Below are positions 1 through 64,000 of a DNA stretch of 64,000 nt, piece after piece (position 1 is the stretch's first letter; the number at the start of each line of letters is the position of its first letter). The notes below the pieces were generated by a model that saw only the letters and a list, made by a program, of their open reading frames with translations, did not search any database and was not told the DNA's origin. The translations under genes and the position numbers were made by a program. The stretch comes from Steinernema hermaphroditum (lineage: Eukaryota > Nematoda > Chromadorea > Rhabditida > Steinernematidae), in the NCBI GenBank assembly GCA_030435675.1, contig CM059624.1, positions 12,672,769-12,736,768 on the forward strand, given 5' to 3'.

Positions 1-1599
1 CCGAAGAAAAAATGAGTTAACATGTCTAAAACAAATTAGCGTTCGAATCACCACTTCAAAGCTGCAACTATCACTCATAATCACACTCCATGCCACAAAT
101 GTGCACTTCAGCAAAAATCCAATTTGCACCGATAAACTAAACGTCAACGTCTCCCACTTCCACACGGAACAAACATAGAGGAAGTGTGGTTGGTCCAGTT
201 GTTTCAAATGCCCTTTAACAGGAAAACCGAATTAGCCATTTACCGTATTACTGAACGCATAACGAGAAGGAACAATAAACAAAAGTTTAGCTGCTTGTGC
301 GTCCTAGCTGTCCCCAACAGGCGACAGCGGAAGAGTCCGTAAAACTGACCTTTTCTCTAAATTAGACTCTCCGAAATCAACGAACGGATGAAGTCCATAG
401 AGAACTCTGTCAAAACAAATTCAGACCGCTTCATTGTTTACTCAAGTCCGAAAAATGTACTGTGGATAACATCGCCTGAGGCGATCTCTGATAGACGTAG
501 GCTAGACGAGGGCCAGGCTAATGAGAAAGGGACCAAAAAGGAAGAGACTTTACTGTGTTTCTTTGAAGCAGAGATGGAAGAAATAAAAGGAAAGTGAACC
601 TGAAGTGGATCTATGCCTTACTAATGACAAGAGCACATGGAATATTAGAGCTACTTCCTGGGAGCGTTTCACCCCGGCTCCCAGAAGGCCTGGAACACCA
701 AAGAGCCGTTCCAACCTCTCAACAAGAAGAGCGTCACCACCACCCGTTCTCCCAAGCCGAAGCTCAACATCGAAGTATGCGTCGCCAGATCCCGTGATAG
801 TTTCCCTACACTACTTCGGCCACTCCGCTCCAATGACTACACCTCTACGACAATCAGCTCTTCGCTCTTTTTAAGTGCCAAAATTCAGAATTCGGACAGA
901 ATATTACGATAGCCAGCGGAATAAGCATAGGATAAGGCATGGGCGGGTGAGCATGAACGCGTCTTTGAATAGTATGTACATCTAGACGCTCTAGAATCGC
1001 CGTCGAGACACCTGGAAGGTACACTGGACCCATTTCACCAAAACGTCATGTGAAGAGTAGATTATGTGCAACTCGCCTCAACGACAGGAACGGTTTCTAG
1101 AGGATATAAAATGAGCGTTTGAGAACGGAGTGTAATGAAATATTCACCCATAGATCAAGCAAAACATGTTACAATACAGACCGAACAAAAGAACTACGCT
1201 AAAATGTGTGGTTTCTGGTTTCTAGGCCCTGTTTTGTCCGCACTCAGGCCACCGTCCCTAATAAACTCGCACTTTCAAACCTTGTTTTCCATTGTGTCGA
1301 ATATTTCATTTGACCGCTCGTGGGCCAATGCTCTTCACTTCCGTTGTTTACAGCATACGTTTGGATTTACATATGGAAGCATTTCAAAAGTGTTTGGTTA
1401 TGGCAGACCGAAGCTTAAGGCTTAAGTCCCGACTAGCGAAAATCCAGGAGACGCATATGGCTGATATTGAAGGTTAAACTAGTTATAACAAAATAAAGAG
1501 AACAGGCACTGATATCCATCTTTCTGACCAAATGGCGATTATCAAGCTAACCGTCAAAAACACAAAGCAATGATCCCATGATTTAATCCGGACGAAGCG
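1..1599. other. gene-poor sequence with one degenerate repeat
   Basis: I see no convincing gene here. The open frames between about 388 and 1477 overlap one another on the same strand, lack splice context and resemble no family I know. About 640-800 is a degenerate inverted copy of the dispersed repeat seen best at 55.7-56.2 kb: the string ctcccagaaggcctggaaca is shared. The rest is featureless AT-rich sequence. Confidence 0.5.
640..800 (-). repeat. degenerate copy of the ~0.5-kb dispersed repeat (family A)
   Basis: The block contains the family core (ctcccagaaggcctggaaca) followed about 80 bases later by a second segment, cgaagtatgcgtcgccaga. Both occur in the same order on the reverse complement of 55.9-56.07 kb. 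The open frames at 594-874 run through this repeat and are probably not genes. Confidence 0.6.
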
Positions 1600-1679
1600 T
1601 TCTGCAATGCTGCAAGTCTCCAGCCAGACGTCTAAAATGCACCTTGAAGAGGTCTATCATTGAGATATGTTACCTGTTA

Positions 1680-2753
1680 AGGCCCGGTCATAGTTGTGGA
1701 AACAGTTTCCGGAAACAGTTTCCGCCATTGTAAAAACTGTTTCCGGAAACAGTTTCCCGCAAACTGTTTCCAGAAACAGTTTCCCGCAAACTGTTTCCAG
1801 AGCCGGTCATAGTCCAAAAAACTGTTTCCGGAAACAGTTTGGCGAAACTGTTTCCGGAAACGGTTTCCGGGGCGGAAACTGTTTTCAAGCATGTTTGAAA
1901 ACAGTTTTCTGTTTCCGGAAACAGTTTTGAATTCGCGGTGGGACCTGTTGTGCAGATTTGGTTTCTGAATTACTCTGAGTGGTTTCACGTTGTTTTTCGA
2001 TGATTTCTGATTGTTCCGGGCGGCGATTTTGAATTGTTGATGATTTTGCTGTTCATTTCAGTGTTCCCAATGACAGACAGAGAGTTTACTCCGCCCGATG
2101 AGAGATTGTCTCCTGATTTGGAAGTCGTGTCTGCACAGCGTAAGGACTTGACCGATGACGACTTGAAGATTCGTCTCATCCCGTGTCAAACGACAGCAGA
2201 ATGGCTGCAAATAGCTCACGACTTTGAAAGAAAATGGCACTTTCCACAATGCATCGGAGGCGTCGACGGAAAACATTTCGCCATAAATGTAAGGAAGATA
2301 TGATGATGGTCTAGTTGCTTGTGTTATAGGCACCGACAGGCGAAGGGTCCGTATATTACAACCACAAATTCTTCCACTCGATCATTGGACTAGCATGGGT
2401 GGACGCCAACTATAAGCTGATCTTCTTCGATGTCGGAAGCCCTGGCCGATGCTCCGACGCCGGTGTCTACAACTCGAGCCCAGTTGCTGCTAAGGTTCGC
2501 TCAGGCCAGGCTGTCACAAGAGGCCAGCGAGATTCGTAATAAGTTTGCTGACTACTTTTTTAGTCCGGAAGGACGAGTAACGTTCAGAAATTACGAATAA
2601 AAGTACCGTTTCTAGTGATTTCCGCCTCCTACACCACGACTTCACGAAACTGTTTCCGCAAACCTGGAAACCGTTTCCGCGCCCCGGAAACAGTTTTCAA
2701 GCAAAATCCGGAAACTGTTTCCGGAAACCGTTTCCGGAACTATGACCGGGCCT
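1680..2753 (+). mobile_element. PIF/Harbinger-type DNA transposon, internally deleted
   Basis: The element begins AGGCCCGGTCATAG and ends CTATGACCGGGCCT, perfect terminal inverted repeats of 14 bases. It is flanked on both sides by TTA (1677-1679 and 2754-2756), the usual 3-bp target site duplication of PIF/Harbinger elements. Both subterminal regions (about 1697-1925 and 2645-2740) are packed with the palindromic unit GTTTCCGGAAAC and variants. The interior carries a two-exon fragment of a HARBI1-like transposase. At 1074 bp it is much shorter than autonomous relatives and has no Myb/MADF partner gene, so it is probably non-autonomous. The boundaries are supported by an insertion-free paralogous site near 48.63 kb. 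Confidence 0.92.
2034..2539 (+). pseudogene. HARBI1-like transposase fragment (DDE superfamily)
   Basis: Two blocks (2034-2288 and 2330-2539) are joined by a 41-bp GT-AG intron in phase 0, giving about 154 residues. The first carries FPQCIGGVDGKHFAIN, matching the first catalytic Asp region (GxxDGKH) of HARBI1-type nucleases. The second carries SVYYNHKFFHSIIGLAWVDA and then DVGSPGRCSDAGVYNSS, matching the second Asp region. The upstream helix-turn-helix part and the third acidic residue are missing because the frame ends at 2539. A possible acceptor at 2061 suggests that the coding part really starts at about 2062. It lies inside an inverted-repeat-bounded element and is most likely catalytically dead. 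Confidence 0.85.
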
Positions 2754-3320
2754 TTACTAACTAAAGAGATGAGTTAATAACATTCGATACCGGATTTGAG
2801 AGCAACTTTAAAGTAACACGAGAATTCTTTCATTTTCTCTGATTTGCATGCTGTACTATGCGGAAACTAAAGACACAAGGTTGTTTTCCAAAACATTCCA
2901 GTTTTTGGTATCTTATATGTCTCGTTTCTTTCGATGCTATAATGAAAGTGTTGTTTTAAGAAAAACGTGTTGTTTTAAGAAAAACACTGTTGTTTTGAAC
3001 GTGCACGATCAAGACTTAAAATATAGCGGCGCTAAAATGGATTATTTAAACTAGGACACTGATCAAAAATTTGTACCTTAAATACTATACGTGCGACATT
3101 CTTGCGAATTTATGTAATTTTGCGTCTGCGTCTTGACCAATCGTAATGTGTATTGTCAAAAAGACGCATGGTAGTCACCAAAAATTTCCAGTTTTGTGCC
3201 CGATAGTCGTATAATCTGAGACGGTTGAATCTACAGTGACATGTCCAAAAAAATTACGTTCACCTCTCCTGTGTGCCGAATGGATCTTTCATTTGTGTCG
3301 ATGGCTATCTATGAACATTC

Positions 3321-3390
3321 CAAAAGGCTCCCAGAAGGCCTGGAACCCCAGGGAGACGTAGTTCCAACGCCTTGCCAACCATCGACACAA
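3321..3390 (-). repeat. family A repeat fragment
   Basis: This short stretch has the family A core (ggctcccagaaggcctggaa) followed by gacgtagttccaacgccttgcc, in the same orientation as the copy near 660. Confidence 0.6.
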
Positions 3391-5340
3391 ATGAAAAGTT
3401 ATACGCACCGATAGCTACCTTAAAGTAACCAGAACACCCTAAGAGCAATCTGTCAAGCGGCCTTACTTTGAGAAAATTCACCAGAACCCCCATAGAACCG
3501 AACGAAAAACTGAAAACGTCAAGTAGGACTTGAACACAAAGTCCACAAATATCATGTTTACAGAAAAATGCCACTTGTTGATGCGCAGCACTACCAGCGA
3601 AAAGTACACTAGTACACTGCCAAACGCATTGACACATGCAAAAGGAGACACCGGAAGCAGACGAATAAAAAGCGTATCGGAAAAAGAAAGAGAAGAAGGG
3701 TTTGCAAGTTTGCTTTAATTGAGTAACGAATCGGACGAATTGATTAACGGGAAGTGGATGCAGACAGAGTGGCGATGTAAACAGAGAAAAAGGGTGCGTG
3801 GGAATCGAAGTCTAAGCAAACAGATGAGTTTTATAGATTGCTCAATGAGTGTTTATGAGGGTGAGATATTCGAGATAATGTTTTCGAAAAGATGGTCACG
3901 TTGCTAAGGACATATTTAATATTTGTGATAATGAAGTAGAGCATGCGTATGATGTTCTTGCAAATGACGAGACACACGTCAAGTACTCTTTATGTTTTGA
4001 TCCTCGGAGAGTCAAATCAAAAGAAAGTCAAATGACAGCCCTGAGTCCGGATTTTAAAAATATAACACTCATTTTTTCCATGCTCGGCGCAAAAATAAAC
4101 AATTCTCAAAAGCGTCGAAATAAACAATTTTTGTTGAAACTTAATGCTGCAAAAATATGACGCAAGGCGAAAGGAGATGGCCAACAAAAATAAAATCTCC
4201 GTCAATTGAAAATTCAGCGCCGATTTAGCAGAACGTCCGAAATAGCCGACATGTATTTCCATGGCGACTTCTTGATATGCACTTTTCGTTGGCACAATGC
4301 CCTCGACACAAATCACATAAATATTGGGCATTGAAAAAAGGGATGCGTCGCCAATAATTGTTTTCTGATATAATGTCAAAATCTGAATCGCTAATCAAAC
4401 CGAAAATAAAACCAAAAAGTTCTATGAGTTCTAGGATCGGCGGAAAAACCAAAAAATAAAACCAAAAATAATCGCTTAACACTTATATGATTCCCAGAGC
4501 ACCCTGTAGCACCCCGACATCTCGACGCCGGATTTGAACAGAATTCTACTCCGGCGCTATTTCTGACCACATGGTAATGATTTAGAGGCACTAATAGGAA
4601 ATAGCGGCCAAAAGTACTTCCGGCCAAAAATTGCGACGTATGTTATAAGTCGTTTCACTTCTTCTCACATCACTAATAATATAGAGCCTTAAATATCTGG
4701 CACATGAGACTTGTTTTTCCGCCGATCCTAGAACTCATGACTGTTTTTTGTGGCCTCTTTTTCTGGTCTTCTTCTAGTGGACAGTTTCGCTCTCCATGAA
4801 CAACCAACCGCTAGTTCATGCCTAGTATTTAAAACGAATATGTGACAAATAATTTACAGAGAATTTCCAAAAGAGCCATTCTACGTCATAAGCTAAGCTG
4901 TCAAGACTACAGGGTTCGCTTAAAATCAACAGACATGAGTCTAAGCCAGAGTCTAAGCCAAGAACAAATGCGCCAGTATCCAAAATACAAAAATGAATGT
5001 GAGGCTCGCTTCGTTCGCGCGCAGCCTTTAATATTTGTTTTCTGCACCTCAGCAACTTCAGCCGATATAGAATATAGGCGAGGCCGAGTTGTCCAGTTTA
5101 CAACTTTTAGCTGTTTTGGCCGCTATTTGTTAATTGCCCCGGTTTAGATCTCTTCCATTAACATCGGTAAAAGCTAAACGAGCTATTGAAAGTGAAAGAG
5201 AACTTGAAGCAAAGAATAGAGAGCTTCTTCAGTAGTAAATTTATAAGTATTTGGTCTTCATTCTCCCTCCTCTACTTCTTATCAATAACGGAAAAATCAA
5301 CAAAAGTGCTCGAACCGATAGAAAATAAAAAAAGGACAAT
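3391..5340. other. intergenic, no gene recognised
   Basis: The open frames here (3530-3907, 4017-4627, 4822-5374) are short, overlap on both strands and resemble nothing I recognise. The only structured element is the inverted-repeat MITE at 4424-4738. Confidence 0.5.
4424..4738. mobile_element. MITE with perfect 26-bp terminal inverted repeats
   Basis: Positions 4424-4449 (ATGAGTTCTAGGATCGGCGG followed by AAAAAC) are the exact reverse complement of 4713-4738. The 315-bp element encodes nothing convincing. No clear target site duplication flanks it, so the transposon superfamily is not assigned. Confidence 0.75.
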
Positions 5341-5607
5341 ATGTGCGGTGTGTCGCTGCAAAACGAAGACGTAATTACATTTACTGAGACGCCGATTTTC
5401 GTACCCGATACCCCCGGGCGCCGTCTGGGTTTTGGGGAAGAGCGTCTTTCAAATGGACAGGAAAAAATCCAAATTACTGCTGGTGGCGAGTTCATCGTTG
5501 ACCTATTGCACACCAACTGGAACGTGAAAAGTCACCATTTGAGGAAGGACGCTTTTCTAGTAAATAAGAAGGAAATCTCGTCGTGGAAGAGATCGCGACG
5601 AGGATAG
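5341..5607 (+). CDS. open reading frame of 88 codons, unrecognised
   Basis: An ATG-started frame encodes 88 residues of mixed composition beginning MCGVSLQNEDVITFTETPIF. It is richer in GC than its surroundings and is preceded by an AT-rich stretch. I see no signal peptide, membrane segment or known motif, and the C-terminus is basic. It could be an exon of a longer gene or a chance frame. A shadow frame on the other strand (5241-5516) is equally long. Confidence 0.2.
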   Translation: MCGVSLQNEDVITFTETPIFVPDTPGRRLGFGEERLSNGQEKIQITAGGEFIVDLLHTNWNVKSHHLRKDAFLVNKKEISSWKRSRRG

Positions 5608-5734
5608 TAAACACACGGGGATTCATTTGCAAATTGGATTTCGTGCACTTCGGTGATGGTCGCTTTTCAGAGAGTTATGGAGAAAATATCAACTTTTTGG
5701 TGAGAATGTAAAAAATTTAAAAATGGGAACCGGT

Positions 5735-6990
5735 TGATCTTCGGAGTCGGGTGATCTTCGACATGCTCCAAAAGGTCCGCAAGATCAGCGAATTTTACTA
5801 GTTTAGTGCTTTGAAGGACAAAAAAACGAGGAGCACCAAAGTGTCGATGTAGAAAAGGCTGAAAAATTCTCGCTCTTCTGCGCTCTTATAAGTCCCACGC
5901 ATGCGGCTATCCAAATTGCTGTGAATGCTCGCTGGGACAACGCAGAGAAAACAAGGACGCAGCCTCGTACCGCGACAGCCGTGGGGTGCCAGGACATTTG
6001 CGTCCCGGACTTTTGCGGACTCCGGACTCCGGACTTCAAGGATGCGAATGCAAAAAGCTTTTAATAAACCGCAGTTACAAATAAAGTCGTTGATTTTATG
6101 GAATAAATTGATTCGCCAGTTTGTGCCTCAAAAATTGCCAGAAATAAGCGCAAAATAGTGGCATTGCTACGGCGCTTTATAAGATATTCACTTGTAAGAA
6201 CATTGTAATACACTACACTAATACACTTTCAACATCGTTCGTATTTCACGTTATACTTAAAATACTTCACGAAAAAGATTAAGGAGCCAACTATTAGTAA
6301 ATTCTACCACAATCATGACAATACTGTGTTTACTTCGCTATCTGACGCAGAGAATGTACAGACTCCCATTCCGACGACGGCGGAGACTGATAACATAAGA
6401 ATAGAGGGTCTTCAAGGCGGGACCCGACATTTCCGTCGCAGGACCTCTTCGAGCCAACAAAAATGATCTCTTCGAACCCACAAACTGGACCGGGTCAACA
6501 AAACATCTGATGTCCGTGGAAATTTCAGACAATAGAGGCGTGGTCCAACCTTTCCGTGATGGGGCCTGGACTTGGGTTCTCGACGCGATTACTATCGCCG
6601 ATCGCTTGGAGTCTCCGGATGATCTTCGATATGCTCCAAAAGAATTCATAAGATCAAGTCTGCGAATTTTTGCGAGTTCAATGTTATGGATCTATGAATG
6701 TTATGGATGTTATGGACTTAAGGCATCCTTTTTTCAAAAATTCAGTTGCATCCTAACAGTGGTCAGATGGAAATGGTGTGAACTCAGCTCCAAAATAATA
6801 TTCAAGTACAAGACACGGCACATTGTATCGCATTGTTGTCAAAAATATAAAAGAGGACAAAAAAGAGGAGGACCCTTATGTTTATAAACGGCATAATGCA
6901 AAAATCTTTTAATAAACAGCGGTTAGAGATTGTGCCATTGATTTCATGGAACAAATTCGTTCGTCGTTCACGACTTTCACGACTTTATTT
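5735..6990 (+). repeat. imperfect direct duplication (two ~0.4-kb units)
   Basis: The segment near 5745-5795 (gatcttcgacatgctccaaa) recurs near 6617-6670 with small changes. The segment near 6050-6125 (ttttaataaaccgcagttac) recurs near 6907-6985 in the same order. The offset is about 0.87 kb. The intervening frames (5925-6158, 6338-6887) show no recognisable protein. Confidence 0.6.
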
Positions 6991-7310
6991 AGTGAATCAA
7001 AGGCTTACGCCTTGCGCGACACCGAAAATAGACAAACAGAGGATGTCTGGCATACGACTTCATCCCTGGCGTGGCGTAGACGTCGAACCGGTCGTAGACG
7101 GCGCACTTCACGGGGCATCTGGGAATCGGCAAATCTTCAGCTGCGGCAGCGGAATATCGTTTGCGGCACAGCGCGTCCTTCTGAGCTTACATTTGATGGT
7201 CCGTGGTCCGGGAGTTGCGTCTTCGCTGGTCCTCAGAGCGTCGGCGACCTTCGGGATGACATCTCACGCAGCGTTGGGCGTCGGATTCCTTCGCCGTTCA
7301 CAAATCTTAA
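6975..7310 (+). mobile_element. dispersed repeat, family B copy 1
   Basis: The sequence from actttatttagtgaatcaaa through about 7310 is the reverse complement, with substitutions, of 44.59-44.95 kb. Its GC content is well above that of its surroundings. Open frames of 122-184 codons cross it but are shared only as decayed repeat sequence and contain no known domain. A related end occurs at 55.56-55.65 kb. The repeat contains the small palindrome AAGGCTTACGCCTT near its end. Confidence 0.7.
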
Positions 7311-10300
7311 ATGAAACCGCCTGTTTTATCACAAGACGCGATATAATGAGAGGAACAATGTTCTTGGACTTTGTTGTGAAGGAAGGAAGTCGAGTTCGAA
7401 CAAATTTGCACAACATCAAAAATAATTCTTAGCTAGTCAATCCATTATTCAGTTTGCCCCAATTGATCGCATGACCGAACTGACCTTCGCCCCAGATTGC
7501 GCTTTTGGAGTGAATAATAAACAACGTTCGGTTTCCGACAAGAGCGAAAACAAAGTTTGTCGATGTGTTTGTTTAGTTGGGGCACAGGAATTCATTGAAA
7601 GTACAGACGACGCACCAACAACGCAATCTTTTGATTGGTTTAGATGACGTTCGATAGAACAAAGCGCCTAAAAAGGGGCAAGAAGACGATTAATAGAAAA
7701 ACGGTGGAATTGAAAGACCCAGAAGCCAACAAGATGTCCGATGAACCATGAATTTAACCGTCTGAGAAGTCACCCTGAAGGTCGCCAACCCACTACCGGC
7801 GAAGACGCAACTTCCGGATAGGAACCCAAAGTCGTAAAGAGGTGTGGAAATACTATAGGAAATAACACAAGGTAAAAGCAACGAAACGAAAGGGGTAACG
7901 TGAGAACACACAGAATACTCAAAGGGTCAGGTAGTCCGTTCAAAAATGTACATAAAATAGAGCGCGTCGTATATTTACTAATGAAAAGATTGAGATTGAA
8001 AAGGCATCACTACGGAGACACTACGGAAACACTTGAATGTTGATAAAAGATCCCGATGCTGCTTTGAATAAAAAATTCTAAGTAGATTTATCATTTGACC
8101 TTTCTGATCACTGACAACATAAACATAATAACCGCTTTACGTTTATTTACTGAATCTTTTGGGAATATGAAGTCAATGAGTTGTTTCGGACCAAGAGTGT
8201 ACCCATCAATTATCACAGAAAATATCCGTTAAAGCATGTACTTGTCAGTAGCAAACGCAGCAATGCGAAAAGGTCGTAATTTTTCAAATCAGAGCGTAAA
8301 CGCATGGAATGATACGATAAAATGGCTCAAACAAATGCAAATTCACTGTTGCTGAGTTTAGCAGCACACCAGCTGTGATTTTAGAATACAAAATAGTCCA
8401 TTTTTCTAATTAAAAACGGAGAAGATTATAGAAGCATCCAAGCGATTAAGGATAAACCGATGTGGGATGAAAATCCAGTTGCAAATTAGATTCCGAGTAG
8501 GCTACTGGTACCTTGCCTTGTGGGCCTTCAGCACTAAAAAGGCGCGAAATCTACCGCCACACTGCTCATCCGAACTGCCCAAAACGGGCTAAAATCTCGT
8601 CTCGTACTCACATGTCTCTGCAACCTGATAGGAGGGGGAGCACTGTGCTGTGACACGTGAGTTTACGTGCTTTAAACAACATTGAGAATCTGAGTCCGGA
8701 TTGCGGCAAAAAAAAACAAGAGCAGAAACATTGGAACATTACAATTGCCGGCAAAAATATCACATAAATTTGGCTTCAAAATACAATAACTTCCATGTAG
8801 ATCAAAAATGAAACCACACCAACAGCCCCAAAAATATGCGCCGACACAAAAACTATGTGATGGCTGGCGCCTCTGCAAAATGAGGACATAATTAGCTTCA
8901 TAGATTTGTACTTTGTGCGCAGCTCTTTCGCTCGCTTTGCGGAAAACGCTTCCTCTTCTAGCGAAAACCGAATAAATTACTAGACAATTATGGATGGAAT
9001 GCCTTCCGCTTGAGTATAGCATAGGCTCTAGTACATAAGGGTATGAGAGGATTTCACATTTTACTGCTGATTTGGCTTCTTAGTTAAAGTCAGTTTGTTG
9101 TTTTTTGGCTGAAGTCGTATGCGGAATGTAATGGGAGGTTTAAAAAATAACTCTTCTGATTGGGTATGAAACCATTATAATTCGACCAAGCCCCAGAATG
9201 TTGGTCTTGTGTTTAAAAATTAGCTGTATTAATGGTAGGTCTCGCGGCCTATGACCGCCTTCACAGTCCAGAATTGAAAATTCAAAGAAAATTCAGTCTT
9301 ATTTTATATCCAATAAGGTTGGATGACTCTTGACATAATATCTGTTCACAACATCCGAATGAAAGTGAGAAATTCTTCATCAGTTCGCGGATGCTTGCCC
9401 TATTCAAAGCCTTATCTCATCTCCGATCCATGCCTCGTTCTTTCTCCGGTTAATACCTTATCCTATGCCCGGTCTATATCATAACCTATGGCCGACCCAT
9501 GGCTCATCCCATCACGCGATTCAGTTAAAGTCCGTTTGTTATTTTCTGGCTGAAGCCGTATGCGGAATGTATTGGGAGGTTTCAAAAATAACTCTTCTGA
9601 TCGGGTATGAAACCATTATAATTAGACCAAGCGCCTTCTATCCAAAAATCAGCTGTATTCAGATAATGCCATCAAATGCAAGGCATGTGAAATAAAGATT
9701 ACCAATAGAGACACGTTATATTAAAGGCCGTACGATTAAGAAACAAAAGAATAAGGACAAAAATGATTTACTTGGGAAAGGCACGTGCGCAAAAATCAAC
9801 ATTGCAACGATTACAGAATAAATTCCAAAGATGCTTCCGATTTCCCTAAATCAAGATGTTGTACTAAAGTGTCTAAACAGTGAACCTAAAAATAACTCTT
9901 TAGATCAAATATGAAACAATTATTAATCAACGAAGCCCCAGCATTCGAACAAGTACAGTCTTCTACTCAAAAATTAACTGTATTCAGATAATACCATAAA
10001 ATAGAAGACATGAAATGAATATCAGCAACAAAGACACGCTCTTTTCAAGGTCGTACTTGCAAAAGGAACAGATGCGCAAAAATGAACAGAACAGCAACGG
10101 CTTTCGTGCAATTGATGCCTAGCGATCGCGAAAGATCGTTAGTAACAGGTAAATACAATGTGAGAGGCGGTCGGCTTAAGTTTGAGACAAAACAGCATCA
10201 ATTTTGCCATCACTCAGATGTAGGATCTCCTCTCCATATCACACTTAAGCGATAATTTTGATAGGGTCAGCAACTTAGCGCACACAGATTCCATAAGTTC

Positions 10301-11254
10301 ATAAGTTCTGATTCATGCGGACGAGAAAATGGCCAACTCGAGAAATATACTAATCAAGACCAAAAATTCCATGAAAACACTAAAGATACTAGAAGAAAGA
10401 AAAGCATTTGCGATCTTCCTTCGTTTAAGGACAGCTTGCAAAATTCTGAGTCGTCTCTGTTTTGGTCAAGTTTGTGTAAAAGAATCTATGCAAGCATCTC
10501 ACTCCATAACTAGGTCCACATCAGGTCCACAATCAGATAGTCCAACTGTTGGATATGGCTAGATCGAGAGAGTCACATCGCAAATTTACAAAAATCCGGA
10601 ATGCTTAGCATCGGATTCTCGCCTTCCCTTGTAATATCTGAAAATCGACAACAGAAAAATAAGGACAACTCTGTCTGGTCGCAAAAATACTCGCTCATCG
10701 CTGTTTTTAGTTTTGGAACAAGTTTATGTAAAACATTCGTCTCGTTAGGCATCAGACAGTCGAACTTTCCTAGTGAATGCTGTTGGAGATGACCAAATCG
10801 ATAAACATGTACATTATCGCAAAGATCCGGAAAATTGCAGAAGGGAACAACGTCTTGTACGGAAAGGAATAATTCTGGTGGTTATTCACTGAAGAAGGGG
10901 CTCGTTCATTTAATTGCGCACGGGCATAGCCCAGGGCGAATCGTAGGCGAGAGATGTAATTAAGTCAGGCAGCGTTCCACAAAACGCAAAATTGGATTAT
11001 TTTGTGGAGTGTTCACTAAATATGGAAAAATGAGACATGCAGGAGTTCACTGGGCTTATAAAAGAGGAACTGTGTTTTGACTCAGTGGGCATGTTTTACT
11101 CGACTAAAAATGGGAATTTCACTATTTTGACAAAGCTGTAAAGACGAATGAAGAACAGTGAATATGGACCTGCGAATTTATAAATCAAAGGCCTCACCAA
11201 GAGGACAGAGCGCTGTGTGGACAAAAATGGAACCACATCAATATGAAAGATGAA
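7311..11254. other. intergenic, with several local tandem duplications
   Basis: No gene is recognised. About 7722-7830 is another fragment of family B (caagatgtccgatg and gaaggtcgccaacc match 44.6 kb, same strand). Three related blocks occur at about 9070-9230, 9519-9720 and 9890-10020 (shared string aaaataactcttctgat). Two diverged blocks lie at about 10430-10600 and 10690-10840. The open frames are short. Confidence 0.5.
9070..10030 (+). repeat. three diverged direct repeats of 130-200 bp
   Basis: The units share gcggaatgtaatgggaggtt-like sequence (units 1 and 2), aaaataactcttctgat, a run close to tatgaaaccattataatt and tcagctgtattcagataat. They are spaced roughly 370-450 bp apart, and the third is the most diverged. 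I infer sequential local duplication. Confidence 0.65.
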
Positions 11255-11900
11255 GTGCAAAAATACTGAACAAAAAGACTTGTAGAGAACGTCAGCTCGC
11301 AGTGTCACCTTTCGTCACCGTTGTGACTTCCCCCGGGTTCCCGTTGGTTTGTTGTTTTTTTCCAAAAATATCTTCTATGTTCGAGTACCCGAAGCCGCAT
11401 TTCAGCATCTCCTGTTAAATGTGCACAAAAAGGAATCTATCGAACCTGCGTCGTATGCAATACTCACTCAAAAGAAACCAATATATGAATTTGCATATGT
11501 TACGGAAGCAGAGACATAGGGAGATTGTGAGGTATGGTTTTATTGAGTCACAAGAAGATCCAGGATATGATGGATGAATATGCAAAAATACTGAACAAAA
11601 AGGCTTATAGAGAACGTCCACTCGCAGAGTTAGACTTCGTCACCGTCATGGTAAGAGTTGTGACCTCCTCCGGGTTGTTCCCGTGGACAGCAAAGTTACA
11701 TGGTTAATTTGACAAAAATCTCTCCTTAATTCAAGTACCCGTATTTGAACATCTCCCGTTTAATGTGCCCAAAACGGATTCTATTGAACCTCATCATATG
11801 CAATAGTTAGTCAAAAGTAAAGCGATATATGGCATTTGTATATTTCCAGCAGAAGTACAGGGAGAGTGTGAGGCATGGTTTTATTGAATCACAAGAAGAT
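11255..11900 (-). repeat. tandem duplication of the SKP1-like gene's 3' flank
   Basis: Two units of about 330 bp (about 11255-11560 and 11585-11895) share caaaaatactgaacaaaaa, cgtcaccg, a run like attctattgaacctcatcat and the closing tatggttttattgagtcaca. Each includes TTTATT, an AATAAA signal on the minus strand. The unit nearer the gene lies directly at the 3' end of the SKP1-like gene, so its 3' UTR and poly(A) region appear to have been duplicated downstream. Confidence 0.7.
11880..11885 (-). terminator. poly(A) signal AATAAA of the SKP1-like gene
   Basis: TTTATT on the plus strand reads AATAAA on the minus strand, about 20 bases past the stop codon at 11905. Confidence 0.6.
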
Positions 11901-11904
11901 GGAG

Positions 11905-12312
11905 TCATTGGAAGAACGTGCGACGAATTTCCTCGGTCGTCTTGTAGCGGACGTAGGTGTAGTTGATGTACTTGCAGACGTGTTTCAAGGCTTTGTCGAT
12001 GGCCAAGTAGTTGACCGCGTTGGCGAACTGCACGAGGTCTCCGAACTCCATCGTGAAGAAGGCTAATTCTTCTTTCGGGAGATCGAGGTAACTCTGCACG
12101 GCCTTCTTTTCGTGGAACTTCTCGCAGTACTCTACGATCTTGGTCGCCGTTCTCGAATCGACCTCGAGCAGTTTGAGGGTTCGGTTCTCATTCGAGTCGC
12201 CCATCTGTTCGTAGAAGTTCAAAGTTGCCTTTAGCACCTCGGACATTTTGAGTGCTTCAGGGGAGATCTTGAGGATCTGTTTATCCGAGGTTTCGAGGAG
12301 ATAAAAGGTCAT
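11905..12312 (-). CDS. SKP1-like (SKR) ubiquitin-ligase adaptor, C-terminally short
   Basis: The gene encodes 135 residues in one exon. It has the SKP1 layout: an N-terminal BTB/POZ-like fold (KQILKISPEALKMSEVLKAT), a variable middle, then NAVNYLAIDKALKHVCKYI and the signature KTTEEIRRTF. SKP1 proteins link cullin-1 to F-box substrate receptors in SCF ubiquitin ligases. Family members are usually about 160-180 residues and end in a helix closing with a WCEEK-type tail that helps hold the F-box. Here the stop falls just after RRTFFQ, so this tail is absent. Cullin binding may remain, but F-box binding is doubtful. Nematodes have expanded SKR families, and this is probably a divergent, possibly intron-lost member. 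The ATG at 12312 starts the homology directly, and an acceptor-like ttacag lies just upstream. Confidence 0.85.
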   Translation of the reverse strand: MTFYLLETSDKQILKISPEALKMSEVLKATLNFYEQMGDSNENRTLKLLEVDSRTATKIVEYCEKFHEKKAVQSYLDLPKEELAFFTMEFGDLVQFANAVNYLAIDKALKHVCKYINYTYVRYKTTEEIRRTFFQ

Positions 12313-13024
12313 TGTTTGTATTAGTTACTGTAATCATAGTAGGCCAGTATATTCCTTAAATATGTGTGTATGTGGCGTGGCTTAAGTCCAAAAGCATCGC
12401 TTTTTTGGATAGTGCCTTAGCATTGGTTTTAACCCCGGGCTCGTTAACTATGGGGTAAAAAAGTGACCTCCGCATCTTAGTGGTCAGGGCTGCGCGAGGT
12501 CGCAATAAGAGCTTAATCCTAATTAAATTGAACAGCAAAACGCGCGAATAGATCAATGACGACAGCTGATTTAACCACAAAGCAGCCTTGGACTAGGCTT
12601 AGCCTCGCCTTGAATGGAAATCCCTCGAGACAATTCAGGATAATGCAATGAATAGCAGATTGAGGCCATATCGCGCTTTTTCAAAGGACCTCCAAGGGGG
12701 CGAATAATGATTTGTCGATCTGTCATCGCATGGAAATATGGCAACGGAGCCCGCGTTTGTGATAAATGGGATGGATTTTGCAGAAGTTAGGAAAAGAACT
12801 TTGGCTGTTTTCTGCAACAACATAACCTCTTCAAACTGTGACCCTGGATTACTGTCGTTCAAGGTACGGTAGAAGGATTGCAGGACACGTCAGATCTGCA
12901 GAAATGTGTCGTCATCAAGTCTAGAATCGCTCAGACATCCAAACGTCTACAATGCAGCTTATAAGAGACCCTCCCACCAATCGTTCCCATTTCATTTTCA
13001 AGTACCGGCTGCAACCGGTTAGTC
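12313..13024. other. intergenic between divergent genes; contains a segment duplicated at 15.46 kb
   Basis: About 12553-12640 (gacgacagctgatttaacca) recurs at about 15463-15545. No gene is recognised. The minus-strand frames at 12356-12580 and 12635-12862 look like chance frames. The promoters of the SKP1-like gene and the tetraspanin-like gene should lie here. Confidence 0.45.
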
Positions 13025-13751
13025 ATGATCATCTCTCGGAACGTCGCCGCTGCTCTCGTAGCTGTGACCTTCCACTTCACCTGCTCCAGCGCCGCTCCTG
13101 CTCGGAAATTAGAAGATGGTAGGCTCGCCTCGCTCAACTTCCACTTCATCTCCACCGCTTCAGATGTTCTTACTTACGTCTTCTACGACCACACGCAGAC
13201 GGATATATTCGAAGCCACCGTGAAGGGTGCCTTCCGCCGCTACTCTGTTGTAAAACAGGCCATCGCCAAGATCGAGCAGAACCACATCGACTATTGTGGT
13301 TTTCTGGTAAAACTCCAGGAGGATTGGGTCGTGCAATGTATGGCGCACTTGCCTCTAGCGTCTACTTAACAATAAGATTTTTTAGGGTGGGACGGCGACG
13401 ATCAATCCGACTTCCAGAAACGATTGCAGAACGGCGATTGTGTGGACAACGAAAAGAGTAAGCAATTGGCACTGTACATTCTACATCGTGATGTTTACAG
13501 GAGGGCTGTACTCATACACGGGACCTAAACCGAAACCGGTGCTGAAATTCGGCAAGAAGGACATTGCCGCCATCGATGTTCTCTACCTCCTCATCCCTGT
13601 GCTTGGCTTCGTCTTGATGATCGTTTGCCTCGTTTTCATCGCGTGCGTCGTTCTCATTGCTATTAACAGCCGCAACGAACCTGATCTCGATAAGGTGCGA
13701 CCAGCTGAGACCGACGATGAGAACCAGAATACGCAGCAGTTCAGCGATTAA
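13025..13751 (+). CDS. secreted/one-pass membrane protein with a tetraspanin-like outer loop
   Basis: The model uses exons 13025-13118, 13164-13337, 13386-13457 and 13501-13751 (introns 45, 48 and 43 bp; phases agree), giving 196 residues. The 45-bp first intron is in frame and could be retained. The N-terminus is a signal peptide (ISRNVAAALVAVTFHFTCSS). Next comes GAFRRYSVVKQAIAKIEQNH followed by a CG pair, DW and GDC, the spacing seen in the large extracellular loop of tetraspanins (CCG, DW, C). One strong membrane segment (LLIPVLGFVLMIVCLVFIAC) and an acidic 28-residue tail follow, like the fourth helix and tail of a tetraspanin. The first three helices are absent, so I infer a tetraspanin-derived type I protein. 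The usual CC is YC here. A broken copy lies at 15.46-15.9 kb. Confidence 0.6.
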
Positions 13752-13959
13752 TGGATGCACAAGCCTTTTTCTAATCACACAAGTTATATATTTTTTTTGC
13801 GCATTGGCTATTAGCAAATAAATTACAAGTAGAGCGGCTTGGGCGTGGCGCGGGGCGCCAAGCCAATTTGGGTTTGGGCTTTATATAGGCCACACTGACC
13901 CTTACGACAAGCTCATTTTTATTGTCCTTCATTTACGGTTTAGAGCAACATTGAAAGTA

Positions 13960-14188
13960 ATGGGAACTGTAGTTTTGTCATTTCCATCAACCGCCGTCGG
14001 TCTACTGACGGACATCCACAGCGAGGTAGAGCTTTTCAGCCTTCGAAGTGCGACCAAGGTGAAATCTATTATCGCGAATAAGCAGGTACACTGCACAAGC
14101 ATTACGTCTTGATTGCTTCATTTAGTTCGTTCTCCTCGCGACGCCTTTCGAAACAAATTTGAATTTTGTCCCTACACGTTTGCCTTGA
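13960..14188 (+). CDS. small protein, 62 residues, unrecognised
   Basis: Exon 13960-14085 starts with ATG (MGTVVLSFPSTAVGLLTDIH...) and ends in CAG before a GT donor. A 40-bp intron ending in TTTAG leads to 14126-14188. The frame stays open across the junction. An acceptor-like ggtttag lies about 15 bases upstream of the ATG (possible spliced-leader site) and a TATATA motif lies about 85 bases upstream. The product has no signal peptide or membrane helix, and I do not recognise it. It sits 450 bp upstream of the superoxide dismutase gene on the same strand. Confidence 0.45.
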
Positions 14189-14623
14189 TTACAGTTTTTG
14201 TTTGCTCTTATTCCGCGGTCGGCATGCGAGCGAGCGGAAGGCCTTGTCCCCGATTGTTTCATAATTTTCTCGATTTCCGACTGTCCACTGCTTTGTATCG
14301 TCCGACTACAGCTGCCGTTGTGAAATCTAAGCACCTCCCTCTTGTTGTTTGTAGTCTCTGAAGTTCGGAGCGCCGTTATTTATCCGTTTCGTGATGTTGA
14401 ATTATATTGCGCAGTTGTTTCATTCTCTTTTCAAGGTAAATTTCCGTTGTCCATTTGCCGGGTTGCACTTAAGCGTGGAAGCTGTTGCGTGCTTTTATAT
14501 AACGTTCGTGTGTGAGTGTGATGTATGCGACATTTACGACGTTGTCCTGATGAATAATCTGCTCGGCATATTATAGGACACAGATATCATTGTTTATCAT
14601 AAGTTCATTTCATACGGCATTTT

Positions 14624-14625
14624 AG
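14624..14625 (+). promoter_or_regulatory. acceptor-like site (candidate trans-splice site) ahead of SOD
   Basis: The sequence cggcattttag ends 15 bases before the start codon of the SOD gene, with no coding exon obvious upstream. This arrangement is typical of a spliced-leader addition site in nematodes. It could instead be the acceptor of a 5' UTR intron. Confidence 0.4.
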
Positions 14626-14640
14626 ACTGAAGCAGCAAAT

Positions 14641-15208
14641 ATGAACAAACGCGCTGTCGCTGTTCTCCGTGGTGATGCTGGTGTCACTGGAACTGTCTAT
14701 TTCACTCAGGTAATAGATCAAATTTTGCAAATGTAGCGGAAATATATATTCCAGGAGAAGGAAGGACAGCCCACCACCATCAAGGGAGAAATCAAGGGCT
14801 TGACCCCTGGCCTGCACGGGTTCCATGTTCATCAATATGGCGATTCCACGAATGGATGCATTTCTGCTGGACCGCACTTCAACCCCTTCGGAAAGACTCA
14901 TGCTGGCCCGAAGGACGACAACCGTCATGTCGGTGATCTCGGAAATGTGGAGGCCAACGCTGATGGCATCGCAAACTTTGAACTGGTTGACAGTCCTGTG
15001 CAGATTCATGGAGTTAACTCGGTTGTTGGCCGTTCGCTTGTTGTTCATGCCGGCCAGGATGATTTGGGTATGATTGTGTGTTGCAACTCTGATTTAACTT
15101 CTTCATTTAGGCCGCGGAGAAGGAGACAAGAAGGAAGAAAGTCTGAAGACGGGCAATGCCGGAGCTCGTGTAGCCTGCGGTGTCATCGCTTTTGCGTCTC
15201 CCATTTAG
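14641..15208 (+). CDS. sod-1: Cu/Zn superoxide dismutase
   Basis: Exons 14641-14709, 14755-15067 and 15111-15208 (introns 45 and 43 bp) encode 159 residues. The enzyme converts superoxide to oxygen and hydrogen peroxide. All family landmarks are present: GFHVHQYGD (two copper ligands), [14 protein letters not shown] and [10 protein letters not shown] (bridging His and zinc ligands), [11 protein letters not shown] (last copper His), and [15 protein letters not shown] with the active-site Arg. There is no signal peptide, so this is the cytosolic SOD1 type, and its length is normal for that class. No canonical AATAAA is obvious just downstream. The symbol follows the nematode name for this class; orthology to a particular paralogue was not tested. 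Confidence 0.96.
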
Positions 15209-15462
15209 AAAGATATAGCTTTCAAGTGATTTTATGATGGCACGTGTATTTGGTCTGTTGTATTATTTAACCTAGGATGTTTTGTACTTGTAGTAAAGTT
15301 TTTGGGCACTCGTGCGATATTCGTGTTGTGCCAGATGCTTGTGGGGTGAGTCGGCTTGTGTACTGTGCGGTGGCACGTAATGATGGCGTCTTCGAAGGGA
15401 TGCATTTGGACTGTCCGGTGTACAAATCTTCCTAACTTAAAGCAAGAACGTGTGTTTTCGAT

Positions 15463-15895
15463 CAGTGACGACAGCTAATTTAACCGCAAAGCAGTCCAGG
15501 ACTAGGCTGAGCCGCGCCTTGAATGGAAATCCTTCGAAACAATTCACTGCACACGATTGGAACCGCGAGGGTTAATCCGACTACCGAAAACGATTGTTGA
15601 AGGGTATTGAAGATATGGACAACGAAAAGAGTAAGCAATTGGTGCTGTAGGTTGAAAATATTTACTATCAGTCCCCATAGAACTAGTTGTTATCCACAGA
15701 GATGAAGTGTGCGGAATAAGAAGGTGTATCACTAGTTGTGAACAGCATGATGTTTACAGGAGGGCTGTACTCTAGATCTCGAGACTCGATGAAATTTCGA
15801 GCGAGTAACACCTCTGGCTGTACTCATACACAGGACCCAAACCGAAACCGGCACTGAAATTCGGCAAGAATCAAATTGCCGCCAAAGATAGCCAA
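15463..15895 (+). pseudogene. broken copy of the tetraspanin-like gene at 13.0 kb
   Basis: The block joins a copy of 12553-12640 (5' flank) to copies of exon 3 (acaacgaaaagagtaagcaa) and part of exon 4 (gatgtttacaggagggctgt, then gaccgaaaccg-like sequence). Exons 1 and 2 are missing. The intron between exons 3 and 4 is lengthened by unrelated sequence, and about 45 bases are inserted within the exon 4 copy, breaking the frame. The copy keeps intron sequence, so it arose by DNA duplication rather than retroposition. It lies on the far side of the SOD gene. Confidence 0.85.
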
Positions 15896-16093
15896 AAGAA
15901 AGCCATATCTTTTTTACAAATGTATACGCGGCTGCGCGCGTCTACGCGTTAACACCGGTCTCGTCTCGGCGAAACGTTTAATTTGGTCTCTGTAGTCTCG
16001 GTTTGCACGGTCAGCACATTTCCAAAGAAGTATAAAGAGAGAACAGGTATTACCGTAAGGTGGAGAAGGCAAGAACAAATTAATCAGGAATCA

Positions 16094-16099
16094 TTTATT
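16094..16099 (-). terminator. poly(A) signal AATAAA of the MSP gene
   Basis: TTTATT on the plus strand lies about 25 bases beyond the MSP stop codon at 16124. Confidence 0.7.
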
Positions 16100-16123
16100 G
16101 GAGACAATAACACAAAAGCTCGT

Positions 16124-16522
16124 TTAAGGGTTGTACTCGATGGGGAGGTTCTTGTTGCGGACCATACCATCTCCCTGGAACCATTCGCGGTGGAACTGCT
16201 TGGCGGCACCGTCGGGAGTGTTCGTCCACTCAATGGTGATCCGGTCGTTGTTGGTGTCTTCCCGTCCGTAGACGAAGCAGTCGCAAGACACGGCCACCAG
16301 CACGTTCTCCTTGGGGTCAAGCACTCCACAGGCAGGATCCACTCCGAGGCGCTTGATGTTGGTGGTCTTGATGGCCCATCCGATGCGGCGTTCTCCAGCG
16401 TTGGTGATCCTGATGTGGTAGGTATTGTCATCGTACGGCGCGTTGAACACGATCTTCGTGCCGGGCTGGGTGTTGATTTCTCCAGGGGAAACGGATTGAG
16501 CCACTGCTGCTGCCTGCCGCAT
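16124..16522 (-). CDS. msp: major sperm protein (MSP), if translated independently
   Basis: From the ATG at 16522 the frame gives 132 residues, close to the usual 127. It matches the MSP immunoglobulin-like fold over its whole length, starting at [19 protein letters not shown]. MSPs polymerise to drive amoeboid crawling of nematode sperm and are also released as an oocyte-maturation signal. A TATA-like ctataag lies about 80 bases upstream of this ATG on the minus strand, which could support an independent promoter. The frame is nevertheless open far upstream (see the overlapping Myb entry). The family assignment is certain; only the start is in doubt. Confidence 0.9.
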
Positions 16523-17191
16523 AAGCGAAGTGACCACCTCGTGCTTTCCACACTCGGATCCGCTTGGTGCTGAACACCATCCCTGAAGGGAGCTTCTTAT
16601 AGAGCGATCAAACAGAGAACAACGAACATTTTCGTCCTCAGGCGGCGGGTCGGCATTCCTCTGGGTCTCTTCGTTCTCCTCTTCCGACACATTCACATCT
16701 CCATCATCCGCGGACAGCATTTCCGCCTCAAGAAGAGGCAACTTCTTGCGATCGACCAGCACATTACACTTGAACTTCCTCTCGATGCTGAAATAAATCA
16801 AATGTTCCAAAGCACATTTAAGTTCATCCCTACTAAGATCGCTCATGCCTCTGCAACTGTCGACCACTGCGACGAACAAGGAAGAGAAGATCTTGGAGCT
16901 GCAAATCGGCGCGGTGAATATTGTCGTGCAGATGGCGTCGATAACTGAACAGTTTTCGGGGATACAATGGAGCGAAACGGCGAAAACTCACTGCGACTGC
17001 AAGCTCGAGTACGTGCGCCCACATCCGGGATTATCGCGGACGTAGTCCTTCCATATGGAGATTCCCATTGGCGTCAACGCGTTATCGCTACCTGCGCGCA
17101 CCTTCAACAGAAGGTATTTCCACATCCGGCGGTCGTCTTCTTCAGTATAAGCTTGTCGGTTCATCATTCGGTTCTGAAGCGATGAATTCAT
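16124..17191 (-). CDS. Rap1-type Myb/SANT domain gene reading in frame into a major sperm protein
   Basis: Minus-strand exons 17191-16992, 16944-16834 and 16787-16124 (introns 47 and 46 bp, all phases consistent) give an uninterrupted 324-residue frame. Residues about 14-75 ([20 protein letters not shown] ... [14 protein letters not shown]) look like a Myb/SANT DNA-binding domain of the Rap1/TEBP kind. The middle is acidic ([16 protein letters not shown]). Residues 193-324 are a nearly canonical [20 protein letters not shown] ... [20 protein letters not shown] ... [19 protein letters not shown] is the cytoskeletal and signalling protein of nematode sperm and is normally an intronless 127-residue gene. 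This is either a true fusion or two genes: MSP starting at 16522, with the Myb gene ending by other splicing. A weak 48-bp intron (GTTCGT...TTCAG, about 16.6 kb) would also keep the frame. Confidence 0.75.
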
Positions 17192-17301
17192 AACAAATAT
17201 TCCGGCATATTTTGAACAATTGGGCACACGAGAATAAGCAGGACAGCCACAAACAAAAAGATCTATGTTTAGACATAAACGCATTGTTTAGCCACGCGAC
17301 A

Positions 17302-17385
17302 TCACATCATTTTGCCGCCCTTGGAAATATCGTCGCGAGACGCACCCATCGTACCCATCGGAGCACCCATCGTTGACGTCTCCAT
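17302..17385 (-). CDS. possible 27-residue peptide or terminal exon, unrecognised
   Basis: A short frame (METSTMGAPMGTMGASRDDI then SKGGKMM) with a repeated MG spacing ends at 17302. A good acceptor (cttgtgtttcag) lies about 80 bases upstream on the same strand, but I could not join it in frame to a convincing upstream exon. It lies between two better-supported minus-strand genes. It may be noise. Confidence 0.2.
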   Translation of the reverse strand: METSTMGAPMGTMGASRDDISKGGKMM

Positions 17386-17527
17386 AGACCTCTCTTGCAG
17401 CTCCTCTCCTCACTTAGGAGTCTTTTTTTATGCTTCCGTGCCAGATCTGACAGTGCCACACCGACTGAAACACAAGAACTTCCAAATTGTCCAAAGTTCA
17501 GCATCACAATAAATGAAGTGGACATGA

Positions 17528-17742
17528 TTAGTATGCCGCAGTGATCACTCGTTCATCAAATCTTGGCACAACTGTCTGACCAACACGTCGTAAACGCGCA
17601 TAAAAAACATACCAGATGGCAAGCGTTGGGTAGTGGCCTGACGTCTAGACTGACTAGACGCCCTTTTGTGTCTACGATTGTTCATATAAAGGATGCGATT
17701 GTTGATAAAGATGAACCCCACTAGACCGGTCGTTCCCCACAT
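17528..17742 (-). CDS. small single-pass membrane protein, 57 residues
   Basis: Exons 17742-17613 and 17571-17528 are joined by a 41-bp intron (GTATGT...GACAG, phase 1). The product begins MWGTTGLVGFIFINNRILYM, a short membrane segment, then a very basic stretch (NNRRHKRASSQSRRQ) and ends RLPSVVPRFDERVITAAY. I do not recognise the family. It starts 84 bases downstream of the Aly/REF stop codon on the same strand, the spacing typical of genes inside nematode operons. An unspliced alternative of 65 codons is also open. Confidence 0.45.
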
Positions 17743-17826
17743 CTCAACAGCAAGAAACCGTGAACAGATATGACAAAGATACAAAGAGATAAAAAGTATT
17801 TTAAGCAGGACAATAACAAAATATAG

Positions 17827-18626
17827 TCACGTGGTCATAACAATATCAGTGTTCTGCTCCATGTATTCGTCCAGCTCGCGATCCAGTTCTTCCTTGGTCT
17901 TCTGTTGCTTCTTCTCTGAGTCAGGCTTCTTTTCCTGCTTTCGGCCGTTCTTCTTCCCACGCTTCTTTACGACTGCCCCCGACGAACATTTCGCAATTTG
18001 CTGGACCTGCTTCTTCAAGGCGGTGAGCTGTCGTTGAATGGAGGGAGCAACTCGAACAGGAGCACGGTCATCGACGATAACCATCTTGAGATCACGACCT
18101 GTAATAGAACCGTCAGCAATGGGTAGTGTGAACAGAGAACGAAGTACCATCAAGGGCGATGCCTCTGAAGTCGTTGACCATTCTCTTCGCGTCACCATGA
18201 TGAAGAACAGCGTCTCCAGTGTGCAGCGACTTTCCGGTTTCGTCGAAGTGAACGTTCACCTTCGAAGGCTTGTACGGGGCGAACAGTTCCTATAACACTT
18301 GCCATTACGACAAGCCGTAATTATCCAAGAAGCGTGCCTGCAGGTCGATAGTTTTGACGGTATACGACAAGTTGCTGATGTTCACTTTGACGAAGCGATT
18401 GTCGACACGGCGGGTGACGTTGGCGCAACCGCCGCGATTCGGCTTCTGCTTCTGAACCAGTTTCAAAATAAGTTAATGATTGAATATGACTAACGTTGGT
18501 GAACTTGGCTTGTCCTTCACCTGGCTGATACTTCGGTCCGCGATTGAACTTCGCAGTACCGCTACCCGCCTTGTTCTTCTTCTTGTTTTCAGCGATGAGC
18601 TGGTCCAGAGATTTGTCAACGTTCAT
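17827..18626 (-). CDS. Aly/REF mRNA export adaptor (ALYREF/THO4 family)
   Basis: Exons 18626-18495, 18451-18338, 18289-18148 and 18098-17827 give 219 residues. The N-terminus ([18 protein letters not shown]) is the UAP56-binding motif. An RRM follows ([14 protein letters not shown] as RNP2, [37 protein letters not shown]), and the C-terminus [15 protein letters not shown] is the matching helix that binds UAP56. The protein couples splicing and transcription to nuclear mRNA export within TREX. Intron 2 (18290-18337) has a GC-AG boundary; only that junction yields the conserved DLQ-ELF sequence. The arginine-glycine boxes of vertebrate ALYREF are reduced. An acceptor-like attcatttcag ends about 19 bases before the ATG, a candidate trans-splice site. 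Confidence 0.92.
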
Positions 18627-18644
18627 TTTGGTTACGCTTGCCGT

Positions 18645-18646
18645 TC
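18645..18646 (-). promoter_or_regulatory. acceptor-like site ahead of the Aly/REF gene
   Basis: The minus strand reads tattcatttcag ending about 19 bases upstream of the start codon. I interpret it as a spliced-leader or 5' UTR acceptor. Confidence 0.45.
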
Positions 18647-18659
18647 TGAAATGAATAAA

Positions 18660-19260
18660 AATATGGGTAAAAAAGAAGAAAAGCACAGCACGATCACGAT
18701 CACGTCAAAACGGGATGAACACGGCATCAGAGAGAAAGCTGAAAGGCAAATATATTACTGCTGCACATTGTCACATCAACTTCTGAAGTAATGCAAAAGT
18801 CGGACGTCGGAACGACCGCAAGAGGAGCATTCTGCAAGCTGAATGACGCAGACTGTCTCCACACTGCAAACGCAATGTCTGCGGGGTTCTTGGCGCTATC
18901 GTATAAACGTTCAAAAGAATCCTTGGAATGTTGTATGATAAAAGACTGTGGTCTCAATGGGTACAATATTTCAAAAAGAGGAGATCATCAGGCCTCCGAG
19001 AGAAACCCGCAACCCAGGTGGGACAAAACGATGTACTGTATGTCTGTATACCTGGTCTCGACAAGAGTTCACCCCACTCATATTTCAAAGCGGTATGTCA
19101 AATTTTAGCAGGCTCTGTCGGCATCGTCTTAGAAAATATCCTGGACCATAATATTATGACATAACCAGGATCCTAGTGGCCCTACGATGCCGTAATGCGG
19201 CCAGAATTTATCCAGAAATCTTCGTTAACTTAACTAGCAAATCCTTTATACAAACTAGGC
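18660..19260. other. intergenic stretch with antiparallel open frames
   Basis: Frames of about 80-105 codons exist on both strands (18727-18966 minus, 18791-19108 plus). The plus frame is Cys-rich (GAFCKLNDADCLHTANAMSA) but has no signal peptide. I cannot choose between the strands, and neither resembles a known family. An unannotated exon is possible. Confidence 0.35.
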
Positions 19261-19271
19261 CGATAGATTTG

Positions 19272-19763
19272 CTAATTCTTGTCGGATTTGCCGTCCAACT
19301 TCTCGTCCTCTTTGGAATTATCTTTTGAAGAACTATTTTTTGATTTCTCGTTCTTCTTAGATTTCTTCTCCTTTTTCGACTTCTTATCCTTCTTTGTACC
19401 TTCTTTCTTCTTTCCGTTAGAACCGGACGAACTCCAATCACTGACAACATCCTCCATCGTCGGATAATCCTTTGCACCTTTCTTCTGACCCTTAGCAATC
19501 ATTGCCTGCAACCACAGCGTGCAACCAATAAATATCAGAGAGAATTCATCACTCACCTCTTTCTCGTTCAGCGGTACCTGCTTCGGTTTCAAATCAACAG
19601 CAGGCGCTTTAGCCGCAGCGGGCATTTTGGCCGCAGCACCGGCAGCGTTCTTCGCCGGAGGCTTACTAGGGGTGCTAGCGGCCTTTTTCTTTCCACAAAC
19701 CACTAAGGCTATCGGAGCGAAGGCGACAACGATGCTAGCCAGTAAGACGAGTCCAGATTCCAT
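19272..19763 (-). CDS. Lys-rich protein with N-terminal signal anchor, unrecognised
   Basis: Exons 19763-19557 and 19505-19272 flank a 51-bp intron that is in frame, so the product is 146 residues spliced or 163 if the intron is retained. A hydrophobic N-terminus (LVLLASIVVAFAPIALVVCG) is followed by an Ala/Pro/Lys region, then AKDYPTMEDVVSDW, and a very basic, Ser-rich tail (KKDKKSKKEKKSKKNEK). The layout suggests a signal-anchored protein with a large cytosolic tail, perhaps at the ER or nuclear envelope. I know no function. It heads the minus-strand gene series. Confidence 0.7.
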   Translation of the reverse strand: MESGLVLLASIVVAFAPIALVVCGKKKAASTPSKPPAKNAAGAAAKMPAAAKAPAVDLKPKQVPLNEKEVSDEFSLIFIGCTLWLQAMIAKGQKKGAKDYPTMEDVVSDWSSSGSNGKKKEGTKKDKKSKKEKKSKKNEKSKNSSSKDNSKEDEKLDGKSDKN

Positions 19764-20464
19764 GGCGGCTGACGATCCGAGAAGCTTGCAAGAAGCGTGG
19801 CGCGGTCGGTGAAACGTCGATCAAACCGTGAGGCAACGCAGGCGAACGACCGACCGGCTCGATTCAAATGGCCGCAAGACGACTGAATCGAGCACAAGGA
19901 AGCCCCATCTGTCTGCAACGGACTTGTCTAGACCAGTGTACAGAGGTAATCTGAGCCACTGCATAACAATCGTATGGGGCACGAACATTCCACAACGAAA
20001 TGGCCAAAAAACGCATAAATCAGGAGCCCTGCACTGCAAACTTTCGATCACAGATTGCTAATGTTTCTTCGTACAAACGCACTAACAGAAACATTGAATC
20101 ATCGACTGAGCGAGCCCTCGCTCGTCACGACGTCGCGATGAAAATACAAAATGACACTTTTATTCTTGGTTTTGTAGCGTAGCGATTTTTCTTTCACGTA
20201 CAGTTTACGAAAATGGATATGCACGTCTGGCTTTTACTTGTCTGCTTGTTTAAATTCGGTCCCGTCGCGCGAACGTACCTGAATTAGACGTCTACGCTGT
20301 CGCGAGTGCGCTCATCGCTCAATACGGTGTGTCTGGATTTCTGCAAACACTGTCTGCGCTACAGTTTTGCCCATTTATCTGTTATCATCTCTTGCGTGCG
20401 GTCTCTCTCTCGTGCCTGTCCCTGCAACCACTTATTTGCGCTTTATTTTCAGCAGCCGCCATTC
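19764..20464. promoter_or_regulatory. shared upstream region of two divergent genes
   Basis: About 700 bp separate the divergently transcribed Lys-rich membrane protein gene and the helicase gene. I see no clear TATA box or conserved motif. GC-rich patches occur near 19.8-19.95 kb and pyrimidine tracts near 20.38-20.46 kb, just before the helicase ATG. Confidence 0.4.
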
Positions 20465-22396
<1,932 letters not shown>

Positions 22397-22497
22397 CTGC
22401 CGTTGTTTTCAGTGTTTTCTAGTGATTGTTTACTTCATTTATGTCTTGTTGAATTCAAATTGTTGTATACTTATTGACAATCGCTTCCACTATTATT

Positions 22498-22503
22498 AAT
22501 AAA
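22498..22503 (+). terminator. poly(A) signal AATAAA of the helicase gene
   Basis: AATAAA lies about 100 bases beyond the helicase stop codon. Confidence 0.65.
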
Positions 22504-23246
22504 ACGCTGCATCTTCAGGTGGCCATCATCTGAGTCTGGGTACATCGACGAGCTTAGTGTGAGATTGTCGATGGTCGGACTGGTCTATTTTTGGAACACT
22601 AGGGACAGTTTTCAGTGCTGCAGGAGTGGGTCGCAAAAGGAACAGTCTTTTGCAGGCAGAATTATCCGATCGGGAGGCGACGGCGGGCCGGAATCTCGGG
22701 TGACTCTAGAACGTCCTGGTATTCCCAAAATAGATCACTTTCGGAAGTTTGAAGTTCAAACCCTGGCGAATAATCACCCAAAAGTGCAAATCTAAAATTG
22801 GAAGTTAACGATCATTAGCCTTCCCTTTCCGGATCCTCTCCACCAACTGCAATTGTCAAAAAACGGAAAGGTCGCCTCTTGCCGTAAAATTCGTCATTTC
22901 TGCAATTTGGGCGCCAAATTCGCCGTTGAAAAGTAAACAATTCAGCATCGGAAGGGCCATCGGCGAGACGCGATTGACGCTTTCGGCAAACCAGCTCAAC
23001 TCCGACCCGCCGCGCAGGCGTCGCCACTGCTCGTAAACCCGGAATTCTGGTCTCCAGCACTACTCGAAAAGAGCAGGACATTCTTTGGAATTCTGCTGTT
23101 TTACTGTATGTTATCTGTGTATCGAAGGCGTATTTATACGTTTTTCCTGATTATCTTAACCTTTGTGATGAAGATTGAAGATTGCTCACAAAGAAAAGCG
23201 CTCAATCGCGCTGGTAACGATTCAAATCGACTGTTATCCATATGAC

Positions 23247-23387
23247 CAGAGTTGTCCGGGTACCCGAAACCGAAACTTTCGGGTACCCGAAACCGAAACC
23301 GAAGCGTTCGGGTACCCGACCCGAAAAACCGAAACCGACACCCAAACCCGACCCGAAAACCCGAAAAACCCGAACCCGACAACTCTG
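23247..23387. mobile_element. hAT-type MITE, 141 bp, with 8-bp target duplication
   Basis: The element starts CAGAGTTGTCCGGGT and ends ACCCGACAACTCTG, near-perfect inverted repeats with the CAG...CTG ends typical of hAT transposons. It is flanked by identical 8-bp sequences, CATATGAC, at 23239-23246 and 23388-23395. The interior is a simple array of the palindromic unit CGGGTACCCG and runs of CCGAAA. It encodes nothing; the frames crossing it are repeat translations. Confidence 0.93.
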
Positions 23388-24059
23388 CATATGACAGGGT
23401 AAGCAGAATGATCCGAGAAAAAGAGAGCCATTTTTTAGACGCTTTTCACCAATGTTGCAGATTGTCTCAATACTCTTTGGCTACATAATCAGGCCTGTAA
23501 AGGGCACATAGACGAGACACAAAAGTTCAATGTGTACCCTGCAAGCTAATTTTAGTCACATAGTCTTCTCCATGAGGATCCTTTCATTAGTGTCCCCAGC
23601 GATTGGTCGGGTTGTCCACTCGAGAGTATCAGATTCCGCAAAAAGGTTCCCCATGAAATCTTAACAAATTGAGCATTTGCATCAAATAAACATCGGTTAT
23701 TCCAAAATTTCAACTTGAACGATCATAGTCGGCTCTGCAAAGTGCTCTATTTTCGTTATTCCAAAGATCTCGTTAGTCGACAATGATTTCACTTCTGATA
23801 TCGATTCTCTTATTGTTGTTTTCGCCGTCACCACGCTGAGTTCCCTGAACAATAGAGCCGCGGTTTGTGCGTATGGTAATCTACGCGGTATTCACACGTA
23901 TTCACATGTCATTTTTATGCAATCGATGTCTGCTTTCCAGGAATAGCCGATGCCAAACATCGATTTTTGTCATCAAACGCTAAAACGTATTTTTATTGTC
24001 ACCATTTTGAATATAGGCTTGCTGGTGTTTCTATAAACCGTACTTAAATTTTGCAATCA

Positions 24060-24400
24060 TGCAAAGGGGTTTCTGCTTAATTGCACCCTTTATTTCTGGA
24101 GGACAGATGCGATTACCATTCAGCGGAACCCAAAAATCTATTTTCCATCGAACTCCTCAGCACCAGCACTGCTTTTTAGACTTGACCAGAGATGGAATAC
24201 CACATGCAACGGCTGCCTGGACTTGATCTGTCTAAATTCCATCTCTGGACTTGACTTATCTTGACTCTTAGCTGAAAGTTTGGTCTTAACACGAACGTCC
24301 TCTGGGGCTTCTGGTAAATTGTACCCTTTATTTTTGGAGGGCAGCTGCCATTAACATTTCTTTTCCATCGGACTCCTCAGGTGATGGGCACCAGCATTGC
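24060..24400 (+). repeat. direct duplication split by a small MITE
   Basis: About 24063-24175 (accctttatttctggaggac, ttttccatcgaactcctcag) and about 24299-24405 (accctttatttttggagggc, ttttccatcggactcctcag) are diverged copies. The 61-bp hAT MITE lies between them. Confidence 0.7.
24187..24247. mobile_element. 61-bp hAT-type MITE with 8-bp target duplication
   Basis: The element begins CAGAGATGGAAT and ends ATTCCATCTCTG (perfect 12-bp inverted repeats). Identical 8-bp flanks, GACTTGAC, lie at 24179-24186 and 24248-24255. It is one of the shortest elements that could still be recognised by a hAT transposase. Confidence 0.9.
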
Positions 24401-24454
24401 CATTCCCATAACCCTTATCCAATACAGAGAACAACCCAAACGAACCGTCCGATG

Positions 24455-24634
24455 AACTTGTGGTGTTTCCTAATTTTGATTCCGCAGTTCATCACATTCA
24501 GTACCGCAAAGCTTAGCGCGTTTAAAGTCCATTGCATGGATATGCTTCCAACGGATGTTGCTTTCTTATCTGAGAGCCTTCGATTATTATTCATCGTTGC
24601 ACAATGCAGTCGGACATTAAGTACATTTGGATGA
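24455..24634 (+). CDS. possible small secreted peptide, unrecognised
   Basis: An ATG near 24452 opens a frame beginning MNLWCFLILIPQFITFSTAK, which resembles a signal peptide, and continues for about 60 codons with three further Cys. No known motif, splice evidence or family similarity is visible, so this may be a chance frame. Confidence 0.2.
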   Translation, partial: NLWCFLILIPQFITFSTAKLSAFKVHCMDMLPTDVAFLSESLRLLFIVAQCSRTLSTFG

Positions 24635-24869
24635 TCGAAGACATGATTGAGAGCCTATAAAATGTCGAGCCAGGCAATTTTTTCAAGGACGAACTTCCAT
24701 AGAGAGGTAAGTGAATTTTTGATCAGTGACTTGTGGAACATTTTTCCACAGACCAAATTAACGAATATCTCCGCTGAAATCCGCCGCGAACAAGTTGTGA
24801 TAGCTCGCTAGAGCCTGTTTCCACTTTTCACCTTTCAGCAAACCGTACCAAACATCACTTAAAATGTCG

Positions 24870-25106
24870 TCAAGCTCCTACACAGAGTCGAACGCTACAT
24901 CGCATAGCCCTTCTTTGGCTTCTGATTTCTGTGCTCTTCGCTGCGACGGCTGAACCGCAGAGCAAAGTTCTTTCGCGGAGACGTCTCTTCGCCGCGCGCT
25001 CCCTATCCATCACCTCGGGCTTGCACCCGAATTGCGACAAATAAATTTCGTCGTCGCGGAATTCGAACCATAACACAGATTCCATGGCGAGGAAGGGCGC
25101 GGTCAT
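24870..25106 (-). CDS. possible coding exon in a GC-rich island, unrecognised
   Basis: The minus-strand ATG at 25106 opens 78 codons (MTAPFLAMESVLWFEFRDDE ...) in a patch much richer in GC than its neighbours. A plausible donor (GAG before GTGATG) lies about 25 codons in. The plus strand is also open, with a hydrophobic run followed by RRR, but lacks an in-frame ATG. I cannot decide which strand, if either, is coding. Confidence 0.22.
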   Translation of the reverse strand: MTAPFLAMESVLWFEFRDDEIYLSQFGCKPEVMDRERAAKRRLRERTLLCGSAVAAKSTEIRSQRRAMRCSVRLCVGA

Positions 25107-26087
25107 GGTCGAGACCGATTGTTTGTCGCTGTCGAAATTCCAATGGTTTGTTTGATTTGCGTCGGCTGATGACGTCTTTTTGGAAATGTTAAAGTACAGT
25201 TTGCAAAGGACATCAGGATAGTGGCAAAACTATAGAAAAATCTTTGTATTTCAAAAGGTCACTAACAACAAAAAAATGAATAGCTTGAATTGTAGTGGTG
25301 AATTGCACAAAATTATGCAAACAAAGAGCGTAAGTTGCAGACCAACACCACAACTTATTCATGTCTAGACGTCTACTGCGTCTGATTTTCCAGTATTTTG
25401 AAAGATGGGCTTTTCGCAATTACTTATTTGACAACGTGTATGATGGTTGGTTTCGTTTTTTCCAACTTTGAATGAGGAGATACTCGAGCACGTCTAAAAT
25501 GGGACACAGAACCTGAGCCATAAAGCTTGAAACAAAGCGATCAAAGTGTTATACTTCTCTTTCTGTCTCTGTCATCCTGTGAGGCCGCTAATGCGAAAGT
25601 GAGTTTAAATTGGCTTATTGAATACTGTCAGAATTTTGTTATTTTTGAATGTGGGTTTAGGTTCCTCAGTGAAACATGAACGTAAAAAGCAGAAATGACT
25701 CAAATTTTTAACTAAACGTGAGCCACAGCTCAACGAAAGGAAGGGTTGATCTTCTGGATGCGGCAATTATTGATTTCGGTGCAGGATATGATTGTGATTC
25801 CATGTGATTCCTTCAGTGAGTGCGTGCATCGAAGTGGATGAAATTTGGAGTTTTGGACCTGCAACGAGACTGCAATGAGTATGTAAACGTTTTGATTTTT
25901 GCAATTTTGAGATTAAATAGGATTAATTATGAACGCTTGATGATTCGCAGTGCTGGGTTGCATGTTATTTTTGTGCAAATCGAACTTAGGATTATTGTGG
26001 CGGCGCGATGGTTTTTGACGATCTTCTATCCTACCTGGTGTTTCAGGTCTTATGAGACCCTGGGCCATCACTGCGGGCAAATAGCTA

Positions 26088-26710
26088 TAAATAAGCCTGA
26101 TTCATCAAAAAGGGAAGCCATATAATATGTTTCATTTTTGCACTAAGGATCTCAAATCCAATTTGTGCATTTTTTGGCGATTTTGTTTTCAGTTAAGGTT
26201 TAAATGTTCCATATGTTCCATACGCCTAAGTGAAATTTTCGATCCCATGATTGGATATGCTTTCTCCGAGATCTCTTGTCCAAAACCGTTCTGCACGGCG
26301 TAAGATTTGGAAATATAAATCATGTAAATCAAATCATGTAAAATGCAAAAATCGGACTTTGCCCCGTCAAAATTTTTGTAGCTTGAGTGAAGTGAAATTC
26401 ATTTGAAGCTGCATTGTTTGTCAATAATAATGACAAAAATATAAAAAAAAACTCACATACAAGCCTGATTCACCAAAACGGAAAACCATATAAAAGGTTT
26501 CATTTTTGGACTAAGGATTGTCAATCCAATTTGTGTGAACGACTTGTATTTTTCTTTCGTGGCAGTCTTCTTTCCAGCAAAGTTTTACGTATTTCATACT
26601 TTGCGCAAATGAAATTTTTGTGGACTCGATCATGCAACATTGAATTAAAGCTGTATTATTTGTGAATAATAATGGCAAAAAATATAAAACAGATCTCCCA
26701 TATCACCTCA
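26088..26710 (+). repeat. imperfect tandem duplication, unit ~365 bp
   Basis: About 26091-26230 (aagcctgattcatcaaaaag, ggtttcatttttgcactaag-like sequence) recurs at about 26460-26600. The tail near 26395-26450 (gctgcattgtttgtcaataa) recurs near 26648-26700. The units are diverged, so the event is old. Confidence 0.65.
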
Positions 26711-29700
26711 GCACCATCATGACGCTGATGGTCTTTCTTGTCCAGAACACAAGTTGTTTTTGTACAGCAACGTGTTGTGTATCATGTGATATTGTTTTCA
26801 TATCAACATGCTGGAATGTTAAGTGGTGACATCTTTGTTCTCGAGAAGAACGATCTTTCCTTGATTACTGTTTATACGTGATTTCTCCGGCCGGCAATCC
26901 ATCACCCTTTGATGTTTACCACCGCTACACACCCAAAAACCTATGGCCTTTTTCGTCAACAAGGAACTAGCGTTGCCAAAGAGCAAAGAATGTGATGTCA
27001 CAGCGGACATGGTCGGGTTGGAACGACCGGTTGCAGGTCGAACATGTGGAAAATTTAACGTCTAGTCGTTTTCATGTGATTGATCGATCGACCTAGTGGT
27101 TTGGATCTGTTTTTTTTTTATTTGAAGGAGATTGTTTTTGGGAATTAAAAAAATAGAATTTTTTTTATGCTATAAGCACTTATATTCTGGCTGCCATTAT
27201 ATAAACAACTACCTTCTGTTTATTTCATGTAAGGAAGGCATCCACATATTACAATTCATGGTTGAGTGATGGACTGGTGATCCCAGCACGACATCCCTGA
27301 TGGAACACGAACAGTTAATATTACGTGTCGCTGTTTTAAGCGAATAGTTCAAGCAGGCGTTTATGTACGGTAGGCTCCCCTGTCCTACCTCTATCCACTC
27401 CACCAGACCTGAACCCAATCGGCGCGTATCATTTGGCGTGCGTGTTACCCTTGTTAGTTAGTTCCATTTTGAGAAAATTTGATCTTCTCAAATCTTATAT
27501 TCCTTTTTCCTTTAAGATCTCTTTTTATTTTTTCGGTTACCTTTGTTTGAACTGCGATTTACCGTCTTGTCTTCGCTTATGCCTTCTTGTACCTGATATA
27601 ACTTTCAAGTCACTCGCTTTGCTCACTCACTAAATGATGTCAAAAGTGCATAACGAGAAATTCTTGTTGATCTTATTGTTCTTCCTTAACATGATCCTGT
27701 AAATGTGCTTTAGTTCGCAGAGGACATACACCCTAATGCATAGTGCTAAGAACGTTTTCGAACAGCTCATAGTGTTTTTTTGCGAACTTTGGGGTAATTG
27801 ACTTTGAAGTGTGCATTATATAAAGTGGAGCTTTTCTTCTTGTACGCTGTCTTTGTCTGCTTTCTGACAAAGTTCGCTGTTCTTGTAATTGTTTTGCAAA
27901 GTGACAGGTCAACTTCTGGAGAGCCGCTATATACTGTTTGTTAGGTCAGCCCAAATTTTATCAGTTTCAGAGTGTGGTCAGCCTGAAATGCTTTATCTCA
28001 CAGCTCAAAACTTAATTTTTGCACTCCACCAGAGATGCCAACTCTGTGCGTTATTTTTGCATACACGAGAATGATGGGAACGCTGCGATATATTTGACGA
28101 AAAACGTTCGAACAGTTTCTACACTTTGTGTGCGTGCGTGACACAACTCCTTTTCAGCTTTTTCCATAAATGCCACTAAATGCCGGACATAATGTCATTT
28201 TCCGATACTATAACATTTTCGTCAGAGATTGAAGCATTTCAATTTTTGGACGCCATGAGTGTTGAACTGGGCTGTCACATCTGGTGTGCCTCCACTCAAA
28301 TGTTTGTTATATACTCAAATTTTTGGTGATGCTGAGTGGGACTGTTGTGTAGAATTTACAAACTCGCCGTTGCCGTCGACGTTGTTGGTCAAAAGCAATA
28401 ACCCTGTTTCCCGGTTAAATTACTGAGTTTTGTCGTAATAGGCGTGCACGCGTACTGTCCGGAATTTTTGCAAGTTGAAATTAAAAAAACGCTGAAGAAT
28501 ATCCCTGAACAAGACAGAGTCACGATGAAAATGTTCAAATCTCTAATGTATCTCATGCAAGCATTTTGTCCCTCGAGTGAGTTTCTTATGTTCATCATGC
28601 AAGGATTATGTCGGTTTGTGGTTGTAGCTTGCTTCATTGGTTCACTTCACTGATCGATTACTTCACTGATTTTGCATTGAATGAATGGTAACGTTACGAT
28701 GAGGTGTATGAAAAATATGCTATAATATGAAATTTTCGCCGATGACTAGAAAACAGTGCTTCTTGTAATTACCTGGAACGAAAAAGTCCCCCTTCCCCTC
28801 CACTGGTGGAAATTAGCAAAAGCGCCAGATGTCAGGGAAGCGCTTCGCTGTAAAAAGCCATGAAGCGCGCAATCTTCAATCAATGATCGTTCCGATCACT
28901 CCGACCGCGGGAACAATGTAGACGCGCAGCAGAGATTTCCTTAATTTCCTCGATCAATCACCGCTGACGGCCTTGCGCTGCACCGCGTGACCGGTTCAAG
29001 AACGCGTCGTGACAACAAAGCCCAGAGGAGATCATCTATGCTTCCGAGGATCCGCGATCCGCTTTTTCTGCAGAATTTCTGCGCAGTTTCATGGGTTCAT
29101 TTGAGCATTTTTTATTTTTCTGCAGAGTGTAATGAGCGATCCTAATACTCGTTCGATTTGTGCGCTTTTCGCGTAATCGACATTACACTTCAAGACTGCA
29201 CTCCCCGCTGAGACCGAAGGGAAAAGTTCAGTCGACGGGCAGGGAAGCCGTGTTTATGACTGCGCGTGCAAAAAAGAAGGCAATCAAATGGTGTTTAAAG
29301 TACTGATAGTGTACCCAACAGATGAAAAGGAGAGTGCACATTTTTTGGAAGGTCCAGGAGGATGTCAGCGGTGCTCGAATGTGCACACTTTTGGAAATAA
29401 GTAGAATAGGAACTGGGCTCTGTTCTGTTTGTGGTGACCATTGATGAAAGTTGTAATTTTTGGAAAATGCGGTCAAATTCCTTCAAAAGATAGCCAAAAT
29501 GAGTGAGCTACAGAAAAGCAGCAACCATAAACGCTGAAGTAGCTTAAACCACTGAAGCTATTACAAAAGGAAACCACAATTCGGAATGTTTTTCACCTTG
29601 CGCTTTAGTACTTTTTGGAGAGACATTTTTCTCAGCGTTTAAACGTAAAAAATTCTATTGTCTCGGCTTTTTCTCAAACCCCCGCTTATTTCGTTTTTTC

Positions 29701-30270
29701 GTATTCTCAGCATTTCAAGTGCATACATTTGATATTTGATATGCTTGCCATTTCCTGTATTATTTTTTCTGGTGTTGTTTTGCTTTGCATCTGTTGCCGA
29801 GACAGCTTCTCTCTCGTTTTCAAAGGACGTCCGCGCTGAGAACCAAGTAGCCAAGTGCATGGCGACAAGACTCCAGAGGCCTACTGGAGGTAAGCACTTT
29901 GGATTCTGGCATTCTATGTTTTGCAACGAAGGTATAATGTTATAATATACATCTTGTGTTCAGAATTCTCCAAATCGAACTTTATCAATATTATTAGCGA
30001 TGCTCGTGGAAATTAAATGTTATGTCCTATTGTCTGCTGCTGTAAGGAGGGATTCTATATCATTTTCTATGTAACTCCAAGTTCACCTGCCCATTAAAGT
30101 AGGACGTGTTTTCGACATACAAACAGTATAAAGTCATTCTGTGAATGGCATTTGAATAACTGCGGCTCAGGCAATTTCTGGAAGACTCGTTTTCGGGTGA
30201 CAGAAAAACAATAGACAGACTGAACAGTGGCAATGAATAAACTTCATCTGAACTGTCTGTGTCTAATCTA

Positions 30271-31164
30271 GTCTAGAGAGGCACTCAGAAATTGAAATCG
30301 TGAGAGCGGTCGGTTTGTGCGTTTTTCGTCTTCTTTTCTTCCCTTTCCGAGTGGTCTCACGTTTGGTCTCACTTTCCGAGCGGTCTCACACTTTCAGAAA
30401 TGAGTTCCTTGACGTCTGTCTCTGTCATTCGTGGAAGATCCTGCATGTATGGTATTGTGGCACAAACGTAAACACTATATTGTAAACAATAATATTTTAT
30501 CACAATCCCATTTCAATAGTCAATATTCATGCAGCTATTTTGTATATTTTTGGAAGTATTTTCGACTTTGGATGACGCATATAATTTATACTGGGCTGAG
30601 AACCTGATGCTGTGAATCTGATGATGTACTGTTGTACTTTTGCCGTCACTTGCATCGTTTTTCTATCCATAATTTTGGTTACAGCGTTTCTTAAGTAATT
30701 AAGTCGCGTTTTCATTTGAGTGCATTACGACCGAATCTTGGCGCCGACGATTCAAGAGACTAGAACATTATTTTGGATAGTTCATAGCATATAACGTGAT
30801 TATATCTACGACAAGAACTTATTTGGATTCAATACATTTCATTAAATTAGCGCTGATCGAAATTCGCAAATCTGGTTACGGTATGTTCCAAGAAAGTTGC
30901 GGTGTTTATGAAAAGATTGTTCCACACATGTATCCGGGACACATCTGATAACTCTATTTCTTGGGATTTGCAAAAAAAAGGACTTTTAAGCTTCATTTTT
31001 TATGTATTAGCCTCAGTTTTATACGGTGGTCTATAAAAGGGCATCTGGACAGAAGTCTTGAATTCCGTGAGCATCCAATCGTGAGATCGGGAGGGAAACG
31101 GAAGAGAAGAGCGAAAAATGAAAAAGAAACCGATCGGTCTGAATTTCTGAATGACTCTCTAGAC
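30271..31164. mobile_element. possible DNA element bounded by imperfect inverted repeats
   Basis: GTCTAGAGAG at 30271-30280 is the exact reverse complement of 31155-31164, and the next ~60 bases on each side are related in inverted orientation (actcagaaatt and cggtcggttt versus their complements). No target duplication or transposase is visible. The assignment is an inference. Confidence 0.4.
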
Positions 31165-32230
31165 TTTTGTCTAGATGCTCTTTTTGCGGCGCCCTGTAAA
31201 TGAACTTCCTGTTTCGACCTACTCTACCATAAATTGCCCTCTTTTCGTTGTAGACGTCTAATGCAGATTCGGTAATTGAGTCAAACTATAGACTATAGCG
31301 CGAGATTTAATTTCGCATCAACGTCATTAAGTGACATTATGTGGACATTCCCGTTACATCGATGGCGTTGAAAACACATTTTACTTAAGAAAATTACTTC
31401 TCACTCCTTGTTAATAAAAATTTAATGTTTCTAATAAATTTGACAATAGGCGATGTGAAATTCTGTTGGAAAATTATGCAATCAAAGAGATGGTAAAACG
31501 TAACCATGTATGCGTCGATCTTTGAGGCATTGACATGACCCTCCTTACTCTTTTTGTGCCGTCTTTTCACGACGAGACAGCGGTTGAAGAACATCGCAGC
31601 TTATGCAAGAAATGTAGGTAACCGTGTTGTTAAAAAATAAAAACGTGTTATGAACTTGCTTAAGGTGACGAGGTTCACAAATTATGCCATCAATTACGGT
31701 TCAAAATTTCCATTTTTCTCAATCGTTTTGAAAGCAAAACGACGATATTTTTGCGAGTAACTGACGAGGGAAAGGAGAGTCCCTGACTATTTATGGTACG
31801 GGACTCTTAACTGCAGTGGTTTAAATGGGAAATAATATGTGTCACACCGTATATTTTTGCTTATTCTCTACTCCTCTTTGCTGTTTTTAGTTGAGACAGT
31901 CTGGGAACTAAAATAGTCTGCCGTTAACACATTGTAATGATCTCTAAGGGTACGTGAAATGAAGTTCCGGTAGAGCATTGCGGACATGTCAGATATAGGG
32001 TGTCCCCTTTTCTCGGAATGTTCTGGAATTGATTTAAAGGCACTAACTACAGTTTCTTTGGACCGTCGTAACTCTCTATGCTCGGTTAACATATTTGAAC
32101 ACGAAACTCGAGATATGTTCCGATTATATCGCTGACAAAGGCACTGTGATTTTCCACAGAGGGAGCTTAGTAGACATAGAGGCTAACCAACACGCTTGGT
32201 AGTCACTTAGATGATGTTTCCATTGCGGCA

Positions 32231-32515
32231 CTATTCATCAACCCAACCCTGCTAAAGAGTTTCACATCTCCACAGGAAATGATGAAAGACCTACCGTACC
32301 TCCGGACCGCTTGAACTCCCTGACATCGAAGAAGAGAAGAAACGCGGAGAGCACAAGGATAGTGAGTGCCACAACGGCGATGATCCATGGTTGGCCCATA
32401 AACGGAGAGCGCAAATTTCCCGAAAGCTCCGGAAGGCCTACTTGTTCGTCATATCCCTGATGGTGAGGGCAGTGTCGGCTCTGTCCTCATGATTGACCTG
32501 AAGAGTGGCGGGCAT
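32231..32515 (-). pseudogene. broken copy of the small membrane protein gene at 60.2 kb
   Basis: The reverse complement matches 60182-60454 closely, including both introns, the membrane segment (PWIIAVVALTILVLSAFLLF) and the terminal QGWVDE. The acceptor of intron 1 is altered: where the 60-kb copy has TTTAG before GGGCC, this copy has TTTATGGGCC, removing the AG. Its second intron is 43 bp, longer than in the other copy. Intron retention shows DNA-level duplication in inverted orientation, about 28 kb away. Similarity fades just outside the gene. Confidence 0.75.
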
Positions 32516-34764
32516 CGCGATCTTCACGGCGGGCTCTAGTCTATTGTAATTGCCACCAATATTCTCGTATATGGCCAATGACCATCTGGAAAGTCACAGA
32601 TCTAGAAGGAGAAGCTTACGGTAGCGACCACATCTATATGATCAGTGACCAAGATGTTATTTAGACGGCATAAAAATACGAGGGCAAATACAACTATCAT
32701 CGGATGGCCAGATCGAAGTAAACTTTTCAACAAATGCTAACATTAGAACAAGATCTGTGTTTTTGACGCTTTGAAATGTTTTCGAAATTTGATTTTTCTT
32801 GGTACTTTTTCTGGGTTGCACCATGAATCAAAATATGAATGGCTTTATTGTGTGCTGATTAAGAGCTGTTTTCTCAAAATAGTTTCCAATTCACAAATGT
32901 GATTCAAACACCGAAACATAACAATTACGGTACTCGGAATTGTAGTTATTTGGACTCCCTTTTCCACGTGTACTTGCCTGAAAAGAAGTGTCTCCCTTTG
33001 TCCCGATACTTTCCCATGCCCTTCGGTCTTTATTTGCGGCCTTTTTCCAACTTCTTGGCTCTTGGAAATCAAAGTCCTAATCACCGTCTTTATTTTAGGT
33101 TTTCCTTTTTTCGTATTAGTAATTCTATGTAAAACATGGCAGTACAGCGTGATTCCCAGGTGAGTGTATACTGTAAGTACTATGTAATGTGTATAATGAA
33201 GTGTATAATTTAAGCTTTGGTTGCAAAATGTTCACGCGTACTCCTTAGAATAGCGGCCCTATTGTTCACGATCTACCTGACGCTTGTTATACACTGGGTC
33301 ACTTAAGTTTGAATCGTATGCTTGATTTGATTTGCTTCATGAAACAGTGTTTGTTCTCATGCTTTGTATTTTTGAATACCATTACCCTAACATTAAGATC
33401 TATGGTGAAAACGTTCAAATGCTCTTATACGTTTACTTATTCATTAATAGGTATAAATTTTGACATTAAACAAGTTCGCAGATCACTGTAATACAACCCT
33501 CTGACTCAGATAAACTTGAACTGCTTTCAATTACTCAATTACTATTTTTTATTACGTTTAGTCACGCCTTGTTTAGCATTTTCAACCTTTAACTATAGGG
33601 TGTAATAAGGTATGTAATAAAATAGGGTGTACCGCAGAATATAGAAGAATTTTTGTAATGGTAGGTACAGTCCGAAATGTGATATCCTCCTGATTCTATG
33701 AACATTGTCTTTCTTAAACCCTTTTGATATATTCAAGTACTTTCACTAAGTTAGAAATCAGCAGTTGGCGCTTGGAACCAGAGTTGAGAGAAGATTGTTG
33801 TATGTGGGTTAAAGATAGGGTAGACATGGCTGACAAGGGATCGGTCAAACATTTAACGTTAATAACGACGCTAAAACCACTTTACGTCCGTCCAAAAAGA
33901 TGCGACAGCACTAGATAGCTGGATTATGATCTATCGGAGCGTTGTCCTAGGGATTATGAATGAACACCATGTAAGCAAAACAAAACAGTCAGTTTAAGTA
34001 TGTACTGTGTCAATTGGGAATCTACAATCACAAGTGGTTTTTATTTTATTTTTATTTTACCAAAATTTAACGTGAAAAGTTAGAAATGAAATGCCTAGAA
34101 AGGGGTGTTCTCCCGTCGGCGAACTCGTTGACGAACTCATCGGAACTCATCGGTTCTGGGTGCATGGTCGTTGTTGGGCGGCCTTTAGCTCGCGCCAACA
34201 GAAACGAATGTAGTAATGATTCAAAAAACATAAAAGATAGCCATTCGAATGTCGTTGTTGCCAAATGCTGTGTCACAGAACTTGGGATCACTGGAACATA
34301 GCGTTTTGCGTCAAATATAATATTTTTAAAAACTCCCAGGGGTACGCCTACGAGACACCCTGCGAAGAGTGAGTTCTTCAGTAAGCTTTCTTAACTCCTT
34401 TCCATAAGATCATGTGACAGTAATCTTTTCCCAGTGACTTTAAATTTATGACTTATGCTCTGTGACCGCTGGTCCAACAACGATGCTTGCGTAAAAGTCG
34501 GCCTGTCGTTTGTGTTCGATCGGCCGGGTTGTCTCACAAAGTTCAAGAAGACCGTCTTAACCACCCGACCACCCGCGGCGCCAAACTGAAGATCCACTGC
34601 AGCGCCGATGTCGCGTAAATATTTCGCTCAATGGAATCGGCAATGCATGGAATATTCATCAAGAACACGCTATTTCAAATCCACACCTCGAGTTAATTAT
34701 TGTTTACACACGGTATGTCGTCTACCGATCCCAAGAGATATTCCTCAAATCACCAAAAAATCTA

Positions 34765-34865
34765 TCAGCGGTGGGACTACGGCTTCCGGATGTCCCAATT
34801 TCCTCTGGAAGCTGGAAAACTCCCAAATGCCACAGGGTTTGCCATCTGACCAGACCAGACTCAGT
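34765..34865 (+). repeat. dispersed repeat fragment (family A relative)
   Basis: The sequence gtgggactacggcttccgga and the following ~80 bases are the reverse complement of 50320-50425 with substitutions. The first bases also match the family A core gtggaactacggctccctg. Confidence 0.6.
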
Positions 34866-35867
34866 ATTTGGAACATCTGCTTACAGTTCTTTCAGTTCGT
34901 TATTTTTAGCGAACGGTGACGCACATTATTGCCAAATAGACTCTGCAAAGAGGGTTACTCATCTTTTTGCTTTCCGTTCCCTCTGAAAGCAGATTATAAC
35001 AAATTAGTCACCTCCTTTTAAAGTCGGCAGACCCATAAAATTTATAAATCAAACTAAAGACTCCAACTACACGACTCCTACTTGTGAGTCCGACTATACT
35101 ACTTCCCCTAATTTTATGATGTTCTTCGCGTTTTTTACGATCTCCGATAAAAGCGCGCCGTTACGATCTGCTGCAACACCTTCTTGACGAATCTTCGTCA
35201 TCGGCGCTGTGATAAGGGCGCCAAAACCGGTCTGTTTGCGGATGGATTTCCGCGCGGGACCGCAAAAAACATCGAAATTTAATCTTGGTTCAATCGGCTT
35301 TTCGCTTTTTGTCACAAACGGCACTTACCGTAATCCCACCCTTCAAGAAACCCGATCCCGACCAGTCGACGTCACCGCCGCTTCCCGGCGCTTCGCGAAG
35401 CCCCGCCTCGGCAGTCGTATTTAAGAGTGCGCGCGCCGCCTTCTGCACGCAGGAGCGGCGAAGGTGACGGCCGCGGTGAGACCACGTTTTCGCCTTATCT
35501 TGTTTATGTTTGCCCTCGGCTAAATTTAGACGCCTTATTTGTTTTTTATTGCTGCGAGATGCGTGAAAAAAGGTGTCGGCGCCACCCTCCGCGGCTCCGC
35601 CTCAGGCACGTGAGGCTCGTCGACACCTTTACGACTTTTTTCGACCTTAAAACTGTCTAATTTGTGTCTCCAACACAACGCAGTTCACGTGCATGCGGTC
35701 ACCGTCGCCAAATTATTTTGAAAGCCGTGAAATCCGGGAACTCTTCTATTCCATTTGTAATCCAATCCCCCATATTCGCGGCATATCAAAGCTCTTAAAG
35801 GCGATCGGCGAATTGTGTTTGCTTTGCAGATCCACACGGAGCCCACTGCCCTAACACGCGAATTTGG

Positions 35868-38331
35868 ATGGCCGACACGACGCCGCGAAGTGGTTCCGAC
35901 TGTCTGACGACGCTTCTCTGCTCCTTGGTGCTCTTCTCCGTGATTACGAGCGGCTACGCGGCCACGCTCGCCAAGGGGGGATGCAAGAAAATCGGTGGGT
36001 TTTCCCTATTTTCGAAGTTATGATCGTGATTCACGGCGTGTTTCTGTCATGGAAGAAGGGTTCTAGGTATACCTATAAATGGAGTTTGCAAGAGCATGTG
36101 TGGCACTCTAACTGTGACTCAGTGCTTTTGCATTCAAAGTACAGCTATAGCGGGTGACTTAATAAAAAAAAATGTGTCCTTTTCAGAAAGTAGGTCGATC
36201 CTTATTTAGAACTATACAGTAAAATCGGCCATATAGTGATATAAAATTATTCGAGGTTAGGATGAGCACCTTTAAACGATCACTTCGAAACCTCCTTCCT
36301 TAAACCCTTACGAATCTCGAAAACAAAAATACACACCGAAGAGCCCTTAGATGATTCAGCTTTTGTTTGTTTTCCCCACTTTGTGGTGTGGCAAACGTGG
36401 GGCTTGCATGTGCATTTTGTGTGAATAAAACGGGATTGCCCGCTTAATACAGTAATTGTTCCTGGAAATAGCTAGGATTAATCGGGTAGAAGTCTTGGTG
36501 ATACTTAAAGGCATCTATTTGCAAACATCAACAACCGGGCAACGGTCTAAATTGCATCGAATAGACAGCCGAAAATAGACCAAACTCTCTGTGTACCAGA
36601 CCACCCCTGTCTGAGATGACCACCACACTAGACTGCAGACAGACAGAGACACTGTGCAGTCATCCCTGTTTTGGCGTTCACCGTCTATTTTTAGCGTTGC
36701 CAACCCCAAACATCACGTGTTTAACCCCATTTTTATCAGTTTTCGTATTCGGCGCTCTCCAAGCTTCCTCCTTTTTAACTGTTTGCATAGTACTTTCGTG
36801 ATAGATCACTTTGGTCAGCACGCAAAAAGGCTGTTTGCTCGCTCGCGAGACTCCCCGAATCATGTGAGAGCGAGTGAGCGGTTAAAGTGACCAGAAGAGG
36901 GGTAGAGAGGGGTGATAAGGGGGGCGCTGCGGAATTAGATCATTTTGAGACAGCCCGCCGCTAAAAATAGCCGAAGATCCGGCGACAAGGGATTAAACTG
37001 TCGAAATTGCACGTCAAGGGTTTGACACCTCGGACACGTCACCGAGAGGATTAGTGTGTTCCGTTTTGGTGGGTGTTCGATTTGGAAGCGAAGGTGTGGA
37101 GGTTGCTGAGAGGGGTCTCCGCAGTAGTAAGCAGCTTCTGAAGTCATCCTCCAGATCATTACCATCAAGAGTAAGTAAGATCGACCACTTCAACTGCACG
37201 TCAAGTTCTCATTATTCTTCATTACCGTCTGCTTCTCGTTAGAGTTCATTTCCGCAACCACATCAAAAACTAAAGACCACCTGGAACCGCACACTTTGGG
37301 TCTTCAATGTTATCTCAGAATAGTGTCTTCTCTATTTTTAACTTCGCACCTTGTAATCTAACCGCTGAACGTAATTATACCAGAAGCGCTTAAGTGAACG
37401 GTTACTACAAAAGTGCAAGGTCACTACTCTGACTTATAATTCGATCGGTCCATGACGTCGCCGATCTTTAGCGCCCAAAACAAATTGCTACTTTACAGAC
37501 GCCCACCCGCGCATCTTATCTCGCGGGCCTCCTTAATCGTTTTAGGGATTCCCCGGCACTATCCAATTTCGTCCGCTTTTTTCGATCTTCGTGCGAATTC
37601 CATAATATTTTTGCACTGATGTTTGTGTTGATCGTCGGCGAACGGCGAAACCCTAAACCGCCATGATCTTACTTCTGTTATTGCAGGGCACACGCATCTG
37701 ATCGACGAACTGGGATGCGATCTGGTGGCGGTGAAAGTGAATCGCTGCTCAGGCTACTGCTGGTCGTTCTCCTTCCCCAACCCGAAGATGGACAACCAGC
37801 TGACAGTGCACGCGAAGTGTTGCAGGATGCTCGAAACCGAAATGGTACGTTCGGTCTTGTTTTGAATGGAAGGTTTTCGTAGAACTGCTGTGTTATGAGT
37901 GCACGATGTGGGAGTGGGGCAAAGTCTTGTGAAGCACTCCCACGAAAGTAGTAGTATCCAGCAGAAATCAGCGTAAGAAATGGGATTATACTTCTTATAG
38001 AACCGGTATACCCTTGCACTATGACGATAGTTTATAAAAAACAAAAAACAGGACTTAAGTGAAGAATCAAACTTCCGATTTTGAACTTAAAAATTTTGCC
38101 CCGAGTGAGGATCGAACTCACGACCTTCAGATTATGAGACTGACGCGCTGCCTACTGCGCTATCGAGGCACGTCCAACCATGGACAACAGCAGATACCTA
38201 AGCCGGGCGTTGTTAGTATTCACCTCTAATTTCGGCTTTTTCAGGTCGACGTGCAACTAAACTGCAACAATGAGGTGCGCATGCTGAAAATCCCGAGTGC
38301 GCTAACATGTGGCTGCTTCGACTGCGCCTGA
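35868..38331 (+). CDS. glycoprotein hormone alpha-2-like subunit (GPA2/FLR-2 type)
   Basis: Exons 35868-35994, 37687-37844 and 38245-38331 (introns 1692 and 400 bp, phases 1 and 0) give 123 residues. Residues 13-33 form a signal peptide (LTTLLCSLVLFSVITSGYAA). The mature part has ten cysteines in the cystine-knot pattern of GPA2: GGC, ELGC, NRCSGYCWSFSFP, HAKCCRMLETEMVDVQLNC and TCGCFDC. The CxGxC, CC and C-terminal CxCxxC spacing match thyrostimulin alpha rather than pituitary alpha. GPA2 pairs with GPB5 and acts through an LGR-type receptor; nematode FLR-2 is its alpha homologue. The partner is not in this window. An acceptor-like tttgcag at 35829 precedes the start by about 38 bases, and AATAAA lies at 38575. 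A tRNA gene sits antisense in intron 2. Confidence 0.9.
38097..38169 (-). tRNA. tRNA-Met (CAU), elongator type
   Basis: The minus strand folds as a 73-base cloverleaf. The acceptor stem GCCTCGA pairs with TCGGGGC, the A box is TAGCGCAGTAGG, the anticodon loop is CTCATAA (anticodon CAT), the B box is GTTCGATCC, and the discriminator is A. The sequence around the anticodon (CAGTCTCATAATCTG) is that of elongator tRNA-Met. It lies inside intron 2 of the hormone gene on the opposite strand. No CCA is encoded, as expected in eukaryotes. Confidence 0.95.
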
Positions 38332-38574
38332 ACAGGCTTACCTGACCCACCCAAGCTTTCTGGATCTCTCTGCCGACCTTCGCAGCAGCCTTCTAGCTTC
38401 CTTCTTCTTCCACGCGATCTCGCTCCTTCTCGCATAATAATTCCCTCTAAATATTGTATTGTTTCTGTTCCTGTCCTTCCTCCTCTTCTGCGCTTGTCTT
38501 CTGCAGCCGCGTCCATCGGACGGCCGCGACGACAAAGACGATGATGTTGAGAGCCACTAAAAAGACATATGGGT

Positions 38575-38580
38575 AATAAA
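38575..38580 (+). terminator. poly(A) signal AATAAA of the hormone gene
   Basis: AATAAA lies about 245 bases after the stop codon, following a pyrimidine-rich 3' UTR. Confidence 0.6.
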
Positions 38581-39049
38581 GTGTAATTGTTGTTTTGCGA
38601 CGTCGCCGTCGCCATTGGGCACCACGCGTCAGAGGAGATGGCCCTTTAAAAGCGGCCGCCGCTGATAAGAAGGTGTGAAGCGGACAGGAAGTCGTTGACG
38701 TAAGCAGTCGGAGACTTTAAAGGTTCTCGAGGGTCGGGAGGTGAGAAGGTAATCGGATGAGTGATAACGCCGTTTGTGTACCTTCGACGGTTATCTAAGA
38801 TTAAAGACTTATTTAGGCATGTTTGGGTGAGCGTCGAGGTGATGCAATGTGTAGTCTCGGTGACCGCTTTCGAGAGAGAGACACATGTCGAACAACATCG
38901 ATTTTTGGAGCGGTACAAGTTGAGGTACCTGTTTGCCGAACAGACATCGTAATGTCTCGTGAACATGTTGTTGTTTGCTGTGGACAATAATAAATAATTA
39001 CTCGGTTCGTCGCTTTTAAGGCCTTGCAAAGTCATGGGATTGAGCTCAT

Positions 39050-41115
39050 TTTGATCGGGCGGCATCAGCACCGGACACTTCAAGATATTCTACTGAGAGG
39101 AAAACCCTGGGTGAACGACAGATTTACAGATAGTGGCGCCAGACGGTGTACGTCCAAGACGAGAATATGGTTGTACATGGTCTCGCCGACTTATCTTGGC
39201 CATAGAATCGCATTGTTAATTGCCAAATCAAATCCCTCGCGTGTTTCGGTTTGTATTTTATGCACTATAAGAAATCATTAGAAATGAGATAAGATCATTG
39301 AACTGACGCAATGGCATAACTAAACAGTTTTGAATCGTTCATTTGCGTCCCCAGCGATCGGTCGGGTCGTCCACTCGCTCTCTCCGAACGGTCATTCTGT
39401 TATCTGGTCATCCAAAGCCGGTGATCTTAAATAACCTCCCCAAGGGCTTGCAATACAGGGTATTCGGTGACGAGAAGCAAACACCTTGTCGCCGATTGTA
39501 GGTTCATCGATAAACACGATGCTGTCCTTGGACATCATTCAGCAAAAATGTATAAAATAATCAAAATCAAATATTCGGCCAAAAGCAATGTTCTGTTGGA
39601 TTGGAGCATTGAAAATGGGACACTTGATAAACATTCATTTTTTCGCCGTGTTTACACTTGTGGATGGGTGATTTGTGGAGTGCAGTGAACTCTCACCCCA
39701 CACTATGATTCGACACTTGTCCATTGCATTCCTCTTGATGTTAGAGGTCTTTTTTTTGGTACCTTGAGAAGGCAAACTGCGAAGTGATGTACGGGCTTCC
39801 TATGGTATTAATTGCGTGATGCACGGTGACAACTTTTAACCACGAGCATCCTTGGGTCTAATCTACCGAATGCACCTATCTATGTGGTCGTCATATATTA
39901 GAACATGAGCTGATCTCAAAAAGATGATCTTTTCGGATCATCGGATTTGATCATGTTCTGTTAACTCCAACATTTCTAATTGGTTAAGTACCGTAACAGA
40001 GAATGGGGATATAGAGCAGGTAGCCCTCACTCACAGCTACCATGCACGCATAGCGACTAGGAGGTCTGGAATACCAGGGATCTGAAGTTCCAGCGTCTCG
40101 CCAGGAAAACCATAATCACCACCCAAAAACCCGTGAAGCAGAGGCATCGCTGAACTGCCAAAGTCCGCACCGCCAGTTTCCCCGATGATGGTTTCCTGTG
40201 CCTCTACAGGAAATCTTCGCCTCTGATCGCAGTCTCTGACTTTCTTGTTATTCTCTGCAGAAGAAGACCAGTGACTACGGTGCGATACTGTGCCTTGTTG
40301 AGCTCATAAGACGTGCTGCACGCAATGCCGCCGATTCGGGAAGATGAATCGATAACTGGGCTACATTTCTGTTGGCGATATTCCGAGATATTCGGCGTGA
40401 GTGAGGACTACGCAGGGCGAACATGCAATTCTGGATGGTCCCGACTTATCTTGGCCAACTGCTTTGTTCAATATCGAATTAAGGCCTGGAAGCATTTGAG
40501 TTAATTGGTTCCGGCACTCTACGGTGAGATATAACCCCTTAGAGATGAGATAAGATCATTGAGCTACATTTTTATTGCTACGGACATGGCATAGATCGAA
40601 ACACACACAACCAAAAATTCGTCACGAACAAGAGGAAATTTGCGCGAAACATCTAGTCGCGATTCTTGTTTCCTGAAATAATTACATAAGATGTGATCAT
40701 GTATTTGCTTGAGTCGTTATTAACTATTCATTAGATGAAGAAAAGCATACAGAGAAGTACTTTTTGAGAAATAGAGGAATCTGCCGTGTTTTCAGTAATG
40801 GCCGAGAACCCTGTCCAAACCATATACCGTTGTACATCATATTTTCATGTGTTTTCAAGCAATTACAGTCCACTATGATAAGTAATGAATTCCGAAACTT
40901 CGACCTGAAGAACCTCAAAAATTCCTCTGGTCTTATGGCTGTTCGAAGTAGATTTTTTTTCAGACTTCAGAACAATACGAAATCGGTCGGAATAAAAATC
41001 ACATGTTCGGTCAGTGTGGCGTGTGGTCACTTTGCTACCAGCCTGACTTCCAAGCGTGAATCACTATAACTGCATATTCTGGATGATCCCGACTTGTCTT
41101 GGATGTAACGTGCGT
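39050..41115 (+). repeat. three related copies of a short dispersed repeat
   Basis: The string cgacttatcttggccat/aac with a flanking tggat/catggtctcg/cccg occurs near 39180 and 40440, and a diverged form (cgacttgtcttggatg) near 41090. The first two are followed at about 100 bases by gagataagatcattgaact/gct. The copies are about 1.3 kb and 0.65 kb apart. Confidence 0.55.
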
Positions 41116-41482
41116 CGATTGATTCCGATGATATCAAGAGCGAAACGCAATAATACACTACAGTTCATCATTTGACTCATTGAGAACAATTTAGAAAGAA
41201 GGAACTACACGTCGTATTGAACTGTGACTCTGGTGACAAAAGTATGTATTTGTGATACAAACTCAGTAATCTGCATAACATGTTTTGGTCGCACGATGTA
41301 GTGTTTTGCCTCTGTGTAGTCGTTTCCCTGTCTCCTCCTCTTTCATGCCAAGAATGCTGATTCATGAATACAAAAAGTGAGTCAACGGGTCTCCATCGCA
41401 CTTACACTACGCATTCCTGAATGAATGACATCACACTCACAAATGCACAAGCAATTCCGGCATTGTACCGTAATCGCTGGTT

Positions 41483-41690
41483 CAGAGATCGGAACGAGTC
41501 CGGGCTCGAGTCCGCGGACTCGAGTCCGGACTCGGACTCGATGGACTCGGACTCGCCACCATTTTGAGGGTCGAGTCCGGACTCGGACTCGATGGCGCCA
41601 ATAACATCGAGTCCGGACTCGGGACTCGAGTCCAAATCGAATCCGGACTCGAGCCCGAATCGAGTCCTGCCGGATGGCCGTGAATTGAAT
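41483..41690. repeat. array of palindromic GAGTCCGGACTCG units
   Basis: About 200 bp of overlapping units of CGAGTCCGGACTCG, which is its own reverse complement, start immediately after CAGAGATCGGAAC. That start resembles the CAG end of a hAT element. Frames across it encode only Pro-Asp-Ser repeats and are not genes. Confidence 0.85.
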
Positions 41691-42552
41691 TGAATGAAGA
41701 AATAAAGCACCGCGGCGAAGCCGAAAACATGGTCCTGCCGCGATCACCCTGGCGCAACACGTCATTTCTTTCGTTTCGTTTTTACCGGCGCGTGCTTACT
41801 CATGTTCGTCGCTTGGTATATAACATTTTGCGGCAAGTTTCGTTGAAATACATGGTTCACAAACGGTTTGATGAGTCTAATGTTCAGACCAGGAGCCGAT
41901 TACAGCCTCAATTCATTCAATAAATCACACCCAATTGAAGGTCGGCTCCACCATGTCAGTTTTAAGTTTTGATTGTGTAAAAAATCCATGAATATAGTCC
42001 TGTGATTCTTTTTAATTTCTGACTGTGGTAGCCATTTTTTAAACTACATTTAGATCGAATTGAGGCTGTTTTGATGGCTCTTTGATCATTTTTGAATGGA
42101 TGTTTGATGTCATTTGATGTCTGATGAATAATCAAATACTGAATGAAAAACGTGACAGCAGACATTCAAGTAGAAATCCAAAGTTAAAAAAGTGGTTAAT
42201 CTCAATTTACGGTTTCGTGAAACCTCAAAAAATTTTTTTTTATGAAATAGCGTACTACTGCCGTATTTTTTGACAAGAAGTAGGGATGTGCCTCAAAAAC
42301 GTTTAAACAACTCGATTGGTCATCAGCACTGGACAAAGCGAATAGTGTACCCAAGGAAAGATTGCTGAAATCGAAAGCGCAAATGTCCTAGTACCTCACG
42401 ACCCACCTACGCCCTCGCAAGATAGAAGCAACGTTCTATCCTTTTGTCGCAGTCCCTTTGAAGCTTCTATCAACCTGAGACAGGATCCCATCGGAGCAGC
42501 TTGAAATGAGGGCGAAAAAAATTAAAATTTTTAAAATTTATACTGTTTTCCG

Positions 42553-42652
42553 GACTCGTTTCGGACTCGGACTCGATCGAGTCCGGCGAATTTTTTCGAG
42601 TCCGGACTCGGACTCGGACTCGATGACTTTTTTGGTCGAATTCCGATCTCTG
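42553..42652. repeat. second palindromic GAGTCCGGACTCG array with an inverted hAT-like end
   Basis: The same unit as at 41.49 kb is repeated here, and the block closes with TTCCGATCTCTG, the exact inverse of the CAGAGATCGGAA at 41483. The two arrays could be the two ends of one ~1.17-kb element (41483-42652) or two partial copies. The 8-bp flanks (cgctggtt and gcacaaac) do not match, so a single insertion is not proven. Confidence 0.75.
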
Positions 42653-42929
42653 GCACAAACGATAACGCCAGTAACCAGTGTCAATGGTTACTGGCGTGTG
42701 ATACATATGTTGCTGTCACCATGAAGTTTAAATTGAGCTAACGAATTAACCACGTCACATATTAGTGATCAAAAATGTCTCCTAACTTTGATAAGTTGTG
42801 TAAAGCGAAAGAAATGCTTCACTTCTCACTTGGTCATCTGGCTCATTTTCTTGTCCCCCCTCTACCTTCAAACATGCCAAAAAGATGTTGTCTCAAGGAA
42901 AGGTGACCAGTTTCAAAAATTTCGTATAG

Positions 42930-43151
42930 TCCGAGTCTTATCAGAGAAGCGCCGAACCCTACACGGGACTCGTAGAACCTATGGAAAGGAGCACTGGCCT
43001 GTATACAGTACCCCTGAAAGATCACGCAAGGGCTTACCATCACGGCATGTTAAGACTAAGAAGACGAAGAGGAGTCACAGAAAAGTGGCCAGAAAATGTG
43101 GTTCCTCAAAAATTTTACCTCCTGCCTAGAAACAATCTCTATTCTGTTTGA
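42930..43151 (+). CDS. possible terminal exon of a basic secreted factor
   Basis: After an acceptor-like ttcgtatag, a frame of 73 codons ends at 43151. It is basic in the middle (HGMLRLRRRRGVTEKWPENV) and carries PQKFYLLPRN, which faintly recalls the HFLPR end of fibroblast growth factors, preceded by a Tyr-x-x-Leu and basic stretch as in that family. An overlapping frame (42788-43129) is also open and has a hydrophobic start but no Met. No upstream exon was found. I treat the FGF idea as speculation. Confidence 0.2.
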   Translation, partial: SESYQRSAEPYTGLVEPMERSTGLYTVPLKDHARAYHHGMLRLRRRRGVTEKWPENVVPQKFYLLPRNNLYSV

Positions 43152-44264
43152 CATGGACTACCCCAAAAATCACATTTTTATTTAGTTTATTCACACGGCA
43201 TAGTGTTACGAAGAATCACCCCGACAAGCCTAAACACAACATCTCAAAGTGGTTTGCCAGACCCACAACAAGTTAAAATTTAATTTTTCGGATGGACAGC
43301 CCTCTCGAACAACTGAAGAACCCCACATCGTTGTGATTCAAAAAACCGTAAACTAAATTTCCGTTGTTTGTCTTCGAGATAAGTGTCGTGTGCACACGGA
43401 AAAAGTCCCCATGTTCAGCGGAACTTTTGCTTTTTCGGTCTTCCCCGCGTTCCTCGGATTCGTTCCCACTCAAGTCGCCCAAAACAGCAATCGTTTATGC
43501 TTGCGTGTCATGCAAGATGCCGTGCGTCCGGCCGTCATCGCGGCGGATACCTCCGCAATTCGGGAAAAAGGGGAAATCTCCGCGTAGCGATGTGATCAGA
43601 ATACGGAAGTCCATCGTGCGAAGAGTCCTTGCAAGAAGGCGTCAGAGACAAGAATAACTTTGAATATAGAATCAGCGATTCGAGCCCGGATACACTTCTA
43701 AATTTCTTTCAAGTCCGAGTCCTAACGAGTTCGTCTTACAAGACTGTACAAGATACACAGTTTTTCCTTAGTCGATACTCGTTTTCGCCTCGATGCTCGA
43801 CGTGTCTGACAAATCCCTTTCTATTCCGTACTTTGAACCTGTACGAAAACAAAAATAATCATTTTTTAAAAATTAAACCAACATCCAATCAATAAAATAA
43901 CCTTTGAGTGCTACGGACTTCTTGAGACAGATGGAACTAATCCATGCGGGTGCCAAAAATTCACATATGAAAATTTTTAAAACCCTAACTTTGATTATTT
44001 TCCAATAAATAATCGCCGATTTTATGTGCTAAGAAATGGACACGGAGACGTACCTCCACCAGTGACAAGGTTCCGTATTTCGAATGTAAAATTTTCAACT
44101 AACGGATCAGATGCGTTGCAGCCGCTGTTGTGGACAATACGCTAGAGAATGGATTCCTTATTTTTCTGGGGAAAAAACTGGATATTCGAAATGAAGTGTG
44201 CATCATTTTCCGGTCCATAAAGTCACCACAAATAAACCAGTGGACCAAATCGGTTACTTGTTTT

Positions 44265-44365
44265 TACGACCGCTCACTTAACTCATTCGGGGAACCTCAG
44301 GGAGAGCGAGTGGACGATCTGACCGATCGCTGGGAACACAAGCAAAAGACACCGGTTTCTTTTAT
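44265..44365 (+). repeat. family A repeat fragment (terminal part)
   Basis: The sequence ccgctcacttaactcattcg and the following gagcgagtggacgatctgac correspond to the right part of the copy at 56.09-56.16 kb. Inverse fragments of the same end lie at 23.58 and 39.34 kb. Confidence 0.6.
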
Positions 44366-44589
44366 CATTTGCGAGAATGGATTACTAAAGAAAACGGTTA
44401 TAGAAAGCATATAATTTACATAGCTGCATACCGGCTTACGCCTTACTCTTTTGAAAAATACAAAGTGAGGTCTTGAAATAACTTTGATTACGTCCAGAAA
44501 TCGCTAGAAAAGTGAAACAAAGCGAATTCTCTTAATTGTAAGGACACATGGGTAAAACCGTCTCTTCAAGGCAAATGTGGTCCCAGAAG

Positions 44590-44945
44590 CGTTGACAAGA
44601 TGTCCGACGCCAGGAACCCCCGCTGCATAAGAAGTCGTTCTGAAGGTCGCCGACGCTCCAAGGACACCACCACCGGTGAAGACGCAATTTTCGGAGCAAG
44701 TAACCGTCTCTTCAAGGCATATGTGATCTCAGTAGCGTCCGCTGTGCCGCAAACGCCTGCGAAGAAGATGTTCCGCTTCTGGATCCGAAGTTTTGCCGAG
44801 TGCCAGAAGCCCTGTGAAACGCGCCGTCTACGACCGGTTCAACATCCACGCCGCGTCAGGGATGAAGCCGGCTACAACGAGACATCCTCTGTTTGTCTAT
44901 TATTCGGTGTCGTGCAAGGCGTAAGCCTTTGATTCACTAAATAAA
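44590..44945 (-). mobile_element. dispersed repeat, family B copy 2
   Basis: The block reads as the reverse complement of 6975-7310 over its whole length. It ends in caaggcgtaagcctttgatt then cactaaataaagtcgt, matching the start of the other copy. Its first ~100 bases also match 7722-7830 on the same strand. The 110-codon frame inside it is repeat sequence. Confidence 0.7.
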
Positions 44946-47900
44946 GTCGTATATAGGTAAGAGCTTTCACATCCTCTCTTTCCTATCTGTGTTTATATGT
45001 TTCCTTCACGCATTCTCTTAAAAAACTAAAAAAACGACGTTCCCTCAAAACCAAAGTGACAAAAAGTGACGTTATTTCCTGATTACACTGATTCTGGCTT
45101 AGTGTGTAAGACAACCCGACTCAAATATTCCATTGTGCTCTCTCGTTCTACTTTCCGAGATTACGCCGTGTCAGTTTTTGTCATCCTTCAAGGTCCCGCT
45201 TTACAAAAAAGTTCAAATTTCACTAATCTCATTAAAAATAAGTACACGATGCTGTCCATTTGTTCGTCTCGCTTCCTTCCGAGTCGCCGTCTTGGCGCGC
45301 TAATGGAATCAACGCCTTTTTAGGCTCCCTTTCTTCTCCAAACCCAACCCCACTCGCCCCGCCCCTTCAGGCTCCGATGCTACAATCCCCATTTGGCGCT
45401 CGTTTGACTCTCAATCTCGGGCCACGGCCTCTCGATCGCGGCTCCACATGTCCCGCTACCACTCATTACCCGTCGTAATGACGTCTATTTTGAGACGGTT
45501 ATTATCTTCTCTAAAAGGTTTGACTTTAATCTAGTGGAAACCCCAGCTCAGACATGCGTCATTCCAATGAATGTCACTTTAAATATTCATCGGTTAGTGT
45601 CACTTTTGAGAATTATTTAGTGACGAGTCTCGGGTTCTGAGTCTTACGTTACTCATGACGGTGATGACGATTTTTGTATTGGGAATTCTCTTGGCTACGA
45701 ATTAATTTGTAGGCTCATTTACGTTTAAAAAATGAGGCCAGTAGAGAAGTATCAGCGGACATGACCATGTTCCAGGGGAACAAAAGCGCACTTTAAGAAT
45801 AGGAGAGCTTACGGAACGGTGTGTTCTCTATTTGTTAGCTACAGTTATGTATTGCCAGCTTCCCACTACTCACATTGATAACCATTCCTGGCTGAACAGC
45901 TGATTCAGATGGTTACGTCTATGATAAAAGGAACGAGCATTGGCAAAAATTACTTCACTGTGAATTAAAGATAGATTAAAACGGTAAAACCCAATGCTCA
46001 AAACGTAGATATAAACAAGAAATGTGCTTTGAGAATACCTCATGTTGTGTATAAGCAATATCGGCCAAATTTGGTCCTAAATTGCAATAAACAATGCCAA
46101 ATATAGTCGTAAAACGGGCCAAAGAGTATTGCTTTTCCACATAGATAGCGAGGAAGTAATTGGCTTTGAAATTCCCAGTGATGTATCAAGGATGGGGCCT
46201 CAGTTTCCCTGCCTCAGATTGATTTTCCAAGGAAACGAAACGAAAGGAAAGATCGATCATGCTGATGACTTATGGATGGAGCTATTACTCATAAATGACG
46301 ATTTATATTGTGACGATCTTTGAACCACTCCCATCATTTAGCAAAACGAGAGCTATGCTGAAGAATTGACACTAGAAAACCAATTTGTGACTTCCGTCAA
46401 ATTTACATATGGCGCTCTTTTAACCACTCACATGACAGACAAATCAGGCCATTTTGGTGCCTTTCGAAGCATTTTTTGAAAGGTCTAGATGGAAATACAA
46501 AAATATATTTTTAGTATGGTAAAAGACCGTCTAAAGATTTAGCGAAACGATGAGCACAAAATCACAAAAATTACTCTCGAAATCGTCCACTTCCAATGAA
46601 GGGACACCAACCATGCTACCAAAATGTGATTTGGCATACATTAATGAGCAAAACATAATATTCAGAAGCCTAAAACTTTTAATTTTCCGGCAAAAAATAC
46701 TTCCTCCAAATGTTATTGTTTTGTGTATTCTCATTTACAGACAAAACACAATCTACGAAGCCACAAAAACAAACAGGATTTGCGTCAGAAGCGCAGAAAT
46801 TGGTTTGTTGATTTTTAGTTCCGGATTTCAGGAAGGAATCATGAAGCCTTATGTGTGCGACAGTGAGTGTTTTTGTATTTTTGTCGAACACGTGCCTTGA
46901 CAAATTGGAACGCTTCTGCCGATAGAAACGGTTGTGAAATGTAGGGAACATACAAGCGAGATCAAAAATTACCGGTTAATTAGCCATAGTTTGTTCCGAC
47001 CGAAGCGTTCTTCGTAATAGTTGAAATGACAACAGCCCAAAAATTTTTAAATTCTTCAAACAGCCTCGTACTACGAAGCCTAAAAGATTACCTTCATAAC
47101 GGATATCCTTGTATCCATCATATACAAACACATACAAAACTCGGCGACCACCTACAAAAAAACAAGATTTTATACTTCCTTAGTGTTCACTAGGATGCGA
47201 CGTTTCTCATTGTTTTTCCTCATTGCTTTCGTTTAAAACATAACTATCTGATCAGTTGTTCTATTGTTCAAAAATTACAGCCAAGTACCACCAAGCGTAA
47301 TAACTACCAGACGTAACTTCCCTATCAATGTGGATTCTATCCATATGAACATCACTTAGTTCTCAAGCGACCATTTGTTTGACTACAAATACAACTAACA
47401 TAAGCAGAACCAAATCTCAAAACACGAGATAACTTCGCGTCATCAGAAATTATGTTCCAGTTCTTCTACAAGTGCACCATGAGTGCACCGAGTAATTGTT
47501 TCCAAAAATCCATTTTTGACGAGAAACACCGATTTGAACACACTTATCTTTGTGAGAAATGCTGACCTTCTGTCGATAGAAACGGTTTTGAAAAAAAAAG
47601 AAAGTGCGCTCTTTGTTACATAATTGCGCCTAAATGTCATTTTCGTCCAAAGATGTCCTTAGTGTTTGTGGCCGAGTTTCTAAGTGTCTATTGCGTTATA
47701 ACAATTGTTTTCTCTAGTTTTGGGCGCTTATGATTGTTCGAATTATGTAGCCCACGCAGTCTACTTCAATTGAGAATAAAAGCGCCGTGGAAAATACCAA
47801 CAACGTAATTAATAAGCAAGAAGGAATTTAATGTATGGGAACTTTCCATAAAAAGGGTTGTTTTGTAGGCCGTCTTCAAAGGTCACCCTTCAGATATACG

Positions 47901-48479
47901 TGAATGGTAGTCTCACCGCAGTTTCATTCGAGGACTAAACCAAAAATTATGAGTTATGTCCGGCAAAAATTATTAAATATAGGCTATATTGTTCAGAAAT
48001 ACGTATATTCCATGCCGGTCGCCAAAAACCAAAAATTACCAACTTTACGCACTAGCCTATATATAATTAGCGGTGAGGTTTGCCGTTTTCGTTAGCAAAT
48101 GTTTTCCGGATCATGTATGGCAGTAATTTTGAGTTACACGATTTGAAGAAACGAGGGAACTGCTTTTATTTTCATACATAAGTTGCAGTGTAAGCTGTAT
48201 TGCGTATGGATGCATAATTGAAAGCAAAGAGACTGAAGTTTGAGCTATGCCAAGCAAAAATTATCAAAGTAAGGTGATGGAACAGACTATTTATATAGGG
48301 ATTGGAAGCACTGTTCAAAAATACGTGCATTCTATGCTGACCTTCTGTCGATAGAAACGGTTTTGAAATATAAATGAAAGGATCAAAAATTTCCGGTTTA
48401 GGAAGCAGCAATCTCATATTTTTATCCGGACCAGGGCTGTGTAAAGCTCAGAACTTAATGCCATTTGTGACGTAGAATA

Positions 48480-49020
48480 ACAGAAACGTTTCTTCGGCAA
48501 AGCCTTCCAAAAAGCCGTTTGACTTTAGAGATAGCGCATCTCGCCTTCGACTGACGTGTCGACTCCAGGCATACGTCTGAAATGCACCTTGAAGAGGGTC
48601 TGTCATTGTGTTGAGACTCATGAGTGTTGCTAACTTTCAAAACCGGTCCTAAGAGGAATTAACGTAACACAAGAATGCCTTCCTTCATTTTCGTTGATTT
48701 GTATGTTTTAATATGCGCAAACGGAAACTAGGTTGTACTATTAGAACACAACGTTGTTCTGCAAAAATTCTAGTTTTTACGTATCATGTATCTCTCGTTT
48801 CTCATCATGCTATAATGGAAGTAGACAAACATTCTTGTTTAAAACATGTACGATCAAGAATTAAGATATAACGGCGCTAAAATGGATTATTTGAACTAGG
48901 ACACTGATCAAAAATTTGTACCTTAGACATTCTTGCCAATTTATGTAACATAACGACTATGTTACTGTAATGTGTTTTCTCAAAAAGGCTCAAAGAAATT
49001 ATTTCAAGTGTCCAGTTTTG
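48480..49020 (+). repeat. segmental duplicate of 1.6-3.2 kb without the transposon
   Basis: About 48575-48620 (tctgaaatgcaccttgaaga) and 48655-49020 (ggcgctaaaatggattattt, cactgatcaaaaatttgtac) match the sequences on either side of the Harbinger element at 1680-2753. Here they adjoin at about 48630 (gagtgttgctaac), giving an empty insertion site. Confidence 0.75.
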
Positions 49021-49039
49021 TGAGTTCTACTTGCTGTCT

Positions 49040-49140
49040 CAGAAATGAGTTCAGTGAGCGGTCGTGCTTGGCCATTGTTGGTACAAAAGGCCTGGAACAT
49101 CAGTGTCTGAAGTTCAAAAGTCTCTATAGGAAAGTCGTTG
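49040..49140 (-). repeat. family A repeat fragment
   Basis: The sequence agtgagcggtcgtgcttggc then aaaaggcctggaacatcag is a diverged copy of the reverse complement of 56.02-56.10 kb. Confidence 0.55.
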
Positions 49141-51663
49141 CTACCACATTCAAAAATTAAAAAATTATATGAACAATAATCATAAAATTAAGAAAACAAG
49201 ATACGTATCGATTGTTTGCGATGTTGCACTATTCAATTGTGCCTCTTGGTGAAGTAATTTCACGCTCCACCTCTAAAAACATCCAAAAATCAGTTAAAAC
49301 ATCACACAGAACCATTAGGTTTATGCCTAGTATCAAAACATTCCAATGGGAAAGTCTCATTTTGTCACGCAATTATTTTGGAAGGTTGAAAGATCTAGCT
49401 ACAATGCTATAAGGTGTTTTCATGCAAGAATCGTTGTGGCCCTTGATACTGTATGTCTTCCAGAGCTGAGCTGTTGATGACCCTTCCATGGAAGCTTCTT
49501 CTCTTCGCCACTCCTCAGGGTGACCACAGAACAAGCGCTCGCTTCCTCTGAGCACCCTAAATAATTCACAGAAAGTGATGCGAAACTCGTAATTGTCCAA
49601 TTATTTTTGCAACACCACACTCCGTGACTTTTGGCTAAGTATGGGTGAGGGCTGTTCTCATTCAAATAGACGTCCTTTGAGATTTGGCAAATGGATGTGT
49701 TTTCTAGCACTACAGACGATGAACAGTTTGTAGGCTGCACTCCTGTGCCCTATCACAAGTGCAGCATACACGAAAAAAGACGTGTACAAATCAGAAATGT
49801 GTGTCCGAAATGCACAAATCTCTCATTATTCGCCAGTTCCAACCACACGTCTCATCTTTACTAACGGGAAAATCCTCGAGCTTCGCCTAGAAAGTCAATT
49901 TCTTTCGTTTGGAAATAAAATAAAGTGCAAGGCGATATTAATGATCGCGAGTGTGTGGTCCTGTAGCCCTGATGTTGTTTCATGCGATACGCATCGGTGA
50001 TTCTAATTAAAAGTTCGTTATTCATGCTTATTTTTAAGCACTCATAGAGTCGTTTTTATTCGCTTAGACCGGTAGACAGAGTCTCACTCGTTTCGCGGTG
50101 GCGAGCGCTCGACCTCTGAGTCCACGTATTGGGTTGGCACATTGAAAATGCGACACTTTTGTAATGATTGTTTATTTGCATTGTTTCTTGAAAAGAAACC
50201 ACAGTGCTAAGGCAATAGTGAACATAGATTGTACTCATCCACGAGCAAACTTCAACCATCTGCCCAGAAATTGCTAGAGATCATTCCAGGAGCAGTGCCG
50301 AGCGGTTAGTCCCTTACTTTCTGAGCGTCTGGTTGGTCGTCTTGTAATTCTGTGGCATGTGTGAGCTTTCCACCTTCTAGAGGGAATTGGGACACTCGGA
50401 AGCCGTAGTCCCACCACCGCTGACAGCAAGATATCCGACACCAGGAATCCCCCCCCTCGTGAACAATACACAAAAATTTTGCAATAATTCTCATAGCGAT
50501 ACCGAAAATGTCAATTGGACTACAATTCAGATAAATCGCATCTAATTAGTCGCTTTGTTTTCTATAAAATTCCGAGCAATTATTTCTATTACCCCTTAAT
50601 GAAACATCATATTATTGATGCATAGCATGTCTTCTAGTACCAAAACTGTCAATGTGCTCATTCAAAAATGGATGCAGTTGTGCGCAACTTTACGCATCGC
50701 AACTCTTTGACGGAAGTAGAAGACGCGTTGCGGAATGGCGACGTGTCCTTTGCTAATGAAACATGTCCTTGAAAATAATCAGATTATTAGGTGGACGCTT
50801 AGGGAACTCTATTTTCGGAGAACCAATTCCCTGAAGATCGTTCGTTTCGTCATCTTCATTAGCTCACCATCTTATCTCAAACGTTTATCGCATGTTCCAA
50901 GCTTTCTTCTTGCAATGAATGCTGATATTCGGGGCCTTTATTGTTTAACATCTGAGGGAGAGTAGATATCTTCCGCAAATTGATTAACTTTGATCACCCG
51001 TTGCCGAGCTCTGCTGTACAGTACGCTGCCCAGCTCTGCTGTACTTCTTACATTATTTTCCATAACGTCCTATATAGAAACGTACCCAGTGAGTAAATAA
51101 ACACAGTGTCTGAAGGAACATCCATCCTTTCGTGAAGAAATTATGAAAACTCAGCTGCTACATGTCGTGATTAGGCACACAGACATATTGGTGTAAATCA
51201 ATAATACGGAATAAATTGTATTGTATTGGATCTACATGCCATGTACAAAAATAGTAATAGAAAGGTAAATATCACGACTTTCAAAACAAAAAAAATGTTC
51301 AAGTGAACAACAAGCAAGTTTAAGCTGCACTTGTTTATCTCTTGAAAACTCAGGATTCCTTCAAAATCTGGACGCCAACCTTCCAATCAGCGAACAAAAT
51401 TCGAACAAAAACTATTGATTCTTATGCCTGTGTTATGCATCTGGCTAAATTGATAGAAAAACGGATGAATTACTACTGAGCGAGATGTCCCGCGGGCCCA
51501 TAATTGCCAGACAAAAACAGATCACAATTACTCGTGTGTATAGAAGTCTTTGACCTCTTTCACTCCTTCGAATGAACGCGATATTTCGTGGCCAGTCACT
51601 ATGGTTCTCCGCGCCAATGCGAAAGAGTTGCTCATTGCAGGTAACGCCAGTTCCGAGACCATA

Positions 51664-54600
51664 ATGCAAAGGTGTCGCAGCGGGTTATCTTTCGATATTA
51701 CCGTAATCGCTGTGCTGCTGCTTCTCACCACCGGCGAGATTTCGGCGTTTCTCGGCGCGCAGAAAGGCATCATGAAGATGTGCCCTCCCGGTGGCGAAGC
51801 GTTCGCCACCGCGTGGCAGCTCACCTGTGGAATGAAGCGAAGACGAAAACGCGATGGTTTGTTACTTTTATTTTAAAGTAAATATCGCAGAAAGACATAC
51901 AAAAATAATTCAAAAATGATCAATCTAAAAGATCAGCAATCTAAAATATTTCGCTAAATATTGAAATCCAAATGACACGAACAGCAAAAATATGACAATA
52001 GTCATTAAAGAGTTCTTATAGACGAATGATTCAGTTCAGAAGGCCAACTGTATAATGTCAAAAATCTAAAGATTTACCGCAATACGCGTGCGCAACCGTT
52101 CACTCACTGAAAACCTAATTTCCAAATATATTAAGGTATTCGTGTAAACGGTTGTCTTAAGGCGCATTTGTACTTCCGAAAACCGTTTTCGACATGTCCA
52201 ACTGCTCGACACAACGTTCAAGTTGTTTGTTTCTCGTTTTCTTAAAAAAAACTTCTGTGAGACAAACAATCAAGATGTGCATACGAACTTAGTGGACACT
52301 TAGCTTCGGAAGCTGGTAAGAAAGTTCGAAATCCAACGCTGCCATGTCAGTCTTAAGCGTTGTTTCTCTGTGGATCTCCATTCCGGGCCAAGTGAACACC
52401 CTAGCCAGCACACCACCTTTGGTGATGCTGTTAATGCTCGTCTGGATGCTGTTGAAATGTCCCACACCTTTTTATTTTAAATCGAATAGTACTGCTGAAT
52501 GAGCGCTGAGAGACTTACAAAAATATCAAGCTGTTAAAAGTCTTCACATTCAGTGGAATTCAAAAATGTTCAATCTAAACGGTCATCTATCTAAATTATT
52601 TCCCTAAACTTTGAAATCAAAACGAACAGTTAATATGGAGTTTTTATAGACGAGTGTACGTACGAACTTTCACTTTTGAGCTTGAATCAATGGCTTTCGC
52701 CATGACATCTCGCCAACATATCATAATCCCTGCTTCTCTCGCTTCTTAGGCCGAATCAAATGTTGCGATGGTGAGGCTCAGCGGGTTAAGTCGGTTGGCG
52801 GTGCAGAGCGAAGAGCAAGTGGTGGAACTACGGCTCCCTGATGTTCCACGTCTTCTGGGAGCCGGAGCGATCATTAAAAGTTCTCTCCGTGTGTAGAGCA
52901 AACCCTTCCAAGACCGAAGAACGGCACATCCTATCTCAGAAATGCCCAAACAGATTCCAATTCATAATGTCAATTAAAATGCGCTCATTTCCAATGTTTC
53001 AAATAGTGTACCTTTCGATACGCTCACTTGTAGTTCTGTTCATTCAGATTCTCGTACTGGGTGCACTTCTAAGCCAAATCAAACATCGTATTGACCAAGT
53101 TGACCTCTGGAATCCCAAGAAGTTTTTTCCATTTTACGTCATGTTTCTTTCTCCATTCCTCCTCAAAAAAGACTCATCCCAGTGGCCGTATCACAATAGC
53201 AGAAAACCAAAGCTAACGAGATTTCGCAAAGGCGTATCCTATGATGTCAGCGGCCTTTCACAAATCAGGAAGCTCATTTGGACCCAATTATGTTCGCTCG
53301 GATTAGCCGCGCCATTCTTCGGAATTACGACCCTCTCTCGATAAGGCGTGAGAGTTCCAAATGGAGAGAGATGGCTTTGCGAGGGAGAGTGATGTAAAAA
53401 AGCAATAAAATAAAAAGACGAACGAAAAATGTCGTGCAAAAAACGTTAAGATCATCGTCAAAAATCAGATGTTCTTAATTACCCTTCAATTTTAATGATC
53501 TTAAGCATATCATTTAAGATAATTTGCGAACCAATATGAATGAAAATAAGGCAATATCACTCGAGAAGACGAAAACGATCGGTCGAATCATCTGCGCACA
53601 CTCTCAAAAATCAGCTAAGTGAACGGCCGTTGTTGGCGCAATGATCGCCCTGTCTCCCAGAAGGCGTGGAACACCGTAGAGTTGCCGTAGTTAGTGTTTC
53701 CAAGAAAGCCGGTACCAGCCGTGGCTAGAGGCGGTGTCCGAGGATCAACATCAACATGATATGTGTCTTTCTTGTGCATATATGAGATGTCCTGCACGGC
53801 GTAATACCATTGACTTTCGGGAATATAGAGGGTGATCGCCAGATATACAAAAATATTTCAATGATTCTTCAAGAACAACTACTCTTAAATGCATACAGGC
53901 GTGCTAAACGGCATGAAACGGGCACTATGTTATCCTAAGTCGCCTTTTTGGCGTGACAGCACCCTGGATCTCCGGATCCCTGAAAGACGGATCCCTGAAA
54001 GAAAAAAAAACGAACCAATATCCCACACCCGTACACTCGTTACGAGACCGCCGAACTTAAAATACCACACACGATTTTCGGGAACGGGAAGGCCCTGTAA
54101 CTCAAGGGGCTCTTCCGCAAAAATAAATTTAAAAGTCCGGAAGGAAAACATCAGAAACAGAAATTTGAGCATGTTTCGAACAGTATCAAGAGCACGCGTT
54201 AAGTTTAAATTTCGAACTTCCGGGTCAACATCTTTTGAAAATAACGCAGTGTATTGGATTTCATTTCACAGCACGCAAAAATTAAATATTCATTAATAAG
54301 TTTACTAATTCGAACATGAAAACACGTGAACACGCGATGAAAGCACGATTAAGTTGCCATACGACATCACAAAACATAATTTCTTGAGATACATCGGCTT
54401 GCAGGTTTGTGCTATGTTCCAAAGTTATCATATGTTTCCAAAAATTCTAGTTTTCATGGGCATTAGCCTAATTTGATATTACTTGAGTATAGTCAGTATC
54501 TGACAATCCATTCACCTCCTCTTGGATTAATTACGATTGTACACAGATTATTCCATTGTTGTTCAAATTATCTACCCACCTACTATAAACCGCACTATAA

Positions 54601-54850
54601 AACCACTTGAATATCATAAGTTTTGAGACACCGTTCTTTATGACAATTACTTTTATTCTCTTGCCGCCAAAAATTCATCGAATCAGAGTCATTTCACTTT
54701 TCAATTTCTGTTTTAGTGTCAGTGCTTCCCGAGAACTCGGCGTACCGGCCACTGTCGCTGACGGAAATGATGCACTACTGCTGCCGCTACGGCTGCACCT
54801 TCCGCGACCTCCTACCGTACTGCGACCCGTTCGGCCAGTGGGACTCGTGA
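51664..54850 (+). CDS. insulin-like peptide precursor
   Basis: Exon 51664-51856 and exon 54717-54850 join in phase 1 across a 2.86-kb intron, giving 108 residues. A signal peptide (DITVIAVLLLLTTGEISAF) precedes a B-chain-like segment MCPPGGEAFATAWQLTCGM. A strong processing site KRRRKR follows, then an A chain HYCCRYGCTFRDLLPYC with the exact CC-x3-C-x8-C insulin signature, ending FGQWDS. The chains are separated by only about 22 residues, so the C-peptide is short, as in many nematode insulins. B-chain cysteine spacing is 14 residues rather than the 11 of vertebrate insulin. Products of this kind signal through the DAF-2-type receptor in dauer, growth and stress control; receptor and agonist/antagonist role cannot be read here. 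The donor (GTTTGT) is weak, but the frames and homology fit. An alternative ATG lies at 51601. Confidence 0.87.
51857..54716 (+). other. insulin gene intron filled with repeats
   Basis: The intron holds a diverged tandem duplication (about 51885-52045 and 52505-52660, shared tcaatctaaa and cttatagacga-like strings), family A fragments at 52.82-52.88 and 53.62-53.72 kb, and a 13-base tandem unit near 53.97 kb (ggatccctgaaag). Frames of 167 codons (52841-53344) and 135 codons (53889-54296) run through repeat sequence and show no known domain. Confidence 0.55.
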
Positions 54851-55559
54851 ACAGGCTCGTCCGCTCCGCTCCTCCACCGCACGCCGCTCTCTGTCGTCCG
54901 ATTCCATCCGTACTCCTCTCCTTCTCCGCCGCGCTGTACCCTTTTGTGTTGACGATTTGCAAGTTTAGGTTATGCCCTGCAAATGAATGTTGTTTGGTGT
55001 TGTGTGCGGAGGGTAATAAGTGAGCAATTTGACTGACAGCCGAGGGGAGAGTGCACAACTGACGTCGCCGTGATTGTTTATGCCGATGTTTACAACGCCG
55101 CCGAACAATCCATCAATCATAAGGACATTGTTACGTGAAGAAGTGGATGAGGGTTATCAGTAAGATCAGAGGATCGATGAGATAAACGGCTCGCAGCAGA
55201 AAACGCGGAAGCGTTCCTTACGATGATTGTTTTCGGGTAGCAGTAAGCACCACGCTGGCAAAAATTTGCAGTCCTATTTCAGTGTGGTGTTGTGTGGTCC
55301 CGAAAAAAGACATTGCGACTCCTAGAAATTCACTGATTCGTTGACATTCCGGGCTTTTCCTTTTCATAGTCAACCTCATCTCCGGCTATTCTACCTCGAC
55401 GGATCGCGCCTCTTCAGCCAGAAGTCGCCAATACATGTATATTACACTAAGACCATGGCACATTTTTGTGTTACCGTGGGATCAAAAATACTTTTAGTCT
55501 CGAAAAGCTCAGGCACTTCTTACACACAACGCTCGTTCTGTCTGGAGTTTACGAGTTTA

Positions 55560-56175
55560 TTTACGAGTTTACTTCTCGTATCAAAGGTTTACGCCTTGCG
55601 AGACGTCGAGACGAGACGAGACGTATACGCACAAGACACACATTATCACTCCGTAGTCACCGGTCTTCTTCTGACTTCGGCACATCAGAGTAGAGCACGG
55701 CGATCCCATTAGTGTGCGCGGGCCTCAGAGAGGCGAAGAGCTGATTCCGGAGACGGTGGAGCACAGTAAACCCATCTTCAGCTCAGGTGGCGGCGCGGAC
55801 GTCGGAGTTGAGGAGCTTCTTCGGCAGCTTCCGCGGGCGGCACGAGTGAAGAACAGGCATGCAGGCGAAACGCGTTGTCGGAGCACAACAGGCGAACCGG
55901 GAACCATCAGGGCAGCTGGCGACGCGGACTTCGGAATTGTTGCGGTTCTTCGGCTTCTCTGGCGGCACGAGTGGAGTCGGGCCGCAGTGACGGGCTTCTT
56001 GGCAAGACGGTGGAACTACGGCTCCCTGGTGTTCCAGGCCTTCTGGGAGCCGGGGCGATCATTGCGCCAACAACGACGGCCGAGAACGACCGCTCACTCA
56101 ACTCAATCGGCTCAGACAGCCTCAGAGAGAGCGAGCGGACGACCCGACCGATCGCTGGGGGCACAAATGAAAGAC
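55560..56175 (+). mobile_element. longest copy of dispersed repeat family A
   Basis: This is the most complete member: a left part that resembles the end of family B (caaaggtttacgccttgcga), an internal tandem of a gcggacttcgga/gcggacgtcgga motif, the core gtggaactacggctccctgg, and a right part gagcgagcggacgacccgac. Fragments of these parts occur alone at about ten other places in the window. The 193-codon frame 55714-56295 is this repeat read through and has no known domain. Confidence 0.65.
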
Positions 56176-56737
56176 CCTGTCTGGATTGACATCAAAATAA
56201 TGCTCACAAGTAGAACGTATCTTGCCGAGATCGCCCAACAAGAACTCAAAATGCTGCAATTTTCCCGCAAAATCGTTCTTATTCAAACGATTTAAGACTG
56301 GCTTATGGTTAATGTCCAAAAATCTGAACAATTTTTCGAGACTCCAGGGACTTTCGAAACTTTCAAGACGCAAAAATGACTACAGAAGAAACATCGGGTC
56401 AGCTCATTCAGCATTTCGGACAAGTTTACTGTCAAACAAGCTACTGTCATTATTAAATACAAATCCAAAAATTATCTCTTATGTCAGCGAAAAAAGCGAC
56501 GAATAAAAGGCCCTCGTAAACGGTATTACGATAGCACTTGCAAGATACAGCGCTATGTTCAAAAAATGACTTATTCAGTCAGAAACCTGAAAACCGACTC
56601 GATTAAGTCCCTTTTACGGTCCAGATTAAAGCATTTAATTAGAGCACAAAGCAGAAAAATCAACTACATGATGGTTATGCTGATAAGTTCGTTAAAGGGT
56701 AAAAATAGTAGAAAAATCAGGTGGACCTGCCATTATT

Positions 56738-57302
56738 GTATAATGAAATCGTGTTACGTTTTGACAAAAATTCTGAATACCAACTCGCGATACAAAAGTC
56801 TCCTCGGTTTTGATTTTGTAATGTTTGCTTTGTGATATTGTTTCCACCACCCATCCTTCACCTCTCGAAATCCGCCACTTTGGTTCAGTCTAAACTGTCA
56901 GCTTAGCAAGGACTATCTCACAGAAACACTTCAAAAGGCCAAACGCTTCGACCTATTGTTACCGAAGTGACTGAGCGATCCAGTGGATTTTAATCATTTG
57001 TCGTTCTGAAAAACAATAGCAAAAGAGAAATCGGACCCAAAAATTTGCTTACTGCTTGTTTTAAGCCTTTCAAAAATTCGCAACGTCAATGTCCCCAGAA
57101 CTCTGACAGCATTTAATGTGGTTCAAGTAATTGTATAATGAAATGTTGGGTTACGTGTTACAAAAATTTTGAATACTAACTCACGATAGAAAAGTTTCTT
57201 CGGTTTCCATTGTGTGATGTTTGCTTTGTGATGTTGTTTCCGCCGCCACCTACCCATCCTTCACCTCTCGAAATCCGCCACTTGGGTTCAGTTTTTGCGG
57301 CT
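56738..57302 (+). repeat. duplicated ~160-bp block, offset ~395 bp
   Basis: The string atccttcacctctcgaaatc and the preceding tataatgaaat...atgtttgctttgtgatnttg occur at 56738-56892 and again at 57134-57302, with about 85% similarity by eye. Confidence 0.7.
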
Positions 57303-58199
57303 TCCCCGTTGTAACAGTCGCGCTGTGCCCGGATGATCAGCCCGAACAGCACTGCCCCGGCCTCTTGTCCATCGGATCTGAAGATTAATGGTTTCGGCTA
57401 ACGATGCCGCGTGTTTTCGCAGTGACTGGATGATTCAGAGCGATGTTCGTCGCTTCCGCTAATCGCAAAAACTCCCCATTTGACATGTAGTTATCAGTTC
57501 GGATCTATTTTGAGCTGCTTGACAGTGATTATCTCGTGTCCTGTTGTGATCATTGATAGCTTTGTTTAGTGAATGCTAATTTTAACGTTTTATCGCGAGG
57601 CTAAATTGGGGTTGTGTGGATCTGAACGGTGCCATTAAATTTTATGTGCATTTTGTCAAAGATCACAAGGTTTTGACCAGATTTTTGCTGTGTTTTCCAT
57701 TGTCCAATAGAAAGACTTTTATATACACATATCAGTTTTGTAAGTTGAACAGTTGAAGTAAGTATCCATGACTGGTCTGCACTGGGGTTTTCATGGCGTC
57801 AAAGAGGTCTTTCTGTAATGATTTTCCATAAATACTTGACGAAATCTGAAGCTAAGTTAGTTTCTAAGTTTCTACACAGTATCAAAGTACTTGCCCACTC
57901 TTTGTACGGTACTTTCCGATGCTTTCTTATCTTTTATGAATTTCTAACAGCTCAATGTGATCATACTATCAATTCATGCTTCTAAAAAAGGTCAACTTTC
58001 TTATAATGCACTCTTATTTTCGAGATCCTGCTAGTATAAATTAAGCACTCTGTTGTCCATTTGCTGCGCCATGTATCTTCTAAAATTAATGATCATCACG
58101 TCTCATAAACAGAAGGACGCACATAATCACACCGCTGTTGATAATTCTATTCCTTCTGCGGTGGTGCAGATCCAACCGGAATAGAACACATAATCCCAT

Positions 58200-58375
58200 C
58201 AGTTTGCACGGGTGTCAAAGCGGAGAAGAGCTAAATCCAGAACCAACGCGGTGGTTAAGGCAAATGAGGTGGATTCTCATTATCAAGGAGGCTCAAGGCG
58301 CCGACATCGGAGCTACAGCGATCTTCGGCTTGAGTGGGTGGCGCGATAGAGTCGGGCGCTGAAGATGACATTCTT
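58200..58375 (+). repeat. family A repeat fragment
   Basis: The sequence aaagcggagaagagctaaat and then gagctacagcgatcttcggc with gagtcgggcgctgaagatga match, in order, the left and middle parts of the copy at 55.71-56.0 kb. Confidence 0.6.
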
Positions 58376-58623
58376 GGCACATTGAACGTTAGCTAAAGCA
58401 AAAGTCAGTGTTGTGCTGAATTTGAGAACCTTATAGCGATGTACAGTAGTTGTATTTATGAACGATAGGAACAATTTCACAACGTGAATGTGTGCTCAGT
58501 GACTTAAAAGCCAATGTTTAATGGTGTGATAATGCACTGTGTATGGTGCAGCGCACTGTATTACCAAACACTTTCTGATTCAAACGTACACCATTTCCTG
58601 TCGATTTATTTCAGTTTGATTTC

Positions 58624-58884
58624 ATGCTAGATGGTGTATACATGTGTTTATGGTCACTGTCTGCTTTTCATATGCTCTTGGTGTATGCTTTGACCTTTGT
58701 CATTTTTTTCATAGCAAAATATTCTTCTACTGGATCATTTCCTGCTATTATCCACTCAATTTTTGAGTTGAGACGCGTCCGGGTTGTAGCTGGGACAGTA
58801 CAGATTGTGATTGTCCTTTGTGGCTCTATGCAAGAATTGCGCAAAAGCTGCTCGTTGACGCCCGATGTACAAATTACTCATTAA
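58624..58884 (+). CDS. possible small hydrophobic protein, unrecognised
   Basis: An ATG-started frame of 86 codons encodes two hydrophobic stretches (AFHMLLVYALTFVIFFIA and VVAGTVQIVIVLCGSM). A good acceptor-like tttatttcag ends about 10 bases upstream. Codon choice is AT-rich like the surrounding non-coding sequence, and I recognise no family. Confidence 0.22.
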   Translation: MLDGVYMCLWSLSAFHMLLVYALTFVIFFIAKYSSTGSFPAIIHSIFELRRVRVVAGTVQIVIVLCGSMQELRKSCSLTPDVQITH

Positions 58885-60181
58885 AACGAATAAGCGGTTC
58901 ATCTGCAGCTCGCCGGTAATCTCAAATCTCTAGGCATATGCCTGGAGGTGTTTGGAGGCCGGAGCCTAAACCGGGCTAGAAGACCATACAGATTGAATGA
59001 GAGGCTACCACCCGGACGGTTTTATTTGTAGTTCTTGTGAGTCCTGCATGGCGCGATGCAATTGGCTTGGGCATATAAATGATGTATATGGGCGCTTCTA
59101 CCTGCCGCTTTTTTCACTTTTCGAATTTTATTGTATTGTATGCTGTTAACGGTTCTGTCGTCGATTCTAGGATCATCGAGACGTAAGGCGATGTCCTTGG
59201 CAGAAGAGTGCTTCCATTTTTGGTAATACCGTTCTTCTTTTTTTTGCAATATAGTAAGACTTCACTGATTTCTTCCAAAGCTATCTCCTAGGCGTTGAGG
59301 AGGTTTCCAATAAAAATCGCAGTATATATACTTCTGATGACACTATCTAAAGGTTGAAAAAGAGTTTGTGGGAGTGAGTGTTAAAGTAAACCAAAGCTTT
59401 GACGTTCGAAAAGTGGTCTCTACGCCGAGAAATACATTCCAGAAAACAGCTCGGAAAGTTGGACTGTGTAGAAGTTCAGACCGTTGCTCAATGATAAAGT
59501 TGGATAAGATGCATGGAAAGTGAACTTAAATATAAAATCAGGTTAAATACTATATATATAGTACATTCATGCATCACATTATATCGGAATGTATCGATTT
59601 TAGAAACGCTCTTCGCTCGCAGATGTCAAAATCTAAACGCAGAAACTTTTGAAAAGCGTAGCGTCTTGAAACACTGCGTCATCTAATCCATCACGACAGC
59701 TGCCCGTGTCGATCACTAATCACCCGCTGCGTCTCCTTTTTTGCCTCCTTCCCGCAAACACCAACAACCAGTTCCTTCAGCGCTCCTTCTCAATTGACAG
59801 TGAAAACACCTTTGTCATCTTCTTCTCTACCGTTTGCGTTCAGTTCCACTTCCGCAAATAAACAAACTCTCGTAGTGTCCTCAATCAACCACCGAGGACG
59901 ACCAGTTCCGATGGATCAGCGGCGATGTTTAGACATGTATATTGTCGCGCTGCGGTTGGGCGCCAACTGCCGCTCAAATAAATCATAATATTGAAGCGAA
60001 ATTACAGCGCCCTCAGCGAGATTGGCGCTCCAGTCTCTCTCCTCTTCGAGATTGCCCTCTCGAGATCGTCGCTTAGATAAACACCGTTTTTTGCACTTCA
60101 TCCGTCTTCGCTGCCGTCCGTGCCTGCCGTCAGGATCGAATTTCTTTCGCTGATAAGATTAACACCTTTTTGCAGACCGCT

Positions 60182-60454
60182 ATGCCCGCCACTCTTCAGG
60201 TCAATCCTGAGGACAGAGCCGACACTGCCCTCACCGTCAAGGATATGAGGAAGAAGTAGGGCTTTACGGATCTTTCGGGAAGTTTGTGCTCTTCGTTTAG
60301 GGGCCAACCATGGATCATCGCCGTTGTGGCACTCACTATCCTTGTGCTCTCCGCGTTTCTTCTCTTCTTCGTTGTCAGGGAGTTCAAGCGGTCTGGAGAT
60401 ACGGTAGGTGTTCATGGGGTGTTCATTCTTTAGCAGGGTTGGGTTGATGAATAG
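60182..60454 (+). CDS. small single-pass membrane protein, 65 residues
   Basis: Exons 60182-60255, 60301-60403 and 60434-60454 give a short soluble N-terminus (MPATLQVNPEDRADTALTVK), one strong membrane segment (PWIIAVVALTILVLSAFLLF), a basic flank (REFKRSGDT) and QGWVDE at the end. Intron 1 is 45 bp. Intron 2 is only 30 bp, which may be too short to splice; reading through it would end the protein at GVFIL instead. The paralogue at 32.2 kb has a 43-bp intron at the same place, so the gap probably shrank here. A clear acceptor (cacctttttgcag) ends 6 bases before the ATG, a likely spliced-leader site. The family is not recognised. Confidence 0.65.
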
Positions 60455-61170
60455 TGTAATTTTTGTGAGTCGTCTTCCATTTCTTTTGTCCTGGCTTCTA
60501 GAAGGCCTGGAAAACCCGGGAACCGTAGTCCCCACGTCTCGCCAAGAAGTCCACCACTCCGCCCAACCCTTTTGTACACATAAATAAATCAAGTATTCAT
60601 AACGTCTAAGACAATAAGCTCCCTTTAAATGCTACGAATCTGGCTGAATTTTTGGATACGATTTCTCTGGGATTTCAGAAGCTAATCATGCTTCAATGCT
60701 TGTAATTCCAAATACTTAGTTCACAATTGGTACGGTATCGAGAAAACTCCGCGGACTTGGTAGATTCGGAGGATTCCAAACTCGCTCAAAACGAATGTAG
60801 GACCATTGGGTTGATTGATTCCTGTGAACGTGGGTCACCATAACAAGACTAAAGGCGCATGCCTGCGAGCAAGCCGCAGACGAGCTCTACATTCACTTCC
60901 TGGAACGGGCTTATCATCCAGGCTTGGCTTAGGCTCCGGCTCAAACTTAAGCCTTTTGATTTAATGCGAGCCCTGTTAAAAGAGTGCTTAGACTGAGCAA
61001 AATCTTAATCTTCATTTGTAATTCCATCCATCATTTCCCACTGTGTAAACATGATGTAAAGACGTGACCGGCACAGGAGAAAGAGAGGACAACCATTTAC
61101 TCATGGAGAGTAATTGTGTAAATAGGTAAACATCTTATGCGTCACATATTGTAAAATTCGAACATTTGCG
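60455..61170. other. intergenic, with a family A fragment
   Basis: About 60495-60560 (ctagaaggcctggaaaaccc, gaaccgtagtccccacgtct) is another family A core. The rest, up to the gamma-glutamyltransferase start, shows no gene. If that enzyme has a membrane-anchor exon, it should lie here. Confidence 0.45.
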
Positions 61171-63939
61171 ATGTCTCGGAACGAGTACTTTCAGAAAGAC
61201 GTGGGGTCGCTCACTGAAGACGACTGGCCCGAGCCAAACCACGGAAGTCTTCTTGCGAGGTTCAAGAAAGCGGCTGTGGTGGCGGACAATGGTCTCTGTG
61301 CTGAAGTTGGAAGGTTGGAAGGACATAATCTCTATCCAGATCCTTGTACACTACGTCTTAAGGAATATTCTTTTACGAGGAGGAAACGCGGTGGACGCCG
61401 CCATCGCGACGTTAACCTGTGTGGGAGGCATCAACTCTCACAGCTGTGGAATCGGCGGCGGATTCATCATGACTTTGTATGACAAGTATGACAACGAAAT
61501 CGAAGTTCCTTGGAACGTATGAAATTCAGAGCGACGAAGAAGTGCCACAGTTTGGACGCACGCGAAACTGCTCCATTGGCGACAAACGAAAACTCCTACA
61601 AAGATGACCCTAAAGCGGCGTTTACAGGTGGGTCGTCTTCTGATTGAAGTTTCCAATTCGACGCTGTAGGCTACAAATCTATCGCCGTCCCTGGTGAAGT
61701 GCACGGCATGTGGACGGCGTTCAAGTTGTACGGCAGTGGCCGCGTCGCGTTCCAAGACCTCATCATGCCCACCGTCCATCTCCTCAACGCCGGCTATCCC
61801 GTCACTCCTCTCATGGCCAAGAGCCTGCAGCGCTTGAGAGCTGAGATCCTCGAGAGTCCAAGCCTAAGGTGTCCACGTTGAATGTGACTCTTAACGACAT
61901 GTTCAGAGCCCAATTCGTGAATCCTTCCACTGGTGATGTCTACCTGGAAGGAGAGGTAATGAAGAATCCCAAACTGGCCGACACTCTCAAGAAACTCTCG
62001 ACAAGTGGTGATCCCGTGAAGCTCTTCTACAAGGGCGAGATGGCCGATCAGATCGCCGCGGAAATCTCGAGCAACGGCGGATTTCTGACCAAAGAGGATC
62101 TGGAGAATTACAAGACGGTCGTCTCCCAGAAACCTCTGATCAACGACCACTTCGACGACGAGCTCGTCATGTGTGGTCCACCGCCGTCCTCCTCCTTCGC
62201 CGTCACTCAACTTCTTGTCTCACTCATGAAACGTAGTCTTTAGTCTCTTTTAGCACATCACGGCCATGCATCCTAGGATACTATGGCACTGGCAGCGATG
62301 CAAATCTGATCTACTCAAGTGACCAGTTTCATCATCGATTCATTGAGGCTCAGAAGTTCAGCTTCGCCAAGAGAACTCTACTGGGTAAGTGATGTTGTAC
62401 CTACGATGGTAACATATTGGATCCTGCTTTAGCCGATCCTGCTTTCGTGAAAGAAGCCGAGGAACTCGTGGCCAACATGACCAAAAAAGAGTACACGAAC
62501 GAAATTTTCAAGAAGATAACTGACCACGCGTTGGCCGATGAAGAATACGGAGGCCATCTAGCTCAGGTTTGTCCAGCTAATGTGGAAGATTTCACTGTGG
62601 TTCGAACGAAAAAACACGGTGATCATAAAAGGTTGTGAACATGGGTCTCGCAAGGGAACCGTCCGCCTTAGATCGAGCTGAAAATAGGCGTGCAGTTTAA
62701 CGTTACCCCCAAGAACCGTCGACTTATACGCACACCCTTTGAAAGTTTTCCGGACTGATTCGTAATTTGTACCTAACTCTCTTGCCTACCAGTTTGTTGA
62801 AGAATTGGATCGATAAAGCCAAGGTTACAAAAAGGAACAATCAGACCTATCCGCACAACTTTTGAACGGTATTTATGTGGTCAAATATGCGTAGAAGCCG
62901 ATGGACGAGAAGACAAAGACTCGAATGCGTTACGTTTTCTCACACACACTATGATTCTTGTGCTCACACCAAACGACCATTAGTCCTGCCAAGCGAGAGA
63001 TCTACTAAGCCCCCTTTCTCCAATGTAAACAAACGCAAATAGAGTCGTTATTCGATGCCATTGAAAGGGACGAAAAGGAAATATTTGAGAGGAGTCAACG
63101 TTCCAGTGATGAGCCCAAAACAACCTCATAGGCTCAAATTACTACCAACCAATGTTCAGAAAAAATGAAATACGCTTCCTTGTTCAGCCCAACGACCAAG
63201 GCACAACACACGTCTCCGTCATCGACGCCGATGGAAACGCCGTCTCCCTAACCAGCTCTATCAATAACATGTAAAGCAAACAATCCTTAAAACCGAAAGC
63301 GATCACTATTATATTTAAGCTTTGGATCTCGACAGCGTTCGGCTAGCCTCGGCATCATCTATAATGACCAAATGGATGACTTCTCCCTCCCCGGCGTCAA
63401 GAACTTCTTCGGCTTCGAGCCGTCGCCGGCCAACTTCATTCGCCCCGGAAAACGGCCCATGAGCAGCATGTCGCCGATGATCATCTACAATCGCCACACT
63501 GGTGACGTAAAGATGGCGATAGGCGCGGCCGGAGGGTCTAAGATCATCTCGGCTGTGGCGCAGACCATCGTCCAAACGCTCTTCTTCAATCAGACGTTGA
63601 AAGAAGCTGTGGACACGCCAAGACTACATAACCAGTTCACTCCGATCCACACCCTTTACGAAGCTGGCGTTCCTGAGGTGAGTGAGATGTATTTCGTCCG
63701 GATCACTGATCTTAATGGCCTAATTACTTATTCATGGAAAATAGGGATAAGAAAGCTTCTTATTCTACTTGCTCTCACTTCAGCCCATGCTGGAAGCCCT
63801 CCGAGCTCGCGGTCAGAATCTCACTCTGTGGAAAACGGTGTTCAGCACGGTCCAGGCAATCCTTCGTGACACCGACGGCTCCCTAGTGGCAAACAGCGAT
63901 CACCGAAGACCTGTCCACATGTACCCGACTGGATATTGA
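61171..63939 (+). CDS. gamma-glutamyltransferase (gamma-glutamyl transpeptidase)
   Basis: Ten exons (61171-61313, 61363-61485, 61530-61627, 61670-61868, 61907-62232, 62277-62384, 62433-62566, 63188-63270, 63320-63677, 63784-63939) give 575 residues with all phases consistent. The enzyme transfers the gamma-glutamyl group of glutathione to water or amino acids. Landmarks are GGNAVDAAIATLTCVGGINS, CGIGGGFIMTLYD, SLDARETAPLATN, AVPGEVHGMWTAF, the nucleophile region QGTTHVSVIDADGNAVSLTS (self-cleavage before Thr), SLGIIYNDQMDDFS, and the C-terminal SDHRRPVHMYPTGY. Length is normal for the family, but the predicted N-terminus (MSRNEYFQKDVGSLTEDDWP) lacks the usual membrane anchor, so an upstream exon may be missing or the enzyme may be unanchored. 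Most introns are 38-49 bp; two are 106 and 621 bp. AATAAA follows at 63973. Confidence 0.94.
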
Positions 63940-63972
63940 CCACACGCATTGTTTCATGTTGACGAGAATAAG

Positions 63973-63978
63973 AATAAA
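63973..63978 (+). terminator. poly(A) signal AATAAA of the gamma-glutamyltransferase gene
   Basis: AATAAA lies 34 bases past the stop codon. Confidence 0.7.
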
Positions 63979-64000
63979 AGAATTATGACCGCAGCGACGA

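Follow-up and report, generated by a model that had tools for sequence, protein, structure and literature searches.

Does a gene with a telomere-type Myb domain in Steinernema hermaphroditum, an insect-infecting nematode, end in a major sperm protein (MSP), or do a Myb gene and an MSP gene overlap in frame at one place in the genome? The question was addressed in a window of 64 kb (C4:12672769-12736768) out of a genome of 90.6 Mb. The gene parts described below for this window lie on the minus strand, and window positions are counted from its first base.

Gene model of the locus

A 324-residue spliced frame running continuously from Myb to MSP between 17191 and 16124 on the minus strand had been predicted, and it was found once two introns were removed. 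Its start at the ATG at 17191 was given up: this ATG lies upstream of an acceptor-like TTCAG (end at 17174) which precedes exon 1 and is also used by the deposited model QR680_006555, where the exon begins with NRMMNRQ. Translation probably starts at the ATGATG at 17167, and the paralogue proteins P0042 and P0043 start at the equivalent Met. The proposed exon structure was correct in that the gene is multi-exon, but its supposedly undivided last exon holds a 45-nt intron (16627-16583), which reduces the product to about 301 residues. The revised model has four exons and encodes 301 aa (34.4 kDa), all of its 903 coding nt being open.

In the spliced model, exon 1 (16992..17167) carries the ATGATG start and the first half of the TEBP/Rap1-type Myb domain. 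Exon 2 (16834..16944), placed by the same model and by the match to 8u8l, encodes the second half with helix 3 and HYRRHLH. The end of the Myb-containing domain and an acidic linker are encoded by exon 3 (16628..16787), which was modelled and aligned with the paralogue L049. Intron 3 (16583..16627) sits at the same position as an intron of L049. The latter has the donor GTACGT and contains a stop, while the donor in the window, GTTCGT, was judged weak; QR680_006555 splices intron 3 out. As this intron of 45 nt is in frame and free of stops, the MSP reading frame is kept whether the intron is removed or retained. Exon 4 begins with a part belonging to the Myb gene (16519..16582), which by comparison with the paralogue ends in GKHEVVTSL directly before the join, and the Myb gene then reads in frame into the MSP coding region (16124..16504) within this single exon.

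The deposited model QR680_006555 (P0001; 502 aa, hypothetical protein) contains the entire 301-aa chain as its residues 202-502. It was derived from the same assembly and is thus not an independent proof of that chain. In front of the Myb-MSP chain, it joins an ALY/REF (FoP)-like gene, located by P0001 and Pfam FoP_duplication at 17827..18626 from ATG to stop (region 17820-18970). Three copies of this gene are present within about 134 kb on C4 (C4:12606225, the window copy and C4:12739303). Among the 40 of 97 candidates scored, neither further copy had Myb DNA next to it, and for this reason the front join is probably an over-merge. A dispersed repeat of about 109 bases was observed upstream of the Myb gene (17642-17750), with about 40 further places at 80-96% identity among the 40 of 97 candidates scored. 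Searching Rfam with the region 15500-18800 gave no match at E up to 0.1.

The two halves and their join

The claim that a telomere-type Myb domain continues without a stop into MSP was borne out, with the Myb part resembling TEBP-2 both in its sequence and in its fold (8u8l, query residues 4-108) and the join lying inside one exon. A TEBP-type Myb-containing domain is present in the chimera, and a single Myb unit was found in the gene. With Pfam Myb_Rap1 (PF08914), the chimera scored 20.9 and 22.8 bits, which is below the curated cut-off of 27.1, while the paralogue L050 exceeded it with 30.7 bits. Pfam SPK (PF04435) gave no match in the chimera at E up to 10, and the genome search with this family was silent everywhere, including the controls.

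The MSP part reached 76.2 bits with Pfam Motile_Sperm (PF00635; cut-off 25.9) and matched 1grw with an E-value of 1.4e-69. Its earlier description as a nearly canonical MSP was justified in so far as 126 of 127 codons align, followed by the stop. It did not extend to the canonical ATG, replaced by GTG (16504-16502), to one codon which is missing, and to 11 further codons with a changed residue. The only indel in the MSP coding sequence measures 3 nt. A 3-nt deletion in GCAGCAGCAATGG would yield the observed GCAGCAGTGG; alternatively, a deletion of GCA may have been combined with a substitution.

Of the 25 places matched in a genome search for MSP, one is the window copy, 19 are intact genes of 127 codons, one is the diverged L021 and four are broken, partial or distant. 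The notion of MSP genes as stand-alone, intronless units of 127 codons therefore holds here for 19 of the 24 matches other than the window copy, but exon number varies between nematode species, according to a published comparison (PMC5765362). Broken or partial MSP copies were seen at C5:7308610 (L022), C2:610063 (L023) and C2:610205 (L024), with in-frame stops in L022 and L024; L023 overlaps L024, and the two probably represent a single broken copy.

The closest MSP copy is located about 48 kb away (C4:12737736-12738236) and shows 93% identity over 502 columns, 3'UTR and flank included. The segment copied from an MSP gene covers 16020..16518 and comprises about 14 nt of 5'UTR, the coding sequence, the 3'UTR with AATAAA (16099-16094) and flanking DNA past the poly(A) signal. 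The match to the closest gene begins 14 nt before the GTG of the window copy, and 10 of 101 sites in the 3' flank differ from this sister copy. A retrocopy was ruled out by homology reaching about 74 nt beyond AATAAA and by the lack of a poly(A) tract. The ALY/REF-like copy at C4:12739303 is situated some 1.1 kb downstream from the closest MSP gene, so that ALY/REF-like and MSP segments recur together in a different order.

Both homologies reach the join, with HEVVTSL on the Myb side and CAGGCAGCAGCAG on the MSP side, and they meet within about 10 bases in one exon. Since each half is homologous to its own family up to this point, the locus is not a chance open frame. At the join, L049 reads ...GRHEVVTSLVHRNRN..., and the window sequence switches to MSP there. 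Both L049 and the deposited P0045 carry GRHEVVTSL at the equivalent place and then continue with their own tail. When a leftover Myb tail downstream of MSP was sought by tblastn with the L049 protein in window positions 10000-19000, only chance-level matches (E 1.9 and 3.4) were obtained beyond the Myb gene. The hallmarks of a duplication at the DNA level were found, i.e. two parental homologies in one coding exon, a donor that is still present, and a copy that extends past the transcript, the 3' end of which was placed according to AATAAA.

Origin of the chimera and alternative explanations

All 19 intact MSP copies have their own ATG, and all 19 display a TATA at -41 to -45 together with TGAGAY. 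The window copy has GTG at 16504, is open upstream into the Myb exon and shows neither promoter element in place. On a promoter score built from the same 16 distinct MSP promoters with which it is compared (8.8 to 27), the window copy obtained -27, near the background (mean -21, sd 9), and no site between 17200 and 16500 scored above 1.1. With both its ATG and the TATA/TGAGAY promoter missing, the MSP part most likely represents neither a normal MSP gene nor one of two overlapping genes, but the end of a chimera. Two genes overlapping in frame, the other option of the original prediction, are disfavoured for the same reasons and by the absence of a stop in the Myb exon before MSP. It is accordingly very unlikely that the MSP part is made separately as a short sperm protein of about 132 aa from the internal ATG 16522, with the Myb gene overlapping it. 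An in-frame ATG does exist at 16522-16520, as do a CTTCAG acceptor ending at 16583 and a TATAAG 97 nt before the GTG, but the first ATG past this acceptor is out of frame and the promoter of the intact genes is not in place. Near-identical MSP repeats can also confuse an assembly, and an MSP read or contig could have been joined to the Myb gene by error. This is highly improbable here, given a window copy that is unlike every other copy found (best 93%), with unique changes, and a join that sits inside a contig of 16.9 Mb. We are confident that the chimera is real in the genome.

A further explanation accepts the join as real and regards the chimera as dead or dying, its transcript or protein being functionless and its frame still open through chance and youth. 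On the MSP branch of the chimera, 13 replacement and at most 7 silent changes were counted (neutral P 0.14-0.31), which is compatible with drift, and dN/dS against the sister copy was 0.45, compared with 0-0.07 in the remaining 18 intact MSP genes. This near-neutral MSP half and the weak-looking donor of intron 3 favour decay, whereas 903 nt without stop or frameshift, conserved splice sites and a single 3-nt indel in the MSP coding sequence argue against it. The 11 changed codons tested also fall on variable MSP positions (entropy 1.09 versus a null of 0.72, P 0.012), in a variability profile of 39 out of 45 proteins from which P0001, P0042-P0045 and one low scorer had been dropped. Two other measures of constraint did not pass 0.05 (BLOSUM, P 0.06; residue seen elsewhere, P 0.16). 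When neutral decay was simulated under nine settings, for which indel rates had to be assumed, the frame survived in 0 to 0.05 of the runs, a test biased by the fact that the locus was chosen for being open. MSP-type constraint has thus been relaxed, and a weaker constraint is possible. Taken together, a dead chimera is considered rather unlikely.

The best explanation, held with moderate confidence, is a chimeric gene that arose by duplication of an MSP segment into a TEBP-type Myb gene. The MSP segment, truncated a short way before its ATG, would have come into exon 4 by a DNA-level duplication; insertion at the DNA level is indicated because the two homologies meet inside one exon. The C-terminal tail seen in the paralogue is missing from the Myb gene of the chimera, and the MSP copy has neither promoter nor ATG. 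From these losses, transcription and start codon are most likely provided by the Myb gene and the 3' end by MSP. The likely product would be a 34-kDa protein, presumably nuclear, composed of one Myb DNA-binding unit, the acidic linker and the MSP domain. Judged from the sequence, the fused protein is somewhat more probably made than not. That the chimera is doing something selected is conceivable, with the balance leaning slightly against it. MSP forms dimers, and the MSP domain could serve as a dimerising tail. An extended proposal, in which a germline telomere- or chromatin-binding Myb protein gained MSP as a new dimerising tail replacing its own, so that MSP would work on nuclear DNA, is regarded as speculative and unlikely.

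Comparison with related genes and known systems

The fusion was not recovered in other proteins: among the 41 proteins matched by the 324-aa query, the Myb part found by blastp only QR680_006555, the deposited model of the window itself, and the others had E-values of 0.63 or worse against the Myb part. When the Myb half alone was the query, the 36 candidates included no match at E up to 0.1, in a search that needs shared 5-residue words and misses distant relatives. Using an alignment of the four Myb paralogues, four proteins from three genes were obtained, all of S. hermaphroditum. In this genome, at least four TEBP-type Myb loci were counted. Judged by sequence likeness, three other genes of TEBP/Rap1 type are located at C1:4583394 (L049), C2:10656778 (L050) and C1:17501077 (L051). 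The literature search, with most subscription journals outside its reach, returned no description of an MSP-Myb fusion. Within these searches, the combination of Myb with MSP is new; the fusion of genes through duplication is itself a known process.

TEBP-type Myb domains are hereby placed in a clade IV nematode, with at least four loci in S. hermaphroditum, while published searches placed TEBP orthologues only in Caenorhabditis (PMC8113555). Telomere-binding proteins are described as evolving fast (PMC7819708), and a tail swap such as Myb-MSP would be a concrete and testable route of such change. MSP is among the most conserved proteins known, with identities of 83.5-97.7% among nematodes (PMC5765362). 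The retention of an MSP copy without promoter at the end of a DNA-binding gene would, if true, be a rare and datable reuse of MSP. Forward and reverse genetic tools exist for S. hermaphroditum (PMC10858997).

Compared with nematode MSP genes in general, the chimera retains 126 of 127 codons alignable to intact MSP, but it has lost the ATG, the promoter and one codon, and its protein changes faster. A second MSP-tailed gene model of the genome, QR680_017804 (L021; 207 aa; C1:11483288-11483653), resembles it in that MSP homology, starting at codon 6 without the ATG and the first five codons, follows other coding sequence in the deposited model. It differs by a basic N-terminal part without any Pfam family over cut-off and by a more diverged MSP. 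Its MSP half has kept an open frame at 0.53 silent changes per site, and dN/dS against the intact MSP L002 is 0.24, so that this half is probably under constraint. Seven codons ahead of the MSP homology there is an in-frame ATG; the fusion in L021 therefore depends on one deposited model, and L021 may instead be a short stand-alone protein. If MSP works as a nuclear dimerising tail, L021 would suggest that MSP has been reused as a module.

On the Myb side, QR680_016147 (L049), listed as 'SPK domain-containing' in UniRef, shares with the chimera exons 1-4, three intron positions, HEVVTSL and 45% amino-acid identity, and differs by the lack of MSP and by a tail of its own, about 165 aa long in the model. 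Against the C. elegans telomere dsDNA-binding proteins TEBP-1/DTN-1 and TEBP-2/DTN-2, as characterised in PMC8113555 and PMC7819708, the chimera has one Myb unit instead of three, and it carries MSP in place of the C-terminal region by which these proteins bind POT-1.
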